Notes under the pieces: generated by a model
Database searches by the model: none
The model's input: only the letters and a program-made list of their open reading frames with translations
What the model was told of the DNA's origin: nothing
Shown here: positions 1 through 64,000 of the stretch, in pieces
Layout of the letters: every line of letters starts with the position of its first letter
Position numbering within the stretch: position 1 is the stretch's first letter
Translations under genes and position numbers: made by a program
Origin: Methylophilaceae bacterium
GTDB lineage: Bacteria; Pseudomonadota; Gammaproteobacteria; Burkholderiales; Methylophilaceae
DNA: 64,000 bases
Direction: 5' to 3'
Assembly: GCA_027488395.1 (NCBI GenBank)
Contig: JAIYBT010000002.1
Location: forward strand, 62,001-126,000

Positions 1-144
1 TTTATGATTATTCTGGCTTATTTTGTTGAAAAATTCGTCATTGGACAAACTTGGCCTCAAGGTTGGGAATTTTATAGCATTACCTTTGCCATGTTTTTAG
101 TCTTGGCATTTCCTGGCTTTGTTTACCGCGTCTTGTGGAAATAA
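1..144 (+). CDS. DUF2818 family membrane protein, C-terminal part
   Basis: The reading frame is open from the left edge and stops with TAA at 142-144, giving about 47 residues. The end contains PQGWEFYSITFAMFLVLAFP followed by GFVYR, which matches the C-terminus of DUF2818, a small two-to-three-helix inner-membrane protein of unknown function. In Betaproteobacteria this gene commonly lies directly downstream of nuoN at the end of the NADH dehydrogenase I operon, so the nuo genes are probably just left of the window (inference). The start codon is outside the window. Confidence 0.75.
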   Translation, partial: FMIILAYFVEKFVIGQTWPQGWEFYSITFAMFLVLAFPGFVYRVLWK

Positions 145-244
145 TCACCCGTCACAATAGTTTCACCTCACATTCACGATAACTTCAAGTTCGTTTTTCA
201 AACTGTTACTTACCAAAAAAGGTAACCGCTAGAAAGGCGCATCA

Positions 245-778
245 ATGTTAAATTTCCAGCATTATTTAGGCGTAGCGCAATCGATTGACGATCGCCTGTG
301 TGTCAAAGTGAGCCATACCAGTCAATATCGTTTGATCAGACATTTTTTTCGAGCCATCTCACGGATGGGCGATGGCATGTTCTGGTATATTTTGATGCTG
401 GTGATTGGGGTTACGCAAGGGTACGCTGGCTGGATGGTGTGTTTGCATATGATCTGTGTTGGGTTAACGGGCACATTGGTCTACAAATGGTTAAAACAAC
501 ACACCAGCCGTCCTCGACCATTTCAAGTCAGGCAAGATGTACTGTTAAGTGGTACGCCTCTCGATTATTTTAGTTTTCCATCAGGTCATACCTTACACGC
601 GGTCGCGTTTGGGGTTGTGGCTGTTCAAGCGTATCCGCAATTATTTCCTGTGGTAATGCCTTTTGTGGTGTTGGTGGGTGTATCGCGTGTTGTGTTAGGC
701 CTGCATTATCCTAGCGATGTGTTAGCGGGTGCGGCGGTTGGTTATGCGCTTGTTTCATTGTATGCACCGATGTTTTAA
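245..778 (+). CDS. PAP2-family membrane phosphatase
   Basis: This is a 177-residue inner-membrane protein of the PAP2 acid phosphatase superfamily, whose members dephosphorylate phosphatidate, undecaprenyl diphosphate or related lipid phosphates. All three signature motifs are visible: K84-x6-R91P92, P112-SGH-115 and S147R-x5-H154-x3-D158. Several hydrophobic segments surround them. An AAGG-like ribosome binding site (GAAAGGCGC) precedes the ATG at 245. The substrate cannot be told from sequence; PgpB- or BcrC-like lipid phosphatase is the family expectation. It appears monocistronic, with the next gene more than 400 bases downstream. Confidence 0.88.
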   Translation: MLNFQHYLGVAQSIDDRLCVKVSHTSQYRLIRHFFRAISRMGDGMFWYILMLVIGVTQGYAGWMVCLHMICVGLTGTLVYKWLKQHTSRPRPFQVRQDVLLSGTPLDYFSFPSGHTLHAVAFGVVAVQAYPQLFPVVMPFVVLVGVSRVVLGLHYPSDVLAGAAVGYALVSLYAPMF

Positions 779-1194
779 CCGATTTTTTAAACGGTATTAC
801 TGATTTAATCACTTCAATCATGAAATTCATAGCTGAATAAAACACACACAGGTGTGTTAACATCAGCAGGCTTGTCCGCACCTGTTTCATATCATCTTTA
901 TTCAATGTTGCCTGACTTTCGCTTCTAATGATTGATTTGCTTAATCCGCATTGATTGTTTTTTCCCTCGATTTTTAGCGTTCAATCACCTTTCACTTTTC
1001 AACGTTTTTCGCTAATTTCGCTTAAGTAAGTTGTTAGCACACATAACATCTAAGTGTTTCCAAACGTTCTGATGAATACGTCAATGAGATACATCCAGAT
1101 CAATGAATGCATTTTTTTGCATCCAATTACATTTTTTTTTCGTACACCTATTAAGTATTATATTTTTTTACCGTTAAGGTGAATAAGCACACTT
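779..1194. other. AT-rich intergenic region without a gene
   Basis: No credible coding region is seen in these 416 bases. There is a 7-bp inverted repeat AACACAC-ACAG-GTGTGTT at about 842-859 and a small ATGCA-T6-TGCAT hairpin at 1107-1122. The region is rich in T runs, and the last 50 bases before the next gene are strongly AT-rich (TATTAT/TATATT elements near 1155), so the promoter of the downstream sensor gene is probably there. No -35/-10 pair was clear enough to call. Confidence 0.5.
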
Positions 1195-3228
1195 GTGGCT
1201 CTACTCGCTCACCCCCACCAGACATGCGAGTTTGAGATTTTTTTTTTTCCTTACCTGGAGCCAGTAAGTCGTAACATGCATTCGATTACTCTGTTCGTTA
1301 GTTATTTGTTTTCAAAGCACCGCATATTTGAAGGTGCGCGATTTTTGTCTTATACGTTTATTTCACTGCTTGTGGTGTTAGGCATCACATTCAGCGTTCT
1401 TCACTTCACACGAAACGAGCACGTTAAACCTCTAAGTATTGGCCACAAGCCAGCCTACACCCCTTGGTTGCGGGTATGTCAGCTGTTGTTCCTAAGTATT
1501 GGGCTATGGTTCACCCACATGCTTCAGTTGCATGCCATGCCATCCTTTGACCCCTTTGATGCAGTCACTCCGCTCAGTCTGTTAGGCCTGATACCGAGTG
1601 CGATGGCTGCTTATACGTTATTTCAAGTATTAACGGTTGCATTGATCGCTAGAACATTGCTCTATCTGTATGGCTTTGTGTTGGGTACCGCCATGACATT
1701 GATGCCTTATGTTGTATCTTCGAGCATGCTTGAGGATACCAACCTTGGATTTACTTTGGTGTCAGGGGCGGTGGCTTGGTGTTTAAATGTGGGGTTGGCC
1801 ATCACCATGTTAGAGCTACTGCACAAACTAAAACATCAGACACATTGGCAATATGCCGTACGATTTGTGGTCATGTTGGTGTTAATTGGCATGTCGATTT
1901 TTGTCATGCAATCCATTAATTTACTTACCATTGAATTGACCATTACCGGACAAAACATCCCGTTTATCCATGCAAAATTATGGTTTTTAGTGTTGTTAGT
2001 AGGCAGTTTGGCGCTTAGTTTTATTTATTTGTTGGCATTTAAATCGCAACAATTGCAACAGCTATTGCAACAAGTGAGCCACAGTCAGCAACAGCAACAA
2101 CAATTGTCCGCAGTATTGAATACGGTCGTCGATGGCATGCTCACCTTAAATTCGGCTGGCACTATTTTGAGTTGTAACGAACACATGGCCAGCATGGTGG
2201 GGTGGTCCGTGACTGAGCAGACTGGTCAACATATTCAAGTATTTTTTCCTGATTTATACCGTATGCATCATGACCAATATTTGGTCAATTATCTTAAAGT
2301 TCGCCAATCAAATGGTATGAACGAAAGCCGCCAAACTGTAGGCGAACGTAAGTGTGGTTCACGCTTCCCAGCACAATTAACCGTCATTCAAGCGTATGGT
2401 CTAGAGAGTCATTTATTCGTAGCTTATGTGAAAGATTTGACGGATGTCGTCTCAGCTGAATTGAAGCTACGGGAGAAAGATCAGCAAATTCAGGCCATGA
2501 TGGAAAATATCCCCGGTGTAGCGTTTCGTTGTCATTATGATGCCAATTGGAGCATGCATCTGATCAGCCCTGCCGTGTTTGATTTAACGGGTTGGCATGC
2601 ACAAGATTTTATCAAAGGATTGGTGCATTTTTCACATCTGATCGTTGACGAGGATATTTCACGTACCTACGAATGTGTGGAGACTGCTGTTAAAGATAAA
2701 CAAAGTTATCAAGTAGATTATCGTATCCGTAATCGTGCGGGAAATGAGCGTTGGATTACTGAAATTGCTAGACCGTTGTATAACGATGCAGGCGAAGTCA
2801 TCATGCTCGATGGCATTTTATTGGATATCACAGAATCGAAAAGACAAGCTGCTGAGTATGAAGGTTTTGTCAATGCGATACATCAGTCAACCAATATGGC
2901 GGAGTTATCGATTGAGGGCTATTTTATTACAGCGAATCAACGCTTTTTAAACCAGCTCGGCTATCAACGCTGGGATTTAATTGGTCGTCATCACAGCGTA
3001 TTCACGGTGGATGTTGAACCGACTACTACGCAACCTTCTTGGGAAAGCTTACGTCAAGGCCTCGGCGTGCGCGGTGAGTTTATGTATATCAATAAACAAG
3101 GTCAGCATGTCCAATTTCGCGCTGCTTACTTCCCCGTGCTGGATTTAAACAATCAATTTTCTAAAGTATTGATGTTTTTAATCAATTTAAATGACCCACA
3201 ATGGGGCAAGCCACAGATCGCTCCCTAG
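1195..3228 (+). CDS. Membrane sensor with degenerate MHYT-like region and three PAS domains, no output domain
   Basis: A 677-residue protein. The N-terminal third (about 45-285) has some seven hydrophobic helices. The stretch GLWFTHMLQLHAM aligns by eye with the MHYT repeat (GIWSMHFIGM), with MH changed to TH. A Gln-rich coiled linker follows at about 290-305. Three PAS modules then occupy about 305-415, 435-550 (ending in a PAC segment, DGILLDITESK) and 555-670. The protein stops after the third PAS: no GGDEF, EAL, histidine kinase or methyl-accepting domain follows, and none is encoded downstream. The start is uncertain: GTG at 1195 has AAGGTG 14 bases upstream, and ATG at 1279 is an alternative. 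It probably senses redox, light or a gas and signals by protein contact (inference). Confidence 0.7.
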   Translation: MALLAHPHQTCEFEIFFFPYLEPVSRNMHSITLFVSYLFSKHRIFEGARFLSYTFISLLVVLGITFSVLHFTRNEHVKPLSIGHKPAYTPWLRVCQLLFLSIGLWFTHMLQLHAMPSFDPFDAVTPLSLLGLIPSAMAAYTLFQVLTVALIARTLLYLYGFVLGTAMTLMPYVVSSSMLEDTNLGFTLVSGAVAWCLNVGLAITMLELLHKLKHQTHWQYAVRFVVMLVLIGMSIFVMQSINLLTIELTITGQNIPFIHAKLWFLVLLVGSLALSFIYLLAFKSQQLQQLLQQVSHSQQQQQQLSAVLNTVVDGMLTLNSAGTILSCNEHMASMVGWSVTEQTGQHIQVFFPDLYRMHHDQYLVNYLKVRQSNGMNESRQTVGERKCGSRFPAQLTVIQAYGLESHLFVAYVKDLTDVVSAELKLREKDQQIQAMMENIPGVAFRCHYDANWSMHLISPAVFDLTGWHAQDFIKGLVHFSHLIVDEDISRTYECVETAVKDKQSYQVDYRIRNRAGNERWITEIARPLYNDAGEVIMLDGILLDITESKRQAAEYEGFVNAIHQSTNMAELSIEGYFITANQRFLNQLGYQRWDLIGRHHSVFTVDVEPTTTQPSWESLRQGLGVRGEFMYINKQGQHVQFRAAYFPVLDLNNQFSKVLMFLINLNDPQWGKPQIAP

Positions 3229-3356
3229 CAGTCGATTTTGTATTTTCAGCCAGTAATGTTTGGTACGGTGGGATGACAAACGATTCGGCTTGATGATGTT
3301 TATTCAGTACCCTCAATCATCGTGCGCTTTGCCAATCATGTGCATAGAGGATCATG

Positions 3357-3388
3357 TTAAAAAAGCGCATTTTCGTGCGCTTTTTTTT
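3357..3388. terminator. Bidirectional intrinsic terminator
   Basis: AAAAGCGCA (3361-3369), loop TTTTCG, TGCGCTTTT (3376-3384), then T8 on the plus strand and T6 on the minus strand. It separates the PAS sensor gene (plus) from the convergent OmpA gene (minus). Confidence 0.88.
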
Positions 3389-3405
3389 AGGCATAGCGGT
3401 TGCGG

Positions 3406-4569
3406 TTATGGACAGCCTGATCGTTTTGCCAAGCCATGTTGTGCTTGATCTTCAATCACGACCCGACGGTTAGGTTGCAGACAAGCAATTAACGCCTCTC
3501 CACGTAGGCCAGGGCATTCCACTTTCGGCTCGCTTTCACCTTTACCAACGCTTTGCAAGCGTTGAGCCGCGATGCCCGCCGCAACCAGATATGCTTTTAC
3601 TTGCATGGCCCGTGCTTCCGAAAGCTTTTGATTATAGGCAGCTTTGCCGATACGGTCGGTATGCCCTGTGACCATGACCAGTTCAAACTCAGGATGCGCA
3701 TTGAGCTGGTCGATAATATGGTCCAGCAGTGGTTTGGCACCCGCTTGCATGTGCGTGGCATCAAAATCAAATAATTTTTCTGCCGAAAGCGTAATTGTTT
3801 CAAATTGTGGCGTGCAATTGAGCGCAGGCTTGGCCGGCGTGACAGGGGCGGGCGCCACGACCACAGGCGCTACCGTGGGTTCGGTTGCCGCTACCGTGGG
3901 TGGTGGATCCGTGCGAGCGGGCGTTGCCGCCATCGGTGCGGGTTCTGGCGTATTGCTGGCCAGGGGATTGGGCGTACCAAAGCGAAACATGGCACCAAAA
4001 TTTAACAGCGTGTTATTGATCGTCCCTGACGTATCTACCGAGGTGCCAGGTGCATTTGCATCCGAGCGGCTCCATTGATGACGAATATCCAGTTGTAAGC
4101 CAAAGGCGTCTGACACCAACCATTGTGCACCTAAACCGACATTGGTCATCCATGAGGTCCGCATGCGGTCCTGTAACCCAGGTAAGTTACTGTAATCTAG
4201 ATTGTTGCGTGCAATGCCGCCGCCTGCCAATACAAATGGTCGAAACGGTTGACGGCTTAAGAAGTATAACGCGTCCACACCCAATGAAAGCTGCTTGTAG
4301 TGGCCACCCACGCCAGCGATATTTGTATCTTCGCTAACACGGTGATAACTGAGCCCACCTTGTATATCCCAATCAGGGGATAGTTGTTTGCCCGCTTTAA
4401 GAAAAAAACCACCACCGCGGTTTTTGGCCTCTAATTCATGATCTGCCCACATCATGCTAACCCCTGGCAGCAGATACCATGCGCCGCGATACATATCCTC
4501 GGCAAACGTTGAAAAAGAAAACAGGCAAAGGCTGCTAGCCAGTGCTACCGAACAAACCCGTGTGTGCAT
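3406..4569 (-). CDS. OmpA-family outer-membrane protein with peptidoglycan-binding domain
   Basis: The product is 387 residues from the ATG at 4569, chosen because it follows AAAGGG at good spacing and opens a signal peptide (MHTRVC...FSTFA-ED). An upstream in-frame start at 4611 lacks these. After the signal peptide an eight-strand-like beta-barrel region runs to about residue 195. A Pro/Ala/Thr-rich linker of about 50 residues follows, then an OmpA C-like domain with FDFDATHMQAGAKPLLD and TGHTDRIG...YNQKLSEARA, which binds diaminopimelate in peptidoglycan. It tethers the outer membrane to the wall and may form a small pore. The barrel resembles OmpA/OprF-type proteins rather than lipoprotein Pal, as there is no lipobox. 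Confidence 0.88.
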   Translation of the reverse strand: MHTRVCSVALASSLCLFSFSTFAEDMYRGAWYLLPGVSMMWADHELEAKNRGGGFFLKAGKQLSPDWDIQGGLSYHRVSEDTNIAGVGGHYKQLSLGVDALYFLSRQPFRPFVLAGGGIARNNLDYSNLPGLQDRMRTSWMTNVGLGAQWLVSDAFGLQLDIRHQWSRSDANAPGTSVDTSGTINNTLLNFGAMFRFGTPNPLASNTPEPAPMAATPARTDPPPTVAATEPTVAPVVVAPAPVTPAKPALNCTPQFETITLSAEKLFDFDATHMQAGAKPLLDHIIDQLNAHPEFELVMVTGHTDRIGKAAYNQKLSEARAMQVKAYLVAAGIAAQRLQSVGKGESEPKVECPGLRGEALIACLQPNRRVVIEDQAQHGLAKRSGCP

Positions 4570-4720
4570 ATAACCCTTTAACGCTAGATGAATAAGAAAG
4601 AAGCAAACCATTCACCGCTGAAGTCTAGCGTGATGTGTGCCAAGGCTCTGTTCGTTTTCACACATAGTGCGCTTGTCAGTTGGGGGGTGTGGCTGAGGTC
4701 GTGCGCTTAAACTTGGTGAT

Positions 4721-4754
4721 AAAAACATTCCCACCCATGATGTTGGGTGGGAAT
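4721..4754 (-). terminator. Intrinsic terminator of the small protein gene
   Basis: An 11-bp perfect stem, ATTCCCACCCA (4727-4737) and TGGGTGGGAAT (4744-4754), with a 6-base loop. On the minus strand it is followed by GTTTTT. It lies just 3' of the small gene at 4796-4999. Confidence 0.85.
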
Positions 4755-4795
4755 GGTGACCCATCTGGAGAATGTTAGGTCACACATTTGCGCAA

Positions 4796-4999
4796 TTATT
4801 TCGCGCTGGCACTACAGGCAGTTTCTGATGTTTTTTGCGCAGATTGACAAGCATCTAGTGCTTTTTTTGAACTGTCTTTTGCATCAGACAGATTGTTTTT
4901 ATTGTGGTTATCCATCGCCATTTTATGGTGCTTGGCTGCAGATTCATGTGCTTGGGCAGCTTGTTGATGTAAGCCACTTGCTTCGGTTGAAGTTGTCAT
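4796..4999 (-). CDS. Small hydrophilic His/Lys/Ala/Ser-rich protein
   Basis: A 67-residue protein without a signal peptide or membrane segment. It is rich in Ala, Lys, Ser, His and Asn and contains ESAAKHHKMAMDNHNKNN and two cysteines (DACQSA, ETACSA). The ribosome binding site AAAGGA lies 8 bases before the ATG and a strong terminator follows, so it is a real transcription unit. The composition suggests a helical, largely disordered stress or metal-binding protein; I do not recognise the family. It sits at the edge of a stretch of stress and envelope genes. The plus-strand frame covering the same bases looks like a shadow. Confidence 0.7.
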   Translation of the reverse strand: MTTSTEASGLHQQAAQAHESAAKHHKMAMDNHNKNNLSDAKDSSKKALDACQSAQKTSETACSASAK

Positions 5000-5182
5000 A
5001 AACGTAATCCTTTATAAAGTGAAAGAAAAGGTGATGAGTAAGCATCATCACTGGGCTAGACTGTACGCAGTCTTCAGATGGTTGATTGTGCGTTGCCTCA
5101 CTTTAAAGCAAATAAAATCAATGTTTTAGCACCTGTGTATCGATGGGTATCCCATGGATTTTGCCATGGCATCGCGTAAGCA

Positions 5183-5341
5183 CTAGATGCGCCCAAGCAA
5201 TATCAGCACAATCAAAATGACAATCACGATTCCAAAACCACCGCTTGGGTAATAGCCCCAGTTGCGACTGTGTGGCCAACTTGGCAATGCGCCTATTAGC
5301 ATTAATATAAAAATAATCAGTAATAGATTGATCAGTGACAT
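5183..5341 (-). CDS. DUF3309 family small membrane protein
   Basis: The product is 52 residues from the ATG at 5341, which has AAGGAAACACC in front. Two hydrophobic helices flank the hallmark LIGALPSWPHSRNWGYYPSGG, and the protein ends LLGRI, as in DUF3309. The function is unknown; related genes are often annotated near stress-response and envelope genes. An upstream in-frame start (5392) is rejected because it would add a non-conserved Pro-rich extension and bypass the good ribosome binding site. Confidence 0.85.
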   Translation of the reverse strand: MSLINLLLIIFILMLIGALPSWPHSRNWGYYPSGGFGIVIVILIVLILLGRI

Positions 5342-5530
5342 GGTGTTTCCTTTTGGGGGTGGAGGGGTGACTGAACGCAATCGACTGCGCAATCAAACAC
5401 CAGCGAAATATCCGTCACTGATGCCAAGGCAGCGGTCCAGCCATCAGCCCAATGACCAGACGCTGTTGCATCATTGCAAGATGGCTAAGCGTTGCTTGTT
5501 GCTTGTGTCTGTATGGTTCGCCGTTATGGA

Positions 5531-6073
5531 TTAAATAATCCTGATATCGTGGTAATGATGCACGCTGGCTTGTATGACGGCAGTCGCAATCGCGGTTTCT
5601 GAGGTGGAGAACGTATTGACGGATAGCAACACGTTTGGCTTGACCAGTAAACGATCTAACCAGTTGCGGGAGGGTATTTGAGGTGAAAGACTAGCAGGGG
5701 TCAGCATGGCGCCCGTCATCGCACCCGTCATCGCACCCATGGTCATGCCTAAACTGATGCCTGCGATCAGTAGCGTCAAGGTCGTCACCATGATATGGCT
5801 CAGCCATACAGGACCGAGCATGAACACCAACCAAGCCTCAATCAATAGCGCAAGGCCAAAGCCAATACTGCCTCCGACTGCACCTTGTAACATGAGATGG
5901 GTGAGCATGGGATGGTCACGCAATGACACGCGCGTAGTTGGATACGTTAACAGGGTGGGCGCAATCTGCATCTGCGTCGCAGAGATCCCTTGTGTTTGTA
6001 ACAAAGCGAACGTGTGATGCGCATCCCATGGCCCTTGAAAAATACCAAAAATTTGATGTTGGTAACGTTGCAT
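5531..6073 (-). CDS. Uncharacterised membrane protein with Gly/Met-rich repeat
   Basis: A 180-residue protein. The N-terminal part resembles the soluble segment of general-stress proteins of the DUF1269/17M type (FGIFQGPWDAHHTFALLQ). Two central hydrophobic segments follow (about 60-125). The second ends in GMTMGAMTGAMTGAM, encoded by a perfect tandem 12-bp DNA repeat at 5712-5735. The C-terminal part (about 135-180) is soluble and ends HHYHDIRII. A Gly-zipper-like helix pairing within the membrane is likely. The family assignment is tentative and no function can be given. The start ATG lacks a strong ribosome binding site. Confidence 0.6.
   Translation of the reverse strand: MQRYQHQIFGIFQGPWDAHHTFALLQTQGISATQMQIAPTLLTYPTTRVSLRDHPMLTHLMLQGAVGGSIGFGLALLIEAWLVFMLGPVWLSHIMVTTLTLLIAGISLGMTMGAMTGAMTGAMLTPASLSPQIPSRNWLDRLLVKPNVLLSVNTFSTSETAIATAVIQASVHHYHDIRII
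5712..5735. repeat. Tandem 12-bp coding repeat
   Basis: CCCGTCATCGCA occurs twice in direct tandem. It encodes the repeated unit of GAMTGAMTGAM in the transmembrane helix of the overlapping minus-strand gene. It is in frame, so changes in copy number would alter helix length by four residues without a frameshift. Confidence 0.8.
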
Positions 6074-6189
6074 TGGCGTGCTTTCATGAGGACGATTGGT
6101 TTGATTACATGGACGGATGATGACAAACCGTCAACCCCTTGGTCTGTGCGATATCACACGTGAGGTTACCATGCACGCAGGGTGCGCTG

Positions 6190-7455
6190 TTAGGGGGTCA
6201 CCCACCATGTGATCCACATCACGCTGACTTGGCACAAGATTGCCAAGGTGACGGGTAGATAAAATGCACGTTGACGGCTTAAATACGCCACACCGAGTTT
6301 ACTCAGCGCGTTCATTGAGAACGCGAGCAATATGGCAAAGACCGCTTGCGCTGGTTGTAATTGTGCATGTGAGACCATGCTGGCAAGTCCAATGGTTGGT
6401 GCGTGCACATCGATCAATCCAGCCAATGCATTTAAGGTGTAAATACCGCGAATACCTAGCGAGGCTTTTAAGGCAGCCGTGCTGATCAGTACCAATGCAA
6501 TTAAACCCGCTAAGCTGAGCGCAGCCTGAAACGAGGCCCCCGTTTGCTGCTCGATCAATGGGGGATCAGCCCCCCCTACATGTTGAAAACTAAAGTACAG
6601 GCTGATCAAGCTGATGGCAAGTCCTGCCATCAATAACGGATAACGGATCGCCCATAAGGTCTCTGTGTTCACAATACTCAATACCAGTGCCAGTTCTAAC
6701 ACCGTGGCAAGGCTTGACCAAGTTGCACCCGCAATGGCGCCATGGATGAACGTTGGCGTTGCCTGAGCGCGTGACGCCATGCTGGCTACGGTGGCAATGC
6801 TTGATATAAACCCAGATAATAAGCCCGTCATAGGTAAGCCCAAACGGCTACCAAACACGCGCATCAGCACATGACTGAAGGCGCTGACTGCCATGACAAT
6901 GATCACGATGCCCCATAAAGCGCTGGGGTTAATCGCATCGTATGGCCCCAACATACGATCAGGTAGCAGTGGATATACAATCAGACTGGCGGCCGCCAGT
7001 AACAATAGATGATTAAGCTCCATCCGTGTCATCGTATTCAGTACAAATTGATGCAAGCTGGCTTTGCTCGCCAATAAACATACCAACACAATCGCAATCA
7101 TCGCAGCAAATTCAGGCGCGTTGACACACATCCCACCTAAGATCACGGCAAAAATAAGCGCAATCTCGGTGGTGATGCCCAGATGTTGCGGCGCTTGTTT
7201 TTGATAGCTGACCGTAGTCAATACCAATACCGCAACGATGGCCAGTATCCACAACCAAAAGTGAAAAAAAGCAGTTACCAAGCCAAGCATGCAGGCCAAC
7301 GCAAAGGTGCGGATACCGCCCATGTGCGATGCTCCCGAAGCCTGTTGATCGCGCTCTCGCTCGGCACCCATTAATAAGCCTATGCCCAAGGCAACTGCCA
7401 CGTTCATCCACAGTGCGGGATCCGTGCCGATCATGTCTGAAGCGAAACGCAGCAT
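6190..7455 (-). CDS. MgtC/SapB-family membrane protein with DUF4010 domain
   Basis: A 421-residue polytopic protein. The N-terminal domain (about 15-140) has the MgtC/SapB pattern GIGLLMGAERER and GGIRTFALACMLG. The remainder (about 175-395) matches DUF4010, with further transmembrane helices. MgtC-type proteins modulate ATP synthase or membrane potential and help survival under magnesium limitation or stress; for the DUF4010 fusion the role is unknown. The start may be 7455 or 7434; neither has a clear ribosome binding site. It is divergent from the PEP-CTERM-like gene at 7799. Confidence 0.82.
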   Translation of the reverse strand: MLRFASDMIGTDPALWMNVAVALGIGLLMGAERERDQQASGASHMGGIRTFALACMLGLVTAFFHFWLWILAIVAVLVLTTVSYQKQAPQHLGITTEIALIFAVILGGMCVNAPEFAAMIAIVLVCLLASKASLHQFVLNTMTRMELNHLLLLAAASLIVYPLLPDRMLGPYDAINPSALWGIVIIVMAVSAFSHVLMRVFGSRLGLPMTGLLSGFISSIATVASMASRAQATPTFIHGAIAGATWSSLATVLELALVLSIVNTETLWAIRYPLLMAGLAISLISLYFSFQHVGGADPPLIEQQTGASFQAALSLAGLIALVLISTAALKASLGIRGIYTLNALAGLIDVHAPTIGLASMVSHAQLQPAQAVFAILLAFSMNALSKLGVAYLSRQRAFYLPVTLAILCQVSVMWITWWVTP

Positions 7456-7798
7456 TGAACAGTGTCATGGCAAATCGCCTTGATATCAGACCTGACAGCT
7501 TGTTTGTTGAATGATGTTTGCATGGCAAGACGCGCCTGAATTTGAGTGATAAACAGTGTAATCAGCAATCGGTGATGGAGATGTGCGATGGCGCACCCGA
7601 TTACCATTTGCACGTATTGTCCACGTGTTATGCCCAGCGACCACGCTAGATATAAGGTCTGTTTTTCTGATGATGCGGTGCCATTCAGCCCAAAGGGTGC
7701 TCTATCGCACAGAACGTGAGCATGTCATCGCGCAAGATGCCATACCAGTGCGATCTCGAACGAGTTTGCGCTGCCCATTGATCCTTAAGGAGAACGAC
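7456..7798. other. Divergent intergenic region
   Basis: These 343 bases separate the MgtC/DUF4010 gene (minus) from the PEP-CTERM-like gene (plus). A plus-strand frame is open across 7583-7798 and continues into the downstream gene, but it has no ribosome binding site, has a basic non-conserved composition, and would bury the signal peptide that begins at 7799. I regard it as non-coding leader. No further structure was clear. Confidence 0.5.
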
Positions 7799-8467
7799 AT
7801 GCATCTAACCCTAACTAAATCCCTCATCGCTTTAATGCTTGCAGGGATGATTCAACAAGCACAGGCGACCATCCTAGTTGCCAATGCCCCCAGCGCCAGT
7901 GTGGGTGTCGTCGCTGCTAATTTTGGCGGTACGTTTTTGGACAGTGCCACCACTTTTATCAGCAACATTAGTTACAACGGCACTGCCCGAACAGCCGTCT
8001 ATAGCACAGCCACTGGCCTCGATTTTTATTACCAATTTACCAATAATGCCAGTTCACAAAATGGCATTGACCGGATGATTGGTTTTGACTTTTCGAGCTT
8101 AGGTGTGAGCGCAGTCGATGTGTATCAAACCGCCGCTGGTTTTGGCATTTTTGTCGATGGTACTGAATTTTCTGACTATGCAGACCGCACGACGCCTGGG
8201 GTCATTGGCTTTAATTTTGTCCCCAATGGCAACTCTAAGGTGATGCCTGGAACAAGCAGCTATATTCAGATTATTCGCACTACGGCGACCCAATATCAAC
8301 TTGGAAACTTTGGTGTCATTGATGGGATTGCAGCGAATGCCGATGGTTTCGCCAGTGCAGTGCCAGAGTCATCCAGCAGCTTGATGTTATTAGGTGGTGT
8401 GTTATTGATCGGCGCGATTGCCATACGCAAAAGCAAATCCGAAGCACCTTTCTCATTATTTGCATAA
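7799..8467 (+). CDS. Secreted protein with PEP-CTERM-like sorting tail
   Basis: The product is 222 residues from the ATG at 7799, preceded by AAGGAGAACGAC, an excellent ribosome binding site. A signal peptide (MHLTLTKSLIALMLAGMIQQAQA) leads into a Ser/Thr/Asn-rich domain of low charge. The C-terminus has the tripartite exosortase-type sorting signal: AVPESSSS, a hydrophobic helix (LMLLGGVLLIGAIAI), then RKSK. The canonical motif is V-P-E-P; here the last Pro is Ser. In this family the tail is cut by exosortase and the protein is exported to the surface or matrix, often linked to exopolysaccharide. No exosortase gene is in the window. A 10-residue extension follows the basic cluster, which is unusual. 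Confidence 0.75.
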   Translation: MHLTLTKSLIALMLAGMIQQAQATILVANAPSASVGVVAANFGGTFLDSATTFISNISYNGTARTAVYSTATGLDFYYQFTNNASSQNGIDRMIGFDFSSLGVSAVDVYQTAAGFGIFVDGTEFSDYADRTTPGVIGFNFVPNGNSKVMPGTSSYIQIIRTTATQYQLGNFGVIDGIAANADGFASAVPESSSSLMLLGGVLLIGAIAIRKSKSEAPFSLFA

Positions 8468-8540
8468 ATCTTTCATCCTTTGCATCGTTGGTTGCACAAA
8501 CGCCCGACCAACGATGCTGCCAAATGCTCAGGAGAACGTC

Positions 8541-9191
8541 ATGAAAACAGATATACAGTTACAACAAGATGTATTGGACGAATTAAAGTGGGAGCCTTCC
8601 GTCAATGCCGCCAGCATTGGGGTGGAAGCTAAACAAGGTATTGTGACGCTCAACGGCCATGTGGATACGTTTTCAGAGAAGTGGTGCGCAGAAAGCGCGG
8701 CACAACGGGTGCTTGGTGTAAAAGCATTGGCGATTGAAATTGAAGTCAAACTGTTAACGGACGGGCAACGTACGGATGCGGATATTGCGCGTTCTGCCAA
8801 TAACATAGTCACTTGGTCAAATTATCTAAAAAATCAGCCAGTGCACATCATGGTAGAAAAAGGCTGGATCACCATCACGGGTAACGTTGCGTGGGCGTTT
8901 CAAAAAAGTAGCCTAGGGTTAGCATTGAGTCACTTAATTGGTGTGACTGGCATCAGTAACCAGCTGTCTATTGCGCCTATATTAAAACGTGACGCGGTTA
9001 AAACGGATATTGAGTGTGCGTTAAAGCGCCGCGCCATTGATAGCGTGAAAGATGTGTTGATTTCGGTGCAAGGCACAGAAGTGACGTTGTCTGGCCATGT
9101 ACATAGTTGGGCCGAGCGTGATTTAGTCAATCATTCCGCATGGAATACCTCGGGTGTTAAAAGTGTAGTCAATCATATTGCAATTTCATAA
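8541..9191 (+). CDS. Three-BON-domain protein (OsmY-like)
   Basis: The product is 216 residues from the ATG at 8541, preceded by CAGGAGAACGTC, nearly the same leader as the gene before it. Three BON domains follow each other (about 5-70, 80-145 and 150-215), each with the pattern V-x-V-x-x-G-x-V-x-L-x-G-x-V, for example GIVTLNGHVDTFSEK, GWITITGNVAW and GTEVTLSGHVHSWAE. BON domains bind phospholipid or peptidoglycan surfaces. There is no signal peptide, unlike E. coli OsmY, so it is probably cytoplasmic and membrane-associated (inference). It probably responds to osmotic or stationary-phase stress. Confidence 0.85.
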   Translation: MKTDIQLQQDVLDELKWEPSVNAASIGVEAKQGIVTLNGHVDTFSEKWCAESAAQRVLGVKALAIEIEVKLLTDGQRTDADIARSANNIVTWSNYLKNQPVHIMVEKGWITITGNVAWAFQKSSLGLALSHLIGVTGISNQLSIAPILKRDAVKTDIECALKRRAIDSVKDVLISVQGTEVTLSGHVHSWAERDLVNHSAWNTSGVKSVVNHIAIS

Positions 9192-9246
9192 ACGCGATAG
9201 ATGGTAACGCGCGCCTGATGTGATTGGTTTGCGCGGCCTTATCTGT

Positions 9247-9271
9247 GGTGATCAGCGTATGACTGATCACC
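9247..9271. terminator. Inverted repeat between convergent genes
   Basis: GGTGATCAG (9247-9255), 7-base loop, CTGATCACC (9263-9271): a perfect 9-bp stem located 5 bases from the stop of the cfa-type gene and 56 bases after the BON gene. It lacks a U-tract on either strand, so it may act as an RNA 3'-end stabiliser or as a protein site rather than a classical terminator. Confidence 0.5.
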
Positions 9272-9275
9272 CAAT

Positions 9276-10637
9276 TCATGCCCGCTTGTGGCTGCTGAGC
9301 ATCATATGCTGGCGTCGTAGCGGTAGGCTGGCAGCCGATGGGCCACGTTGCCGCAACAAGATTTGATAAATGCCGAGTCGGCCTTGACTAAACGCTTGGG
9401 CACTGGCGGTCATGTAAGCCAGCCACACTCGATAAGTCGCTTCGTTTACGTGTTGCAACGCGGCTTGGTGTTGCTGCATCAGACGTCTGACCCAATGGCG
9501 TAAGGTTAAAGCGTAATGTTCGCGCATGCTTTCTATGTCAATAATCTCAAACTGTGCCAATGCCATGTGTTGTTGAATATTGACGATGGTATCGAGTTGT
9601 CCATCTGGAAACACATAACGGTTAATAAAGGTCTTGCCTAGCGAGTCGCCCCAGCCAGCTTGTTCACTGGTGATGCCATGATTCAGCACCATGCCATCGG
9701 GTGCGAGTAGGCGTTGCATGGTGGCGAAATAGACGGGTAATTGGGCGATGCCCACATGTTCAAACATACCGATACTGGCAATTTTGTCATACTGTGCGTG
9801 ACCCGAAATATCTCGGTAATCTTGTAAAGCAACACTGACATGCGCCTGTAAACCTGCGCTGAGGATATGCGCATTGACGGCATCATATTGGCGTTGGCTG
9901 AGCGTGACACCATGCGCGGTCACGCCGTAATATTGTGCAGCATGCAGAATCAGCGCCCCCCAGCCACAGCCAATGTCTAATAAACGTTCGCCCGGTTTGA
10001 GTTGCAGCTTGCGACAAATTAAATCGAGTTTATCAAATTGGGCCTGCGCTAACGATTGCTGTTCATCTGCAAAGTATGCGCAGGAATACACCATGGCTGG
10101 ATCTAACCATAATCGGTAAAAATCGTTGGAGACATCATAATGAAATTGTACGGCAGCCATGTTTTCTGCTCGACTATGCGTCTCAACCACCTCTGCTTTA
10201 AAAAAATAACTACGGTGCCATTTAGGAACGGTCATGGTCGGTGTGCGCCAAGCCGACCACAGATGCTGTATGGCTAGCAAACGCGCGCGCCAATCCATTC
10301 TTAATTGTTCAAATTGATCACGCATGGCCAACAACGCGCTTAAATCGCCAATCACGTCTATTTCGCCCATGAAGTAGGATTCTGCGAAACAGATCGGATC
10401 GCGACGTTTGATAAAGGCCTGAATCACTGCCGGCGTTTTGAACACTAATCGAAAAGGACTGCCTGCAGCAGGCATGGGTTGTTGACCCAGGGAAACGCAT
10501 TGCCCATCCCAAAATTGCACATGCAAGTGACCGTCAAACGTTGCAAACAATTGCTGCATAAACTGCATGGCGGAGTGGGTATGGGTGTGTATCTGCTGCG
10601 CAATGGTGTGGTGCTGAAACGGTTGTTGCATAAGCAT
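9276..10637 (-). CDS. cfa: Cyclopropane-fatty-acyl-phospholipid synthase family methyltransferase
   Basis: The 453-residue enzyme transfers a methylene group from S-adenosylmethionine to the double bond of unsaturated acyl chains in membrane phospholipids, usually in stationary phase or acid stress. The N-terminal lipid-binding region spans about 30-140. HYDVSNDFYRLWLDPAMVYS marks the start of the catalytic core and LLDIGCGWGALILHAA the SAM-binding motif I. ATGs at 10637 and 10631 both follow AAGGA; the second has better spacing. It is divergent from the Crp/Fnr-type regulator genes, an arrangement that suggests control by them (inference). Some betaproteobacterial homologues are annotated only as SAM-dependent methyltransferases. 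Confidence 0.88.
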   Translation of the reverse strand: MLMQQPFQHHTIAQQIHTHTHSAMQFMQQLFATFDGHLHVQFWDGQCVSLGQQPMPAAGSPFRLVFKTPAVIQAFIKRRDPICFAESYFMGEIDVIGDLSALLAMRDQFEQLRMDWRARLLAIQHLWSAWRTPTMTVPKWHRSYFFKAEVVETHSRAENMAAVQFHYDVSNDFYRLWLDPAMVYSCAYFADEQQSLAQAQFDKLDLICRKLQLKPGERLLDIGCGWGALILHAAQYYGVTAHGVTLSQRQYDAVNAHILSAGLQAHVSVALQDYRDISGHAQYDKIASIGMFEHVGIAQLPVYFATMQRLLAPDGMVLNHGITSEQAGWGDSLGKTFINRYVFPDGQLDTIVNIQQHMALAQFEIIDIESMREHYALTLRHWVRRLMQQHQAALQHVNEATYRVWLAYMTASAQAFSQGRLGIYQILLRQRGPSAASLPLRRQHMMLSSHKRA

Positions 10638-10752
10638 TCATCCTTATGTTGTACGCCACACCATAGACTTGTGTGTTTCAAGGCAAGTTGGTGCGAGGTC
10701 AGCGTATTGATTGGTAAACACTCACGTTATGGCGGATGCATAGGGCCTGTCA

Positions 10753-10819
10753 GTACGTGATCGAACATAAATGTATGGAATACCGTTTTCAGGGTGCGAT
10801 ATGTACGATATCGAACATA
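10753..10819. repeat. Direct repeat pair in the cfa/crp divergent region, candidate operator
   Basis: GTACGTGATCGAACATA (10753-10769) and GTACGATATCGAACATA (10803-10819) match at 15 of 17 positions and start exactly 50 bases apart, close to five helical turns. Both lie between the start of the cfa-type gene and the likely start (10873) of the Crp/Fnr-type regulator. The phasing suggests two operator copies on the same face of the DNA. Autoregulation by the neighbouring regulator is possible, but the motif is not an obvious Crp or Fnr consensus. Confidence 0.55.
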
Positions 10820-10872
10820 CGCAGACGCTGAGATGCTCTATGATAAACGCTTATTCAGCGCCAAAGACTGTT

Positions 10873-11601
10873 ATGTCACACCCTCACTCTCCACAACAAA
10901 ATCATTTGCTCGATGCTTTACCCGAATCAGATTACACCCGTATTCATGCTTCTTTGGAGTATGTCAGTATGCCTTTAGGCCAAGCCCTGTATGAATCAGG
11001 GGGCCAATTGCAGCACGTGTACTTTCCCACTACAGCCATCATTTCTTTGTTATACGTACTTGAAAATGGCGCCTCCGCAGAAATTGCCGTGGTAGGCAAT
11101 GAAGGCGTGCTAGGCGTTTCATTGTTTATGGGCGGCGAGACCACGCCAAGTCGTGCGGTGGTGCAAAGTGCAGGCTTTGGTTACCGCATGCGCGCTACAT
11201 TATTGAAGCAAGAATTTAATCGTGGCGGACCGATGATGCATTTATTGCTGCGGTATACCCAAGCGTTGATCACACAAATGGCACAAACCGCAGTGTGTAA
11301 TCGTCACCATAGTATTGAGCAACAATTATGTCGCTGGTTGCTGTTGAGTTTAGATCGTCTGGCGGCAGATGACTTAAACATGACACAAGAGTTGATAGCC
11401 AATATGTTGGGGGTAAGACGTGAAGGGGTGACTGAAGCTGCGGGCAAGCTACAACGCGCCGGCTTGATCGAATATTCACGTGGCCATATTCGCGTACTTG
11501 ACCGTCCAAAATTGGAGCTCAGAGTATGTGAATGTTATCAAGTGGTCAAAACTGAGTTTGATCGTTTATTGCCAGATATGCATCGAAATCACGGGCATTA
11601 A
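10873..11601 (+). CDS. Crp/Fnr-family transcriptional regulator, copy 1
   Basis: The product is 242 residues from the ATG at 10873, chosen because homologues begin close to this point (MSHPHSPQQN-HLLDALPE). Earlier in-frame ATGs at 10771 and 10840 would include the direct-repeat operator candidates. The N-terminal cyclic-nucleotide-like beta-barrel (about 20-140) contains GASAEIAVVGNEG and GGETTPSRAVV. The C-terminal HTH_Crp-type winged helix (about 160-225) contains ELIANMLGVRREGVTEAA. No Fnr-type N-terminal cysteine cluster is present, so it is not an oxygen sensor of the Fnr type. The ligand is unknown. It is divergent from the cfa-type gene and followed by a paralogue. Confidence 0.85.
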   Translation: MSHPHSPQQNHLLDALPESDYTRIHASLEYVSMPLGQALYESGGQLQHVYFPTTAIISLLYVLENGASAEIAVVGNEGVLGVSLFMGGETTPSRAVVQSAGFGYRMRATLLKQEFNRGGPMMHLLLRYTQALITQMAQTAVCNRHHSIEQQLCRWLLLSLDRLAADDLNMTQELIANMLGVRREGVTEAAGKLQRAGLIEYSRGHIRVLDRPKLELRVCECYQVVKTEFDRLLPDMHRNHGH

Positions 11602-11689
11602 ATCGCCATTGTTACCATTTCTGGCAGATAGCATCAGGCAAGTGGTTTAACGCACAGTGCATGCATAGGATGGCTGTTAAGCTGGATCA

Positions 11690-12400
11690 ATGACCCATAC
11701 TGTGCAAGACAATCAATTAATCGCTGCACTTGAACCACACCTTCAACATCAACTGCAGTTGGCAGGCACATGGGTCGAGCTGGTGGTCGGACAATTACTG
11801 AACAATGGCGATCAAGCCCCAGCCGATGTGTACTTCCCTGGGGCTGGAGTGATTGCACTCATGATGCAACAAGCAGACGACAAAGCGATGGCCATTACGC
11901 TGGTCAGTCACGCTGGCATGCTGGGTATTTATCCATTATTAAGTGGCGCAGATGCGCCCTATACTGGGTGGGTAATCATCCCCGGACATGCGTTGCGCAT
12001 CCCCGTGTTGCAACTCAACACGCTACGTGCAAGCTTGCCAACGTTGTCGCAAACACTGGATGCTGCCATTGCAGTCCATGTAGCACAACTGGCACAAGCC
12101 GTGGTATGTCATGGCCTACACAGCATCCAACAACGGTTAGCGAGCCTATTGTTGCAATTGGGCACACAGTTACAACAAGCGCATTTACATCTAACGCATA
12201 CCACGTTAGCCAAGCTATTGGGTGTGAGGCGATCAGGCGTGACCTTAGCGGCCCATGCCCTGCAACAACAGTGCGTGGTGCGCTACAGCCGTGGCGATAT
12301 CACCTTACTTGATATCGCCTCTCTCAATCAAATGGCTTGCCAATGTGCGGCGATGAATCAAGCCTATCAAACATGGTCGACCACACCCCAAGCCAGTTAG
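11690..12400 (+). CDS. Crp/Fnr-family regulator, divergent paralogue
   Basis: A 236-residue protein that aligns by eye with the preceding regulator along its length (VYFPGAGVIALM versus VYFPTTAIISLL; LAKLLGVRRSGVTLAA versus IANMLGVRREGVTEAA; RYSRGDITLLD versus EYSRGHIRVLD). The recognition helix is kept, but the ligand-pocket segment GGETTPSRAVVQ has become SGADAPYTGWVI, losing the Glu and the Arg. It is also unusually Gln-rich (LLQLGTQLQQAHLHL). It probably binds the same or a similar DNA site without the original effector, perhaps as a competitor or heterodimer partner (inference). It follows copy 1 by 88 bases. Confidence 0.8.
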   Translation: MTHTVQDNQLIAALEPHLQHQLQLAGTWVELVVGQLLNNGDQAPADVYFPGAGVIALMMQQADDKAMAITLVSHAGMLGIYPLLSGADAPYTGWVIIPGHALRIPVLQLNTLRASLPTLSQTLDAAIAVHVAQLAQAVVCHGLHSIQQRLASLLLQLGTQLQQAHLHLTHTTLAKLLGVRRSGVTLAAHALQQQCVVRYSRGDITLLDIASLNQMACQCAAMNQAYQTWSTTPQAS

Positions 12401-12444
12401 TCAGCGTTGCTTTTCCAATGGTTGGTGGTTACGGCAAGTTGGCG

Positions 12445-12777
12445 TTAACGTGGCTTTGTCTCTATGGGTGTGATGTTCGATGGTTGCAAAACAACCCTCA
12501 GACGCCACAAACGCCACAACTCCCAAAGACGCCAAGCTTGCTGTAAGCGGGTTTGATGATGCTGAGGCAACAATCGCCACAATGCACGCAACCAGCGTAA
12601 TGGGGGGTAACGATGCACGAGCCAGCCAACGATGTCGGGAGGCGCTGCTAAATGCAGGTCTGCCTGCATCGCTTGGAGGCATCCGCTAAGCTGTTGTCTT
12701 TGTGTTGCAGCCGTTGCAATTAATCGGGCGCGTTGTTCGGTCAATATCGCTAAGCGTTGTGTAGGCATGACGTTCAT
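12445..12777 (-). CDS. YqjK-like protein with Trp-rich repeat tail
   Basis: About 110 residues. The N-terminal part (RLAILTEQRARLIATAATQRQQL) has the Arg/Ala/Gln-rich amphipathic pattern of the YqjK-like family. The C-terminal part carries WLRALWRLLP and then RLWELWRLWRLR, a Trp/Leu/Arg repeat encoded by short DNA repeats near 12500-12535. It is the third gene of a minus-strand set with DUF883 (YqjD-like) and holin-like (YqjE-like) genes, in the order seen for yqjD-yqjE-yqjK in enterobacteria. ATGs at 12777 or 12768 are possible; neither has a strong ribosome binding site. The function is unknown, probably membrane-surface associated. Confidence 0.65.
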   Translation of the reverse strand: MNVMPTQRLAILTEQRARLIATAATQRQQLSGCLQAMQADLHLAAPPDIVGWLVHRYPPLRWLRALWRLLPQHHQTRLQQAWRLWELWRLWRLRVVLQPSNITPIETKPR

Positions 12778-12879
12778 TGACAAGCAATAGTGCAGGCGCT
12801 GTTGCAGACAATGGTGGAGGGGAATGGGCTGGAAGGGTTGGCAGTCGTCATGAGCGTATCGTTGGCATCGCTGTATGGT

Positions 12880-13284
12880 TTAAGCGGTCGCATCCTCTTC
12901 AATAGGCCGCTCGATGGCTTGCCAATCTTTGACTAATTCACTCAGACTGGTTTCGAACAACTTGGGTTTTGTGCGCATGCGAATGATGGTTCGACGCCAT
13001 GCATATACACCGATGCATAAGTAGACGATGGCGAGACCGCTTAACGTCATTAAGCGGTGATGCTCCCAAAAAAACACGATCAATAACGTATTGAGCATTA
13101 GCAGCGCCATGCCAAGCGCAACAATGGCTAGGCACAGCATATTAAATAGCCGTAGCAAATAAATACGGTCTTCTTCTATATCCAAAGCAAGTATTTGCAA
13201 CCGAGTATGCAATATGGCAATCAGCGTTTTGACTAAGGTTTTGCTTGAAGAGATGAAGTGCATGGGTGGGGGAGCGCTCGCCAT
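12880..13284 (-). CDS. Phage-holin-family / YqjE-like membrane protein
   Basis: The 134-residue protein has two adjacent hydrophobic helices (about 48-75 and 80-100) separated by FFWEHHRLM. An N-terminal amphipathic stretch (TLVKTLIAILHTRLQILALD) and a charged C-terminus flank them, the pattern of the putative Actinobacterial holin-X / YqjE family. Despite the name, this family is chromosomal and linked to stress and membrane-anchored DUF883 proteins rather than phage lysis. The start is 9 bases after the stop of the YqjD-like gene, so they are co-transcribed. Confidence 0.8.
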   Translation of the reverse strand: MASAPPPMHFISSSKTLVKTLIAILHTRLQILALDIEEDRIYLLRLFNMLCLAIVALGMALLMLNTLLIVFFWEHHRLMTLSGLAIVYLCIGVYAWRRTIIRMRTKPKLFETSLSELVKDWQAIERPIEEDATA

Positions 13285-13293
13285 GATGCGCCC

Positions 13294-13629
13294 TTAGCGT
13301 TTGATTAACCAGCCAATAGCAAAGCCAACAACGGCGCCAGTGGCAACGGATTGCCAAGGATGCGCATGGACATAACTGTCAGTGGCTTGGATGGCGGCCT
13401 TCGATTCGGCAACGATGGCTGCTTCTTGCGCTTGTAAGCAGTCTTTGACGTTTTGGATGGAGCGGGTGATATTGGCTCGGATTTCATCTACTTTATCACC
13501 GCTTTGTTCGGCCGTGGCTTGTAACAACGCTTGTGCGTCTGTGAGGACAGCTTGCAAATCTTTTTGTAATCGTTGCCCCGCGCTCGGATGAAAAATTTTA
13601 GGAATGATGCCATCTAACAAGGTGTTCAT
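13294..13629 (-). CDS. DUF883 family protein (YqjD/ElaB-like)
   Basis: A 111-residue protein with GAGAGAACC before the ATG. A long Ala/Gln-rich amphipathic helix (about 20-85) is followed by SYVHAHPWQSVATGAVVGFA and a C-terminal IGWLIKR, the conserved DUF883 membrane anchor with its Gly-rich motif. E. coli YqjD, ElaB and YgaM are inner-membrane proteins that bind ribosomes in stationary phase; by family, this protein probably tethers ribosomes or otherwise protects the membrane under stress. It is the first clear gene of the set with the YqjE- and YqjK-like proteins. Confidence 0.88.
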   Translation of the reverse strand: MNTLLDGIIPKIFHPSAGQRLQKDLQAVLTDAQALLQATAEQSGDKVDEIRANITRSIQNVKDCLQAQEAAIVAESKAAIQATDSYVHAHPWQSVATGAVVGFAIGWLIKR

Positions 13630-13650
13630 AACGGTTCTCTCAGTTGATTT

Positions 13651-13911
13651 TTAAAAAATAGGCAGTACTTGGAAATCATTGGCGAACAAGGATGCAATTG
13701 CCTGCAATACAGCGGCAACCAAAGCGGCGACCAAGCGATCACCTAGATCAAGATTCGCAAATGGTTGCTTGCTTTGATCATATGCTTGCCAAAGATCATT
13801 GAACGGATTGATAAGCCCATCATCGCCGAATTGATGTGGTCTCTCTGTGCGCTGACACACCTTAGTAAACACAGCGATCATCGTTGCATACCTGATTCGC
13901 TGCCAGCGCAT
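13651..13911 (-). CDS. Hypothetical small protein
   Basis: Up to 86 residues, or 76 if the internal ATG at 13881 is used. A hydrophilic N-terminus (RTERPHQFGDDGLINPFNDLW) is followed by a hydrophobic segment, LGDRLVAALVAAVLQAIASL. I do not recognise the family. It ends 22 bases before the YqjD-like gene and could be the first gene of that set. No strong ribosome binding site is visible, so a chance open frame cannot be excluded. Confidence 0.42.
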   Translation of the reverse strand: MRWQRIRYATMIAVFTKVCQRTERPHQFGDDGLINPFNDLWQAYDQSKQPFANLDLGDRLVAALVAAVLQAIASLFANDFQVLPIF

Positions 13912-14130
13912 GCGGGCCTGTCACTATTTGGCAAAAAAAGCGTATGCGTACCGTTCTAGCGTTGTGAATCCAGCCATGTGAGCAACACCTTTGGAAAGAA
14001 TCCCCCCTCTGTGCGCGAGTGCACGGAGCGCAAGGGCTATCCCCTGTCATGATCGATTGAGCATATGGACTGCCTCTGTGCGTTGAAAGCGGCCAAATGT
14101 ACCGTCTACAAATGTTGATAAGGAAACGTG

Positions 14131-14442
14131 ATGCCAATGACAAGTATGCGATGGATGAGTACGCTTATGTTGATCAGTGTGGCGGTTGGTAGCCACGCCG
14201 CCACCATACACCCGCGTTATTACAGCGAAGCAGAATTGCATCAGATGGATCGTAATTTGGACAATAAAGTCACGAAACAAGAATTTTTAGAGTACAGCGA
14301 ACAAGCGTTTGAATTGATGGTATTGGTGGATGGGGTGGTAGTGTTAAAGCCAAGAACCACGCAACCTATGTTGAAAGATACAGTGACGATACCCAAAGCA
14401 CCCAAAAGCACGCAATCAATGCCGCCAGTAGCCCGCCCTTAA
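14131..14442 (+). CDS. Small secreted EF-hand protein
   Basis: The product is 103 residues from the ATG at 14131, with AAGG 7 bases upstream (an in-frame GTG at 14128 is less likely). A signal peptide (MPMTSMRWMSTLMLISVAVG-SHA) is followed by YYSEAELHQM and then one EF-hand loop, DRNLDNKVTKQE, with Asp/Asn/Asp at positions 1, 3, 5 and Glu at 12. The C-terminal 35 residues are Pro/Lys/Thr-rich and disordered. A single EF-hand suggests a dimer or a calcium-responsive periplasmic protein. The role is unknown. Confidence 0.72.
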   Translation: MPMTSMRWMSTLMLISVAVGSHAATIHPRYYSEAELHQMDRNLDNKVTKQEFLEYSEQAFELMVLVDGVVVLKPRTTQPMLKDTVTIPKAPKSTQSMPPVARP

Positions 14443-14471
14443 AAACGCGATGACATGATTGTGGCTATATC

Positions 14472-14500
14472 TGCGCGATATGAGCATGCGCGATATGAGC
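14472..14500. repeat. Perfect 14-bp tandem direct repeat
   Basis: TGCGCGATATGAGC occurs at 14472-14485 and again at 14487-14500, one base apart, in the non-coding gap between two convergent genes. A CGTGCG-CTTGA-CGCACG hairpin at 14556-14572 lies between the repeat and the stop of the phospholipase gene and may be its terminator. Confidence 0.75.
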
Positions 14501-14580
14501 TTGCGTGCAGCGCTAAATAATTGCTGTTGGTAGCGATCAACAATCTTAGCGTAAACGTGCGCTTGACGCACGGGAACTGC

Positions 14581-15441
14581 TTAACAATCGGGCTGGATCA
14601 CCCATTGATGGTGGTATTGTTCAAACAAGCGGATGGCACGGGTTGGGCGTAGTCTTGCATCTTGCAAACATTTGCTGCGCCATTGGTCGAGTTGATCCAT
14701 ACCGAGGTGAATTTGTTCTGCATGCAAACTTGGAAACTCGCCTTGTAACAACTTAGGCAGTTCTTGTAAGGCCAAGCTGACCTGTGTTTGATAATAGTGC
14801 AGTTTAGTTTCAAACTCATTATCCATGGCTTTATAGCGGTAGTACAAGCCTTGCGGAATACGTGAAAAACGTAACGCATCATCAGCCAGCGCCAAGCGTT
14901 TCACCGCAGTATTGAGTACATCGGGTGACATATGCAATGTGCTAGACAAGGTCTCCACAATCGCTGTGCGCTGATCGCGCAATAATTGCCCTGGCATCGG
15001 TAAATCACGTTGATACAGGTGTGCATCCATTGCCCATTCTGCAGTGGCATGGGTCAGCACACTGGCATGTCGCCATTTAGCCTCAAAACTGGGGACAAAA
15101 TGCTGGTGCGCGACGACATCGGTCAGCAAATGAATGTTGTAGCCTATGCCAAGTGCTAAGGCCATGTCATCTTCGGTCTGGAGTAATTGTTGACCGATGC
15201 CCCAGCCATGGCTATGCCGAAAGCTACGCGACACCACTGCTAAATCAGGTAAGCAAGCGCCTGTCATTACCCATTGCGGATAACGCTGCATCAGCGTGAT
15301 CAACGGTGCGGGTAACAAGGGCAGCGCTGCTAACAAGCTGTGGGTGTATGCAATGTGGGCGTATAAGCCCCATGCCATGGCATCATTGGGTAAACAAAGC
15401 CAGATACACCAAGCACACAATACACTGAGTCTTTTTTTCAT
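14581..15441 (-). CDS. Secreted zinc-dependent phospholipase C family protein
   Basis: A 286-residue protein of the PF00882 family, which hydrolyses phospholipids to diacylglycerol and a phosphorylated head group. A signal peptide ends AMA-WG, so the mature protein would start with Trp24, as in Bacillus cereus PLC, where the N-terminal Trp binds zinc. Further candidate ligands follow with the right spacing: D66 (GACLPDLAVV), H78, H104 and D108 (YNIHLLTDVVAHQHF), H112/H114, H131 and E135 (HATAEWAMDAHL). It is exported to the periplasm or beyond. It is divergent from a GT4 glycosyltransferase and close to pstSCAB, which suggests phosphate release from phospholipid (inference). Confidence 0.8.
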   Translation of the reverse strand: MKKRLSVLCAWCIWLCLPNDAMAWGLYAHIAYTHSLLAALPLLPAPLITLMQRYPQWVMTGACLPDLAVVSRSFRHSHGWGIGQQLLQTEDDMALALGIGYNIHLLTDVVAHQHFVPSFEAKWRHASVLTHATAEWAMDAHLYQRDLPMPGQLLRDQRTAIVETLSSTLHMSPDVLNTAVKRLALADDALRFSRIPQGLYYRYKAMDNEFETKLHYYQTQVSLALQELPKLLQGEFPSLHAEQIHLGMDQLDQWRSKCLQDARLRPTRAIRLFEQYHHQWVIQPDC

Positions 15442-15495
15442 GCAGGCAATATGCAGGCTGGATGTGACAGCATGGTTAAGTTTCTGTGAATGCCA

Positions 15496-15525
15496 TATGA
15501 CAACAAACCGTCATAAAAGCATCAT
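15496..15525 (+). promoter_or_regulatory. Candidate degenerate Pho box and inverted repeat before the glycosyltransferase
   Basis: CCGTCATAAAAGCATCAT (15508-15525) matches the Pho box pattern CTGTCAT-AWAW-CTGTCAY at about 14 of 18 positions: the first half-site is good, the second weak. It ends 54 bases before the glycosyltransferase ATG, the same distance as the strong Pho box from pstS. It overlaps an inverted repeat TATGAC-N8-GTCATA (15496-15515). PhoB control is an inference. Confidence 0.42.
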
Positions 15526-15579
15526 CTAGCAAGGTTATGCTAACTGGTTGAATAAATTGAACAGTTTGAAAGCCATGCT

Positions 15580-16764
15580 ATGAATATTTTAATGATTTCG
15601 GATGTGTATTTTCCGCGAGTCAATGGCGTCTCCACCAGCATTTGTACGTTTGCAGAGTCGTTAATGGCCCAAGGGCATCGCGTTCACTTAGTGGCGCCAG
15701 CCTATCCCACACAGCCACAATCAGTCGCTTGGATCACCCGCATCGATGCGCGCAAAATTGTGTTTGATCCCGAAGATTATTTAATGAAGTGGTCGGCTCT
15801 CAAGGCATTCATCGATGGATTACAACCATGTGAATATGATGTCGTACATATCCATACGCCATTTATGGCCCACTATGCAGGCTTACGCGTTGGTAAAAAA
15901 TTAAATATCCCTGTAGTTGAGACTTACCATACCTTTTTTGAGGATTATCTTCATCACTATCTGCCTTGGATTCCGCGCCAAATTGCGGTGTCCATCGCAA
16001 GAAAAGTGTCTAAAACTCAATGTCAACAAGTCGATGCGATCGTGTCTCCCTCGGCACAAATGCGTGATGTACTCACCCAATATGGCGTGACTAAGGCTAT
16101 CCATGTGATTCCAACGGGCTTAGATGCTTCACGGTTTGTCATGGGTGACGCCGCTGCATTTCGTGAAAAATATCAAATTCCTGTACAACGGCCGTTGCTA
16201 ATGTACGTAGGGCGGGTGGCATACGAGAAAAATATCCAATTTTTACTCGAAATGTTAACGCTCGTCATTCAAGATCATCCCGAAGTGTTACTCGTGATCA
16301 CTGGTGAAGGGCCTGCCGAGAGCATGTTGAAAAAAATGACCAAGGAGAAAAGCTTGCAATCCAATGTGCTTTTCCTGGGTTATTTAGATCGAGAAGTGGG
16401 CTTAAATGCGGCTTATGCTGCGGCTGATATTTTTGTGTTTGCTTCTAAAAGTGAAACGCAAGGTTTGGTGTTGCTTGAAGCAATGGCGCAAGCCACGCCG
16501 GTGGTTGCAATTGCAGAGTTAGGCACCGCCTCAATTTTAGTACGAGAACGTGGCGCGTTGATTGCCAACGATAACGAACTCCATTTTGCGGAACAAGTAC
16601 AAACCTTGTTGATTGATCACCAATTGCGTCAGCGTGTGGGAGAGGCTGGCAAACTGTATGTGGAACAGGTATGGTCCTCAGAGGCACAAGCACACAAGTT
16701 AAATGATTGTTATCAACAATTGTTTCAACAGGCGCATAAAAGTTTACGCGTACGCACTGCGTAA
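15580..16764 (+). CDS. GT4-family glycosyltransferase, possible diacylglycerol glycosyltransferase
   Basis: A 394-residue retaining glycosyltransferase of GT-B fold. The N-terminal half starts MNILMISDVYFPRVNGVSTS with a Gly-rich acceptor-side motif. HIHTPFMAHYAG and VETYHTFFEDYLHHY are typical of GT4 enzymes that act on diacylglycerol or polyprenyl lipids. The donor-binding half has YVGRVAYEKN and the EX7E motif SETQGLVLLEA at about 290. There is no signal peptide; such enzymes bind the inner membrane face. It lies between a secreted phospholipase C (divergent) and pstSCAB (convergent), so a role in making phosphorus-free glycolipid is attractive but unproven. An 11-bp direct repeat TAAGTCAGGGT begins at the stop codon (16762 and 16776). 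Confidence 0.78.
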   Translation: MNILMISDVYFPRVNGVSTSICTFAESLMAQGHRVHLVAPAYPTQPQSVAWITRIDARKIVFDPEDYLMKWSALKAFIDGLQPCEYDVVHIHTPFMAHYAGLRVGKKLNIPVVETYHTFFEDYLHHYLPWIPRQIAVSIARKVSKTQCQQVDAIVSPSAQMRDVLTQYGVTKAIHVIPTGLDASRFVMGDAAAFREKYQIPVQRPLLMYVGRVAYEKNIQFLLEMLTLVIQDHPEVLLVITGEGPAESMLKKMTKEKSLQSNVLFLGYLDREVGLNAAYAAADIFVFASKSETQGLVLLEAMAQATPVVAIAELGTASILVRERGALIANDNELHFAEQVQTLLIDHQLRQRVGEAGKLYVEQVWSSEAQAHKLNDCYQQLFQQAHKSLRVRTA

Positions 16765-16787
16765 GTCAGGGTTTATAAGTCAGGGTG

Positions 16788-16818
16788 TAAAAAAACCACG
16801 CAATTGCGTGGTTTTTTT
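16788..16818. terminator. Bidirectional intrinsic terminator
   Basis: AAAAACCACGCA (16791-16802) is followed at once by its reverse complement TGCGTGGTTTTT and further Ts, with A runs on the other side. It ends both the glycosyltransferase gene and the convergent pst operon. Confidence 0.88.
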
Positions 16819-16847
16819 ATTAAAGCTGGCTGGCTTCACTCAAGCAA

Positions 16848-17627
16848 TTAACCAAATTTGCCAGTGATGTAATCTTCAGTTTCTTTGCGTTTTGGATTGG
16901 TAAAAATGATGTCGGTATCATCATATTCAATCAACTCACCTAAATACATATAGGCGGTGTAATCAGACACCCGTGCTGCTTGTTGCATATTATGGGTGAC
17001 CACCAATATCGTCAGCTTACTTCTCAGTTCAACCATCAGTTCTTCAATGTTGGCGGTGGCAATCGGATCTAATGCAGAGGTAGGTTCATCGAACAACATA
17101 ATTTCTGGATCAGTCGCTAATGCACGTGCAATGCATAAACGTTGTTGCTGACCGCCAGATAAGTTAAACGCTAAATCGTGCAAGCGGTCTTTGACCTCGT
17201 TCCAGAGCGCAGCGCCTTTGAGTGCTTCTTCCACTTTATCGTCCATGATGCGTTTGTTATTTTCACCACGGACGCGTAAGCCGTAAGCGACGTTTTCATA
17301 AATTGATTTAGGAAAAGGATTTGGTTTTTGAAACACCATGCTAATGCGCATGCGAACTTCAATCGGATCTACTGCAGCGTCCAACACATTGGTATTGTCT
17401 GGAAACATCACAATTTCGCCTTGGTATTGATTACCAGGGTAGAGATCATGCATGCGGTTAAAGCAGCGTAGAAACGTTGATTTGCCACAGCCAGATGGGC
17501 CAATTAAAGCGGTGATTTTGTTTTCATACAAAGGCATCGAAATGCCTTTCAGTGCACGCGCGCCATTGCTGTAAAAAAAGTTAAGATCGCGTGCTTCTGC
17601 TTTCACTGCGGTGTTCGTGTTCGCCAT
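16848..17627 (-). CDS. pstB: Phosphate ABC transporter ATP-binding protein
   Basis: The product is 259 residues from the ATG at 17627, which follows AGGAAATACT; the longer frame to 17705 overlaps pstA and is not needed. It powers high-affinity phosphate import. Walker A is GPSGCGKST, the signature is LSGGQQQR, Walker B is IMLFDEP, and the H-loop is [14 protein letters not shown]. PstB-specific features include [10 protein letters not shown] and [12 protein letters not shown]. It is the last gene of the pst operon here; no phoU follows, and the next genes are convergent. Confidence 0.96.
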
Positions 17628-17652
17628 AGTATTTCCTATTGTTGTGTTGGCA

Positions 17653-18591
17653 TTACCATTTAATGTTTTTACGGATTTTGTAACGTAACCAAATTGCGGT
17701 GCCATTCATCAGTAGGGTGACCACAATAATCAATGCACCTGTTGCCGCTGCATTGATGTGAAATGCATGGTCTGGGCGCGATAACCAGTTAAACATTTGA
17801 ATCGGCATCACTGTAAATCCAGAAGATAACCATTCAAAGTTAAAAAAGGGCGGCTCAGTAGTGATTGGGCTAGGCGGTAAAAAGGCAATAAATGTTAAGG
17901 CGCCAATGGTAATGATGGGTGCTGTCTCGCCTAATGCGCGTGCCATGCCAATAATGACGCCCGTTAAAATACCACCGTAGGAATATTTAAATACGTGGTC
18001 GTACACCACTTGCCATTTTGTAGCACCTACACCGTAAGCGGCTTCACGGATTGCCGTTGGAATCGCACGGATCGCCTCACGGGTAGACACAATCACAATC
18101 GGTAAAATTAATAAACCTAACGTCAAACCCGCCGTCAGTATGCTTTGGCCTAAATCTAAAATGTAGACAAATAAGCCCAGCGCCAATAAACCATAAATGA
18201 TCGAAGGTACGCCTGCTAAATTAGATACATTGATTTCGATCAGATCAGTAAACCAATTTTTGGGCGCATATTCTTCTAAATACAACCCTGCAGCGACGCC
18301 CACGGGCACTGCAGTAATGAACGTGACGCTCATCACTAATAACGAACCCACCCAAGCTGACAACAAACCTGCGTGCGCGGCACGACGCGATGGAAACTCA
18401 GATAAAAATTCAAGGTTAAATTTTGGATAACCGTCGGCAATTAATTGCCAAAATAACAGCATCAGGGTGATTAGCCCTAACATCAGCGCCAACAACCCAA
18501 CCACCGCAAATAGCGCATCGTTGCGTTTGTGGCGTTTAATCATGGCGCGCACTTCGGCTAAGTTTTGTATGACGGAGGCTTTATGTTCCAT
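17653..18591 (-). CDS. pstA: Phosphate ABC transporter permease PstA
   Basis: The 312-residue inner-membrane permease has about six transmembrane helices. The cytoplasmic coupling loop [19 protein letters not shown] corresponds to the EAA motif of binding-protein-dependent permeases. An N-terminal hydrophilic stretch of about 25 residues precedes the first helix. It pairs with PstC to form the channel. Its stop lies 25 bases before the pstB start. The ribosome binding site is weak (GAGA), suggesting partial translational coupling with upstream genes, though an 87-base gap to pstC exists. Confidence 0.95.
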
Positions 18592-18678
18592 GGCGTATAT
18601 CTCGTGATGCCAATTGAGTAGGCAATAGTTTAATCAGTAATCGTGTCAGCAATAAGTCAGCGCTTGAAGACATTATTT

Positions 18679-19620
18679 TTAATAATGCTCGCGATATTTT
18701 TTGCGAATCCAGTGGCCAATAATATTAAACGCCAACGTCATCATCATCAGCACTAAACCAGCCGCAAAAATACTTTGATAACCAATACTGCCATGTGGCA
18801 AATCACCCATCGCCACTTGCACAATAAATGCGGTGATGGTGGCTGCACTTTCTAACGGATTAAAACTCAGATTCGGTTGTTGACCAGCGGCAATCGCAAC
18901 CACCATGGTTTCACCCACCGCACGGGATATGGCTAAAATATATGCGGCCACAATGCCAGAGACCGCTGCAGGCGTTACCACTTTAATGGCAGTTTGAAAC
19001 CGGGTTGCGCCCATCGCGTAAGAACCCTCGCGCATACTCATTGGCACGGCTCGCATTGCATCTTCAGACAATGAAGCGATGTAAGGAATGATCATGATGC
19101 CCATGACAATACCGGCACTTAACATATTAAAACTGGGGAGGTCAGGGTAAATAGACTGCAAAATTGGGGTGACGAAAAACAATGCAAAATAACCAAATAC
19201 TACGGTAGGAACACCAACCAACAACTCTAAAATCGGTTTAATGGTTTCACGCGTGTTATGGCTTGCAAACTCCGACAGGAAAATCGCAGCCACCGTGCCA
19301 ATCGGCACAGCTACGGCCAGCGCAATCGCAGAGGTGGTTAATGTGCCTGAAACTAACGGTAAGATGCCGTAATGGGCGTCTTCGAACAGTGGTGTCCATT
19401 CGGTATCGGTAAAAAACTCAACGATGGAGACGTTCTTAAAAAACCCAATCGATTCATACAGCAACACACCGACAATGGCAAAAGTGGTGGCTACCGCAGT
19501 CAATGCAGCTAACATTAAAATGAGTTCAATCACCCGTTCTTTGACATTTCTACGGATGTTTTTGGCTAGCCGTGGGCTAATAGTCAGTTGTGCAGGAACT
19601 TGCATTGCGTGCGTCGCCAT
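18679..19620 (-). CDS. pstC: Phosphate ABC transporter permease PstC
   Basis: A 313-residue permease subunit with about six transmembrane helices and the coupling loop EGSYAMGATRFQTAIKVV, which contacts PstB. The hydrophilic N-terminus (about 1-30) is Arg/Lys-rich, consistent with the positive-inside rule. It lies between pstS and pstA. A strong terminator separates it from pstS, so most transcripts probably end after pstS and a fraction reads into pstCAB, matching the excess of binding protein over membrane subunits in such systems. Confidence 0.95.
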   Translation of the reverse strand: MATHAMQVPAQLTISPRLAKNIRRNVKERVIELILMLAALTAVATTFAIVGVLLYESIGFFKNVSIVEFFTDTEWTPLFEDAHYGILPLVSGTLTTSAIALAVAVPIGTVAAIFLSEFASHNTRETIKPILELLVGVPTVVFGYFALFFVTPILQSIYPDLPSFNMLSAGIVMGIMIIPYIASLSEDAMRAVPMSMREGSYAMGATRFQTAIKVVTPAAVSGIVAAYILAISRAVGETMVVAIAAGQQPNLSFNPLESAATITAFIVQVAMGDLPHGSIGYQSIFAAGLVLMMMTLAFNIIGHWIRKKYREHY

Positions 19621-19685
19621 AGTGTGAGTTCTGTGAGGGTTGAAATTTTAGCGGATTTATCAGGTTGTACGCATAAAACTTTTAC

Positions 19686-19714
19686 AAAAAAAGGGGCTGA
19701 GTGCTCAGCCCCTT
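19686..19714 (-). terminator. Intrinsic terminator/attenuator between pstS and pstC
   Basis: Stem AAGGGGCTGA (19691-19700), loop GTGC, TCAGCCCCTT (19705-19714), with seven Ts on the minus strand immediately after. It lies 8 bases after the pstS stop inside the operon and probably sets the pstS to pstCAB ratio. Confidence 0.88.
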
Positions 19715-19722
19715 GCCATTAA

Positions 19723-20712
19723 TTATTTAATCCTTGACAGCAAGTCTGTAATTTTAACACCCACTTCAGAGGTGCCATTAAAGCCAGTGCCAGGTTTCAT
19801 TGCTTTGAAATGTGTTTTAACTGCTTCGTAATCTTCCTTCGGTAAAGGAACATATTTCACTTCTTTGACTAATTCTGGCGCATTTTCCAAATAGAAATTT
19901 ACAAAGGCTTTAACTTCTGGCTTAAACGCAGCCGCAGTAGCGTTTACGTAGATAAATAATGGGCGGGATAATGGTTGATAGGTGCCGTCCATTACAGTCT
20001 CAGGAGCCGGAAAAATGGCCTTGCCACCTTCTTTAGCAACAACAGGTACTGCTCTGAGTTTGTCTTTGTTTTCTAGGTAGTACGCCAATCCAAAATAAGC
20101 CAACCCACCCAAGTTACCAGCAACGCCTTGTACTAATACATTGTCATCTTCTGACGGCGTGAAGTCTTTACGGCTGGCTTTGGCTTTGCCGTTAATGGCT
20201 TCAGTAAAATAATCAAAGGTACCTGATGATGTACCTGGGCCATATAAATTCAGCGCTTTATCAGGAAAGGTAGCATTGACTTGTTTCCAGTTTTTAACGG
20301 TTGAGTTTGGTTCCCAGATTTTTTTCAACTCTGCCACTGATAATTGTTTTACCCAATCGTTTTTACCGTTTACCACTACGGTTAACGCATCATAGGCCAC
20401 GGGCAACTCAATAAATTGAACACCACCTTCTTTGCAAGCATCCATTTCTTTTTGTGAAATGGGGCGCGATGCATCTGAAATGTCAGTTTCACCACGGCAA
20501 AACTTTTTAAAACCACCCCCAGTACCTGATTCGCCCACAGTCACTTTGACGCCTTTAGCACGCTGAAACTCTTCTGCTACGGCTTCTGTAATCGGGTACA
20601 CCGTACTCGAACCATCAATCTTGATGATTTTTTCGGCAGCCGTTGCAGAAAAGCTAAAAGCTTGCGCAATGAGGGCAGCAACAAGTGAGGAACGTAACAG
20701 CGAACTGTGCAT
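19723..20712 (-). CDS. pstS: Periplasmic phosphate-binding protein
   Basis: A 329-residue protein with a cleavable signal peptide ([16 protein letters not shown]). The mature part starts [18 protein letters not shown], the phosphate-binding loop of PstS, followed by [20 protein letters not shown], which also contacts phosphate. There is no lipobox, so it is soluble in the periplasm. It delivers phosphate to PstC/PstA. It heads the operon and has a Pho box 54 bases upstream, so it should be induced by phosphate starvation through PhoB. Confidence 0.95.
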
Positions 20713-20766
20713 GGAGACTCCTAAAAGAGGGGTTGTGTTGTAGTGAATGAATCATAGAAAGATAAT

Positions 20767-20784
20767 ATGACAGAAATGTGACAA
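20767..20784 (-). promoter_or_regulatory. Pho box (PhoB operator) upstream of pstS
   Basis: On the minus strand the site reads TTGTCACATTTCTGTCAT: two direct 7-base half-sites (TTGTCAC and CTGTCAT) 11 bases apart with an AT-rich 4-base spacer, matching the consensus CTGTCAT-AWAW-CTGTCAY closely. It ends 54 bases before the pstS start. Confidence 0.85.
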
Positions 20785-20937
20785 TTAATAAAAAAACACC
20801 CGCCATCCCTTGAATATTTTGAGCCCCTTTCTTTCAAAAAATGACATTTGATTTTTGGTTGTGAGCCCCTGTGGCTAAGCGACATGCGGAAAACTCTGCT
20901 GAGGTATAATCATGTTTTTTTAACATGACCAACTATT

Positions 20938-22045
20938 ATGATGGAAGCCGAACAACTCAATGCGATTGCCAATGCCCTAAGTGATTTGACTGCACGTCAT
21001 CAAGCGCTTCGGGGGTATCTTTGACTATGAACACAAACAACAACGCCTTGAAGAGGTGAATGGTTTATTAGAAGACCCTAAAGTATGGGATGACGCCGAA
21101 AAAGCGCAAAATTTAGGTAAAGAAAAACGCATGCTTGAAAACGTCGTTGTGACGTTAGATAGCGTGGGGCAAGCACTGAATGATAGTCGAGAACTATTTG
21201 ACATGGCCCGCGATGAGGCCGATGACGACACCTTGATCAGTGTGCGTTCGGATGCGCAAAAAATCGAGAAAACCATTGCTGACATGGAATTTAAACGCAT
21301 GTTTTCGCAACCGATGGATGCGAACAATTGCTTTATTGAGTTTCAATCTGGCAGTGGCGGCACTGAGGCACAGGATTGGGCTGGCATGCTGTTGCGTATG
21401 TATTTACGTTATGTTGAGCGTAAAGGCTTTAAAGTTGAGGTGCTGGAAGAGTCCGAGGGGGATATTGCCGGTATTAAAGGCGCCTCGATTAAGGTCACTG
21501 GTGATTATGCCTTTGGTACCTTACGTACGGAAAGCGGTGTGCACCGGTTAGTGCGTAAATCGCCATTTGATGCCAACTCCAAGCGCCATACCAGTTTCGC
21601 CAGTGTGCAAATTTTTCCAGAAGTGGATGATTCAATTGAAATTGATATTAACCCAGCCGATCTGCGTATTGACACCTATCGCGCCAGTGGGGCGGGTGGT
21701 CAGCACATTAACAAAACCGATTCCGCAGTGCGTATTACGCACTTACCGACAGGTGTGGTGGTGCAATGCCAAAATGACCGCTCGCAGCATCGCAACCGCG
21801 AAGAAGCCATGAATATGCTGAAGGGCGCTTTGTATAACTTGGAGTTAAGTAAGCGTAACGAGGAAAAACAAGCCTTAGAGGATGCAAAAACTGATATTGG
21901 CTGGGGGCATCAAATCCGTAGCTACGTGCTTGACCAAGGACGGATTAAAGACCTACGCACCAATGTGGAAATCGGCAACACCCAAGGCGTGCTGGATGGC
22001 GATTTGGATCCATTTATTATGGAAAGTTTAAAGCAGGGCATGTAG
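20938..22045 (+). CDS. prfB: Peptide chain release factor 2, with programmed +1 frameshift
   Basis: The gene reads 20938-21021 in one frame, meets an in-frame TGA at 21022-21024, and continues from 21023 in the +1 frame to 22045, giving about 368 residues (E. coli RF2 has 365). The N-terminal part ([20 protein letters not shown]) and the join RGYL-DYEHK match RF2. The anticodon-like tripeptide SPF ([10 protein letters not shown]) is specific for UGA/UAA recognition, and [15 protein letters not shown] carries the catalytic GGQ. RF2 thus controls its own synthesis: low RF2 lets ribosomes shift past UGA. Tandem ATGs at 20938/20941 make the exact start uncertain. A TATAAT sequence at 20905-20910 may be its -10. 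Confidence 0.96.
21010..21025 (+). promoter_or_regulatory. Programmed +1 ribosomal frameshift site of prfB
   Basis: The site reads CGGGGGTATCTTTGAC. It has a Shine-Dalgarno-like GGGGGT, the slippery CTT codon and the UGA stop followed by C, a poor termination context. It differs from the well-known E. coli site only by C for A at the first base. Slippage of the Leu-tRNA from CUU to UUU moves reading to GAC (21023). Confidence 0.95.
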
Positions 22046-22071
22046 CTAAGCTTAAGATGGTTGAGTATGTG

Positions 22072-22101
22072 TTAAACAGGCAGCGTTAGCTGCCTGTTTA
22101 A
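22072..22101. terminator. Hairpin terminator between prfB and YchJ-like gene
   Basis: TTAAACAGGCAGC (22072-22084), loop GTTA, GCTGCCTGTTTAA (22089-22101): a perfect 13-bp stem between convergent genes. Only short T runs flank it, inside the stem ends. Confidence 0.75.
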
Positions 22102-22127
22102 CATCCAGCGGGCGCTTTACATATTGG

Positions 22128-22514
22128 TTAGGCTGCTTGGATTTCTCCATCGATATACCACCACTGGCCCTGTTCAAACGTAAATCGGCTATGTTCAATC
22201 AATTGTTGTTTTTTCTGTTTACCAATCTGCAGCGTCGCCACATAGTGAACAAAGGCGGTCTCAGCATCACGTTGTGTGTGAGATAACACTTGTAATTTCA
22301 ACCACTTAATTCCGTTTAAGTCTGCAAGCGTCAATGACGCAGGCCTGGTTTGCGCATGCCAAGTCTGCAGCAAATAGTCTGGCAACTTTTGTGCGTGAGC
22401 ACTGTAGCGCGAGCGCATCAGGCGTTCTGCATTGGGGGCTGCTTGACCTAAATGTAAAGGTTGGCAACACGCAGTATAGGTGTCGCCGCTAAAGCAAGGG
22501 CAGAGGGTATTCAT
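22128..22514 (-). CDS. YchJ family protein with SEC-C zinc-binding motif
   Basis: The product is 128 residues from the ATG at 22514; an upstream ATG (22550) would precede the conserved MNTLCPCFSGDTYTACC. The N-terminal cysteines (CPC...CC) form the SEC-C-type zinc site. The rest (ERLMRSRYSAHA and WLKLQVLSH, ending WWYIDGEIQ) is the NTF2-like YchJ domain of unknown function (UPF0225). It is convergent with prfB and follows the ASCH gene on the same strand by 56 bases. Confidence 0.85.
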   Translation of the reverse strand: MNTLCPCFSGDTYTACCQPLHLGQAAPNAERLMRSRYSAHAQKLPDYLLQTWHAQTRPASLTLADLNGIKWLKLQVLSHTQRDAETAFVHYVATLQIGKQKKQQLIEHSRFTFEQGQWWYIDGEIQAA

Positions 22515-22570
22515 ATGTATTTTTACAGCCAACAGTGGTGGATAAAGCACATGCCAATAAGAGGGGCAAA

Positions 22571-23053
22571 CTAAAATAGTGTAGCTTGAGGCGCAGTTGG
22601 CGCAGTGCGCACCTGATCAAGATTCACTTCAAATATCCCCAGTTTGCCTGCACAGGGCATGATGGTGAATGGCCTTGCCTGTTCAAATAAAAATCCAACA
22701 TGGGTATGCGGGACGTTTGCAAACAGTGCGCGTTGCGCTGGCGTGATGCTGGCAGGGAGTTGGTGGGGTTTGCAACACAAGACTAAGGTTGCGATGCCCA
22801 CAATTCCGCCATAATGCAGTTGATCCTGATCGGGTATCGGGATATCTGTGTGATGTTTGATGAAACGATAGTAGTCTTCATACAAGCCTTTACTGGCGTG
22901 GATGAGTATGGGGCCGCGGTAATCGGTATCCCAACTGCGGTCATCCACCTGCACAAAGCCATTCGCAATCAGCCATGCAATGGGTTGTTTGAAAGAGAGT
23001 GCGTGCATGACCCCACGTAACGCAACAGTCGATGTGGTTTGTTGGTCTGACAC
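22571..23053 (-). CDS. ASCH-domain protein
   Basis: A 160-residue protein with the ASCH fold signature: ALSFKQPIAWLIANG near residue 18, then DRSWDTDYRGPILIHASKG and GGIVGIATLVLC. ASCH domains are PUA-like and bind RNA or act as small amidohydrolases. The C-terminus (AGKLGIFEVNL) completes the barrel. It begins 14 bases after the prfC stop on the same strand, so it may be co-transcribed with prfC, in line with a translation-linked role (inference). Confidence 0.85.
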   Translation of the reverse strand: MSDQQTTSTVALRGVMHALSFKQPIAWLIANGFVQVDDRSWDTDYRGPILIHASKGLYEDYYRFIKHHTDIPIPDQDQLHYGGIVGIATLVLCCKPHQLPASITPAQRALFANVPHTHVGFLFEQARPFTIMPCAGKLGIFEVNLDQVRTAPTAPQATLF

Positions 23054-23067
23054 ATTAACCCATTGTG

Positions 23068-24642
23068 TTAGGCAATTTCGCGGGTTTCCATAAACTGAAT
23101 ATCAGGATAGCGCTCTTGTGCCATTTGCAGGTTGACGCGGTTTGGCGCGAGGTAGACATAGTCATCTGCGCTATCTAAACCCACGTTAAAGCCGTATTTA
23201 TCGGCAATCGCTTTTAAATCGGCATCACTGCCTTTGAGCCAGCGCGCGGTATAGCAATCAAACGGTTCAAACACCATATCCACCCCATATTCGTGCTCTA
23301 AGCGGTGGGCGACGACATCAAATTGCAACATACCAACTGCACCTAAAATCAAATCGTTGGTGAGCAGTGGACGAAACAATTGCGCTGCGCCTTCTTCGGA
23401 CAGTTGCTTCAGGCCAATTTGTAATTGCTTCATTTTCATTGGGTTTTTAATGCGCGCACGGCGGAAAAACTCAGGCGCGAAACTAGGAATACCAATAAAC
23501 TTGAGCGCTTCGTTCTCGGTAAAGGTATCGCCTAACTTAATCGTACCGTGGTTGGGGATGCCAATAATATCGCCTGAGTAGGCTTCATCCATGATGGTGC
23601 GGTCTTGCGCCATAAACGTAATGGCGTTGTTCACATTGAGGTGTTTGCCACTCGCCACTTGTTTGATTTTCATGCCGCGCTCAAAGCGGCCAGAACACAC
23701 GCGTAAAAAGGCAATGCGGTCGCGGTGTTTGGGGTCCATATTGGCTTGAATCTTAAACACAAAACCTGCAAATTTTTCTTCACTTGCAGCCACTGCTCGA
23801 GTAGCCGTTTGGCGTGCTTGTGGCGGTGGTGATAAATCCACAACGGCATCTAATAGCGATTGCACCCCAAAGTTATTGACCGCTGAGCCAAAAAACACTG
23901 GCGTTTGTTTGCCGCTTAAATAGCGCTCACGATTAAAGGTGTTTGAGGCACCTCGTACCAATTCGATATCAACTCTTAGCTCTTGTGCTTGATAGCCGAT
24001 CAACGCATCTAAACGTGGATTATCAATGCCTTGTATGGTTTCAGAGGTGCCTTTTTCGGCGCGTGGATCAAAAAATAAAATACTGTCATTGACTAAGCTA
24101 TACACACCACGGAAGGTTTTTCCCATGCCGATCGGCCAAGTCATCGGTGCGCATTCCATGCCCAAGGTGGTTTCAATTTCATCAAGTAACTCAATCGGCG
24201 CACGACTTTCGCGGTCAAGTTTATTGATAAAAGTAATGATGGGGGTGTCACGCATGCGGCACACATTGAGAAGCTTGATGGTTTGCGCTTCAACGCCGTT
24301 GACTGAGTCAATCACCATCACTGCAGAATCGACAGCGGTAAGCGTTCTATAAGTATCTTCAGAAAAGTCATCATGCCCAGGGGTATCGAGCAAATTGACC
24401 ATATGCTCGCGGTAGGGAAACTGCATGACGCTGGAGGTGACCGAAATGCCACGTTGCTTTTCGAGTTCCATCCAGTCTGAGGTGGCATGACGTGCGGCTT
24501 TACGACCACGCACTTCACCCGCTACTTGAATCGCACCGCCAAACCATAGCAGTTTTTCAGTGAGCGTGGTTTTTCCCGCATCCGGGTGGGAAATAATGGC
24601 GAAAGTACGCCGACGTTGGACTTCTTGTTGCAAACTGGACAT
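23068..24642 (-). CDS. prfC: Peptide chain release factor 3 (GTPase)
   Basis: The 524-residue translational GTPase removes RF1 and RF2 from the ribosome after peptide release. G1 is [10 protein letters not shown]3 is DTPGHDDF, and G4 is FINKLDRE. The C-terminal part ([20 protein letters not shown]) is typical of RF3. The start [20 protein letters not shown] agrees with known RF3 N-termini. No ribosome binding site is visible: the bases directly before the ATG are the U-tract of a hairpin (24646-24676). Translation may therefore be weak, leaderless or regulated. Confidence 0.95.
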
Positions 24643-24676
24643 GAAAAAATAGCGGTTGATTCAAAACCGCTATTTT
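24643..24676 (-). terminator. Intrinsic terminator abutting the prfC start codon
   Basis: On the minus strand: AAAATAGCGGTT, 7-base loop, AACCGCTATTTT, then TTC and the prfC ATG. The 12-bp stem plus U-tract sits between acs and prfC. It should end acs transcripts, and it occupies exactly the place where the prfC ribosome binding site should be. Confidence 0.8.
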
Positions 24677-24771
24677 AACCTATCACTGCAAGAGTCTTGC
24701 TGATTTTCGTCAGTCATGCATCATGATGCTAACATTATGATGGGTCACTGACGATCATTTACCCATCCGTG

Positions 24772-26748
24772 TTAGAGAATAGGCTGTTTAAGTTGCTCTA
24801 AAATGGCGGGATTATCAAGGGTAGAAATATCAGAGGTAATTTCTTCGCCTTTGGCTAAGCTGCGCAATAAACGCCGCATGATTTTACCGGAACGGGTTTT
24901 TGGCAAGTTATCGCCAAATCGAATTTCATCCGGTTTGGCAATCGGACCAATTTCTTTACCGACCCAATCTCGCAATTCAGCCACGATTTTTTTCGCAGCT
25001 TCACCCTCAGGACGTTGCCCTTTCAGCACCACATAGGCAACCACGGATTCACCCTTGATTGGATGAGGTTTGCCGACCACTGCTGATTCTGCCACTAAAT
25101 GATTCGCTACCAGTGCCGATTCGATTTCCATGGTGCCAAGGCGATGGCCAGATACATTCAGTACATCATCAATCCGCCCCATGATCGTAAAGTTGCCAGT
25201 GGTGGCATCGCGGATGGCGCCATCGCCAGCTAAATATAAGTTGCCTCCTAGTTCGGGTGGGTAATAGCTGGCTTTAAAGCGTTCTGGATCGTTATAAATG
25301 GTGCGTATCATAGAGGGCCACGGTTTTTTAATCACCAACAACCCGCCATTGCCCCATGGCAGTGGATTGCCCGTTTCATCCACCACCTCAATATCAATGC
25401 CAGGAAAAGGGAGCGTGCATGAGCCTGGTACTAACGGCGTCGCACCAGGCAACGGCGTGATGACATGGCCGCCAGTTTCGGTTTGCCAGAAGGTATCTAC
25501 GATAGGGCAGCGATTGCCACCAACTTGTTCAAAATACCACATCCAAGCTTCTGGATTGATGGGTTCGCCAACGGTGCCGAGCAGGCGCAAGCTGGAAAGA
25601 TCATAGTGATTCGGGTGGTTGGTAAAATCAATTTCACCGGCTTTAATCAGCGAGCGAATCGCTGTTGGCGCGGTATAGAACACGCTGACTTTGTGACGTT
25701 GTATCATGTCCCAAAAGCGGCCTGCGTTGGGGTAGGTTGGAATGCCTTCAAACACCACTTGGGTGGCACCCATGGCTAGCGGGCCATACGTTACGTAGCT
25801 GTGCCCAGTGATCCAGCCAACATCGGCAGTACACCAATAAATGTCCTCTGGTTTAATATCAAATGTCCAGCGCATGGTGTTCATGGCATGCAGCAAGTAG
25901 CCAGCTGAACTATGTTGTACCCCTTTAGGTTTGCCTGTAGAGCCAGAGGTATACAGCAAAAATAAAGGATGTTCGGCCTCGACCATCACGGGTGGACAGT
26001 CTTGGGCTTGGTTGGCAATTAAATCATGCCACCAGATACAGGTGTCATCCCATGCTACAGCTTGTCCCGTTTTTTTGAATACGACCACATGGCGTATGCT
26101 CTCGCAACCACCCATCGCAATGCCTTCATCGACGGCAAGTTTTAATGGCAATGTTTTGCCACCACGATATTGGCCGTCAGAGGTAATTACTGCCACTGCG
26201 CCTGCATCAATAATGCGCTCATTTAAACTTTTTGCTGAAAAACCACCAAATACCACAGAATGAATAATGCCCAGTCGGGCACAGGCTTGCATGCCCACAA
26301 TCGCTTCAATGCCCATTGGCAAGTAGATAATGACACGGTCACCCTTGACCAAATGAAGCGAAGTTAATCCATTCGCAAACTGGCATACGCGGTGATAAAG
26401 CGCTTGATAGGTGATGGTGCTGATATCACCATTATCGGCTTCAAAAATAATGGCGGTTTTGTTGGGAATGGTCTGCAAATGCTTATCTAAACAGTTGACG
26501 GAAACATTTAATTCGCCATCTTCAAACCATTTATAAAACGGCGCTGCACTCTCATTGAGGGTTTTTGTAAACGGGCGATGCCAGACTAACAGCTCGCGCG
26601 CAAGCCTGGCCCAAAAGCCTTCATAATCAGCCGCGACTTCGTCGCACAACTGTTGATAAGCTTGCATGCTAGGAATGGCGGCGTGAGATGAAAATTCAGC
26701 GCTCGGGTTAAAAATTCGATGTTCATGCATTACGGATTCGATAGACAT
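24772..26748 (-). CDS. acs: Acetyl-CoA synthetase
   Basis: The product is 658 residues from the ATG at 26748, preceded by a G6 run; E. coli Acs has 652. It activates acetate with ATP and CoA through acetyl-AMP. The AMP-binding signature [10 protein letters not shown] is near residue 265. WWHDL and [20 protein letters not shown] line the active site, and the C-terminal [11 protein letters not shown] carries the catalytic, acetylation-controlled lysine. It is divergent from glnE. An 11-bp inverted repeat with U-tract lies 20 bases upstream in its leader. Confidence 0.95.
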
Positions 26749-26767
26749 GCTGCCCCCCAAAAACATC

Positions 26768-26798
26768 AAAAAACATTGCGTATCGTTCAATGTTTTTT
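26768..26798. promoter_or_regulatory. Perfect inverted repeat in the acs/glnE divergent region, leader hairpin
   Basis: AAAAAACATTG (26768-26778), 9-base loop, CAATGTTTTTT (26788-26798). Read toward acs it forms a stem followed by T6 and then T5, 20 bases before the acs ATG, so it has the form of a terminator in the acs leader. It could be an attenuator, an operator, or both; transcripts toward glnE may also cross it. Confidence 0.6.
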
Positions 26799-26879
26799 GT
26801 AAACCTAAAGTATGATTGTATTGATTGTAATTTCAATATTCTTTCACATGCCCACACCTCACCACACAGATTGATCAGC

Positions 26880-29612
26880 ATGCAACAAGTTGAACAAATT
26901 CTATCAGAAAAGCCACTGTCATCGGCAAGCCAAGCCTATTTTGCGCATGCTGCCGCATGTAGCCCGTTTTTCGCACGGTTATTGACGAAATACCCCACCC
27001 TTGTCACGGATTTGTCAGAAGATATTGATCAACGCTATCAGAGCGAAGACGTATTTGCGTTGTTTAAACATGTAAAAAATTTATCTGAAACTGAATTTTT
27101 ACAACAGATACGCATGATTCGGCAGCGATTGATGGCGCGTCTGATTGTGCGTGATCTGAATCAGTTGGCAGATTTTTATGAGGTGGTTGAGCTCACCTCG
27201 GCATTGGCTGAAGCGGCCATTACTGAGGCTACGGCTTATTACGATCAACAATTGCAAGCTGAATTTGGTGTGCCATTAAGTGATGGAGGGGAGCCACAGC
27301 AGTTGATTGTGGTCGGCATGGGTAAATTAGGTGGGCGTGAATTAAACGTATCCTCTGATGTGGATTTGATCTTTGCCTATGAGCATGCAGGACAAACCAA
27401 TGGGCCGCGTTCGATCAGTCTGCAAGACTATTTTACGCGCTTGGGTAAAAAATTAATTGCAGCATTGGATGAAGTGACTGCCGATGGCTTTGTATTTCGG
27501 GTAGATATGCGTTTGCGACCTTTTGGCAGTGAGGGCGCGTTGGTCTGCAATTTAGATGCACTTGAAGACTACTATCAGCATTATGGGCGTGAATGGGAGC
27601 GATATGCGTGGATCAAAGGGCGGGTGATTACTGGGCCAAGTGCGGCATTAACGCAACTGATCAAACCGTTTATTTTTAGACGTTATTTAGATTTTAATGC
27701 CTATGCTGCCATGCGGGATTTAAAGACGCAAATTCAACGTGATGTGGCGCAACGGCAGTTGTCACAAAATATTAAACTGGGCCGTGGCGGTATTCGAGAA
27801 GTGGAGTTTATTGCGCAGTTGTTTCAATTAATCCGCGGCGGACAAATTCCTGCATTACAAATCAAACCTACTTTATCCGTGCTAGAAGCGCTGGCAGCAC
27901 GTGACATGTTGCCAGCGCTCGACGTGGAACATTTACAGCAAAGTTATATTTACTTACGTAATGTAGAACATCGCCTGATGTATATCGATGATCAACAAAC
28001 GCAAGATTTACCCACAAGCCCTCTCTATCAGCAGTGTTTGTTAAATATGATGGGGTTATCGGACTGGACTACTTTTTTAGTGGCGTTATCGACACATCAA
28101 GATCGTGTGCAAGCTTTTTTTGACGACACCTTTAAGGAAGAGCAACGCCAAGATCTGGTTGAAGAAAACGCAATTTGGCAAGGCACCATCAGTAAAGAAG
28201 CTGGTTGCGCTTGGCTAGCTGCGCATGGTTATCAAACAGCGCAAGCGACATGGCATTTGCTACAACGTAGCCGCAACAGTCAAAAAATACAGCAATTGCC
28301 TGAACCCAGTCGACGAAGATTCGATCAGTTGATGCCTTTACTGATGCGCGAGGCGACGTTACAACACAGCACATTACCGGATACTGCCCTATTACGTACC
28401 ATGGATGTGTTGGAAAGGGTCTGTCGCCGCGCCAGTTATCTAGCGTTGCTGACGGAGTTTCCAGATGCGCTCAATTTGGTGGTTAAATTGTGTAGCGCCA
28501 GCCCATGGATGGCGCAATATGTGGCTGCGCACCCGATTTTGCTTGATGAGTTATTGAATAAGCACACCTTATTCCAGCGGTTAAATGCCGCGCAATTGAA
28601 GGAAGAGTTAAGCCGTGTCATGCAGCAATTGCAGGGCGATGTTGAGGCGCAGATGGATGCGATACGTCATTTTAAGCACGGTAATATTTTAAAAATTGCC
28701 GCACAAGACCTGATGGCTGCTTTGCCCCTTGAATCCGTATCTGACGATTTAAGCGCGCTTGCAGAAGTCATCTTGCAAGTCAGTGTGGATACGGTCTGGC
28801 AAAACTTAGCAATTAAACATCGGCCTCAACCACAATTTGCCGTGATTGCTTACGGTAAATTAGGGGGAAGAGAGCTTGGGTATTTGTCTGATTTAGACCT
28901 GATCTTTTTGTACGACGATGATGCGACGAATGCACAAGACGTGTACGCCCGTTTTGCACAACGGCTCAGTGCTTGGTTTAATACGTTGACCAATGCGGGT
29001 TTGCTCTACGAAACCGATTTGCAACTGCGACCCGATGGTAACAGTGGTTTATTAGTCAGTAGCGTACACGCCTTTGCTGATTATCAACTGCATAAAGCTT
29101 GGGTGTGGGAGCATCAAGCCCTAACAAGGGCGCGATTTGTGGCGGGTCATGCAGATATTGGTGCTTTCTTTGAGCGATTGCGACTGGATGTGATTCGCAT
29201 GCCACGTGATGCATATGCGTTATGTGTTGAAATTAAACAGATGCGCGAAAAAATGCGACAAGCGCAAACGATTAAGTCTGGATTGTTTGATTTAAAACGC
29301 AGCGCTGGCGGCATTATCGATGTGGAGTTTATGGTGCAATATATGGTGCTGCGCTATGCGCCTGACTATCCTGTATTGGCTGAAAATATGGGGAATATTG
29401 CCTTGTTGGCGCACATCGAGCAGCTACAATTATTGGCCGATGTGACGGATTTAGGGTTGGTTGCCAATGCATACAAAGCTTATCGCACCTTGATTCATCA
29501 AGCCAAGCTACAAGAAAAAGAGACCGCGTTGCCCATGCATGAGGTGGAAGAGGTGCGCGCTACGGTGATTGCGCTCTGGGCACGCATGTTTGATTGCACT
29601 CGCGAGGATTGA
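26880..29612 (+). CDS. glnE: Glutamine synthetase adenylyltransferase/deadenylase
   Basis: The product is 910 residues from the ATG at 26880; the frame is open further upstream but MQQVEQIL is a sensible start. It is a bifunctional enzyme that adenylylates and deadenylylates glutamine synthetase in response to PII and glutamine. Two nucleotidyltransferase domains are visible: GMGKLGGRELNVSSDVDLIF (N-terminal, deadenylylating) and AYGKLGGRELGYLSDLDLIF (C-terminal, adenylylating). The flanking helices contain KLGRGGIREVEFIAQ and LKRSAGGIIDVEFMVQ. No glnA or glnB lies in the window. Confidence 0.96.
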   Translation: MQQVEQILSEKPLSSASQAYFAHAAACSPFFARLLTKYPTLVTDLSEDIDQRYQSEDVFALFKHVKNLSETEFLQQIRMIRQRLMARLIVRDLNQLADFYEVVELTSALAEAAITEATAYYDQQLQAEFGVPLSDGGEPQQLIVVGMGKLGGRELNVSSDVDLIFAYEHAGQTNGPRSISLQDYFTRLGKKLIAALDEVTADGFVFRVDMRLRPFGSEGALVCNLDALEDYYQHYGREWERYAWIKGRVITGPSAALTQLIKPFIFRRYLDFNAYAAMRDLKTQIQRDVAQRQLSQNIKLGRGGIREVEFIAQLFQLIRGGQIPALQIKPTLSVLEALAARDMLPALDVEHLQQSYIYLRNVEHRLMYIDDQQTQDLPTSPLYQQCLLNMMGLSDWTTFLVALSTHQDRVQAFFDDTFKEEQRQDLVEENAIWQGTISKEAGCAWLAAHGYQTAQATWHLLQRSRNSQKIQQLPEPSRRRFDQLMPLLMREATLQHSTLPDTALLRTMDVLERVCRRASYLALLTEFPDALNLVVKLCSASPWMAQYVAAHPILLDELLNKHTLFQRLNAAQLKEELSRVMQQLQGDVEAQMDAIRHFKHGNILKIAAQDLMAALPLESVSDDLSALAEVILQVSVDTVWQNLAIKHRPQPQFAVIAYGKLGGRELGYLSDLDLIFLYDDDATNAQDVYARFAQRLSAWFNTLTNAGLLYETDLQLRPDGNSGLLVSSVHAFADYQLHKAWVWEHQALTRARFVAGHADIGAFFERLRLDVIRMPRDAYALCVEIKQMREKMRQAQTIKSGLFDLKRSAGGIIDVEFMVQYMVLRYAPDYPVLAENMGNIALLAHIEQLQLLADVTDLGLVANAYKAYRTLIHQAKLQEKETALPMHEVEEVRATVIALWARMFDCTRED

Positions 29613-29659
29613 TCGTTTGCCAGTGTGCATTGCAAGTCTAGATTGCAGGTGATGATAGC

Positions 29660-29710
29660 GGGTGTTGATTTTTTACGCATTGCGCTGCCAATACAATGCA
29701 TTAAACACCC
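29660..29710. other. Nested inverted repeat downstream of glnE
   Basis: An outer stem GGGTGTT (29660-29666) with AACACCC (29704-29710) encloses an inner stem GCATTG (29677-29682) with CAATGC (29694-29699). It lies 47 bases after the glnE stop and more than 100 before the tRNA. It may be a rho-type or structured 3' end; no U-tract follows the outer stem. Confidence 0.45.
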
Positions 29711-29774
29711 ACCTATATTTAGTCTATTTTGACTTAAATCCATCCGTATTCAAACAATATTCGTTTTTTTCAAT

Positions 29775-29803
29775 TAGACGAGATCACAATCAAAGTTTAA
29801 TAT
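29775..29803 (+). promoter_or_regulatory. Possible tRNA-Arg promoter
   Basis: TAGACG (29775-29780), 17 bases, TAATAT (29798-29803). Each hexamer matches the sigma-70 consensus at four of six positions, and initiation would fall a few bases before the tRNA 5' end at 29814. Confidence 0.4.
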
Positions 29804-29813
29804 ATGCCACCTT

Positions 29814-29886
29814 GTCCTCGTGGTGAAACTGGATATCACCGGCCCCTCCTAAGGGTCAGTTTCAGGTTCGATTCCTGACGGGGACG
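29814..29886 (+). tRNA. tRNA-Arg (anticodon CCU)
   Basis: A full cloverleaf folds. The acceptor stem is GTCCTCG with CGGGGAC (one T-G pair). The D stem is GGTG/CACC. The anticodon stem GGCCC/GGGTC (one G-T) has loop CTCCTAA, anticodon CCT. The variable loop is AGTT. The T stem TCAGG/CCTGA has loop TTCGATT. The discriminator base is G at 29886. CCA is not encoded (CTC follows) and must be added after transcription. It reads the rare AGG codon. Confidence 0.93.
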
Positions 29887-29945
29887 CTCAGTTACAAATC
29901 CCGTTAGATCACGCGCAAGTTACGCATAAGTGCTTGAAAATAAGC

Positions 29946-29974
29946 TTGAATTTAATGACAGGCGCGAATATAAT
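29946..29974 (+). promoter_or_regulatory. Sigma-70-type promoter of rpsB
   Basis: TTGAAT (29946-29951), a 17-base spacer and TATAAT (29969-29974): a strong promoter, expected to initiate near 29981. That leaves a leader of about 106 bases before rpsB. Confidence 0.78.
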
Positions 29975-29980
29975 CTTGGA

Positions 29981-30086
29981 TTGACTTTTTTAGTCAAATT
30001 TTTTGCAATCAGCTACATAGGGTGCCCGCAAGGGTGTTGTTGGCTGTTTGTATATGAATAACCCTTAATAAAGAAAGACTTATCAC
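29981..30086 (+). promoter_or_regulatory. rpsB 5' leader, possible S2 autoregulatory region
   Basis: The predicted transcript starts with a small hairpin TTGACT-T5-AGTCAA followed by a T run (29981-30002), which resembles a weak early terminator. A second possible fold has CAGC/GCTG arms around GCCC-GCAA-GGGT, a GNRA tetraloop, at about 30008-30048. S2 leaders are autoregulated in several bacteria; whether this one is so is inference. Confidence 0.4.
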
Positions 30087-30830
30087 ATGTCAGTGACCAT
30101 GCGTCAAATGTTGGAGGCTGGTGTTCATTTCGGCCACCAAACCCGTTATTGGAACCCAAAAATGGCAGAGTTCATTTTTGGTGATCGTAACAAGATTCAT
30201 ATTGTAAACCTTGAAAAAACGCTCCCTTTATTTGAAGAAGCCCAAAAGTACGTGCGTACTTTAGCAGCAAACAAAGGCCGTATTTTATTTGTAGGTACTA
30301 AGCGCCAAGCCCGCGATATCGTTAAAGAAGAAGCACAGCGCGCTGGGTGTTCCTATGTGAATCATCGTTGGTTGGGCGGTATGTTGACCAACTTCAAAAC
30401 GGTTAAGCAATCCATCAAGCGTTTGCAAGATTTTGAAAACATGTTGCAAGACGGCAGCATCGAAAAATTTGGTAAAAAAGAAGCCTTGGGTTTCAAGCGT
30501 GAAATCGAAAAACTTGAACGTTCCATTGGCGGTATCAAGGAAATGGGTGGCTTGCCAGATGCGATTTTCGTGATTGATGTGGGCCACGAAAGCGGCGCCA
30601 TTACCGAAGCCCGTAAATTGGGTATTCCAGTGATCGGTATTGTCGATACCAATAACTCACCTGATGGCATCACCTATGTGATTCCTGGTAATGATGACTC
30701 ATCACGTGCGATTCGTTTGTATGCACGCGGTATGGCAGATGCGGTGCTTGAAGGCCGTGCTAACGCGATTTCTGAAATTGTTAAAGCGGCCCAAGAAGAA
30801 GTTGCGCCGGCGGAAGCAGTTGCTGAGTAA
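30087..30830 (+). CDS. rpsB: 30S ribosomal protein S2
   Basis: A 247-residue protein. [20 protein letters not shown] and the later [18 protein letters not shown] and [13 protein letters not shown] are diagnostic of S2. It binds late to the small subunit and is needed for S1 docking. The C-terminal tail is Ala/Glu-rich ([12 protein letters not shown]), a common extension. It is preceded by a strong promoter and long leader and followed by a terminator before tsf, the usual partner gene. Confidence 0.98.
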
Positions 30831-30843
30831 TTTTAAATAGTAC

Positions 30844-30869
30844 AAAAAGGGGCGCTGCGCCCCTTTTTT
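30844..30869 (+). terminator. Intrinsic terminator between rpsB and tsf
   Basis: Stem AAAAAGGGGC with GCCCCTTTTT, loop GCTGC, T6 at the end. It lies 14 bases after the rpsB stop and should reduce, but need not abolish, transcription into tsf. Confidence 0.88.
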
Positions 30870-30972
30870 ATATTCAAACATTGCAATACGGCTGACATAT
30901 CAACACCGTATGCTAATCACTTTATATAAAAGTTTGTCTGAACAGACTTGAACCAATTTAAGGAGTATTTAA

Positions 30973-31848
30973 ATGGCTGAAATTACCGCAAGCATGGTGA
31001 AAGATTTACGTGAACGTACCGATGCGCCGATGATGGACTGTAAAAAAGCGTTGACTGAAGCAGAAGGGGACATGACCCGTGCTGAAGAAATTTTACGTGT
31101 ACGTTTTGGCAATAAAGCAAGCAAAGCGGCTGGCCGTGTGGCTGCTGAAGGCACTGTAGGTATCAACATTGCTGCTAATGGTAAGTTAGGAACATTGATT
31201 GAGGTGAACTCAGAAACTGATTTCTGCGCCAAAAACGAAGAATTTTTAAAGTTTGTTGCTGATTTGGCGCAAGTGGTGAACGAGCACAATCCAGCCAACA
31301 TTGAAGCGGTTGCAACCTTGCCGATGCGTGGCGAAACCACAGAGCAAGTGCGCGCTTTATTGGTAGGTAAAATTGGTGAAAACATTACACCACGTCGGTT
31401 TGTGCGTACAGAGGCTCAAGGCCAACTGTATAGTTATGTACACGGCAGCAAAATTGGCGTGTTGGTGGATTTAGTTGGCGGTGACGAAACTTTAGGTAAA
31501 GATATCGCGATGCATATTGCTGCGGCGAAACCGAAATCGTTGGATGCAAGCGGAGTTGATGCCGCATTAATCGACGCTGAACGTCGTGTTGCGATTGAAA
31601 AAGCCAAAGAAGCGGGCAAGCCTGAAGCCATGTTGGAAAAAATTGCTGATGGTACTGTGCAAAAGTTCTTGAAAGAAGTGACATTGCTGAGTCAGGTATT
31701 TGTGAAGGATGACAAATTAACGATTGAGCAATTGTTGAAGTCTAAAAATGCCAGCGTTGCTTCATTTACCATGTATACCGTTGGTGAGGGCATTGAAAAA
31801 GCGGTGGTTGATTACGCTGCCGAAGTGGCTGCTGCTGCAAAAGTCTAA
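30973..31848 (+). CDS. tsf: Translation elongation factor Ts
   Basis: The 291-residue guanine nucleotide exchange factor for EF-Tu. The N-terminal UBA-like part ([20 protein letters not shown]) carries the TDxPxxDCKKAL motif, and [19 protein letters not shown] follows in the core with the TDF motif that contacts EF-Tu. Length is normal. AAGGAG (AAGGAGTATTTAA) precedes the ATG. A strong terminator follows. Confidence 0.97.
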
Positions 31849-31910
31849 TAACTTACAACTTTTAGCTAAGTTAGCGTTATCAAGTCTTTGGTATCGTGAC
31901 ACTTAGACGT

Positions 31911-31942
31911 AAAAGTGGAACCCGTGGGTTCCACTTTTTTTT
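31911..31942 (+). terminator. Intrinsic terminator after tsf
   Basis: Stem AAAAGTGGAACC, loop CGTG, GGTTCCACTTTT, then more Ts (eight in all). It isolates the rpsB-tsf unit from pyrH, which lies 82 bases further. Confidence 0.9.
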
Positions 31943-32023
31943 GGCCTGTCCATGCCACGAACAGCCCATCAAACCGTGTTTTATGATTAAATAAGCACAT
32001 CTTAAGTTTGGGAAAAAATATCA

Positions 32024-32740
32024 ATGTCGCAACCTGTATTTAAGCGTGTACTCCTCAAGTTATCTGGTGAATCGCTGATGGGCGATGATGCTTATGGCAT
32101 TAATCGTGATACCGTCAATTCAATTGTGTTACAGGTAAAAGAAATTGTGCAAATGGGGGTGCAGGTTGGTATTGTCATTGGTGGTGGCAACATTTTCCGT
32201 GGCGTAGCCCCTGCGGCCGAAGGCATGGACCGCGCAACCGCAGATTATATGGGTATGTTGGCAACCGTGATGAACGCCATGGCGTTGCAAGATGCCATGA
32301 AGCATGCAGGCGTGCCAGCACGTGTACAAAGTGCTCTCAACATTGAAGCCGTTGCTGAACCCTATATTCGAGGTAAAGCAATTCGCTATTTAGAAGAAGG
32401 GAAAGTGGTGATTTTCGGCGCGGGTACAGGCAATCCGTTTTTTACAACGGATACTGCAGCTGCCTTACGCGGGGTCGAAATTGATGCGGAAATTGTGTTA
32501 AAAGCGACTAAAGTCGATGGCATCTACACCGCAGATCCGAAAAAAGATCCATCTGCCACCCGCTATGACCATGTCACCTACGATGAAGCCATCCTCAAAA
32601 ACTTAAAAGTGATGGATGCCACCGCTTTTACGCTTTGTCGTGACCAAAAAATGCCGATTGCAGTATTTAGCATCTTTAAAGAAGGTGCCTTGAAACGCGT
32701 GATCTTGGGTGAAAATGAAGGCACGCGTGTGGTGGCCTAA
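32024..32740 (+). CDS. pyrH: UMP kinase
   Basis: The 238-residue hexameric enzyme phosphorylates UMP to UDP. It belongs to the amino-acid kinase fold: [15 protein letters not shown] at the N-terminus, [27 protein letters not shown], and [16 protein letters not shown] for nucleotide binding. It starts a compact run of plus-strand genes to rnhB. The spacing to frr is 91 bases. Confidence 0.97.
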
Positions 32741-32831
32741 GTAGCCATGACTGCTCAAAATAAATCATAAAAGTCGCGCGTGGCAAAACCATGACCTACC
32801 AACACGCGGATAAAGAACTTGGAGAGTGAAG

Positions 32832-33389
32832 ATGTTAGATGAAGTAAAAAAATCCACTGAGCAAAAGATGCATAAAACGCTAGAGGCCTTTAAGGTCGAT
32901 TTAGCAAAAATTCGCACTGGACGTGCGCACACGGGTTTACTCGATCATGTGATGGTGGAGTATTATGGCTCGATGGTGGCTGTGAATCAGGTTGCCAATG
33001 TGAATTTAGGGGATGCACGTACACTCAATGTTCAGCCATACGAAAAAAACATGATCGGTAAAATTGAAAAAGCCATTCGTGATTGTGATTTAGGACTTAA
33101 TCCTGCCACCAACGGCGATTTGATTCGCGTACCCATGCCGATGTTAACCGAAGAGCGTCGTCGTGATTTGACTAAAATCGTGCGTACAGAGGGCGAGGGT
33201 GCAAAAGTGGCGATTCGCAATGTGCGTCGTGATGCCAATGATGCGTTAAAAAAACTATTAAAAGATAAATCCATCTCCGAAGATGATGAGCGCCGCGGTC
33301 AAGACGATATTCAAAAGATGACGGATAAAGCGGTGGTTGAAGTCGATAAAATCTTGCAACAAAAAGAAACTGATTTGATGGCGGTTTAA
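32832..33389 (+). CDS. frr: Ribosome recycling factor
   Basis: The product is 185 residues from the ATG at 32832, which has GGAG 7 bases upstream; the in-frame GTG at 32826 is too close to it. The length equals E. coli RRF. It splits post-termination ribosomes with EF-G. Diagnostic segments are [32 protein letters not shown] and [11 protein letters not shown]. It is followed at 16 bases by uppS, as in many Proteobacteria. Confidence 0.97.
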
Positions 33390-33405
33390 CCGTCCAATCA
33401 ATCTA

Positions 33406-34176
33406 GTGGACAATATTTTGGGATTATTTTCCAGTTCAACCAAGCAAGTGCCTGATCACCACGATTTACCGCAGCATGTTGCGGTAATTATGGATGGTAA
33501 CGGTCGCTGGGCGAAAAAGCGTTTTTTACCCCGCGTTGCCGGTCATCAGCGTGGGTTAGAATCTGTCAGACAATTGGTGAAGACTTGCGTCAAACGCGAT
33601 ATTCAATTTTTGACGTTATTTGCGTTTAGTAGCGAGAATTGGCGGCGTCCTCCCGATGAAGTGACTTTTTTGATGGGGTTGTTTTTAGAGGCGCTTGATC
33701 GTGAAGTGAATAAATTACACGAAGCCAATGTCGTGCTGAAGTTAATCGGCGACCGCGCACCGTTTAATTCGACCTTGCAAGAAAAAATGTTGGAAGCTGA
33801 ACAAAAAACAGTAGCAAACACGGGATTAACATTGAGCATTGCCGTCAACTACGGCGGGCGCTGGGACATTGTCAATGCGGTGAATCAATGGCAATTGGCC
33901 CATCCCGATCAAGCTTTACTCACCGAAAATGCGCTGACCCCTTATCTTTCGATGGCTTATGCCCCTGAACCCGATCTGTTTATTCGCACGGGTGGCGAAA
34001 CGCGCATCAGTAATTTTTTACTCTGGCAGTTAGCGTATGCCGAGCTTTATTTCACCCCCACGCTGTGGCCTGATTTTGATGCCGCCGCTTTTGAAGAGGC
34101 TTTATCCTCTTATCGTCAGCGTGAACGCCGATTTGGTCGAACCAGCGAACAAGTCAGTGCAGATCACAGTGTTTAA
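33406..34176 (+). CDS. uppS: Undecaprenyl diphosphate synthase
   Basis: The 256-residue cis-prenyltransferase makes the C55 lipid carrier from farnesyl diphosphate and isopentenyl diphosphate. HVAVIMDGNGRWAKKR holds the catalytic Asp and diphosphate-binding Arg; FAFSSENWRRP and RTGGETRISNFLLWQLAYAE complete the signature. The start is taken as GTG at 33406, with no clear ribosome binding site; translation may be coupled to frr, whose stop is 16 bases upstream. Confidence 0.95.
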   Translation: MDNILGLFSSSTKQVPDHHDLPQHVAVIMDGNGRWAKKRFLPRVAGHQRGLESVRQLVKTCVKRDIQFLTLFAFSSENWRRPPDEVTFLMGLFLEALDREVNKLHEANVVLKLIGDRAPFNSTLQEKMLEAEQKTVANTGLTLSIAVNYGGRWDIVNAVNQWQLAHPDQALLTENALTPYLSMAYAPEPDLFIRTGGETRISNFLLWQLAYAELYFTPTLWPDFDAAAFEEALSSYRQRERRFGRTSEQVSADHSV

Positions 34177-34185
34177 CGGATCGCT

Positions 34186-35013
34186 ATGTTAAAAACGCGT
34201 ATTTTCACTGCCCTGTGTTTATTGGGTTTATTTTTGCCTGCATTGTTTTTATTACCCATGATGTGGTGGGCCGCGATCATGCTGGTGATAACGCTATTGG
34301 GTTTACGCGAATGGGCCGGTTTGTTGGCGCTATCCCCTGTCCTTGTTCATTGGTATCTTGCTTTGAGTAGCCTGTTAGGGTTGGCTGGCTTGTATCTACT
34401 GGCGGAGACTGGCTTTCACGGATTTTTCTTCCTATCGTTTTGGTTATGGGTGTTAGCAAGTTTATTTTGGCTAGCGGTGGTCCCTGTGATCATTTATCAA
34501 AACCGATTTACGCGTTGTACCTACACCAACCTGGGGATCGGCTTGGGACTGATGTTGGCGCTTTGGACGGCTTTGGTGGTGGCAAAGCAAATGAATCCTT
34601 GGTCATTGTTAGTCATGATATCCACCATTTGGCTGGCCGATAGTGCAGCTTATTTTGCGGGGAAACAATTTGGTCGACATAAACTTGCACCTGAGATCAG
34701 TCCTGGCAAAACCTGGGAAGGCGTATGGGGGGCTTTGGTGGCCGTGGGTGCGTATGCTGTGGTGTTATGGATGACTGGCATGGTAAATACGGTGTGGATT
34801 GTGCCAGGGCTATGGATCATTACCATCGCTGGCATTTATGGGGATTTATTTGAATCTTTTTATAAACGTCGCGCTAACTTGAAAGATAGTGGGCAATTGT
34901 TGCCTGGTCACGGTGGTTTATTAGATCGCATTGACGGGGTGATGCCTGCAGTGCCCATTGGTTTATGTTTATTGTTTTTGTTTCACGTCATGCAACAAGC
35001 GCAGGCGATCTAA
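34186..35013 (+). CDS. cdsA: Phosphatidate cytidylyltransferase
   Basis: The 275-residue inner-membrane enzyme makes CDP-diacylglycerol from phosphatidate and CTP. About eight transmembrane segments are visible. The C-terminal signature is split over GKTWEGVWGALVAV and GDLFESFYKRRANLKDSG, followed by LPGHGGLLDRIDG. It starts 9 bases after uppS. Confidence 0.95.
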   Translation: MLKTRIFTALCLLGLFLPALFLLPMMWWAAIMLVITLLGLREWAGLLALSPVLVHWYLALSSLLGLAGLYLLAETGFHGFFFLSFWLWVLASLFWLAVVPVIIYQNRFTRCTYTNLGIGLGLMLALWTALVVAKQMNPWSLLVMISTIWLADSAAYFAGKQFGRHKLAPEISPGKTWEGVWGALVAVGAYAVVLWMTGMVNTVWIVPGLWIITIAGIYGDLFESFYKRRANLKDSGQLLPGHGGLLDRIDGVMPAVPIGLCLLFLFHVMQQAQAI

Positions 35014-35031
35014 AGGGTGTCTAAACAACAA

Positions 35032-36294
35032 ATGAACCAGCGCACACAAGTTGCAGTGTTAGGTAGCACCGGGACCATCGGCCAACAGACGCTGGATGTC
35101 ATTCGGCAACATCCGCAGGATTATCAGGTGTTTGCATTGTCTGCGCACCAAAATGTGGAGGCCATATTTGCGCAATGTTGCCAACACCATCCACGGTTTG
35201 CTGTGATGCAGTGTCCGCAGGCCGCGCAGCAACTTCGGCAACGTTGCCGAGAGGCGGGTTTAACTGTCGATGTGTTAGCGGACACCGATGGATTGGTAAC
35301 CATCGCAGCGCACCCCGAGGTGGATACGGTGATGGCCGCCATTGTTGGAGCAGCTGGTTTATTGCCTGCTTTAGCTGCAGCCCGTGCAGGAAAAAAAATC
35401 TTATTGGCTAATAAAGAAACCTTGGTGATGGCAGGCCAGTTGTTTATGGATGCGGTGGTCCAAGGTCAAGCAACGTTGCTGCCAATCGATAGTGAGCATA
35501 ATGCAATCTTTCAGGTGATGCCGCCTCAAGGCTATCAACAACTACAAGAGGTGGGTGTCAATCAAATTATTTTAACTGCGTCTGGTGGCCCTTTTCGGCA
35601 ATACAGTGCCACGCAACTTGCTGACGTCACCCCTGCAAGCGCGCTTAAACATCCTAATTGGGTCATGGGCGCAAAAATTACTATTGATTCTGCGACCTTA
35701 ATGAATAAAGGCTTGGAAGTCATCGAGGCGTATTGGCTGTTTAATGCGCAACCGCATCAAATCGAAGTGGTGGTGCACCCGCAAAGTGTGATTCATTCCA
35801 TGGTGTCGTATGTCGATGGCAGTATTTTGGCGCAGCTCGGTCATCCCGATATGCGTACACCGATTGCTTATGGCCTTGGCTATCCTAAGCGAATTGCGTC
35901 TGGGGTCAAGCCGCTTAATTTAATTGATGTGGCAAAACTTGAGTTTGAAGCGCCAGACATGGTTCGCTTTCCTTGTTTAAGGCTTGCTTACGAGGTGTTG
36001 GCCGTAGGTGGCACCGCGCCGGCTATTTTAAATGCCGCCAATGAAGTTGCTGTTGCGGCGTTTCTCGCCAAACAAATTCATTTTTTACAGATATCAACGG
36101 TGATTGAAGCGACTTTGAACCACTTACCCGCCATGCCAGTGGCTTCGATTGAGCACTTGATCGAGGTGGACCAGCAAGCGCGCGTGCTTGCAATCAAACA
36201 CATTCAAGGCCTGCCGCTTTTTCAACAGACTATGCGTGCATCAACACTGACCGCTTCCGTATTGCCCTCAGTCGCCACTAACACTGCTCTATGA
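35032..36294 (+). CDS. dxr: 1-deoxy-D-xylulose 5-phosphate reductoisomerase
   Basis: The enzyme forms 2-C-methyl-D-erythritol 4-phosphate, the first committed step of the non-mevalonate isoprenoid pathway. VLGSTGTIGQQTLDVI binds NADPH, LLANKETLVMAG and PIDSEHNAIFQ line the active site, and TASGGPF precedes the flexible loop. The product is 420 residues from the ATG at 35032; a GTG at 35017 adds five residues, and the AAAGGG after the cdsA stop could serve either. The stop overlaps the rseP start by ATGA. Confidence 0.95.
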   Translation: MNQRTQVAVLGSTGTIGQQTLDVIRQHPQDYQVFALSAHQNVEAIFAQCCQHHPRFAVMQCPQAAQQLRQRCREAGLTVDVLADTDGLVTIAAHPEVDTVMAAIVGAAGLLPALAAARAGKKILLANKETLVMAGQLFMDAVVQGQATLLPIDSEHNAIFQVMPPQGYQQLQEVGVNQIILTASGGPFRQYSATQLADVTPASALKHPNWVMGAKITIDSATLMNKGLEVIEAYWLFNAQPHQIEVVVHPQSVIHSMVSYVDGSILAQLGHPDMRTPIAYGLGYPKRIASGVKPLNLIDVAKLEFEAPDMVRFPCLRLAYEVLAVGGTAPAILNAANEVAVAAFLAKQIHFLQISTVIEATLNHLPAMPVASIEHLIEVDQQARVLAIKHIQGLPLFQQTMRASTLTASVLPSVATNTAL

Positions 36295-37664
36295 TGACCA
36301 TCGTTGCTTTTTTAATTGCAATTGGCCTATTGGTCACCGTGCACGAGTTTGGCCATTATTTGGCTGCACGTAGTTGTGGGGTGCGTGTGTTGCGTTTTTC
36401 GATTGGATTTGGCCGCACTTTATTACGCTATCAATCGCGCCCGACCGCAACCGAATGGGTGCTGGCGATATTGCCATTGGGTGGGTATGTCAAAATGTTA
36501 GATAGTCGGGAGCCAGTTGCGGCTGTCGCAGACGGTCTGTCCACACCGATCGATTGGTCGCAGGCATTTGATCGTCAATCTATTCCTGCAAAGATGTGGA
36601 TCGTATTTGCAGGGCCACTGGCTAACCTATTGCTCGCGTTGATTTGTTATTGGGGATTGACTTTGCCAGGCGAGGTTGGTCTAAAGCCTTATATTGGGCC
36701 CATTGCTGCGGACTCCGTGGCGCAAAAAGCAGATTTACGCCAAGGCGATCAGATTGTGTCTATCGATGGTCATGACATGCACACTTGGCAACAGGCGCAA
36801 TGGGCATTGTTAACGCTGCTTACTGATCGTGCCTCTTTTCAAATTGTGACGCGTACAACATCAGGTGAACTACATCGTCATCATCTCAATCTCGCACAAT
36901 TTACCCAAGCGCCTACTGTGGATCCTTTAACCGCACTTGGCTTATCAATGTGGACGCCAGCAATGCCTGCGGTGATTGGTGAAGTGGTGGCTGGCTCGGT
37001 GGCGGATAAGCGTGGATTGCGGTCTGAAGATCGCATCTTAAAAGTCAATCAACAACAGGTTGAAGATTGGCAACAATTTGTTAAATGGGTGCGATTATCT
37101 CCGAATAAGTCGTTAACACTGACGATTGCGCGCAATGGCATACGCCAAACCATTTCAGTGATCCCAGAATCTGTGCTCGAGGGGACAATTAAAATTGGTC
37201 GGCTTGGCGCAGCAGCAAAACCCGATCCAGCGTTATTTAAACCCTATTTGGTTGAACGTCAGTTTGGTTTTTGGGAAGCAGGGCAGCATGCATTGCACAA
37301 GGTGGGAGAGACCATCACTTTTACATTAAAAATGCTCTGGAAAATGCTCACAGGGCAAACGTCTTTAAAAGCCATCAGTGGTCCAGTCAGTATTGCCGAT
37401 GCGGCGGGGCAGAGTGCGGACTACGGTATCAAGCCCTATATTGGCTTTATCGCCTTATTAAGTATCAGTATCGCGGTCATGAATCTGTTGCCAATACCTG
37501 TATTAGATGGCGGGCATTTGTTGTATCATATCGTCGAGTTAATTCGAAGAAAACCACTCTCAGACAGGACGCTTGCACTTACACAGCGTATTGGCATGAG
37601 CATATTGGGAGCGTTGATGTTCATCGCTTTTTTCAATGATATCAATCGCTACCTGATAGGTTGA
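36291..37664 (+). CDS. rseP: Site-2 intramembrane protease RseP
   Basis: The 457-residue zinc metalloprotease cleaves anti-sigma factor RseA and signal peptide remnants within the inner membrane. The zinc motif H18-EFGH-22 is in the first helix, and the third ligand lies in LLPIPVLDGGHLLYH near the C-terminus. Two PDZ domains lie between (about 115-190 and 205-290). The start overlaps the dxr stop (ATGATGA), implying translational coupling. It is followed by bamA after 13 bases. Confidence 0.96.
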   Translation: MMTIVAFLIAIGLLVTVHEFGHYLAARSCGVRVLRFSIGFGRTLLRYQSRPTATEWVLAILPLGGYVKMLDSREPVAAVADGLSTPIDWSQAFDRQSIPAKMWIVFAGPLANLLLALICYWGLTLPGEVGLKPYIGPIAADSVAQKADLRQGDQIVSIDGHDMHTWQQAQWALLTLLTDRASFQIVTRTTSGELHRHHLNLAQFTQAPTVDPLTALGLSMWTPAMPAVIGEVVAGSVADKRGLRSEDRILKVNQQQVEDWQQFVKWVRLSPNKSLTLTIARNGIRQTISVIPESVLEGTIKIGRLGAAAKPDPALFKPYLVERQFGFWEAGQHALHKVGETITFTLKMLWKMLTGQTSLKAISGPVSIADAAGQSADYGIKPYIGFIALLSISIAVMNLLPIPVLDGGHLLYHIVELIRRKPLSDRTLALTQRIGMSILGALMFIAFFNDINRYLIG

Positions 37665-37677
37665 AAGTATATATTTA

Positions 37678-40002
37678 ATGAAAGTTAAGACCCTTTCCAA
37701 ATGGTGGCTTGGTGCATTCACCTGTGCACTGCACCTCAATGCCCTAGCAGCTGAACCTTTTGTCATTACTGATATTCGGGTAGAAGGGTTACAGCGTACT
37801 GAACCTGGCACCGTATTCAATTATCTTCCCATGCAAGTGGGCGATGTCATGAGTGATGAAAAAGCGGCGCGCGCGATTAAATCATTGTATTCTACTGGGT
37901 TCTTCAAAGATGTGCGTATAGAAGCCGATGGCGATGTGTTGGTCGTCACTGTGCAAGAAAGACCGACTGTTTCACAAATTGATTTTAGTGGTAATAAATC
38001 TTTCCCATCTGATAAGATGAAAGAAGGCCTAAAACAGATTGGTATTGCACAGGGTCAGATTTTTGATAAATCTCAACTCGATCGTGCTGAGCAGGAAATC
38101 AAGCGTCAATATCTATCTCAAGGTAAATATAGTGCAGAAGTGAAAGCAATTGCCAGTCCACTGGAACGCAATCGCGTTGCCGTGCGCTTTGAGATTGTCG
38201 AAGGTCCAGTTGCCAAAATTCGCGATATTAATATTGTGGGTAACCATTTATTTAGTACCGAGGATTTGCGCGCTAATTTTTTGTTGACCACGCCTAACTG
38301 GATGAGTTGGTGGAATAAGGATGATCAATATTCAAAGCAAAAATTAACAGCCGATTTGGAAGCCTTGCGTTCTTTTTACATGAACCAAGGTTATCTAGAG
38401 TTTTCGATTGATTCTACCCAAGTATCGATTTCGCCTGATAAACGTGATGTTTACATCACGGTCAATTTAACAGAAGGCGAAAAATATAACATTGTGTCGA
38501 CCAAGCTTGCCGGTGACATCCTGTTGCCAGAAGCGGATTTAAGAAAGTTGATTAATATTCAAGATGGTGAAGTATTTAATCGGCAAAAAGTCACCGATGC
38601 CAGCAAAGCGGTCACTGAAAAGTTAGGCGAAGACGGTTATGCGTTTGCTAATGTCAACGCGGTGCCTGAAATTAATAAGCAAAATCATACGGTTAACTTT
38701 ACTTTTTTTATTGATCCAGGCAAAAAAGTCTATGTGCGTCGGATCAATATTCAGGGCAATACACGGACTCGCGATGCCGTGGTGCGACGCGAAATGCGTC
38801 AACTTGAGTCTGCTTGGTATGCAGGGGATAAAATTAAGCGTTCTAAAGAGCGGGTACAACGGCTTAACTTTTTCGACAGTGTTGAAGTGGAGACGCCTTC
38901 CATTCCCGGCTTGAACGATGAAGTGGATATGAATGTGACAGTGGCAGAAAAAGCCACGGGAAGCGTGCAATTTGGTGCAGGGTTATCCAGTAACGATGGT
39001 GTTGTGTTAGGCTTTAATGTCAACCAACCCAACTTTTTAGGGACTGGTAACCGCGTGGCATTGGTGGTCAACACCAGTAGCTTTAACACGGTGTACTCGC
39101 TCTCTTACACTGATCCGTTCTTTACACCAGATGGCATCAGTCGCGGCTTTGATATTTATCGTCGTGATGTGAACACCCGCAATCGAAACTCAACCAGCAC
39201 ACTGAATGTGGGCACGTATGAAAGCCAATCCTATGGAGTGGGTGTACGTTTTGGGATGCCGATGTCTGAGTTAGATTTTATCAGTGCCGGCTTGACGCTC
39301 GATTTAACATCGGTAGAGTTGACGGATTCCAGTCCAATTCAGTACCAACGTTTTTGTGAAAATAATTCGGGTTGTTCAAGTAACTCAATTATTGCCAATG
39401 CGGGCTGGACGTTTGACTCGCGAGACAACATCTTATTTCCAAGACGCGGTGTATTACAACGCTTGAGCGGCGATGTGACACTCCCAGGCTTAGATTTACA
39501 ATATTACAAACTGAGCTATCAACATACATACTTTAAAGAATTGCCTAAAGATTTCAGTCTGATGTTGAACGGTGAATTTGGTTATGCCGATAGTTACGGT
39601 GGTAAAAATTATCCTTTCTTTAAAAACTTTTATGCGGGCGGCGTCAACAGTGTGCGTGGCTTCTTAAACTCCTCATTGGGTCCGCGTGATATTAACCCCA
39701 ACACGGGTTCAGACTTTGCGATTGGTGGTACTAAACGTTTTGTCGGCAACATCGAATTATTCATGCCTGTACCGTTTGTCAATAAATCCAATCAATTCCG
39801 CCTGAGTGCGTTTATTGATGGCGGTGGCATTTATGGTGCGAATGATTCGATCAATTCTGAATATTTGCGCTACTCTACGGGTGTGGGTGTGACATGGGTG
39901 TCGCCGTTTGGACCGCTTAAATTGGTGTTAGCTAAACCGCTGAACGATAAACCAAACGATGATACCCAGTTCTTGCAGTTCCAGTTTGGGCAACAGTTCT
40001 AA
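37678..40002 (+). CDS. bamA: Outer-membrane protein assembly factor BamA
   Basis: The 774-residue core of the BAM complex. A signal peptide (ALHLNALA-AEPF) is followed by five POTRA domains (about 25-425), starting FVITDIRVEGLQRTEPGTVF. A 16-strand barrel follows (about 430-774) with GVGVRFGMPMSE, the loop 6 motif VRGF (NSVRGFLNSSLG), and a terminal FQFGQQF ending in Phe. It folds beta-barrels into the outer membrane. Its position between rseP and skp is conserved in Proteobacteria. Confidence 0.97.
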   Translation: MKVKTLSKWWLGAFTCALHLNALAAEPFVITDIRVEGLQRTEPGTVFNYLPMQVGDVMSDEKAARAIKSLYSTGFFKDVRIEADGDVLVVTVQERPTVSQIDFSGNKSFPSDKMKEGLKQIGIAQGQIFDKSQLDRAEQEIKRQYLSQGKYSAEVKAIASPLERNRVAVRFEIVEGPVAKIRDINIVGNHLFSTEDLRANFLLTTPNWMSWWNKDDQYSKQKLTADLEALRSFYMNQGYLEFSIDSTQVSISPDKRDVYITVNLTEGEKYNIVSTKLAGDILLPEADLRKLINIQDGEVFNRQKVTDASKAVTEKLGEDGYAFANVNAVPEINKQNHTVNFTFFIDPGKKVYVRRINIQGNTRTRDAVVRREMRQLESAWYAGDKIKRSKERVQRLNFFDSVEVETPSIPGLNDEVDMNVTVAEKATGSVQFGAGLSSNDGVVLGFNVNQPNFLGTGNRVALVVNTSSFNTVYSLSYTDPFFTPDGISRGFDIYRRDVNTRNRNSTSTLNVGTYESQSYGVGVRFGMPMSELDFISAGLTLDLTSVELTDSSPIQYQRFCENNSGCSSNSIIANAGWTFDSRDNILFPRRGVLQRLSGDVTLPGLDLQYYKLSYQHTYFKELPKDFSLMLNGEFGYADSYGGKNYPFFKNFYAGGVNSVRGFLNSSLGPRDINPNTGSDFAIGGTKRFVGNIELFMPVPFVNKSNQFRLSAFIDGGGIYGANDSINSEYLRYSTGVGVTWVSPFGPLKLVLAKPLNDKPNDDTQFLQFQFGQQF

Positions 40003-40019
40003 TCGATGCAGGAGGCCTC

Positions 40020-40541
40020 ATGTTAACTCATACGCGTTCTTGGCTACTTGTTGCATGCCTCAGCTGCTGCGGCTTCGGCCAATGGATGTTGCCAGCGCAA
40101 GCGGCAGAATTTAAAGTTGGCTATGTGCAAGTGGATAAGCTGTTGCAAGACGCACCACAAACCGCTGAAACTGGCAAAAAATTAGAACGTGAATTTAGTC
40201 CCCGTTCGCTTGAGCTGGAAAAATTGCAAAAGCAAATGAAAGAGCTTGAAGCCCAACTTGACCGTGAACGTACGACATTATCCGAAGCGGATCGTCGGTT
40301 AAAAGAGCGTGATTTTAATAATTTGCGCTTGCAATTTCAAAGCAAACAACGCGAGTTGCGCGAAGACATTAATTTACGCAAAAACGAAGAGCTAGCAGTC
40401 TTGCAAGAGCGGATTAATAAGGCCGTACAGACGGTCTCTGAAAGCGAAGGCTATGATTTAGTGGTTTACAGTGGCGTTGCTTATGCAAGTCGCAAAATTG
40501 ACATCACTGATAAAGTATTAAAGCTGCTGGGAAAAAAATAA
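40020..40541 (+). CDS. skp: Periplasmic chaperone Skp/OmpH
   Basis: A 173-residue protein with a signal peptide ending AQAAE. The mature protein begins FKVGYVQVDKLLQDAPQTAE, as in the OmpH family. A long charged coiled-coil hairpin follows (about 55-130: LEKLQKQMKELEAQLDRER), then a C-terminal strand region with DLVVYSGVAYASRKIDITD. It is a trimeric chaperone that carries unfolded outer-membrane proteins to BamA, encoded 17 bases upstream. Confidence 0.93.
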   Translation: MLTHTRSWLLVACLSCCGFGQWMLPAQAAEFKVGYVQVDKLLQDAPQTAETGKKLEREFSPRSLELEKLQKQMKELEAQLDRERTTLSEADRRLKERDFNNLRLQFQSKQRELREDINLRKNEELAVLQERINKAVQTVSESEGYDLVVYSGVAYASRKIDITDKVLKLLGKK

Positions 40542-40568
40542 CGTCTTTTATGTATTGATATTTACGCC

Positions 40569-41612
40569 ATGTCGCAACATTTCACTTTGCAGCAAATTGT
40601 TGCAGCCTTAGGCGGTCAAGTCACAGCGCAACCAACGTTGACCGTGTCAAGAGTCGCTTCGCTGGCTTTTGCCGGATCCGATGCGATTACCTTTTTGAAT
40701 GACACAAAATACCAGCAGGCATTGCAAGATACGCTTGCTGCTGCAGTGATTTTGCGACCAGAACATCAACACTTAACTGATTTACCCTGTATTTTGTCAG
40801 ATAATCCCTATGCCTATTTTGCTAAATTGGCATCGCTACTGCACCCCGCAACGGTCTATCCTGCGGGTGTTCACACGAGCGTTACTACGCAATCTACCTT
40901 TGCAGTTTCACTGGCAGTTTCTATTGATGCGCAAGTGGTAATTGGTGCGCAGGTGACATTAGGTCAAGGGGTGCGTATCGGTGCAGGTAGTGTGATTGAG
41001 GATGGCGTGACCATCGGTTCGCACACCGTGATTGAGCCTCGGGTTGTGATTAAACAGGGGACTACCATTGGCGCCCATTGTCATATATTTTCAGGCGCGG
41101 TCATTGGCAGTGATGGCTTTGGCTACGCGGAAGCGCAGGGTGAGTGGGTTAAAATTCCCCATGTGGGACGTGTACAGATTGGTAACCGAGTGGATATTGG
41201 CGCCAATACCACCATCGATCGTGGCGCATTAGATGATACGGTGATTGCAGACGGTGTGAAGTTGGACAATTTAATCCATGTCGCCCATAATGTTCGGATT
41301 GGTGCGCATACCGTGATTGCGGGTTGTGTGGGCATCGCAGGCAGCGCCGTGATTGGTGCACATTGCAAAATTGGGGGGGCTGCCATGATTTTGGGCCATT
41401 TGCAGATTGCAGATGGCGTCACGATCTCCCCCGGGACGATGATTACAAGATCCATTTTGCAAACAGGCACCTATACGGCGTTAATGCCTTTCCAAAAACA
41501 TGAGGATTGGTTAAAAACAGCGGCAAATATCCGTCAGTTGCAACACCACTCCACCAAACTCAAGCAGCTTGAGCAACAAATTAACAATAAAGACCTAACA
41601 ATAAAAGATTGA
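40569..41612 (+). CDS. lpxD: UDP-3-O-acylglucosamine N-acyltransferase
   Basis: A 347-residue enzyme of lipid A synthesis, third step. The N-terminal uridine-binding domain (about 1-95) contains [14 protein letters not shown] left-handed beta-helix of hexapeptide repeats follows (about 100-300), with [20 protein letters not shown] around the catalytic His region, then [17 protein letters not shown]. The C-terminal helix ([16 protein letters not shown]) may bind acyl carrier protein. It precedes fabZ by 8 bases. Confidence 0.96.
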
Positions 41613-41620
41613 GAGAGAAC

Positions 41621-42085
41621 ATGGCTGAGAATGCAATGAACAGCATGGATATCCATGAAATATTAGAACATTTGCCACATCGCTATCCATTTGTGTTGGT
41701 TGATCGCGTGCTCTCCCTAGAACTTGGTAAAGAAATTTATGCCATTAAAAATGTCTCGGTGAACGAGCCATATTTTCCAGGTCACTTTCCTTATCACCCT
41801 GTCATGCCTGGGGTGTTAATTGTAGAGGCCATGGCTCAGGCTGCTGCATTGCTATCTTTCAAAACCATGGGCACCAAACCGACGAACGATTCTGTCTATT
41901 ATTTTGCTGGCATTGACAGCGCACGCTTTAAAAAGCCAGTGTCGCCAGGGGATCAAATTTTATTACATGTCAAAATTGACCGCATTTTAAAAGGCATTTG
42001 GAAATATACCGCCGTCGCAAAAGTTGAAGATGAAGTTGTGGCTGAAGCCAGTATGATGTGTATATTAAAAGCGATAGAAAAATAA
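41621..42085 (+). CDS. fabZ: 3-hydroxyacyl-ACP dehydratase FabZ
   Basis: The product is 154 residues from the ATG at 41621, preceded by GAGAGAG; a TTG at 41609 would overlap the lpxD stop and is less likely. It is a hot-dog-fold enzyme of fatty acid elongation. [16 protein letters not shown] and [19 protein letters not shown] carry the catalytic His and Glu. Its place among the lpx genes is conserved and balances hydroxyacyl-ACP use between phospholipid and lipid A. Confidence 0.97.
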
Positions 42086-42110
42086 TTATTCTCAATAAGT
42101 CATTCACACC

Positions 42111-42890
42111 ATGCAAAGTTTGATTCACCCCACCGCCATTATTGATCCCAAGGCAGAACTGGATAGTACTGTAGAAGTTGGCCCCTACACCACGATAGGC
42201 GCTGGCGTGCAGATTGATGCAGGTACAAAAGTAGCGAGTCATGTCGTGATTGAAGGCCCAACAAAGATTGGCCAACACAATCAGATTTTGCAGTTTTCTT
42301 CGTTAGGTGCGCAACCACAAGATAAAAAGTATCACAATGAGCCGACCTTACTTGAGATCGGTGATTACAACACCATTCGAGAATTTTGCACCTTTAACCG
42401 TGGCACCATCCAAGACAAAGGCACCACGAAGATCGGCAATCATAATTGGATCATGGCGTATGTGCATATTGCGCACGATTGTGTGGTCGGCAACCATACC
42501 ATTTTAGCCAACAACTCGTCGCTGGCTGGCCATGTCACTATTTATGATTATGCCATTTTGGGTGGTTTTACCTTGATCCATCAATTCTGCCAAATTGGCG
42601 AACATATCATTACTGCGGTCGGTTCCGTGGTATTCAAAGACATTCCGCCCTATGTCACCGCTGCAGGGTATGACGCCGCACCACATGGGATTAATAGCGA
42701 AGGCTTAAAACGGCGTGGCTTTAGTGCTGAAAGTATCCAACAGATTAAGCGTGCCTATAAAACGTTGTATCGTCAGGGCTTATCATTTGAAGAGGCGAAA
42801 CTTGCGCTCGCTGAAATGGAAAGCGCCTGTCCAGAGATTGGTTTGATGACCCGTTTTCTCGCGCAAACTACGCGCGGCATTGTGCGTTAG
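42111..42890 (+). CDS. lpxA: UDP-N-acetylglucosamine acyltransferase
   Basis: The 259-residue first enzyme of lipid A synthesis. It starts IHPTAIIDPKAELDSTVEVG and consists of a left-handed beta-helix of hexapeptide repeats (about 5-185). MAYVHIAHDCVVGNHTILAN holds the catalytic His. The C-terminal helical part has LKRRGFSAESIQQIKRAYK. It starts 25 bases after fabZ and is followed by lpxB after 12 bases. Confidence 0.97.
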   Translation: MQSLIHPTAIIDPKAELDSTVEVGPYTTIGAGVQIDAGTKVASHVVIEGPTKIGQHNQILQFSSLGAQPQDKKYHNEPTLLEIGDYNTIREFCTFNRGTIQDKGTTKIGNHNWIMAYVHIAHDCVVGNHTILANNSSLAGHVTIYDYAILGGFTLIHQFCQIGEHIITAVGSVVFKDIPPYVTAAGYDAAPHGINSEGLKRRGFSAESIQQIKRAYKTLYRQGLSFEEAKLALAEMESACPEIGLMTRFLAQTTRGIVR

Positions 42891-42902
42891 TTTTTAAAGT
42901 TT

Positions 42903-44069
42903 ATGGCAAAAATAGTCATGGTGGCAGGCGAAGCCTCCGGCGATTTGTTAGGTTTTCATTTGGTGCAGGCGTTGCAAGCCAGCCACCCGCATCTCGACAT
43001 TTTTGGGATTGCAGGTCCCAAAATGATGAGTTTAGGCGTGAAATCACTGTACCCAATTGAGCGCTTATCCGTGCGTGGCTATATTGAGGTGATCAAACAT
43101 CTACGTGGCCTACTTAAATTACGTCGTCAACTCTTACAACAAATTCTACAAGCACAGCCTGATGTGTTTATTGGCATTGATGCTCCAGATTTTAATTTTT
43201 GGTTAGAAAAAAAACTCAAAGCCAAAGGCATTGCCACCATTCATTATGTCAGCCCATCTATTTGGGCATGGCGCAAAAACCGCATCCACCAGATTAAAAA
43301 AGCAGTGTCGCATATGTTGGCGCTGTTTCCGTTTGAGCCCGTTTTATACCAACAAGTTGGGGTGCCAGTGACGTATATTGGCCACCCGTTGGCGGATGCG
43401 TTACCGATGGTGCCACCAACCGCGCAAACGCGGCACACCCTTAAGCTTAAAAAGGGCAGTGTGGTGATTGCAATGCTACCTGGTAGCCGCCAATCAGAAG
43501 TCCAAGCGCATGCTGAATTAATGTTACGCACTGCAATTGCCCTCAATACCTTGCTTAAAGAAAACGGAAAAACAGCACAATTTTTAGTGCCATTAATTAC
43601 CCGTGAAACACGCGAACTGTTTTTTTCTGCATGGCACGCGTTATTGACGCAAGCGCCTGATACCGAGCTGGATATTCAAATTATGTTTGGTCATGCGCAC
43701 GAGGCAATGACCGCCGCGGATGCGGTGTTGGTGGCCTCTGGCACGGCCACCCTTGAAGCGGCCTTGCTAAAAAAGCCGATGGTGATTACCTACAAGATGT
43801 CCAATCTCAGTTGGCAATTATTAAAGCGTATGCGTTTGCAACCTTACGTTGGATTGCCCAATATTTTAGCGGGTGAATGTATTGTGCCCGAACTGTTACA
43901 GCATGACGCAACCCCTGCTAAATTGGCACAAACCTTGTATAACTTATTAGCAGACCAAGCTGGGTTGGCAACATTACGCCAAACATATGAACACATTCAT
44001 CAGCAACTGCAACAAAACAGCGCACAAAAAGCGGCTGCGGTGGTGATGCAGTTTTTGCCGCGGTTTTAA
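42903..44069 (+). CDS. lpxB: Lipid A disaccharide synthase
   Basis: The 388-residue GT19 inverting glycosyltransferase condenses UDP-diacylglucosamine with lipid X on the inner membrane surface. IVMVAGEASGDLLGFHLVQA is the N-terminal signature; FIGIDAPDFNFWLEKKLKA, YVSPSIWAWRKNRIHQIKK and ASGTATLEAALLKKPMVITY are typical. It lies between lpxA and rnhB in the conserved order. Confidence 0.97.
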   Translation: MAKIVMVAGEASGDLLGFHLVQALQASHPHLDIFGIAGPKMMSLGVKSLYPIERLSVRGYIEVIKHLRGLLKLRRQLLQQILQAQPDVFIGIDAPDFNFWLEKKLKAKGIATIHYVSPSIWAWRKNRIHQIKKAVSHMLALFPFEPVLYQQVGVPVTYIGHPLADALPMVPPTAQTRHTLKLKKGSVVIAMLPGSRQSEVQAHAELMLRTAIALNTLLKENGKTAQFLVPLITRETRELFFSAWHALLTQAPDTELDIQIMFGHAHEAMTAADAVLVASGTATLEAALLKKPMVITYKMSNLSWQLLKRMRLQPYVGLPNILAGECIVPELLQHDATPAKLAQTLYNLLADQAGLATLRQTYEHIHQQLQQNSAQKAAAVVMQFLPRF

Positions 44070-44081
44070 CAACCTATTGCA

Positions 44082-44657
44082 ATGATCAGGGTATGCGGGA
44101 TAGATGAAGCAGGACGTGGCCCATTGGCTGGTGACGTGTATGCGGCTGCCGTGATGCTAGATCCACAACGTCCTATCAGCGGCTTGGCTGATTCTAAAAA
44201 ACTCTCTGAAACCAAACGTGATGCATTAGCCATCACCATTAAAGCACAAGCTTTGGCATGGGGGATTGCTAGTGTGAGTGCGCAAGACATTGATCAAATG
44301 AATATCTTGCAAGCAAGCTTGCTTGCCATGCAACGCGCTTATGCCGCGATGGTGGCGCAGTTTGGTGTATCAGCGACGCTGATTCAAGTGGATGGCAACC
44401 GTTGTCCAACGTTTGAGGTGGCTTGTGAGGCCATTGTTAAAGGGGATAGTAAAGTGGCCGCCATCTCAGCGGCGTCTATTTTGGCTAAAACCGCACGCGA
44501 TGCTTCACTGCTGTTGCTTGACCAACAATATCCACACTATGGTTTTGCCCAACACAAAGGGTATCCCACCGCCTTACATCTGGAACGATTAGCACAGTTC
44601 GGGATTTGTCCAGCGCATCGCCTTTCGTACGGGCCCGTCAAGAAATTCAAGGGTTAA
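44082..44657 (+). CDS. rnhB: Ribonuclease HII
   Basis: The 191-residue enzyme nicks RNA:DNA hybrids at misincorporated ribonucleotides. [20 protein letters not shown] supplies the Asp-Glu active site; IQVDGNRCP and [21 protein letters not shown] are family signatures, and the end [14 protein letters not shown] is conserved. It starts 12 bases after lpxB and is the last gene of the supercluster. Confidence 0.96.
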
Positions 44658-44725
44658 AGCCTATTGTCATGATTGAGTTTTAATAGGGCATGTGTTGATA
44701 ATGGCCTATAAAACCTGCAACACTG

Positions 44726-44752
44726 ATGTTGAATGGTTTTTTCCATCAACAT
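44726..44752. terminator. Hairpin between rnhB and the diguanylate cyclase gene
   Basis: ATGTTGA-A-TGG (44726-44736), loop T6, CCA-TCAACAT (44743-44752): ten pairs with one bulged A, between convergent genes. No U-tract follows the stem, so it is a weak terminator candidate. Confidence 0.4.
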
Positions 44753-44774
44753 GGGGTGAATCGTATTCCCTGAT

Positions 44775-46253
44775 TTAAGAATTTACGCGATGATCCGCCA
44801 TGATCACCTGATTGCGCCCCTGTGCTTTTGCTTGGTAGAGCGCTTGATCTGCGGCTTTGAGGATGGTTGAAGGGTCATCGCCAACACGGGGCGTGATCGT
44901 CACCATGCCGATGCTCACCGTTACATGGCCAATATTGGATGCGGCATGGGGCAACGGTGTGGTTCTAAACGCATTACACAAAGTATGTGCAATGGCGCTG
45001 GCTTGATGTGCATCAGTGGCGGCACTCATAAACACAAATTCCTCACCACCATAGCGTGCCAAAAAATCACTGGCACGATGTAAATGGGCTTTCAAGATAG
45101 CGCTCACTTGGCGTAAACAATCATCCCCCGCTTGATGCCCATAATGATCGTTATAAGCTTTAAACCAATCAATATCAATCATGCCTAGGGTTAACGGCTG
45201 TGAAGTGCGCATGGCATGTGACCACGCTAGCGCAAACTGCTCATCAAAACGACGTCGATTGGCAATGCCGGTCAATCCGTCAGTCAAACTTAATGTATGC
45301 AAGGTTGAGTTGAGTTGATTGAGCGCCTGCGTACGTGCAATCACCCGCGCTTCGAGTATTTTTTCATTTTGACGAATGTGTGTAATGAGTGAAGCTAAGC
45401 CTAAACTAGAAATGCTCAGCGTTAAAATAAACTCTTGTGCATAGACAATCGCCAGCGATATTGGCACCTCGCCAAAAGGATGTCGCCCGAGTGAGATCAA
45501 CAGGGTAATCAGCAAATACATCAAAAAAACACCCATGGCTGTCCATTTAGGATTGGTACGGGCAGCTAAATACAGCATAGAGGGCAGGATGAGGGTAGGG
45601 GTGATGAATACTTCAAATAACAGCACCTCTTTGGTAAAAATGATCAGACTTAATAAGCCCAGCGTCAGCATGCTCACGCACACATCAATCTTGTTAAAGG
45701 CTTGCACTGGCTGTTTTTTACCATGCAACAGCGTGAGTAATAATGGGCACACAATCAACAACCCTAGCGCATCCCCAAACCACCACAGCCGTACTAAAGC
45801 AAAAAAATGGTCTGTGTGCGGTGAATAATATTGTATGGTCAAGCAACCAAAGATCGTGCCAATAAACGACCCAATCAATGGCCCTGCCACAATAAATTTA
45901 GCGATGTCATCTAGGCTATCCAAACGGCTAGACACGCCGCTTTTTTTTAAAATTAAAAAAGCCAGCATGGTTTCAGTCGCATTCACCAACCCTAAAATAA
46001 TGGATTCATGCCAAGGGAACACCGACACTTCACTGAGGGCTTCTGCGATGACCGCCGCGATGATGAATAGCCAATACCGCTGACCACGGTAGTACAGCAG
46101 CGCAGTTAATGTAAAAGCGTTGGGTAGCCATACCACCGTGATATTTTCACTGGTGGTCGCCATTAAAAAACAGAGTTTTGCGCTTAAAAAATACGCCAAC
46201 GCAAAAATGACGAAACTCAACAGGTTGGGGGTCGGCGTTTCTACAGATGTCAT
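44775..46253 (-). CDS. MASE1-GGDEF diguanylate cyclase
   Basis: The N-terminal MASE1 membrane sensor has about eight helices (residues 10-290), with LSAKLCFLMATTSENITVVW and LPNAFTLTALL. It connects by a short coiled coil to a GGDEF domain starting LTDGLTGIANRRRFDEQF. The active site is YGGEEF, and the inhibitory site RASD lies five residues before it, so product feedback is expected. It makes cyclic di-GMP. The start is uncertain: ATG at 46253 (493 residues) or 46271; neither has a good ribosome binding site. It is divergent from the OsmC-YcaO gene. Confidence 0.9.
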   Translation of the reverse strand: MTSVETPTPNLLSFVIFALAYFLSAKLCFLMATTSENITVVWLPNAFTLTALLYYRGQRYWLFIIAAVIAEALSEVSVFPWHESIILGLVNATETMLAFLILKKSGVSSRLDSLDDIAKFIVAGPLIGSFIGTIFGCLTIQYYSPHTDHFFALVRLWWFGDALGLLIVCPLLLTLLHGKKQPVQAFNKIDVCVSMLTLGLLSLIIFTKEVLLFEVFITPTLILPSMLYLAARTNPKWTAMGVFLMYLLITLLISLGRHPFGEVPISLAIVYAQEFILTLSISSLGLASLITHIRQNEKILEARVIARTQALNQLNSTLHTLSLTDGLTGIANRRRFDEQFALAWSHAMRTSQPLTLGMIDIDWFKAYNDHYGHQAGDDCLRQVSAILKAHLHRASDFLARYGGEEFVFMSAATDAHQASAIAHTLCNAFRTTPLPHAASNIGHVTVSIGMVTITPRVGDDPSTILKAADQALYQAKAQGRNQVIMADHRVNS

Positions 46254-46574
46254 TGTTAAGCCATGCTTCATTTGCGGATGGACAGACAGTATCAACTTTA
46301 AAATTTTTCTGGACGCTGGGTAATTAAATACCCAATCCTATTAATCCATAATTTACAGTATTTACGTGGATGAAAAAACGTACTTAAACAAATCTAACAT
46401 GAGTGAACAGGCTTGCAACTACAATACACGTAGCGTTTTGGGCTAAACGTGTCATGGTTTATGTTTTAAAAAGAACAGCTAAGCAATTTTTTTATGGTGA
46501 TCGCGTTAGGCGTCATATAGGTTGTAAGCGATAATAGTACCCTCAGCATTTTTGCCGCCTTTCTTGGAATCTCT

Positions 46575-48785
46575 ATGGAAATCAAAGTCAACTTTCTCGA
46601 TAAGCTACGGTTAGAAGCGAAGTTTGACGATTTTACGATCATTGCCGATCAGCCTATCCGTTACAAAGGGGATGGCTCGGCGCCCGGGCCGTTTGATTAT
46701 TTTCTGGCTTCTTCTGCATTGTGTGCGGCTTATTTTGTGAAGTTGTATTGCAGTACGCGCAATATTCCGACCGAACATATCCGTTTGTCACACAACAATA
46801 TAGTGGACCCTGAAGACCGCTACAAACAGATATTTAAAATCCAAATTGCGTTGCCAGCAGATATTTCAGACAAAGATCGCCAAGGGATTTTGCGCTCGAT
46901 CGACCGATGTACCGTCAAAAAAGTAGTGCAGGCGGGTCCTGATTTTGTGATTGAAGAAGTCGCCAATTTGGATGCAGATGCACAGGCCTTGCTTACCTTG
47001 CAGCCAGACGCGGCGTCGCAAACGTTTATTACGGGTAAAGATTTGCCGCTAGAACACACCATTGCCAATATGACGCATGTGTTGGCAGGCTTGGGTATCA
47101 AAATTGAAATTGCCTCTTGGCGCAATATCGTGCCCAATGTGTGGTCGTTGCATATCCGCGATGCGCATTCGCCAATGTGTTTTACCAATGGCAAAGGGGC
47201 AACCAAGGAAAGCGCGTTGGCTTCAGCGTTAGGTGAGTATATTGAGCGGCTGAGTAATAACCATTTTTATGCGGGGTCGTACTGGGGCGAAGCGCTCGCC
47301 GATGCGCCTTTTGTGCATTATCCCAATGAGCGTTGGTTTAAGCCAGGCCGCAAGGATGCGTTACCGAAAGAGATTTTAGATACGCACACCTTAGCAATTT
47401 ACAACCCTGATGGCGAGTTGCGAGGCTCACATTTAATCGATACGAATTCGGGGAATCGCGCGCGTGGTATTTGTGCGTTGCCCTTTGTGAGGCAATCAGA
47501 TGGCGAGACAGTGTATTTCCCCATTAATTTGGTGGAAAACCTCTATGCCAGTAATGGCATGAGCGCGGGCAATACCTTGGCAGAAGCGCAGGTGCAATGT
47601 TTATCTGAGATTTTTGAGCGGGCGGTGAAGCGCGAGATTATTGAGGGTGAACTTGCATTGCCCGATGTGCCCCCCGCGGTGCTGGCGAACTATCCAAGCA
47701 TCGTAGCGGGAATTCAAGGCTTGGAAGCGCAAGGGTTTCCTGTATTGGTGAAAGATGCGTCGCTGGGTGGCCAATTTCCAGTGATGTGTGTCACTTTGAT
47801 GAATCCGCGCACTGGCGGCGTGTTTGCCTCGTTTGGTGCGCATCCGAGCATGGAGGTGGCGCTGGAGCGTAGCCTCACTGAGTTGTTGCAAGGCCGCAGT
47901 TTTGAGGGCCTAAATGATTTACCGCCGCCCACTTTTGCCAGTGAGGCAGTGACCGAGCCAAATAACTTTGTTGAACACTTTATTGATTCCAGTGGTGTGG
48001 TGTCATGGCGCTTTTTTAGCGCCAAGGCGGATTACCCCTTTGTGGCGTGGGATTTTGCGGCTGACAGTGCGACGCACAAAGCGCATGCCTCAGCCGAGGA
48101 GGCGGCCACGCTGTTTGGTCTATTGACCGAGTTAGGCAAAGAGGCCTATGTAGCGGTCTATGATCAGCTGGGCGCAATGGCGTGTCGAATTTTGGTGCCT
48201 GGCTATTCCGAAATATACCCAGTGGAAGATTTAGTATGGGATAACACCAATAAGGCCTTGTTATTCCGTGAAGATATTTTAAATCTGCATCAACTCGATG
48301 ATGCAAGCTTGCGCGCCTTGTTGGATCGCTTGGAACACAATGAGCTTGATGATTATGGTGATATTGGCACGCTGATTGGCCTCCAGTTTGACGAAAATAC
48401 GGTGTGGGGTCAGCTGACGGTGCTTGAACTCAAGTTGTTAATTCATTTGGCTTTACAGCAGTTTGAGGATGCGCTTGATCTAACGGGAGCATTTTTGCAA
48501 TACAACGACAATACGCTAGCGCGCGGGTTGTTTTATCAGGCCTTGCATGCGGTGCTGGAAGTGATGCTAGATGATGACCTAGAATTAGCCGACTACGAAG
48601 AGAATTTCCGTCGTATGTTTAACCATGACCGCATGGACGCCGTGTTGGGCTCTGTGGATGGCCGTGTGCGCTTTTATGGACTGACTCCGTTGAGCATGCA
48701 GTTAGATGGGCTGGATAGACATCAGCGCTTGCTCGACAGCTATCGCAAACTGCATGCCGCGCGGGCGAAAACAGAGATATCATAA
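46575..48785 (+). CDS. OsmC-YcaO fusion protein
   Basis: A 736-residue protein. Residues 1-145 form an OsmC/Ohr-like domain with the two expected cysteines, C50 (SSALCAAYFVK) and C112 (IDRCTVKKVV). Residues 150-560 are a YcaO domain close to E. coli YcaO (IPGKD-like start, VPNVWSLHIRDAHSPMCFTN, GKGATKESALASALGEYIER). The ATP/magnesium-binding ExxE pairs E221/E224 and E345/E348 are present. The C-terminal 170 residues are helical and TPR-like. YcaO enzymes activate backbone amides with ATP; E. coli YcaO aids methylthiolation of ribosomal protein S12. No RiPP precursor or partner enzyme is next to it, so a housekeeping role is likelier than natural product synthesis. Confidence 0.88.
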   Translation: MEIKVNFLDKLRLEAKFDDFTIIADQPIRYKGDGSAPGPFDYFLASSALCAAYFVKLYCSTRNIPTEHIRLSHNNIVDPEDRYKQIFKIQIALPADISDKDRQGILRSIDRCTVKKVVQAGPDFVIEEVANLDADAQALLTLQPDAASQTFITGKDLPLEHTIANMTHVLAGLGIKIEIASWRNIVPNVWSLHIRDAHSPMCFTNGKGATKESALASALGEYIERLSNNHFYAGSYWGEALADAPFVHYPNERWFKPGRKDALPKEILDTHTLAIYNPDGELRGSHLIDTNSGNRARGICALPFVRQSDGETVYFPINLVENLYASNGMSAGNTLAEAQVQCLSEIFERAVKREIIEGELALPDVPPAVLANYPSIVAGIQGLEAQGFPVLVKDASLGGQFPVMCVTLMNPRTGGVFASFGAHPSMEVALERSLTELLQGRSFEGLNDLPPPTFASEAVTEPNNFVEHFIDSSGVVSWRFFSAKADYPFVAWDFAADSATHKAHASAEEAATLFGLLTELGKEAYVAVYDQLGAMACRILVPGYSEIYPVEDLVWDNTNKALLFREDILNLHQLDDASLRALLDRLEHNELDDYGDIGTLIGLQFDENTVWGQLTVLELKLLIHLALQQFEDALDLTGAFLQYNDNTLARGLFYQALHAVLEVMLDDDLELADYEENFRRMFNHDRMDAVLGSVDGRVRFYGLTPLSMQLDGLDRHQRLLDSYRKLHAARAKTEIS

Positions 48786-48901
48786 CGTGGTTAGGGGGAA
48801 CACGTGAGTGGTTTAATTAGCGCATCAGCACCTGTGATTGCTGTAAAGCTGGTAGCTGGCCCACTGACTCGTGATTTGATTTTTAAGGATAGTTGAGTGA
48901 T

Positions 48902-48930
48902 AAAAAAACCGCCTATTAAGCGGTTTTTTT
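48902..48930. terminator. Bidirectional intrinsic terminator
   Basis: AAAAAAACCGC (48902-48912), loop CTATTAA, GCGGTTTTTTT (48920-48930). It lies between the convergent YcaO fusion gene and fdxA and ends the sulfate assimilation operon. Confidence 0.9.
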
Positions 48931-48952
48931 ATCAGCGATTGTTCACAGCCTA

Positions 48953-49276
48953 TTATTCAATCAGCAGTTCAGTTTTACCAGGTACGCCGTTCATGGCTTC
49001 AGCATCTTCCATGGCTTCTTTGCGGGCGGTAATGGTGGGCCATACTTTGGCCAAGCGTGCATTTAATTCAATAAAATGCTGTTGATCCGCCGGCACATCA
49101 TCTTCTGCAAAAATCGCTTCTGCTGGGCACTCAGCCACACACAAGGTGCAGTCGATGCATTCATCCGGATTAATGGCTAAAAAGTTTGGACCTTCAACAA
49201 AACAATCAACTGGGCATACATCCACACAGTCAGTAAATTTACATTGAATACAATTTTCGGTTACAACGTAGGTCAT
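48953..49276 (-). CDS. fdxA: Seven-iron ferredoxin FdxA
   Basis: A 107-residue ferredoxin of the Azotobacter type. Cysteines at 9, 12, 17, 21 and 25 ([19 protein letters not shown]) and 40, 43, 46 and 50 ([14 protein letters not shown]) can hold a [3Fe-4S] and a [4Fe-4S] cluster. A 50-residue C-terminal tail ([16 protein letters not shown]) is typical. AAAGGA precedes the start. It is the last gene of the cys operon, 50 bases after cysN. As no flavoprotein CysJ is present, it is a candidate electron donor for sulfite or APS reduction (inference). Confidence 0.93.
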
Positions 49277-49326
49277 TCCAAGTTTCCTTTAAGCTTTTGT
49301 CAGCCAAATCAATATTTTATTGTAAA

Positions 49327-50643
49327 TTAAAGAATCATTCCAGCGCCAACCGTGTTGTTGGTGCTCTCATCAATCACGATAAACGCGCCAGTCGCACGAT
49401 TTTTATCGTAGGGGTCCACCATCAATGGTTGTGCCAATTTGAAGCTGACTTTAGCAATATCGTTCATTTTTAGATCAGCAGTGGCTTGTTGCTCGAGCGT
49501 GTTGACATCGACTTTATAGTCAATCTGACCGACTTTGGCTTTTGATTCGCGGGTGGTGTGTCGAATAATATAGGTGCGCGCAGGTGAGAGTGGTGTTTCA
49601 GATAGCCAGCACAGGTTGGCTTCAATCTGTTTCACTGCCGTGGGCGCTTGTGCAGTTTTGACAATCATGTCGCCTCGTGAGGTGTCGATCTCATCTTCTA
49701 ACAACAAAGTGACACTTTGTTCTGTGTGCGCATGGGTCAGTTGTGTTTCACCCAGCTGAATTGCTTTGACTTTCGATTGGTAGCCGTTAGGTAACACGGT
49801 CACTGCATCGCCGACACTGATCTCTCCGGATTCAATGCGCCCCATAAACCCTCTAAAATCGTGTAAAGCGGGGTTGGCAGAATCATGCGGACGGCAGACA
49901 AACTGCACAGGAAAGCGAAACGCTTCGTCTTGCTCGCTGTGTGCAGAGGGGGCTTGTTCTAATAATTCAATTAGGGTGGGGCCTTGATACCAGTTTAAAT
50001 TGTCCAGACGATCAACCAACATGTCGCCATTGAGCGCGGACAGTGGAATAAACTGAATATCGCGCGCTTGTGCAAGGCCGATGTCACGCGCAAACGCTAA
50101 ATAATCCGCTTTGATTTGATCGTAAACCGCTTGATCATAATTGACCAGATCCATTTTGTTCACTGCAACCACAATGTGTGGAATGCCCACCAAGTGGGCC
50201 AAATAACTGTGGCGACGGGTTTGCGTCAGCACCCCTTTTCGTGCATCAATCAAAATAATCGCTAAGTTAGCGGTGGAAGCCGCAGTCACCATATTGCGGG
50301 TGTATTGCTCGTGGCCTGGCGCATCGGCAATGATATATTTACGGGTGCCAGTACTAAAATAACGATACGCCACGTCAATGGTGATGCCTTGTTCACGTTC
50401 AGCTTGCAAACCATCGGTGAGTAGCGATAAGTCAACCGCGTCCATGCCGCGTTTGCTTGAAGTGCGTTCAATATTGCTTAAGGTATCGGCCAAAATGGTT
50501 TTGGTATCAAACAGCAAGCGCCCTATGAGGGTACTTTTGCCGTCATCTACCGAACCGCAGGTCATAAAACGCAACAGGCTATCATGCCGATTAGCATCGT
50601 GAGGATGCGTGTTGTGGTGGTTGGAATCAGTAAGTGTTGTCAT
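49327..50643 (-). CDS. cysN: Sulfate adenylyltransferase subunit 1 (GTPase)
   Basis: The 438-residue GTPase drives adenylylation of sulfate by CysD. G1 is GSVDDGKSTL, G3 is DAPGHEQYTRNM, and G4 is NKMDL. Beta-barrel domains II and III fill the C-terminal half. It ends without a fused APS kinase (CysC) domain, so no PAPS is made by this protein. It lies 135 bases after cysD, a larger gap than usual for this pair. Confidence 0.96.
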   Translation of the reverse strand: MTTLTDSNHHNTHPHDANRHDSLLRFMTCGSVDDGKSTLIGRLLFDTKTILADTLSNIERTSSKRGMDAVDLSLLTDGLQAEREQGITIDVAYRYFSTGTRKYIIADAPGHEQYTRNMVTAASTANLAIILIDARKGVLTQTRRHSYLAHLVGIPHIVVAVNKMDLVNYDQAVYDQIKADYLAFARDIGLAQARDIQFIPLSALNGDMLVDRLDNLNWYQGPTLIELLEQAPSAHSEQDEAFRFPVQFVCRPHDSANPALHDFRGFMGRIESGEISVGDAVTVLPNGYQSKVKAIQLGETQLTHAHTEQSVTLLLEDEIDTSRGDMIVKTAQAPTAVKQIEANLCWLSETPLSPARTYIIRHTTRESKAKVGQIDYKVDVNTLEQQATADLKMNDIAKVSFKLAQPLMVDPYDKNRATGAFIVIDESTNNTVGAGMIL

Positions 50644-50778
50644 AAGTGTGTTCTTTAAAAGCCTTATTCACTACAGTGGCATTGCGTGCATCCCTTAAAA
50701 ACTTATGATTCGTCAGTATATCCGTATAGACAAATGCGCAAATGCTGTATTTAAATGCCGCTGTGGTGGGTGAATTTT

Positions 50779-51714
50779 CTAAAAGTAACCTTCTTTTTTA
50801 CGTTGTTCCATCGAGGCATCCGAGGTTTGGTCATCCAATCGGGTCGCACCCCGCTCGGTGATGGTCGTGGTTGCAGTTTCGAGCACGATTTTACTCACAG
50901 TATCCGCATCTGAAATAACAGGCGCGGTACAGGTAATATCGCCCACTGTTCTAAAGCGTACTTGCATATTGATGACGGCTTCGTCCGCTTTAGGTTGGTT
51001 AATCACAGAGCCATCTGCGAGCGGGACGTTGACTGGAAAAATCGCGCCATGACGCATGACGATATCGCGTTGGTGGGCAAAATAGATGCTGGGCAGCTCG
51101 AGTTGTTCGCGTTCGATATATTGCCAAACATCCATTTCTGTCCAGTTAGATATTGGAAATGCGCGTATATTTTCACCTTTATGGCTGCGTGCATTGTACA
51201 AATTCCATAATTCTGGACGTTGATTTTTCGGATCCCATTGGCCAAATTCATCACGAAAACTCATGATACGTTCTTTGGCACGGGCTTTTTCTTCGTCACG
51301 GCGTGCGCCACCGATACAGCAATCAAAGCCAAATTCCTCGATGGCCTCGAGTAAGCTGACAGATTGATGTTTGTTGCGTGGCTCATCAGGGGTTTTTAAT
51401 ACCACAGTGCCACGTCGCATCGAATCTTCCACCGAGCGCACAATCAGACGCTCACCCAGTTCGGCAGCGCGTTGATCTCTAAAGTTGACCACTTCTTGAT
51501 AATTGTGACCCGTATCAATATGCAGGAGCGGAAATGGAAACCGGCCTGGACGAAAGGCTTTTTCGGCTAAGCGCAAAATGCATAGTGAATCTTTCCCGCC
51601 CGAAAACAGCAGTACTGGATTAGCACATTGGCCAGCCACTTCACGCAAAATATGGATGGCCTCGGCTTCTAGCCAATCAAGATGGGATAAAGGTTGTTTA
51701 GTTGTCATAGTCAT
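50779..51714 (-). CDS. cysD: Sulfate adenylyltransferase subunit 2
   Basis: The 311-residue catalytic subunit forms adenosine 5'-phosphosulfate from ATP and sulfate. The PP-loop SGGKDS is near residue 40, with LHIDTGHNYQEVVNFRD and CCIGGARRDEEKARAKERI typical of CysD; the C-terminal part contains RFRTVGDITCTAP. ATGs at 51714 and 51708 are both possible; neither has a clear ribosome binding site. Confidence 0.96.
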   Translation of the reverse strand: MTMTTKQPLSHLDWLEAEAIHILREVAGQCANPVLLFSGGKDSLCILRLAEKAFRPGRFPFPLLHIDTGHNYQEVVNFRDQRAAELGERLIVRSVEDSMRRGTVVLKTPDEPRNKHQSVSLLEAIEEFGFDCCIGGARRDEEKARAKERIMSFRDEFGQWDPKNQRPELWNLYNARSHKGENIRAFPISNWTEMDVWQYIEREQLELPSIYFAHQRDIVMRHGAIFPVNVPLADGSVINQPKADEAVINMQVRFRTVGDITCTAPVISDADTVSKIVLETATTTITERGATRLDDQTSDASMEQRKKEGYF

Positions 51715-51828
51715 TAGTATTTAATTTCTCTGTCACACTGGGGCCGAAACACGTTAAACATGCATCAATACATGCGATGTGTATTGGCGAAGATTGTTGT
51801 GTTTGTACATCCTTGTGGCGAGATGATG

Positions 51829-52608
51829 TTATTTTTTCACGTGCAGGCCGCATTCTTTGTTGGTGGGGTCTTCCCACCACCAACGACCAGCGCGGATATC
51901 TTCACCCATGGCAACCGCACGGGTACACGGTGCGCAGCCAATACTTGGGTAAAATTGATCATGTAATGCGTTATAAGGCACTGCATACAATCGGATATAC
52001 GCCCACACTTCTTGCTCTGTCCAGTCACTCAATGGGTTGAATTTTTCTAGCTGGTTACCAGCATCAAATTCTTGGGTTGGCAAGCTGGCTCGGGTCGTGG
52101 CTTGTTCTGCACGCATCCCCGTCACCCAAGCCTGTTTACCAGCGAGCGCGCGTTGTAACGGTTCTACTTTACGCATATGGCAGCAGGCTTTTCTTAACTC
52201 AATGCTCTGGTAAAAGGCGTTGATGCCTTGCGTTTTGACATAGTGCTCAACTGCCGTATGTTGCGGAAAAAACACACTAGGCTTGATGCCATATGTGGTT
52301 TCCACTTCACTCATGAGGGTGTAAGTTTCAGCGGGTAAGCGGCCGGTATCCAAAGAAAACAGTTCAATCGCGAGGCGTTCTTTAGCGATGATATCGGTCA
52401 GAACCATGTCCTCCGCGCCATAGCTGTTGGCAAAGGTGATGGCGGGAAATTGATTGCTGGCGGTGTGTAATAAAGCGACTACCTGCGCACGTTTTTGTTG
52501 AACACGCGCGACCAAAGCTTCCGTCAGTTCGGGCGAGGTGGCAGGATTTTTCAACGAAGGTTTCAGCATGCTGACACCTAAATTGATGCGAGATTCGTTA
52601 TCGGCCAT
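51829..52608 (-). CDS. cysH: Adenylylsulfate (APS) reductase, iron-sulfur type
   Basis: The product is 259 residues from the ATG at 52608, which has AGGG 5 bases upstream and starts 8 bases after the previous stop; a longer frame to 52725 overlaps that gene. It reduces APS to sulfite and AMP. C142C143 and C225/C228 form the [4Fe-4S] motif that marks APS-using enzymes, and the catalytic C253 lies in KECGLHVKK. FANSYGAEDMVLTDII is the nucleotide-binding start. The lack of cysC in the operon fits direct use of APS. Confidence 0.93.
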   Translation of the reverse strand: MADNESRINLGVSMLKPSLKNPATSPELTEALVARVQQKRAQVVALLHTASNQFPAITFANSYGAEDMVLTDIIAKERLAIELFSLDTGRLPAETYTLMSEVETTYGIKPSVFFPQHTAVEHYVKTQGINAFYQSIELRKACCHMRKVEPLQRALAGKQAWVTGMRAEQATTRASLPTQEFDAGNQLEKFNPLSDWTEQEVWAYIRLYAVPYNALHDQFYPSIGCAPCTRAVAMGEDIRAGRWWWEDPTNKECGLHVKK

Positions 52609-52615
52609 GTGATCC

Positions 52616-53218
52616 CTAGCTCCGATGCAGTCGACGCCAAACGGGCACATCATCCACCGCCCCTTGATACGGCTGGCTAAAGTCGTTGAGGCCCGCCAAT
52701 GCATCGACAGCGCTGCGGTCAGCACGGATCAAATAACTATCGTAACCAGATCGTTTTAAAAAAAACAATTGGTCACGCAATACGTCACCCACTGCACGCA
52801 GTTCATTTTTAAAACCGTAACGTGTGCGTAACCAATTGCCCACCGTAAAATTACGGCCATCGGCAAAACGCTCCACAAACACTGCAATCAACGGCAACAC
52901 GTTCAGGTCAGGAAACGCTTGTATCAGTTGCTCAATTGGTTCGTGGGTGGCAATTTGAATTGCAATTTCACCCGCCGCGAGGCGAGTGCTTAGCGCTTCT
53001 TTTTGAGCGAGCCAGACAGGCAAAGGCACGATGATTTTGCCTGTGGCTGGAATGACAGTCGCATCAATTTGTGCTTGGCTAAAGGTCGGTTCACCATGCA
53101 ATTTAAATAACACGACTTTACCCGCTTGTTTACGAACTACTTCATCACCCAAGGTAGGGGGAATTACACGCGTCCATTCGTCAACTACAATCGCATTGTG
53201 TTTAATTAATTGACTCAT
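52616..53218 (-). CDS. DUF934 family protein
   Basis: A 200-residue soluble protein of DUF934, found almost always next to sulfite reductase and cysH in Proteobacteria. FADGRNFTVGNWLRTRYGFK and GDVLRDQLFFLKRSGYDSY are its hallmarks. It overlaps the cysI stop by 4 bases (ATGA). It is widely considered an accessory to sulfite reduction; the exact role is unknown. Confidence 0.92.
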   Translation of the reverse strand: MSQLIKHNAIVVDEWTRVIPPTLGDEVVRKQAGKVVLFKLHGEPTFSQAQIDATVIPATGKIIVPLPVWLAQKEALSTRLAAGEIAIQIATHEPIEQLIQAFPDLNVLPLIAVFVERFADGRNFTVGNWLRTRYGFKNELRAVGDVLRDQLFFLKRSGYDSYLIRADRSAVDALAGLNDFSQPYQGAVDDVPVWRRLHRS

Positions 53219-54879
53219 GCAACCTCCTTCTCACCGTAGACGTGGGCTTTAAACGGGGTTACGCCTAAGCGGCGTACCGTGTCAATAAAGCGCTCTTCTG
53301 GCGTGCGTTGATTGATGTACACTTCAATCAGTTTCTGGATCACGCCTGGCATTTCATCCGCGGCAAAAGAGCGGCCAATGACACTGCCTAAACTGGCATC
53401 ATTGCCTTGTTTACCGCCAATGGAGACTTGGTACCATTCTTCACTGTCTTTATCGACACCTAAAATACCAATGTGACCAATGTGATGATGACCACATGCG
53501 TTCATACAACCGGAAATATTCAACTCGAGTTCACCGATATCATGCAAGTAATCTAAATTATCAAATTGCATTTGAATGGCTTCGGCAATGGGGATGGATT
53601 TGGCATTGGCCAAACTACAAAAATCCCCACCTGGGCAACAAATGATGTCGGTTAAAAGACCAATGTTTGGCGTGGCTAAGCCAGCTGCACGGGCTTTTTC
53701 CCACACGGCGAATAAATCAGCCAATTTCACATCGGCTAAAATTAAATTTTGCTCGTGCGATGAGCGTAACTCGCCAAAGCTATATGCGTCTGCCAAATCA
53801 GCAACTACATACATTTGCTCGCTGGTGATGTCTCCCGGTGGTTTACCATGCGGTTTCAGGGAGAGGGTGACGGCGCGGTAGCCGGCTTGTTTGTGCGGAT
53901 GTACGCAACGTTTCACCCAAGCGGCAAACGCAGGATTGCTGGCAACCGCTGCGTCAAAACTGGCATCATGCGCTGCGAGATTTTCATAGGGCATGGGTTC
54001 AAAGTGTTGCGCAACGCGTGCCAGTTCGGCTTCGGTCACGGTGAGTGGCCCATCTTTTAAGTGAGCCCATTCTGCTTCAACTTGTTGTTTGAACGTTTCA
54101 ATGCCCAGGGCTTTGACTAAAATTTTAATCCGGGCTTTATATGAGTTATCACGACGCCCATGGATGTTGTAGACGCGGATAATGGCTTCGCAATAAGATA
54201 ACACATGCTGCCAAGGCAGATCTTCTTCAATCACGGTGCCCAAAATAGGGGTGCGGCCTAAGCCACCACCTACCCATACTTTGATACGTAATTGATCATC
54301 GCTATTTTTGAAAAAGGCCAAGCCGATGTCATGCATTTGTATGACGGCACGGTCTTCTTGAGTGCCAGAAACGGCAATTTTAAACTTGCGCGGTAACAAC
54401 GCAAATTCAGGATGGAAGGTGCTCCATTGGCGCATGATTTCTGCAATAGCACGTGGATCAACCACTTCATCAGGCGCAATGCCCACAAATTGGTCTGTCG
54501 TAATGTTACGGATGCAATTGCCTGACGTTTGGATGGCATGCATTTCGACCGTCGCCAACTCGGCTAAAATTTCGGGGACATCTTCTAATTTAGGCCAGTT
54601 GAGTTGTAAATTTTGGCGGGTTGAGAAGTGACCATAGCCACGGTCATAGCGTTGCGCAATCTCTGCTAATTTACGCAGCTGCTGACTGGATAACATGCCG
54701 TAGGGCACTGCAATCCGCAGCATGGGCGCGTGGCGTTGAATATACAAACCGTTTTGTAAGCGCAGTGGGCGAAACTCTTCATCGCTTAGCGCACCCGCTA
54801 AATAACGGCGGGTCTGGTCACGGTATTGCGCAACACGTTCATTGACAATTTGTTGGTCTATCGGATCGTATTTATACAT
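53215..54879 (-). CDS. cysI: Sulfite reductase hemoprotein (nitrite/sulfite reductase family)
   Basis: The 554-residue enzyme reduces sulfite to sulfide with six electrons. The siroheme/[4Fe-4S] cysteines are C415 and C421 (CPGGDFC) and C458 and C462 (CMNAC), in the spacing C-x5-C...C-x3-C. Two ferredoxin-like half domains precede each core (HFSTRQNLQLNWPKLED near 85). No cysJ flavoprotein gene is present, so electrons probably come from a ferredoxin such as FdxA of the same operon. Siroheme synthase is not in the window. Confidence 0.93.
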   Translation of the reverse strand: MYKYDPIDQQIVNERVAQYRDQTRRYLAGALSDEEFRPLRLQNGLYIQRHAPMLRIAVPYGMLSSQQLRKLAEIAQRYDRGYGHFSTRQNLQLNWPKLEDVPEILAELATVEMHAIQTSGNCIRNITTDQFVGIAPDEVVDPRAIAEIMRQWSTFHPEFALLPRKFKIAVSGTQEDRAVIQMHDIGLAFFKNSDDQLRIKVWVGGGLGRTPILGTVIEEDLPWQHVLSYCEAIIRVYNIHGRRDNSYKARIKILVKALGIETFKQQVEAEWAHLKDGPLTVTEAELARVAQHFEPMPYENLAAHDASFDAAVASNPAFAAWVKRCVHPHKQAGYRAVTLSLKPHGKPPGDITSEQMYVVADLADAYSFGELRSSHEQNLILADVKLADLFAVWEKARAAGLATPNIGLLTDIICCPGGDFCSLANAKSIPIAEAIQMQFDNLDYLHDIGELELNISGCMNACGHHHIGHIGILGVDKDSEEWYQVSIGGKQGNDASLGSVIGRSFAADEMPGVIQKLIEVYINQRTPEERFIDTVRRLGVTPFKAHVYGEKEVA

Positions 54880-54919
54880 TTTAAGCGTCTAATTAACACA
54901 GTGCAAAAGAGGCAGTATT

Positions 54920-55690
54920 TTAATGGAAAACAAGCTTAAAGCCTACATAAATCAATATCATAGCCAATACGATTCTGACCCAATGCTCTGCTACGCGCGC
55001 ACTTAATTGGCTGCCTAGGTAAATTCCTGGGATAGAACCGATTAACAAAACACCAAGCAAATGATAATCGATGGTGCCTAGTGAAGCATGCCCAAGCCCT
55101 GCCACCAACGTTAACGGAACAGCGTGTGCAATGTCCGTGCCCACAATCGTTGTAATTTTTTGTTTAGGGTAAAGCATGATCAGCGCAGTGACGCCCAACG
55201 CACCAGCCCCTACTGAGGTTAATGTGACTAATAGGCCAAGCACAACACCGAGCGTGACGGTCAGGCCAGGCACCAGCTGTTCTGGAATCCATTGACCATG
55301 ACTGACCAGGGTCATCAGCTTGTTACGCAGCAACACTGCAACGGAAGTAATAATGAGTGCGATACCTAACCAAAATTTGATGGTAGCCACCGCAGTAGAG
55401 GAATCTAAATTCATATGATGGAGCACCCAAATGGTGGCAAATGATGCGGGCACACTGCCCGCTGCAAGTAGACGTACGATCTTCCAATCGATATTACCTA
55501 ATTTACCATGGGCAAAGATGCCTGCCGTTTTGGTGATCGAGGCGTAGAGTAAATCGGTGCCGACGGCCACTGCAGGTTTAATGTTGTATAACATGAGCAA
55601 TATGGGAGTCATCAGTGAGCCACCCCCCACGCCCGTTAACCCTACTAAAAAACCAACAGCAAATCCTGCAAATATAAATCCGAATTCCAT
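54920..55690 (-). CDS. TSUP (TauE/SafE) family sulfur-compound transporter
   Basis: The product is 256 residues from the ATG at 55690. About eight membrane helices occur in two related halves, with the Gly-rich loop VGLTGVGGGSLMTPILL and its counterpart LLVTLTSVGAGALGVTAL. The family moves sulfite, sulfate or organosulfonates across the inner membrane. It is first in the cys operon, next to the divergent cysB-type gene, and no CysTWA sulfate importer is present here, so sulfate uptake or sulfite export are both possible. Confidence 0.85.
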   Translation of the reverse strand: MEFGFIFAGFAVGFLVGLTGVGGGSLMTPILLMLYNIKPAVAVGTDLLYASITKTAGIFAHGKLGNIDWKIVRLLAAGSVPASFATIWVLHHMNLDSSTAVATIKFWLGIALIITSVAVLLRNKLMTLVSHGQWIPEQLVPGLTVTLGVVLGLLVTLTSVGAGALGVTALIMLYPKQKITTIVGTDIAHAVPLTLVAGLGHASLGTIDYHLLGVLLIGSIPGIYLGSQLSARVAEHWVRIVLAMILIYVGFKLVFH

Positions 55691-55755
55691 GTGGAGTATC
55701 TTCAAATATCTAAAAAGTGTGCAATTTTAGCAAACCTATACATGTTGATTTAATA

Positions 55756-55772
55756 ATCATATGTTCTATGAT
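55756..55772. promoter_or_regulatory. Palindrome in the TSUP/cysB divergent promoter region
   Basis: ATCATA, 5 bases, TATGAT: an inverted repeat of the size bound by LysR-type regulators. It lies 28 bases before the cysB-type start and 66 before the TSUP start, so it could serve autoregulation or activation of the operon. Confidence 0.45.
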
Positions 55773-55799
55773 ATAGCTTTTGGTTATATTGGACGGGTC

Positions 55800-56726
55800 A
55801 TGAAATTCCATCAGTTGCGCTACATACATGAAGTTGTGAGGCAGCATCTCAATATTTCTGCGGCTGCAGAAGCCTTGCATACGTCTCAACCTGGCGTGAG
55901 CAAGCAAATTCAATTGCTAGAAGAAGAGCTAGGCTTACAAATTTTTCAACGCAATGGCAAGCGTCTGGTCGGCATCTCTGAGCCAGGACGAAAAATCGTC
56001 TCATTGGCGGCAAAAGTGGTGTTGGAAATGCAAAATATCAAACGGGTAGGGGAGGAATACAGCCGAGAGGACACGGGTGAAATCACCATCGCCACCACCC
56101 ATACGCAAGCGCGCTATCGCCTACCGGCTGCGGTGAAGCAGTTTATGGCAATCTATCCAAACGTAAAATTGACGATTCATCAGGGCAATCCAATCCAAGT
56201 GACTGAGCAAGTGGCTGCAGGCGAGGCCGATATTGGGATTGCCACCGAGAGTATCAGTCAAGATGAGCGCTTAAATTGCTTGCCTTGCTATACATGGAAT
56301 CGCTCGCTGGTCGTGCCCCCTCATCATGAATTGTTAGACTTAAAAAAAATCACCCTCAATGAAATCGTGAAATACCCATTGATTACGTATGATTTTGCCT
56401 TCACCGGTGGCACCTTGGTCTCCAAAACGTTTCATGATGCGCAGTTACAACCCAATGTGGTGTTCACCGCCATTGATGCTGACGTGATTAAAACCTACGT
56501 CAATTTAGGCTTGGGTGTCGGTTTGATTGCGAATATGGCGTATGACGAACAGCGTGATGCACCTTTACATCATATTGATTGTAGTCACTTATTTCCTGAT
56601 AGCACCACCTATTTAGGGGTAAGGCGGGATGCTTTTTTACGGGACTACATGTTGCATTTTATTACCATGCTGGCACCTCAGCATGATAAAAAAACCGTAC
56701 AACGGCAGTTAAATCAGGAAAACTAG
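55800..56726 (+). CDS. cysB: CysB-type LysR-family regulator
   Basis: The product is 308 residues from the ATG at 55800, with GGACGGGTC in front; an ATG at 55761 would add a non-conserved extension. The N-terminal winged helix is MKFHQLRYIHEVVRQHLNIS with AEALHTSQPGVSKQIQLLEE. The effector domain starts near 90 (GEITIATTHTQARYRLPAAV), the N-acetylserine-binding segment of CysB/Cbl. It activates sulfate assimilation genes on sulfur limitation. It is divergent from that operon. Cbl is a close alternative. Confidence 0.9.
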   Translation: MKFHQLRYIHEVVRQHLNISAAAEALHTSQPGVSKQIQLLEEELGLQIFQRNGKRLVGISEPGRKIVSLAAKVVLEMQNIKRVGEEYSREDTGEITIATTHTQARYRLPAAVKQFMAIYPNVKLTIHQGNPIQVTEQVAAGEADIGIATESISQDERLNCLPCYTWNRSLVVPPHHELLDLKKITLNEIVKYPLITYDFAFTGGTLVSKTFHDAQLQPNVVFTAIDADVIKTYVNLGLGVGLIANMAYDEQRDAPLHHIDCSHLFPDSTTYLGVRRDAFLRDYMLHFITMLAPQHDKKTVQRQLNQEN

Positions 56727-56812
56727 CCATTAGGAGTGAGGTGACTTGCATCACCTTCATCGCTTACAGCGCTGTGTTTAAATCCAAACCCTATCGAAAA
56801 GAGGCGGCACTT

Positions 56813-57364
56813 ATGAAACATTGGTTATTATTGAGTTTGATGTTAACCATGGCGATGCCTCAGGGTTGGGCAGCGCCAACGCAGGACACTGCCGGGCAGA
56901 TGCGGGTGATTGGGCATGGCATGCCAGATGTTGATTTAACCAATGCCATTTACGAAGTGCCGGTCAATCCCGGTATCAGCTATCAGGACGTCATTGATAG
57001 CCTTAAATCCTTGTCCGAAGGCATGAATTTCGTGAATCCTGCCAATTTCCCGATAGGTGAGCATATGAAATTGCGCGGCATCGATCCACAAGGGGTGAAA
57101 GAGGTGCGTGCTTTTTGTAATTTAGGCATGGGTACTGAAATTGTGCTCGATCACCCCGAGTTTTTAGTATTTGCCCCTTGCCGTGTTGCCATCTACGATA
57201 AACCTGACGCGCAGGGTAAACCGCAGCTGTATCTGGCGTTAGATCGGCCCACCTTTGATTTAAAAAATATTAAACATCCAACTGCACGCGCGCAACTGGC
57301 AGCGCAACAGCTTGAAGATGCGCTCATTACCCTGTTAGAAAAAGCACGTCGCGGCGATTTTTAA
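56813..57364 (+). CDS. Secreted DUF302 domain protein
   Basis: The product is 183 residues from the ATG at 56813, with GAGG 9 bases upstream. A signal peptide ends [10 protein letters not shown]. The DUF302-like region spans about 60-165: [20 protein letters not shown], then LRAF-type [16 protein letters not shown] and [12 protein letters not shown]. Two cysteines may form a disulfide. DUF302 proteins are alpha/beta periplasmic proteins of unknown role, often beside sulfur oxidation genes, which fits the neighbouring cys operon loosely. Confidence 0.75.
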
Positions 57365-57491
57365 CCGCCTTTTAGTAGGCATCTACAAGCAACATAAGTT
57401 TTTTAAACCTATCTGCTGGTGCAGATGCCTTTCGCTTTTATCGGCCATCCCCTATACTCAAGTTTCCTTTGTTTTTTTGAGTAACCGCCCT

Positions 57492-58988
57492 ATGCAAGCC
57501 ATGCTTATCGCCAAAAATCAAACCACTGAAAGCGTGATGTTGCCGCGCATGGCCAATCGTCATGGCCTGATTGCAGGTGCCACAGGTACGGGTAAAACAG
57601 TGACGTTACAAAGCTTGGCTGAGCAATTCTCCCGCATTGGGGTGCCGGTATTTATGGCTGATGTCAAAGGCGACTTATCGGGCATGAGTCAAGTAGGTGG
57701 CGGTAACGCTAAAGTCGAAGCGCGCGTGCAGCAACTGTCGCTCACTGGCTATGCGAATAAAGCCTATCCTGTGATGTTTTGGGATATGTTTGGCGAAAAG
57801 GGCCATCCAGTGCACACCACATTGAGCGAAATGGGGCCGTTGTTACTGTCGCGCATGTTGAACCTCAACGAGGTACAGAGCGGTGTATTGAATGCCATTT
57901 TTAAGATTGCGGATGACAACGGCATGCTGTTGTTAGACCTTAAAGATTTACGCGCAATGGCTCAACACTGTGCTGAAAATGCCGCGACCTATCAATCACA
58001 ATATGGCAATATTTCTGCCGCCAGCGTTGGCGCCATTCAACGCGGACTGTTGCAGCTAGAAACCGAAGGAGGCGATGTCCTGTTTGCAGAACCCGCGCTA
58101 AATTTAGAAGATTTAATGCAAACAGATGCCAAAGGCTTGGGATTTATCAATATTTTGGCGGCGGATAAATTGTTAAACTCGCCCCGTGTCTATGCGACTT
58201 TATTACTATGGTTGTTATCCGAGTTGTTTGAAAAACTGCCCGAAGTCGGCGATGTCGATCAGCCAAAATTGGTGTTTTTCTTTGATGAGGCGCATTTGTT
58301 ATTTAACGATGCGCCACAAATTTTGCTACAAAAAATTGAGCAAGTAGTGCGATTAGTGCGCTCAAAAGGAGTCGGTGTTTATTTTGTGTCACAAAACCCG
58401 CTCGATATTCCAGATGTAGTGTTGGGCCAGCTTGGTAATCGTGTACAACACGCACTGCGCGCGTTTACACCGCGGGATCAAAAAGCGGTACAAGTTGCTG
58501 CACAGACCTTTCGTGCCAATCCGAGCTTGGACGTTGCAACCGTCATTACCGAATTGGGCGTTGGGGAAGCGTTGGTTTCGTTTTTAGATGAAAAAGGGGC
58601 GCCCACACCGGTCGAACGTGTCTTTATTTGTCCGCCCGAGAGCCGTGTAGGACCTGCAAATGAGGCGGAGCGCAAACAAGTCATGGTCAACTCGTTAGTG
58701 GCTGGGGTATATGAACACACGGTTGACCGCGAATCTGCCTATGAGATTTTAAAGAAACGTGCGGCCGAGGTTGCTAGCGCAGAGCAAACCGCTACCGAGC
58801 AAACACAAGCAGGGGCCTCTGGCTTTGATTTAGGCGGCATCTTTGGGGGCGGCGATTCACGCTCGGATAGTGTGCTTGAATCTGCCGCTAAATCGGCTGC
58901 CCGCGCCATCGGCTCGCAACTTGGCAAAGCCATCGTGCGCGGGGTGTTGGGCTCTATTTTAGGTGGCGTGAGTAACAAACGTCGTTAA
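57492..58988 (+). CDS. HerA-like ATPase (DUF853, YjgR family)
   Basis: The product is 498 residues from the ATG at 57492; a TTG at 57477 adds five. Walker A is GATGTGKT near residue 30, [14 protein letters not shown] follows, Walker B is [12 protein letters not shown], and the sensor segment is [12 protein letters not shown]. The C-terminus has a Gly/Ala-rich tail ([29 protein letters not shown]). The family is related to the hexameric DNA translocase HerA, but its role is unknown. No NurA nuclease or defence genes are adjacent, so a defence role is not supported here. Confidence 0.88.
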
Positions 58989-59035
58989 GACATGGGGGAT
59001 GTGCATGCAATCTTTCCAGAGACAAGTGGCCCATC

Positions 59036-60682
59036 ATGCAAACTGATATAGATATTGCACAACAAGCCACGCTACAACCCATCACAGAGATTGCGGCGCA
59101 GCTTGGGCTCACCCCAGCCCAACTGATTCCCTACGGTCATCATATTGCCAAACTCAATCAAGCCACCGTCACACAGTTGGCACAACAACCCCCGCGCGCA
59201 AAATTGGTGTTGGTCACTGCCATCAATCCCACGCCCGCAGGCGAGGGAAAAACCACCACGACCATTGGGTTGACCGATGCATTGAACCACTTAGGTGGCA
59301 AGGCAATGGCCTGCTTACGCGAGCCCTCATTGGGGCCTGTATTTGGCTTAAAAGGAGGCGCAACTGGCGGCGGGCAGGCGCAAGTGTTGCCAATGGCGGC
59401 GATTAATCTTCACTTTACGGGAGATTTTCACGCAATCAGTGCCGCCAATAATTTGTTAGCCGCCCTCATTGATAACCATCTATACCATGGCAATGCATTA
59501 GGTATTGCAGAAGTCACTTGGCGCCGTTGTATGGATATGAATGACCGTGCTTTGCGTCAGATCCTGCACGATCAACAGGTTGCAAGTGGGTTTGATATCA
59601 CAGTCGCGAGTGAAGTGATGGCGATTTTTTGCCTAGCGACCGATCTGATGGATTTGAAAACGCGTTTAGGACGGATTCAAATTGGCCGCAATACCAGCAA
59701 TCAGCCCATTTTTGCTTGTGATTTGCAAGCCGAGGGGGCGATGACGGCATTACTCAAAGACGCCTTTTTACCCAATTTGGTCCAAACACTGGCGGGCTCC
59801 CCTGCGTTGATTCACGGTGGCCCTTTTGCCAATATCGCGCACGGCTGTAATTCGTTGGTCGCAACCCAAACTGCACGCAGATTGGCAGATTATGTAGTAA
59901 CCGAGGCGGGATTTGGGGCGGATTTAGGTGCCGAAAAATTCATGGATATTAAATGTCGGCAAGCTGACATGCGGCCAGACTTGGTCGTGATCGTCGCTAC
60001 GGTGCGTGCCCTGAAATATCATGGTGGAGTTGAGGTTGCGCAGCTCAACCAAGAGAATCTTACAGCACTGCGCGTGGGCATGGCTAACTTAACCCGCCAT
60101 ATTCAAAATTTACGCCATGCCTTTGGCTTACGTGTGTTGGTGGCGTTAAACCATTTTAGTGCCGATACTGACGCTGAAGTAGCGTTGCTACAACAACTGA
60201 TCACAGACTGTGGCACGCGTAGTTTTGTGTGTCGGCATTGGGCCGAGGGGCCTAGTGGCGCGCTGGCACTAGCGCAAGCCGTGGTTGATACCTTGGATCA
60301 GGCCACACCGCCCTCCCATTTGCTCTATGAAAATAGTGACACGATTGAAGCCAAGCTTAGTAAAATTGCCTGTACCTACTATGGTGCAGATGCCGTACAT
60401 TTAAGTCCTACCGCGCGTGCGCAACTTGCGCAGTTATCGCCCGCGGATCAATTGTTGCCGGTCTGTATTGCCAAAACGCCTTATTCTTTTTCTGGAGATG
60501 CCCGCTTACGTAACGTGCCGCCATCGCACACATTAGAGGTGACTGGCTTGCGTTTGTCGCGCGGCGCTGGGTTTGTGGTTGCCCTATGCGGCAATATCAT
60601 GACCATGCCTGGCTTGCCTAAACACCCTGCCAGTGCGCGTATCGACGTCAATGCCGATGGTCAGATCATTGGGCTTTCCTAA
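59036..60682 (+). CDS. fhs: Formate-tetrahydrofolate ligase
   Basis: The 548-residue enzyme makes 10-formyltetrahydrofolate from formate, THF and ATP. NPTPAGEGKTTTTIGLTDAL is the P-loop-like ATP site. REPSLGPVFGLKGGATGGG, FTGDFHAISAANNLLAALID and EAGFGADLGAEKFMDIKCR are diagnostic. It feeds one-carbon units into purine and serine synthesis, and in a methylotroph it would also link formate to assimilation (inference). It is followed by yigZ after 6 bases. Confidence 0.95.
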   Translation: MQTDIDIAQQATLQPITEIAAQLGLTPAQLIPYGHHIAKLNQATVTQLAQQPPRAKLVLVTAINPTPAGEGKTTTTIGLTDALNHLGGKAMACLREPSLGPVFGLKGGATGGGQAQVLPMAAINLHFTGDFHAISAANNLLAALIDNHLYHGNALGIAEVTWRRCMDMNDRALRQILHDQQVASGFDITVASEVMAIFCLATDLMDLKTRLGRIQIGRNTSNQPIFACDLQAEGAMTALLKDAFLPNLVQTLAGSPALIHGGPFANIAHGCNSLVATQTARRLADYVVTEAGFGADLGAEKFMDIKCRQADMRPDLVVIVATVRALKYHGGVEVAQLNQENLTALRVGMANLTRHIQNLRHAFGLRVLVALNHFSADTDAEVALLQQLITDCGTRSFVCRHWAEGPSGALALAQAVVDTLDQATPPSHLLYENSDTIEAKLSKIACTYYGADAVHLSPTARAQLAQLSPADQLLPVCIAKTPYSFSGDARLRNVPPSHTLEVTGLRLSRGAGFVVALCGNIMTMPGLPKHPASARIDVNADGQIIGLS

Positions 60683-60688
60683 TTTCAT

Positions 60689-61258
60689 GTGCTTATGTTG
60701 ACTTTTCATCAGCTCGGAGAAGCCGAGCAAACCATACAAAAATCGCGTTTTATTGCTCGTGCCATCAGGTGTGATCATGAACGGGCGTTGGCCATGTTTT
60801 TGAGTGCGTTTGCAAAGGCGCATGGTGGCGCTGGGCATTTGGCCTATGCGTTTAGAATCAAAACCGCAGATGGCATTGTTGCGCGCTTTTCTGACGCGGG
60901 AGAGCCAGCAGGCACAGCAGGTAAACCCATCATGCAGATACTTGATGGCCAACAGTTGGTCAACTGTTGTGTGGCAGTGATTCGGTATTATGGTGGGATT
61001 AATTTAGGCACGGGTGGGTTAGCCCGCGCGTATGGCGGGACGGCCAAGCGCGCAATGGAGCTGGCCATGCCCATACCGTTTGTTGACATGGTCAGTCTGC
61101 ACATTGAAGTCGCCTATGCCAAGGTTGATGCGCTCACCCGAGAAGTAGCCAAACACCGAGGTGAAATTTTAGAAAAGCAATTTGATCAAGCTGCACGTTT
61201 TGTGGTGCGCGTGCCACGTGATAGTGTGCCCAATTTTCAATCGCAGTTTGGTCAGTAA
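60689..61258 (+). CDS. YigZ/IMPACT family protein
   Basis: About 189 residues from GTG at 60689 or 187 from ATG at 60695. The UPF0029/IMPACT N-terminal domain has EQTIQKSRFIARA, GGAGHLAYAFRI, FSDAGEPAGTAGKPIMQIL and VIRYYGGINLGTGGLARAYG. A DUF1949-like C-terminal domain ends the protein. The eukaryotic relative inhibits Gcn2; the bacterial role is unclear, with RNA binding suggested by the fold. It is probably co-transcribed with fhs and the following transporter. Confidence 0.9.
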   Translation: MLMLTFHQLGEAEQTIQKSRFIARAIRCDHERALAMFLSAFAKAHGGAGHLAYAFRIKTADGIVARFSDAGEPAGTAGKPIMQILDGQQLVNCCVAVIRYYGGINLGTGGLARAYGGTAKRAMELAMPIPFVDMVSLHIEVAYAKVDALTREVAKHRGEILEKQFDQAARFVVRVPRDSVPNFQSQFGQ

Positions 61259-61268
61259 TGGATAACGC

Positions 61269-62285
61269 ATGAATCAAAAACCAATACAAACGCATTACTT
61301 TGATATGGCCGCTTATGGACTGATGGCGTTATTGATGCTGATGGTGATTCGCGTCAATTTACTGCCTGCGTTGCTAATTGGCTTATTAGTGTTTGAATTA
61401 ATCCATGTGATCTCACCGTTTATTGAGCGTCAATTTCCGGGTAAAACTGCCAAGTGGTTAGCGGTGATGTTGATTGCAGGCTTGGTGATTGCACTGTTGG
61501 TTGGCGTGGGGACTGGCATTATTGCGCTGATCCGTAATGATGCGGGAGGCTTTGCCGTATTGATTGATCAGCTAGCGCGAATCATTGAAGATTCACGCAA
61601 AGTGTTGCCGCCTTGGCTGAATCAACGTCTGCCTGATGATGCAATTACATTGCAACAGACGGTAATTGCCTGGCTGCGGGCGCATTCTGCGGATTGGCAA
61701 TTATTAGGCAAAGAAGCGGGACATCATCTTGCCCACATTTTAATTGCAATGGTGATCGGGGCGATGGTGGCACTGCATGATGTGCAACACCATGAGCGCT
61801 ATCAACCGTTTGCAGCCAGCTTGATGCAACGGATACATTTGTTTGCGCAAGCATTTAAAAATATTGTGTTTGCACAAGTCAAAATTTCTGCAGTGAATGC
61901 AACGCTGACTGGCCTCTACTTAGCCGTCATTTTGCCATTATTTGGCGTATATTTGCCCTTTACCAAAACCATGATCGTGATTACCTTTTTAGTGGGCTTA
62001 TTGCCTGTAATAGGTAACTTGATTTCCAATACGGTGATTGTCATTGTGAGTATGAGTCATACCTTTGTGGTGGCTGTTGGCTCATTGGCATTTTTAGTGG
62101 TGATACACAAACTGGAGTATTTTTTGAATGCGCGTATTGTCGGCGCGCAGATTCGGGCCTACGCTTGGGAGTTGTTGGTGGCCATGTTACTCATGGAAGC
62201 GACCTTTGGCCTCACCGGCATTGTGGCGGCACCGGTGTATTATGCGTATCTCAAAAGCGAGTGCCGAGCCCGCGCTTGGGTCTAG
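61269..62285 (+). CDS. AI-2E family transporter (PerM/TqsA type)
   Basis: A 338-residue membrane protein with about seven to eight helices: an N-terminal pair, a long cytoplasmic or periplasmic middle (about 100-160), and a C-terminal block with FAQVKISAVNATLTGLYLAV and LPFTKTMIVITFLVGLLPVI. The family exports autoinducer 2 or acts as sodium/proton antiporter; the substrate here is unknown. It begins 10 bases after yigZ and is convergent with the M48 protease gene. Confidence 0.85.
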   Translation: MNQKPIQTHYFDMAAYGLMALLMLMVIRVNLLPALLIGLLVFELIHVISPFIERQFPGKTAKWLAVMLIAGLVIALLVGVGTGIIALIRNDAGGFAVLIDQLARIIEDSRKVLPPWLNQRLPDDAITLQQTVIAWLRAHSADWQLLGKEAGHHLAHILIAMVIGAMVALHDVQHHERYQPFAASLMQRIHLFAQAFKNIVFAQVKISAVNATLTGLYLAVILPLFGVYLPFTKTMIVITFLVGLLPVIGNLISNTVIVIVSMSHTFVVAVGSLAFLVVIHKLEYFLNARIVGAQIRAYAWELLVAMLLMEATFGLTGIVAAPVYYAYLKSECRARAWV

Positions 62286-62308
62286 CGCAAGATTGCGTTG
62301 TGATGATA

Positions 62309-62333
62309 CTCAAACACATACTTATTGTTTGAG
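62309..62333. terminator. Hairpin overlapping the M48 protease stop codon
   Basis: CTCAAACA (62309-62316), 9-base loop, TGTTTGAG (62326-62333). The stop codon of the minus-strand protease gene is at the loop edge. No U-tract follows, so it may be an mRNA 3'-end structure more than a terminator. Confidence 0.4.
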
Positions 62334-63230
62334 CACATATAAGCGTTGATCCAACGCTTTGCCTTGGCCCATCGTATCGAGCGCACTGCCGCTGATAAGA
62401 CTCAATTGTGCCAAACGATCATCAGGGTGCGGATGGGTTTGAAACAACAAACTCACGCTATCATCGCTTTGATTGATTTGCCCCATAGTTTGCAATACCT
62501 CGGCTAGACCATATGCATCATAACCAGCGCGCGCAGCCAGTACTAAGCCCATGCTATCTGCTTCATATTCTGCGGATTTATCTAAATTGCGCGCACTGAT
62601 TTCAGCCCCCGTATTGACCGCACGTTGGGTCAGTTTATTTTTGCTGATGTTATCTTTTAAAAAACTGGTGCCAGCATCCAACAGTGCTTGTTTTTGCAAC
62701 ACTTTTAAGTGATGTTTTTGGACCACATGCGCGATTTCATGGCCAAGTACGCCAGCCAATTGCGCTTCACTGCGTAGGCGTTGGTATAAGCCTTTTGTGA
62801 TCAACACATAGCCACCTGGCGCGGCAAACGCATTGAGATCTTGGCTATCAATCACACCAAATTTCCATGGCAAATCCGCCCGCTCGGATTGGCTAGCAAC
62901 CCAACGCCCAACGCGGTTGACATAGCGTTGTAATCCCGCATCCTTCACCAAGGGTGCAGCGCCCAAAATTGTTCCAGTCACTTGGCGGCCCACCGCAATT
63001 TCATCCTCGCGGCTGGGGCTACGCCAATTGACTTGAGCAAGCTTGTCCTCAGTGGTGGCAGGCGTTGACGATTGGCTGGTGGTTGCGGCTTCTGGTTTTT
63101 CTGATATGCCGATTTGTGCTTTGACGGCATCTTTTAATGCGCCTTTAAAATCGAGCGCTTGCAATGGCAATGTGACTAAAGCCAGACACGCTGCCCCACA
63201 TAAGCGTTGCTTCACGGATAGGTTGATCAT
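62322..63230 (-). CDS. M48-family metalloprotease, periplasmic
   Basis: A 302-residue protein with a signal peptide (ALVTLPLQALDF). The zinc motif is H164-EIAH-168 in GVLGHEIAHVVQKHH, with the third ligand in DKSAEYEADSMGL. This is the arrangement of BepA/LoiP-like proteases that watch over outer-membrane protein assembly. HPHPDDRLAQL near the C-terminus is also conserved. The start overlaps the stop of the SH3 gene by ATGA, so the two are coupled. Confidence 0.9.
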   Translation of the reverse strand: MINLSVKQRLCGAACLALVTLPLQALDFKGALKDAVKAQIGISEKPEAATTSQSSTPATTEDKLAQVNWRSPSREDEIAVGRQVTGTILGAAPLVKDAGLQRYVNRVGRWVASQSERADLPWKFGVIDSQDLNAFAAPGGYVLITKGLYQRLRSEAQLAGVLGHEIAHVVQKHHLKVLQKQALLDAGTSFLKDNISKNKLTQRAVNTGAEISARNLDKSAEYEADSMGLVLAARAGYDAYGLAEVLQTMGQINQSDDSVSLLFQTHPHPDDRLAQLSLISGSALDTMGQGKALDQRLYVLKQ

Positions 63231-63715
63231 GGATTACCGCCATTAAAATAAGGATAGGTATTCGCGCTCAAGCCGCCTGCTTTTGCAAATTGCTTTGCAT
63301 CGTCGGCACTGACGCCAAATTGTTCTAACTGAAGTGTTTCGGCTTCATTAAAGGCCGCGGTTTTTAAATCTTCTGCACTCAGACCGCGGATACCCGTGGT
63401 AGAGACGACTTTGCCGGTGCCGCTACGGCCTGTGGCCACGCCGACCATGCCAGCGACATTGCTGGTGCCAGATTGCGCTCTTTTGACCGTGAGTAAACGC
63501 ACCCAACCAGTCGTTTGCTTGGTTTTGATTTGTAACCATGCGCCTTTTTTGTTCAAGATGTCGACTGTATCGTTTTTATTCACAGTGGCTACCACTTTGG
63601 CATCACTAAACGCATCAGCCCGTAACTGGTCGGGTTTTAAAATGATGCCTGTCTCCGCCGCCCATAATGCACTGGCAAAGCAGGCTGCTAGCATGCCGAT
63701 TCCTATTTTGTTCAT
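63227..63715 (-). CDS. Secreted SH3-domain protein
   Basis: A 162-residue protein with a signal peptide (MLAACFASALWA-AE). A bacterial SH3 domain follows (about 25-80): ILKPDQLRADAFSDAKVVAT, then VDILNKKGAWLQIKTKQTTG and WVRL. The C-terminal part contains a Gly/Ser-rich linker and a helical segment, STTGIRGLSAEDLKTAAFNE. SH3b domains often bind peptidoglycan; it may target the M48 protease encoded directly after it. Confidence 0.8.
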   Translation of the reverse strand: MNKIGIGMLAACFASALWAAETGIILKPDQLRADAFSDAKVVATVNKNDTVDILNKKGAWLQIKTKQTTGWVRLLTVKRAQSGTSNVAGMVGVATGRSGTGKVVSTTGIRGLSAEDLKTAAFNEAETLQLEQFGVSADDAKQFAKAGGLSANTYPYFNGGNP

Positions 63716-63742
63716 GGTGGATGTACTCGCTATTCAAGTGGG

Positions 63743-64000
63743 TTAAGAAGCCGCTGCTGTTTGCACGTGCTCAAGTTTTTCAATCTCTGGCTGCGATTGC
63801 ATTTCAAGCTGAATCACTGCTTGCGCAAACAAGATACGCCATTGTGCTGCCAGCGGTCGTGCTTGTGAAATCAGCCCACTGTGGGTGGCTGATCGCACTT
63901 GGGTGTCTTGGGGTAAACCAATTTTGATCAAGCTTGCCGTTAACTGTTGGCTTAATTGCTGCGCGTCTTGCATGGCTGCCGCACGATAGGTCGCCTGTGG
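63743..64000 (-). CDS. Uncharacterised protein, C-terminal part (cut by the right edge)
   Basis: The minus-strand frame is open from the right edge and ends at 63743, giving about 85 residues rich in Gln, Ala and Ser (AAAMQDAQQLSQQLTASLIK, then PQDTQVRSATHSGLISQARP, ending EHVQTAAAS). There is no membrane segment in this piece. It ends 27 bases before the SH3 gene on the same strand and is probably the upstream member of that operon. I do not recognise the family. The ATG at 63973 may be internal. Confidence 0.45.
   Translation of the reverse strand, partial: PQATYRAAAMQDAQQLSQQLTASLIKIGLPQDTQVRSATHSGLISQARPLAAQWRILFAQAVIQLEMQSQPEIEKLEHVQTAAAS

Follow-up and report, generated by a model that had tools for sequence, protein, structure and literature searches.

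In a Methylophilus-like genome of the family Methylophilaceae, a secreted zinc phospholipase C and a neighbouring GT4 glycosyltransferase are very probably the first two enzymes of phosphate-starvation lipid remodelling, with an exported PF00882 protein standing in for the unrelated cytoplasmic phospholipase PlcP. The strongest evidence for this, drawn from comparison of sequences, is the exchange of PF00882 and PlcP across genomes that carry the same glycosyltransferase. PlcP is the phospholipase named for phosphate-starvation lipid remodelling in bacteria, and the available text of the relevant papers describes such remodelling by PlcP and Agt in Sinorhizobium, Phaeobacter, SAR11, Pseudomonas and Methylosinus (PMC4796936, PMC8528852, PMC9239053, PMC8231724). 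As presented there, a phospholipase C and a GT4 enzyme, often encoded by linked genes, are induced by low phosphate and yield first diacylglycerol and then a glycolipid that replaces phospholipid. The two pairs differ in their parts: the phospholipase described here belongs to a different superfamily from PlcP (helical zinc enzymes of PF00882, with an export signal), its partner has 394 residues against the 334 given for GTcp of PlcP-Agt systems, and the genes are divergent instead of forming the operon reported for PlcP-Agt. A limited literature search found no published proposal of an exported PF00882 enzyme replacing PlcP.

Surveys of genomes and metatranscriptomes use PlcP to mark lipid remodelling, and one study proposed plcP transcription as a biomarker for phosphate-limited methanotrophs, according to its available text (PMC9239053). 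All but one of the PF00882 genomes have no gene of the PlcP type, and surveys based on PlcP would miss them. If PF00882 does the job of PlcP, 18 of the 24 genera of this methylotroph family could remodel their lipids, as could 25 further genomes of the order that have the glycosyltransferase.

The stretch of DNA analysed, referred to here as the window, is 64,000 nucleotides long, and its relevant features are collected in Table 1. A previous sequence-only reading had described the open reading frames and the divergent arrangement of phospholipase and glycosyltransferase beside pstSCAB; all were found where it had placed them, and the identity of the four Pst proteins is upheld by scores above the NCBIfam cut-offs. 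The pstB frame overlaps pstA, so that its true start is probably near 17627. The inverted repeat that separates the glycosyltransferase gene from the convergent pstB is likely a two-way terminator. The genome, rated 92% complete, encodes only one protein that matches PF00882, the phospholipase of the window. It also encodes PhoB (353 bits, cut-off 296), DgkA and an OlsB-type gene with a strong Pho site ahead of it. The PAP2 relative near the start of the window is preceded by a Pho-type box at 149-166 (score 12.9); cluster c1, to which it is related, was identified as PAP2 from a single member run against Pfam, and a PAP2 gene lies near the phospholipase in many relatives.

Table 1. Genes and sites of the window that bear on the proposed pathway.
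Feature	Position	Strand	Remarks
PF00882 zinc phospholipase C	14581..15441	-	286 aa; has a signal peptide (cleavage site A-M-A|W)
GT4 glycosyltransferase	15580..16764	+	394 aa; PF00534 and PF13439; probable diacylglycerol glycosyltransferase
pstB	16848..17705	-	TIGR00972, 378 bits (cut-off 343); match from residue 37
pstA	17653..18591	-	TIGR00974, 263.5 bits (cut-off 193)
pstC	18679..19620	-	TIGR02138, 274 bits (cut-off 196)
pstS	19723..20712	-	TIGR02136, 316.6 bits (cut-off 206.6)
Inverted repeat between A and T runs	16796..16811	.	putative two-way terminator; direct sequence reading
PAP2-family phosphatase	245..778	+	39-63% identity to members of cluster c1
pstS Pho box TTGTCACATTTCTGTCAT	20767..20784	-	54 bases before pstS ATG; matrix score 23.3
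Degenerate Pho-type box CCGTCATAAAAGCATCAT	15508..15525	+	exactly 54 bases before glycosyltransferase ATG; score 8.4
Four putative PhoB half-sites, 11-base spacing (TTGTCAT, CATTCAC, ACTTAAC, CTGTCAC)	15464..15503	-	towards phospholipase

The exported enzyme had been recognised as a zinc phospholipase C by its mature N-terminal Trp and its ligand spacing, and both family assignment and conservation agree with this. It matches PF00882 with 48.7 bits (gathering cut-off 26.8) and no other Pfam family, and none of Trp24, His29, Asp66, His78, His104, Asp108, His114, His131 and Glu135 varies among the 41 sequences compared, its own among them; we take these nine positions to be the counterparts of the PC-PLC zinc ligands. 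In the signal cleavage region, A-M-A precedes the mature N-terminal Trp24, with A23 kept in all 41 sequences and A21 in 38. The PF00882 protein of Methylophilus methylotrophus, which is available as a cultured strain, shares 70% identity with the window protein over residues 18-286. Bacillus cereus PC-PLC, Listeria PLC and the N-domain of clostridial alpha-toxin (PF00882) have the fold, the ligand positions and the mature N-terminal Trp in common with the window protein, which differs from them in its Gram-negative host, its phosphate-starvation locus and its lipid-synthesis neighbours. A sequence search of the PDB gave chance matches only (best E 1.2) and a Foldseek search with the predicted model returned nothing at E 0.001 or better. 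VIA-align 2, run on the Foldseek candidates, pointed to the PC-PLC family, with phospholipases ranking above nucleases, and on the strength of this model the protein is assigned the PC-PLC fold.

This ranking bears on another explanation, in which the enzyme releases phosphate from nucleic acids, as a nuclease of the S1/P1 type or as some other phosphodiesterase of its superfamily. The Pfam search, which yields PF00882 and nothing else, speaks against it, as does the last ligand position, a Glu in the window protein (H131-x3-E135). We take Glu to be the PC-PLC pattern at this position; P1 nuclease has Asp there. Alternation with PlcP would not be expected of a nuclease either, and on these grounds the nuclease reading was set aside as highly improbable. 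The enzyme had also been assigned to a family other than that of the calcineurin-like PlcP, and indeed Pfam detects no calcineurin-like metallophosphoesterase domain in it. A PlcP-type query against the same genome produced only a 30% partial match (E 5.5e-8), which may be LpxH-like.

The partner gene had been read as a GT4 enzyme that acts on diacylglycerol. This is a fair but weak reading: the nearest NCBIfam model is alpha-monoglucosyldiacylglycerol synthase (NF049988, MGlcDAGSynMgs), with a score of 151 bits, far below the cut-off of 400. No curated diacylglycerol-synthase cut-off of NCBIfam is passed, and the assignment as a curated diacylglycerol synthase was dropped on that score. Three presumed Agt-like proteins encoded beside PlcP in other families are 27-30% identical to the glycosyltransferase.

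Within the family, the two genes are divergent and at most 3 kb apart in 91 of the 95 genomes that have both, and pstS lies no more than 8 kb from the glycosyltransferase in 56 of the 59 divergent pairs whose contig also carries a strongly matching pstS. Glycosyltransferase paralogues of low identity (25-31%) do not enter these counts, nor do a second fragment (G145) and pstS rows that are short or weak; genomes with a second pst type (L067, L071, L091, L100) accordingly count as lacking pstS. The phospholipase loci include a DgkA relative in 13 of 21 cases and PAP2 in 17, and the DgkA-type gene as a rule sits between the phospholipase and glycosyltransferase genes. Where PF00882 is missing, a PlcP-type gene (a cluster identified from two members run against Pfam) occupies the same island in 11 family loci; within one genus it takes exactly the phospholipase slot. 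Family genomes that bear PlcP have pstS, where it shares the contig, at a distance of 10.7 to 44.7 kb, and of 338 kb in one.

The synteny in related genomes that the sequence-only reading had looked to is thus conserved in the family, whereas outside it the genes are mostly unlinked. The linkage of phospholipase C to glycosyltransferase known from PlcP-Agt systems recurs with PF00882 in 4 of 25 outside genomes and with PlcP in 13 of 25. Around an unlinked glycosyltransferase, 20 outside loci gave one with a pst gene, two with OlsB and one with DgkA, PAP2 and a second GT4. Pst genes were near one of the 20 phospholipase loci from outside the family and near four of the 20 with PlcP, in a selected sample: 12 PlcP loci (L181-L192) were chosen for a glycosyltransferase nearby, and the 20 phospholipase loci (L201-L220) were taken from 30. 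Both the pst link and the close pairing belong mainly to the family. Clusters c22 and c27, considered as PhoR/PhoB, are in fact a phosphate transporter of the PHO4 type and a PhoU-like protein.

Among 150 genomes of the family, which are related so that the counts are not independent, 95 have PF00882 only, 23 have PlcP only (counted above 100 bits), 31 have neither and a single one, G027, has both. One or other enzyme is present in 118 of the 122 genomes with the glycosyltransferase, the remaining four having neither, as opposed to 1 of the 28 without it; a calcineurin-like PlcP-type gene is found in 23 of the 27 that have the glycosyltransferase and lack PF00882. Across 200 genomes of the order, 35 have PF00882, 92 PlcP, 73 neither and none both. 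For the 59 with the glycosyltransferase the figures are 30, 26, 3 and 0, with G312 and G159 left out (glycosyltransferases of 33-35% identity; G312 has PlcP, G159 neither). The glycosyltransferase is absent from 5 of the 35 PF00882 genomes and 66 of the 92 PlcP genomes. On a tree of 72 glycosyltransferases, from the loci fetched out of 175 genomes with one, the PF00882/PlcP label switches 11 times, with 7 or more of the switches on well-supported branches, and a single PF00882 clade is rejected (p-AU 1.7e-59).

It could be argued that this exclusion reflects ancestry and habitat only, with two sets of lineages carrying one gene or the other and no function shared. The 11 label changes, set against 22.2 in shuffles, indicate that the labels cluster on the tree and that the genome counts overstate the evidence; this would suit such an account, as would the mostly unlinked genes outside the family. 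However, the changes on supported branches, the absence of both genes together from all 59 order genomes and the PlcP-type gene in the very same slot within one genus do not fit it, and we judge it quite unlikely. It seems somewhat more probable than not that an exported zinc enzyme without homology to PlcP has been exchanged with it many times in this order. Head groups would then be removed in the periplasm and no longer in the cytoplasm, phosphate would be harvested via periplasmic phosphatases and Pst, and remodelling could reach the periplasmic leaflets of both membranes. The suggestion of a variant pair with PF00882 in place of PlcP has in this way gained comparative evidence, in near-complete mutual exclusion and repeated exchange. 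Among the points against it, plcP transcripts were assigned to Methylotenera, of the same family as the host, in the available text of one study (PMC9239053).

A phospholipase with an export signal and Pho-type sites that adjoins pst could also be a scavenger, which takes phosphate from outside phospholipids (dead cells, vesicles) and is unconnected to the cell's own lipids or to the glycosyltransferase. Secreted PC-PLC relatives of Gram-positive bacteria attack foreign membranes, which we count in favour of this role. Yet a scavenger predicts neither the exclusion with cytoplasmic PlcP nor the almost complete co-occurrence of phospholipase and glycosyltransferase across the family nor the recurring diacylglycerol-using neighbours, and we find it unlikely.

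If the pair serves lipid remodelling, as we prefer, PhoB would bind the boxes before pstS, phospholipase and glycosyltransferase at low phosphate and presumably induce all three. The phospholipase would be exported, with signal peptidase freeing Trp24, and the zinc enzyme would cut head groups on the periplasmic side, presumably from phosphatidylethanolamine and phosphatidylglycerol. The released phosphate would be recovered via Pst, presumably after a phosphatase step, and the diacylglycerol would cross to the inner leaflet, assuming lipid flow in that direction. The GT4 enzyme would then add a sugar of some kind from a UDP-sugar, and surplus diacylglycerol would be rescued by DgkA. The locus would offer a clean test of whether periplasmic-face diacylglycerol can feed bulk glycolipid synthesis inside.

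The need for diacylglycerol to flip between an exported phospholipase and a cytoplasmic glycosyltransferase had been raised as a problem. It is mild by analogy with E. coli, where the DgkA kinase salvages diacylglycerol from synthesis of the periplasmic oligosaccharide MDO, as the available text of that work has it (PMC8027125), and in view of the DgkA-type genes in the family loci. There, inner-membrane DgkA uses diacylglycerol from a reaction with a periplasmic product, much as proposed here; in E. coli this by-product returns to phosphatidate, whereas the fate proposed here is membrane glycolipid.

The clear Pho box reported before pstS is the highest-scoring site of the 64 kb window in a scan with a matrix from 15 pstS regions (2 of them without a usable box), to which the window's own pstS box contributed. 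The degenerate box before the glycosyltransferase is exactly in the position claimed and shares 17 bases with the most conserved 18-base intergenic stretch (mean column identity 0.92, 16 rows); its matrix score in the window is weak, so that conservation carries its support. In the family, Pho-type sites (p at most 0.02) precede the phospholipase gene in 14 of 20 cases, the glycosyltransferase gene in 20 of 32 and the PlcP gene in 6 of 8, as opposed to 16 of 161 control regions, themselves above the nominal rate. Upstream regions below 40 bases were removed, which left 20 of 21, 32 of 37 and 8 of 11, respectively, and the controls omit regions bordering lipid or pst genes, duplicates and genes present in one locus only. 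The PhoB matrix scan proposed earlier for the intergenic region had a divided outcome: the two-unit matrix gives only a weak site there in the window alone (p 0.034), and a better site, overlooked before, consists of the four half-sites facing the phospholipase. This array was spotted first and tested statistically afterwards, and its score was reached by 0 of 300 shuffles in the window and in each of 16 distinct intergenic sequences. It ends 22 bases before the annotated phospholipase ATG, which leaves space for a very short leader only.

Lipid remodelling by PlcP together with a glycosyltransferase is established in Phaeobacter (PMC4796936), Pseudomonas (PMC8528852) and Methylosinus (PMC9239053); in addition, the glycosyltransferase of SAR11 has been characterised (PMC8231724) and plcP transcripts have been assigned to Methylotenera (PMC9239053), by name a genus of the Methylophilaceae. 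In the literature searched, including the accessible text of the PlcP remodelling papers, PF00882 was not found tied to lipid remodelling. The evidence here suggests that the PF00882 phospholipase does the same job as PlcP with a different enzyme on a different side of the membrane, which would be new. Confidence in this remodelling reading comes mainly from the repeated exchange of phospholipase type in genomes with the same glycosyltransferase.

In Methylophilaceae loci without the phospholipase, the same island holds a calcineurin-like gene, mostly of ~250 residues (11 loci). Judged by its domain (PF00149 in both members run against Pfam) and by LpxH scores under the cut-offs in all three members tested, its product is probably PlcP in kind. 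In one genus, with the phospholipase in one genome (locus L071) and a PlcP-type gene in two (L091, L092), either gene sits between PAP2 and diacylglycerol kinase, adjoining the glycosyltransferase, in the same order. Across the 150 family genomes, 95 have the phospholipase only, 23 PlcP only and 31 neither; G027 is the only one with a PlcP-type gene besides PF00882 (46% identity, different contigs). One or other enzyme is present in 118 of the 122 family genomes with the glycosyltransferase (neither in 4), and the phospholipase is found in 1 of the 28 without it.

Unlike the tight pst locus, this exclusion reaches across the order Burkholderiales. In a set of 200 genomes that includes 6 from the family, the phospholipase is found in 35, PlcP in 92, both in none and neither in 73; for the 59 with the glycosyltransferase the counts are 30, 26, 0 and 3. 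Three genomes of one family (G266, G180 and G224, in f32) have the glycosyltransferase and neither phospholipase type, and may have a third diacylglycerol source. On a maximum-likelihood tree of 72 glycosyltransferases and two outgroup rows, the phospholipase/PlcP label changes 11 times, at least 7 of them on well-supported branches (shuffles 22.2), and a tree that forces the phospholipase rows into a single clade is rejected (p-AU 1.7e-59). Because of the exclusion counts and these label changes, we conclude that phospholipase type has been swapped repeatedly among genomes with the same glycosyltransferase, changes being counted either way. Both results support the sequence-only reading's idea of a PF00882 variant in PlcP's role. 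Between the window glycosyltransferase and the short Agt-like type that accompanies PlcP in other Burkholderiales families there is no close relationship (27-30% identity). Outside the Methylophilaceae, however, relatives of the window protein (44-51% identity) lie next to PlcP in 13 genomes of the order.

The window phospholipase, with its export signal and ligand positions, is the sole PF00882 match in the source genome (2.45 Mb in 27 contigs, completeness rating 92%), and its closest named relatives are Methylophilus records (62-70% identity), which points to a host that belongs to Methylophilus or is closely related to it.

Features of the window and of two further contigs of the source genome
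Feature	Position	Strand	Remarks
PAP2-family phosphatase and Pho-type box	149-778		Pho-type box 149-166; ~14 kb from phospholipase
Cyclopropane fatty acid synthase-type methyltransferase	9276-10637		PF02353
Two ORFs	10771-11601, 11690-12400		adjoin PF02353 gene; resemble Crp-family regulators (by eye)
Phospholipase	14581-15441	-	286 residues, signal peptide, PF00882 domain
GT4 glycosyltransferase	15580-16764	+	394 residues; divergent, 138 bases from phospholipase
pstB, pstA, pstC, pstS			convergent with glycosyltransferase gene, beyond likely two-way terminator (read from sequence)
DgkA gene and PhoU-like ORF (by eye)	L241 (contig C9) 1489-2996		Pho-type site, score 14.6, ~50 bases upstream
OlsB-type gene (PF13444), then OlsA-like ORF (by eye)	L244 (contig C17) 354-1944		strong Pho sites that overlap (scoring 20.6 and 16.2), ~50 bases upstream

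The phospholipase is present in 96 of 150 family genomes and 18 of 24 genera. Synteny was counted from the positions of the phospholipase, glycosyltransferases of at least 46% identity and strong pstS matches. The pair is divergent and <400 bases apart in 61 of the 95 family genomes with both enzymes and divergent within 3 kb in 30 more, so that the conserved synteny sought as a check on the original proposal is found in 91; of the other four, three are divergent at greater distance and one is not divergent. pstS lies <8 kb from the glycosyltransferase in 56 of 59 divergent pairs with a strong same-contig pstS match. Outside the family, the phospholipase is near the glycosyltransferase in only 4/25 genomes (PlcP in 13/25), and lipid or pst genes are rare in 20 loci surrounding unlinked glycosyltransferases; the tight locus including pst is therefore mainly a family feature.

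Neighbour counts inside and outside the family indicate that partners are common to both enzymes, though unevenly. Relatives of PAP2, DgkA and OlsB occur in 17, 13 and 1 of 21 family phospholipase loci, and those of PAP2, OlsB, OlsA and DgkA in 9, 7, 7 and 6 of 11 family PlcP loci. Outside, 20 of 30 phospholipase loci were examined (PAP2 15, second GT4 15, DgkA 10, OlsB 7, OlsA 7, glycosyltransferase 4, pst gene 1), alongside 20 PlcP loci (second GT4 or relative 14, DgkA 4, pst gene 4, OlsB 2, OlsA 2, PAP2 1), 12 of which were chosen for containing the glycosyltransferase. One OlsB and one OlsA relative score best against ornithine-lipid models, under cut-off. The second GT4 (L202, L204, L208, L220 and other loci) is 25-29% identical to the first; in PF00882 islands it has PAP2 and DgkA close by, and elsewhere it adjoins PlcP. 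The single member run against NCBIfam scores highest, under cut-off, with the model for N-acetylglucosaminyl phosphatidylglycerol synthase. PAP2 is close to the phospholipase in many relatives, unlike in the window.

Under low phosphate, the exported phospholipase would act at the periplasmic face, stripping phosphatidylethanolamine and phosphatidylglycerol of their head groups, and the resulting diacylglycerol would traverse the membrane and be glycosylated inside, any leftover being salvaged by DgkA. The topology problem raised earlier lies in this crossing; diacylglycerol flips fast without a catalyst. For this reason, and because E. coli DgkA salvages diacylglycerol from synthesis of the periplasmic oligosaccharide MDO (PMC8027125), it is not a strong objection.

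A Pho matrix was built from 12 distinct family pstS boxes, the window's own included. Pho-type sites (p<=0.02) precede 14/20 phospholipase and 20/32 glycosyltransferase genes, counts that overlap since divergent pairs have one common region, as well as 6/8 PlcP genes, against 16/161 controls. The window's intergenic region has a weak two-unit score (9.3, p 0.034). The glycosyltransferase box proposed at 15508-15525 scores only 8.4, yet lies almost on top of the most conserved 18-base stretch. An intergenic alignment of 17 rows (16 distinct sequences, one row duplicating the window) contains four half-sites spaced 11 bases and oriented towards the phospholipase; this array, spotted before the test, had its score reached by 0/300 shuffles in each distinct sequence. 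PhoB of the source genome is over the model cut-off, and ornithine-lipid synthesis there may also be phosphate-controlled. Together, PhoB, the DgkA gene and the Pho-preceded OlsB-type gene make Pho-controlled synthesis of phosphorus-free lipids likely in this genome, on grounds beyond the phospholipase locus.
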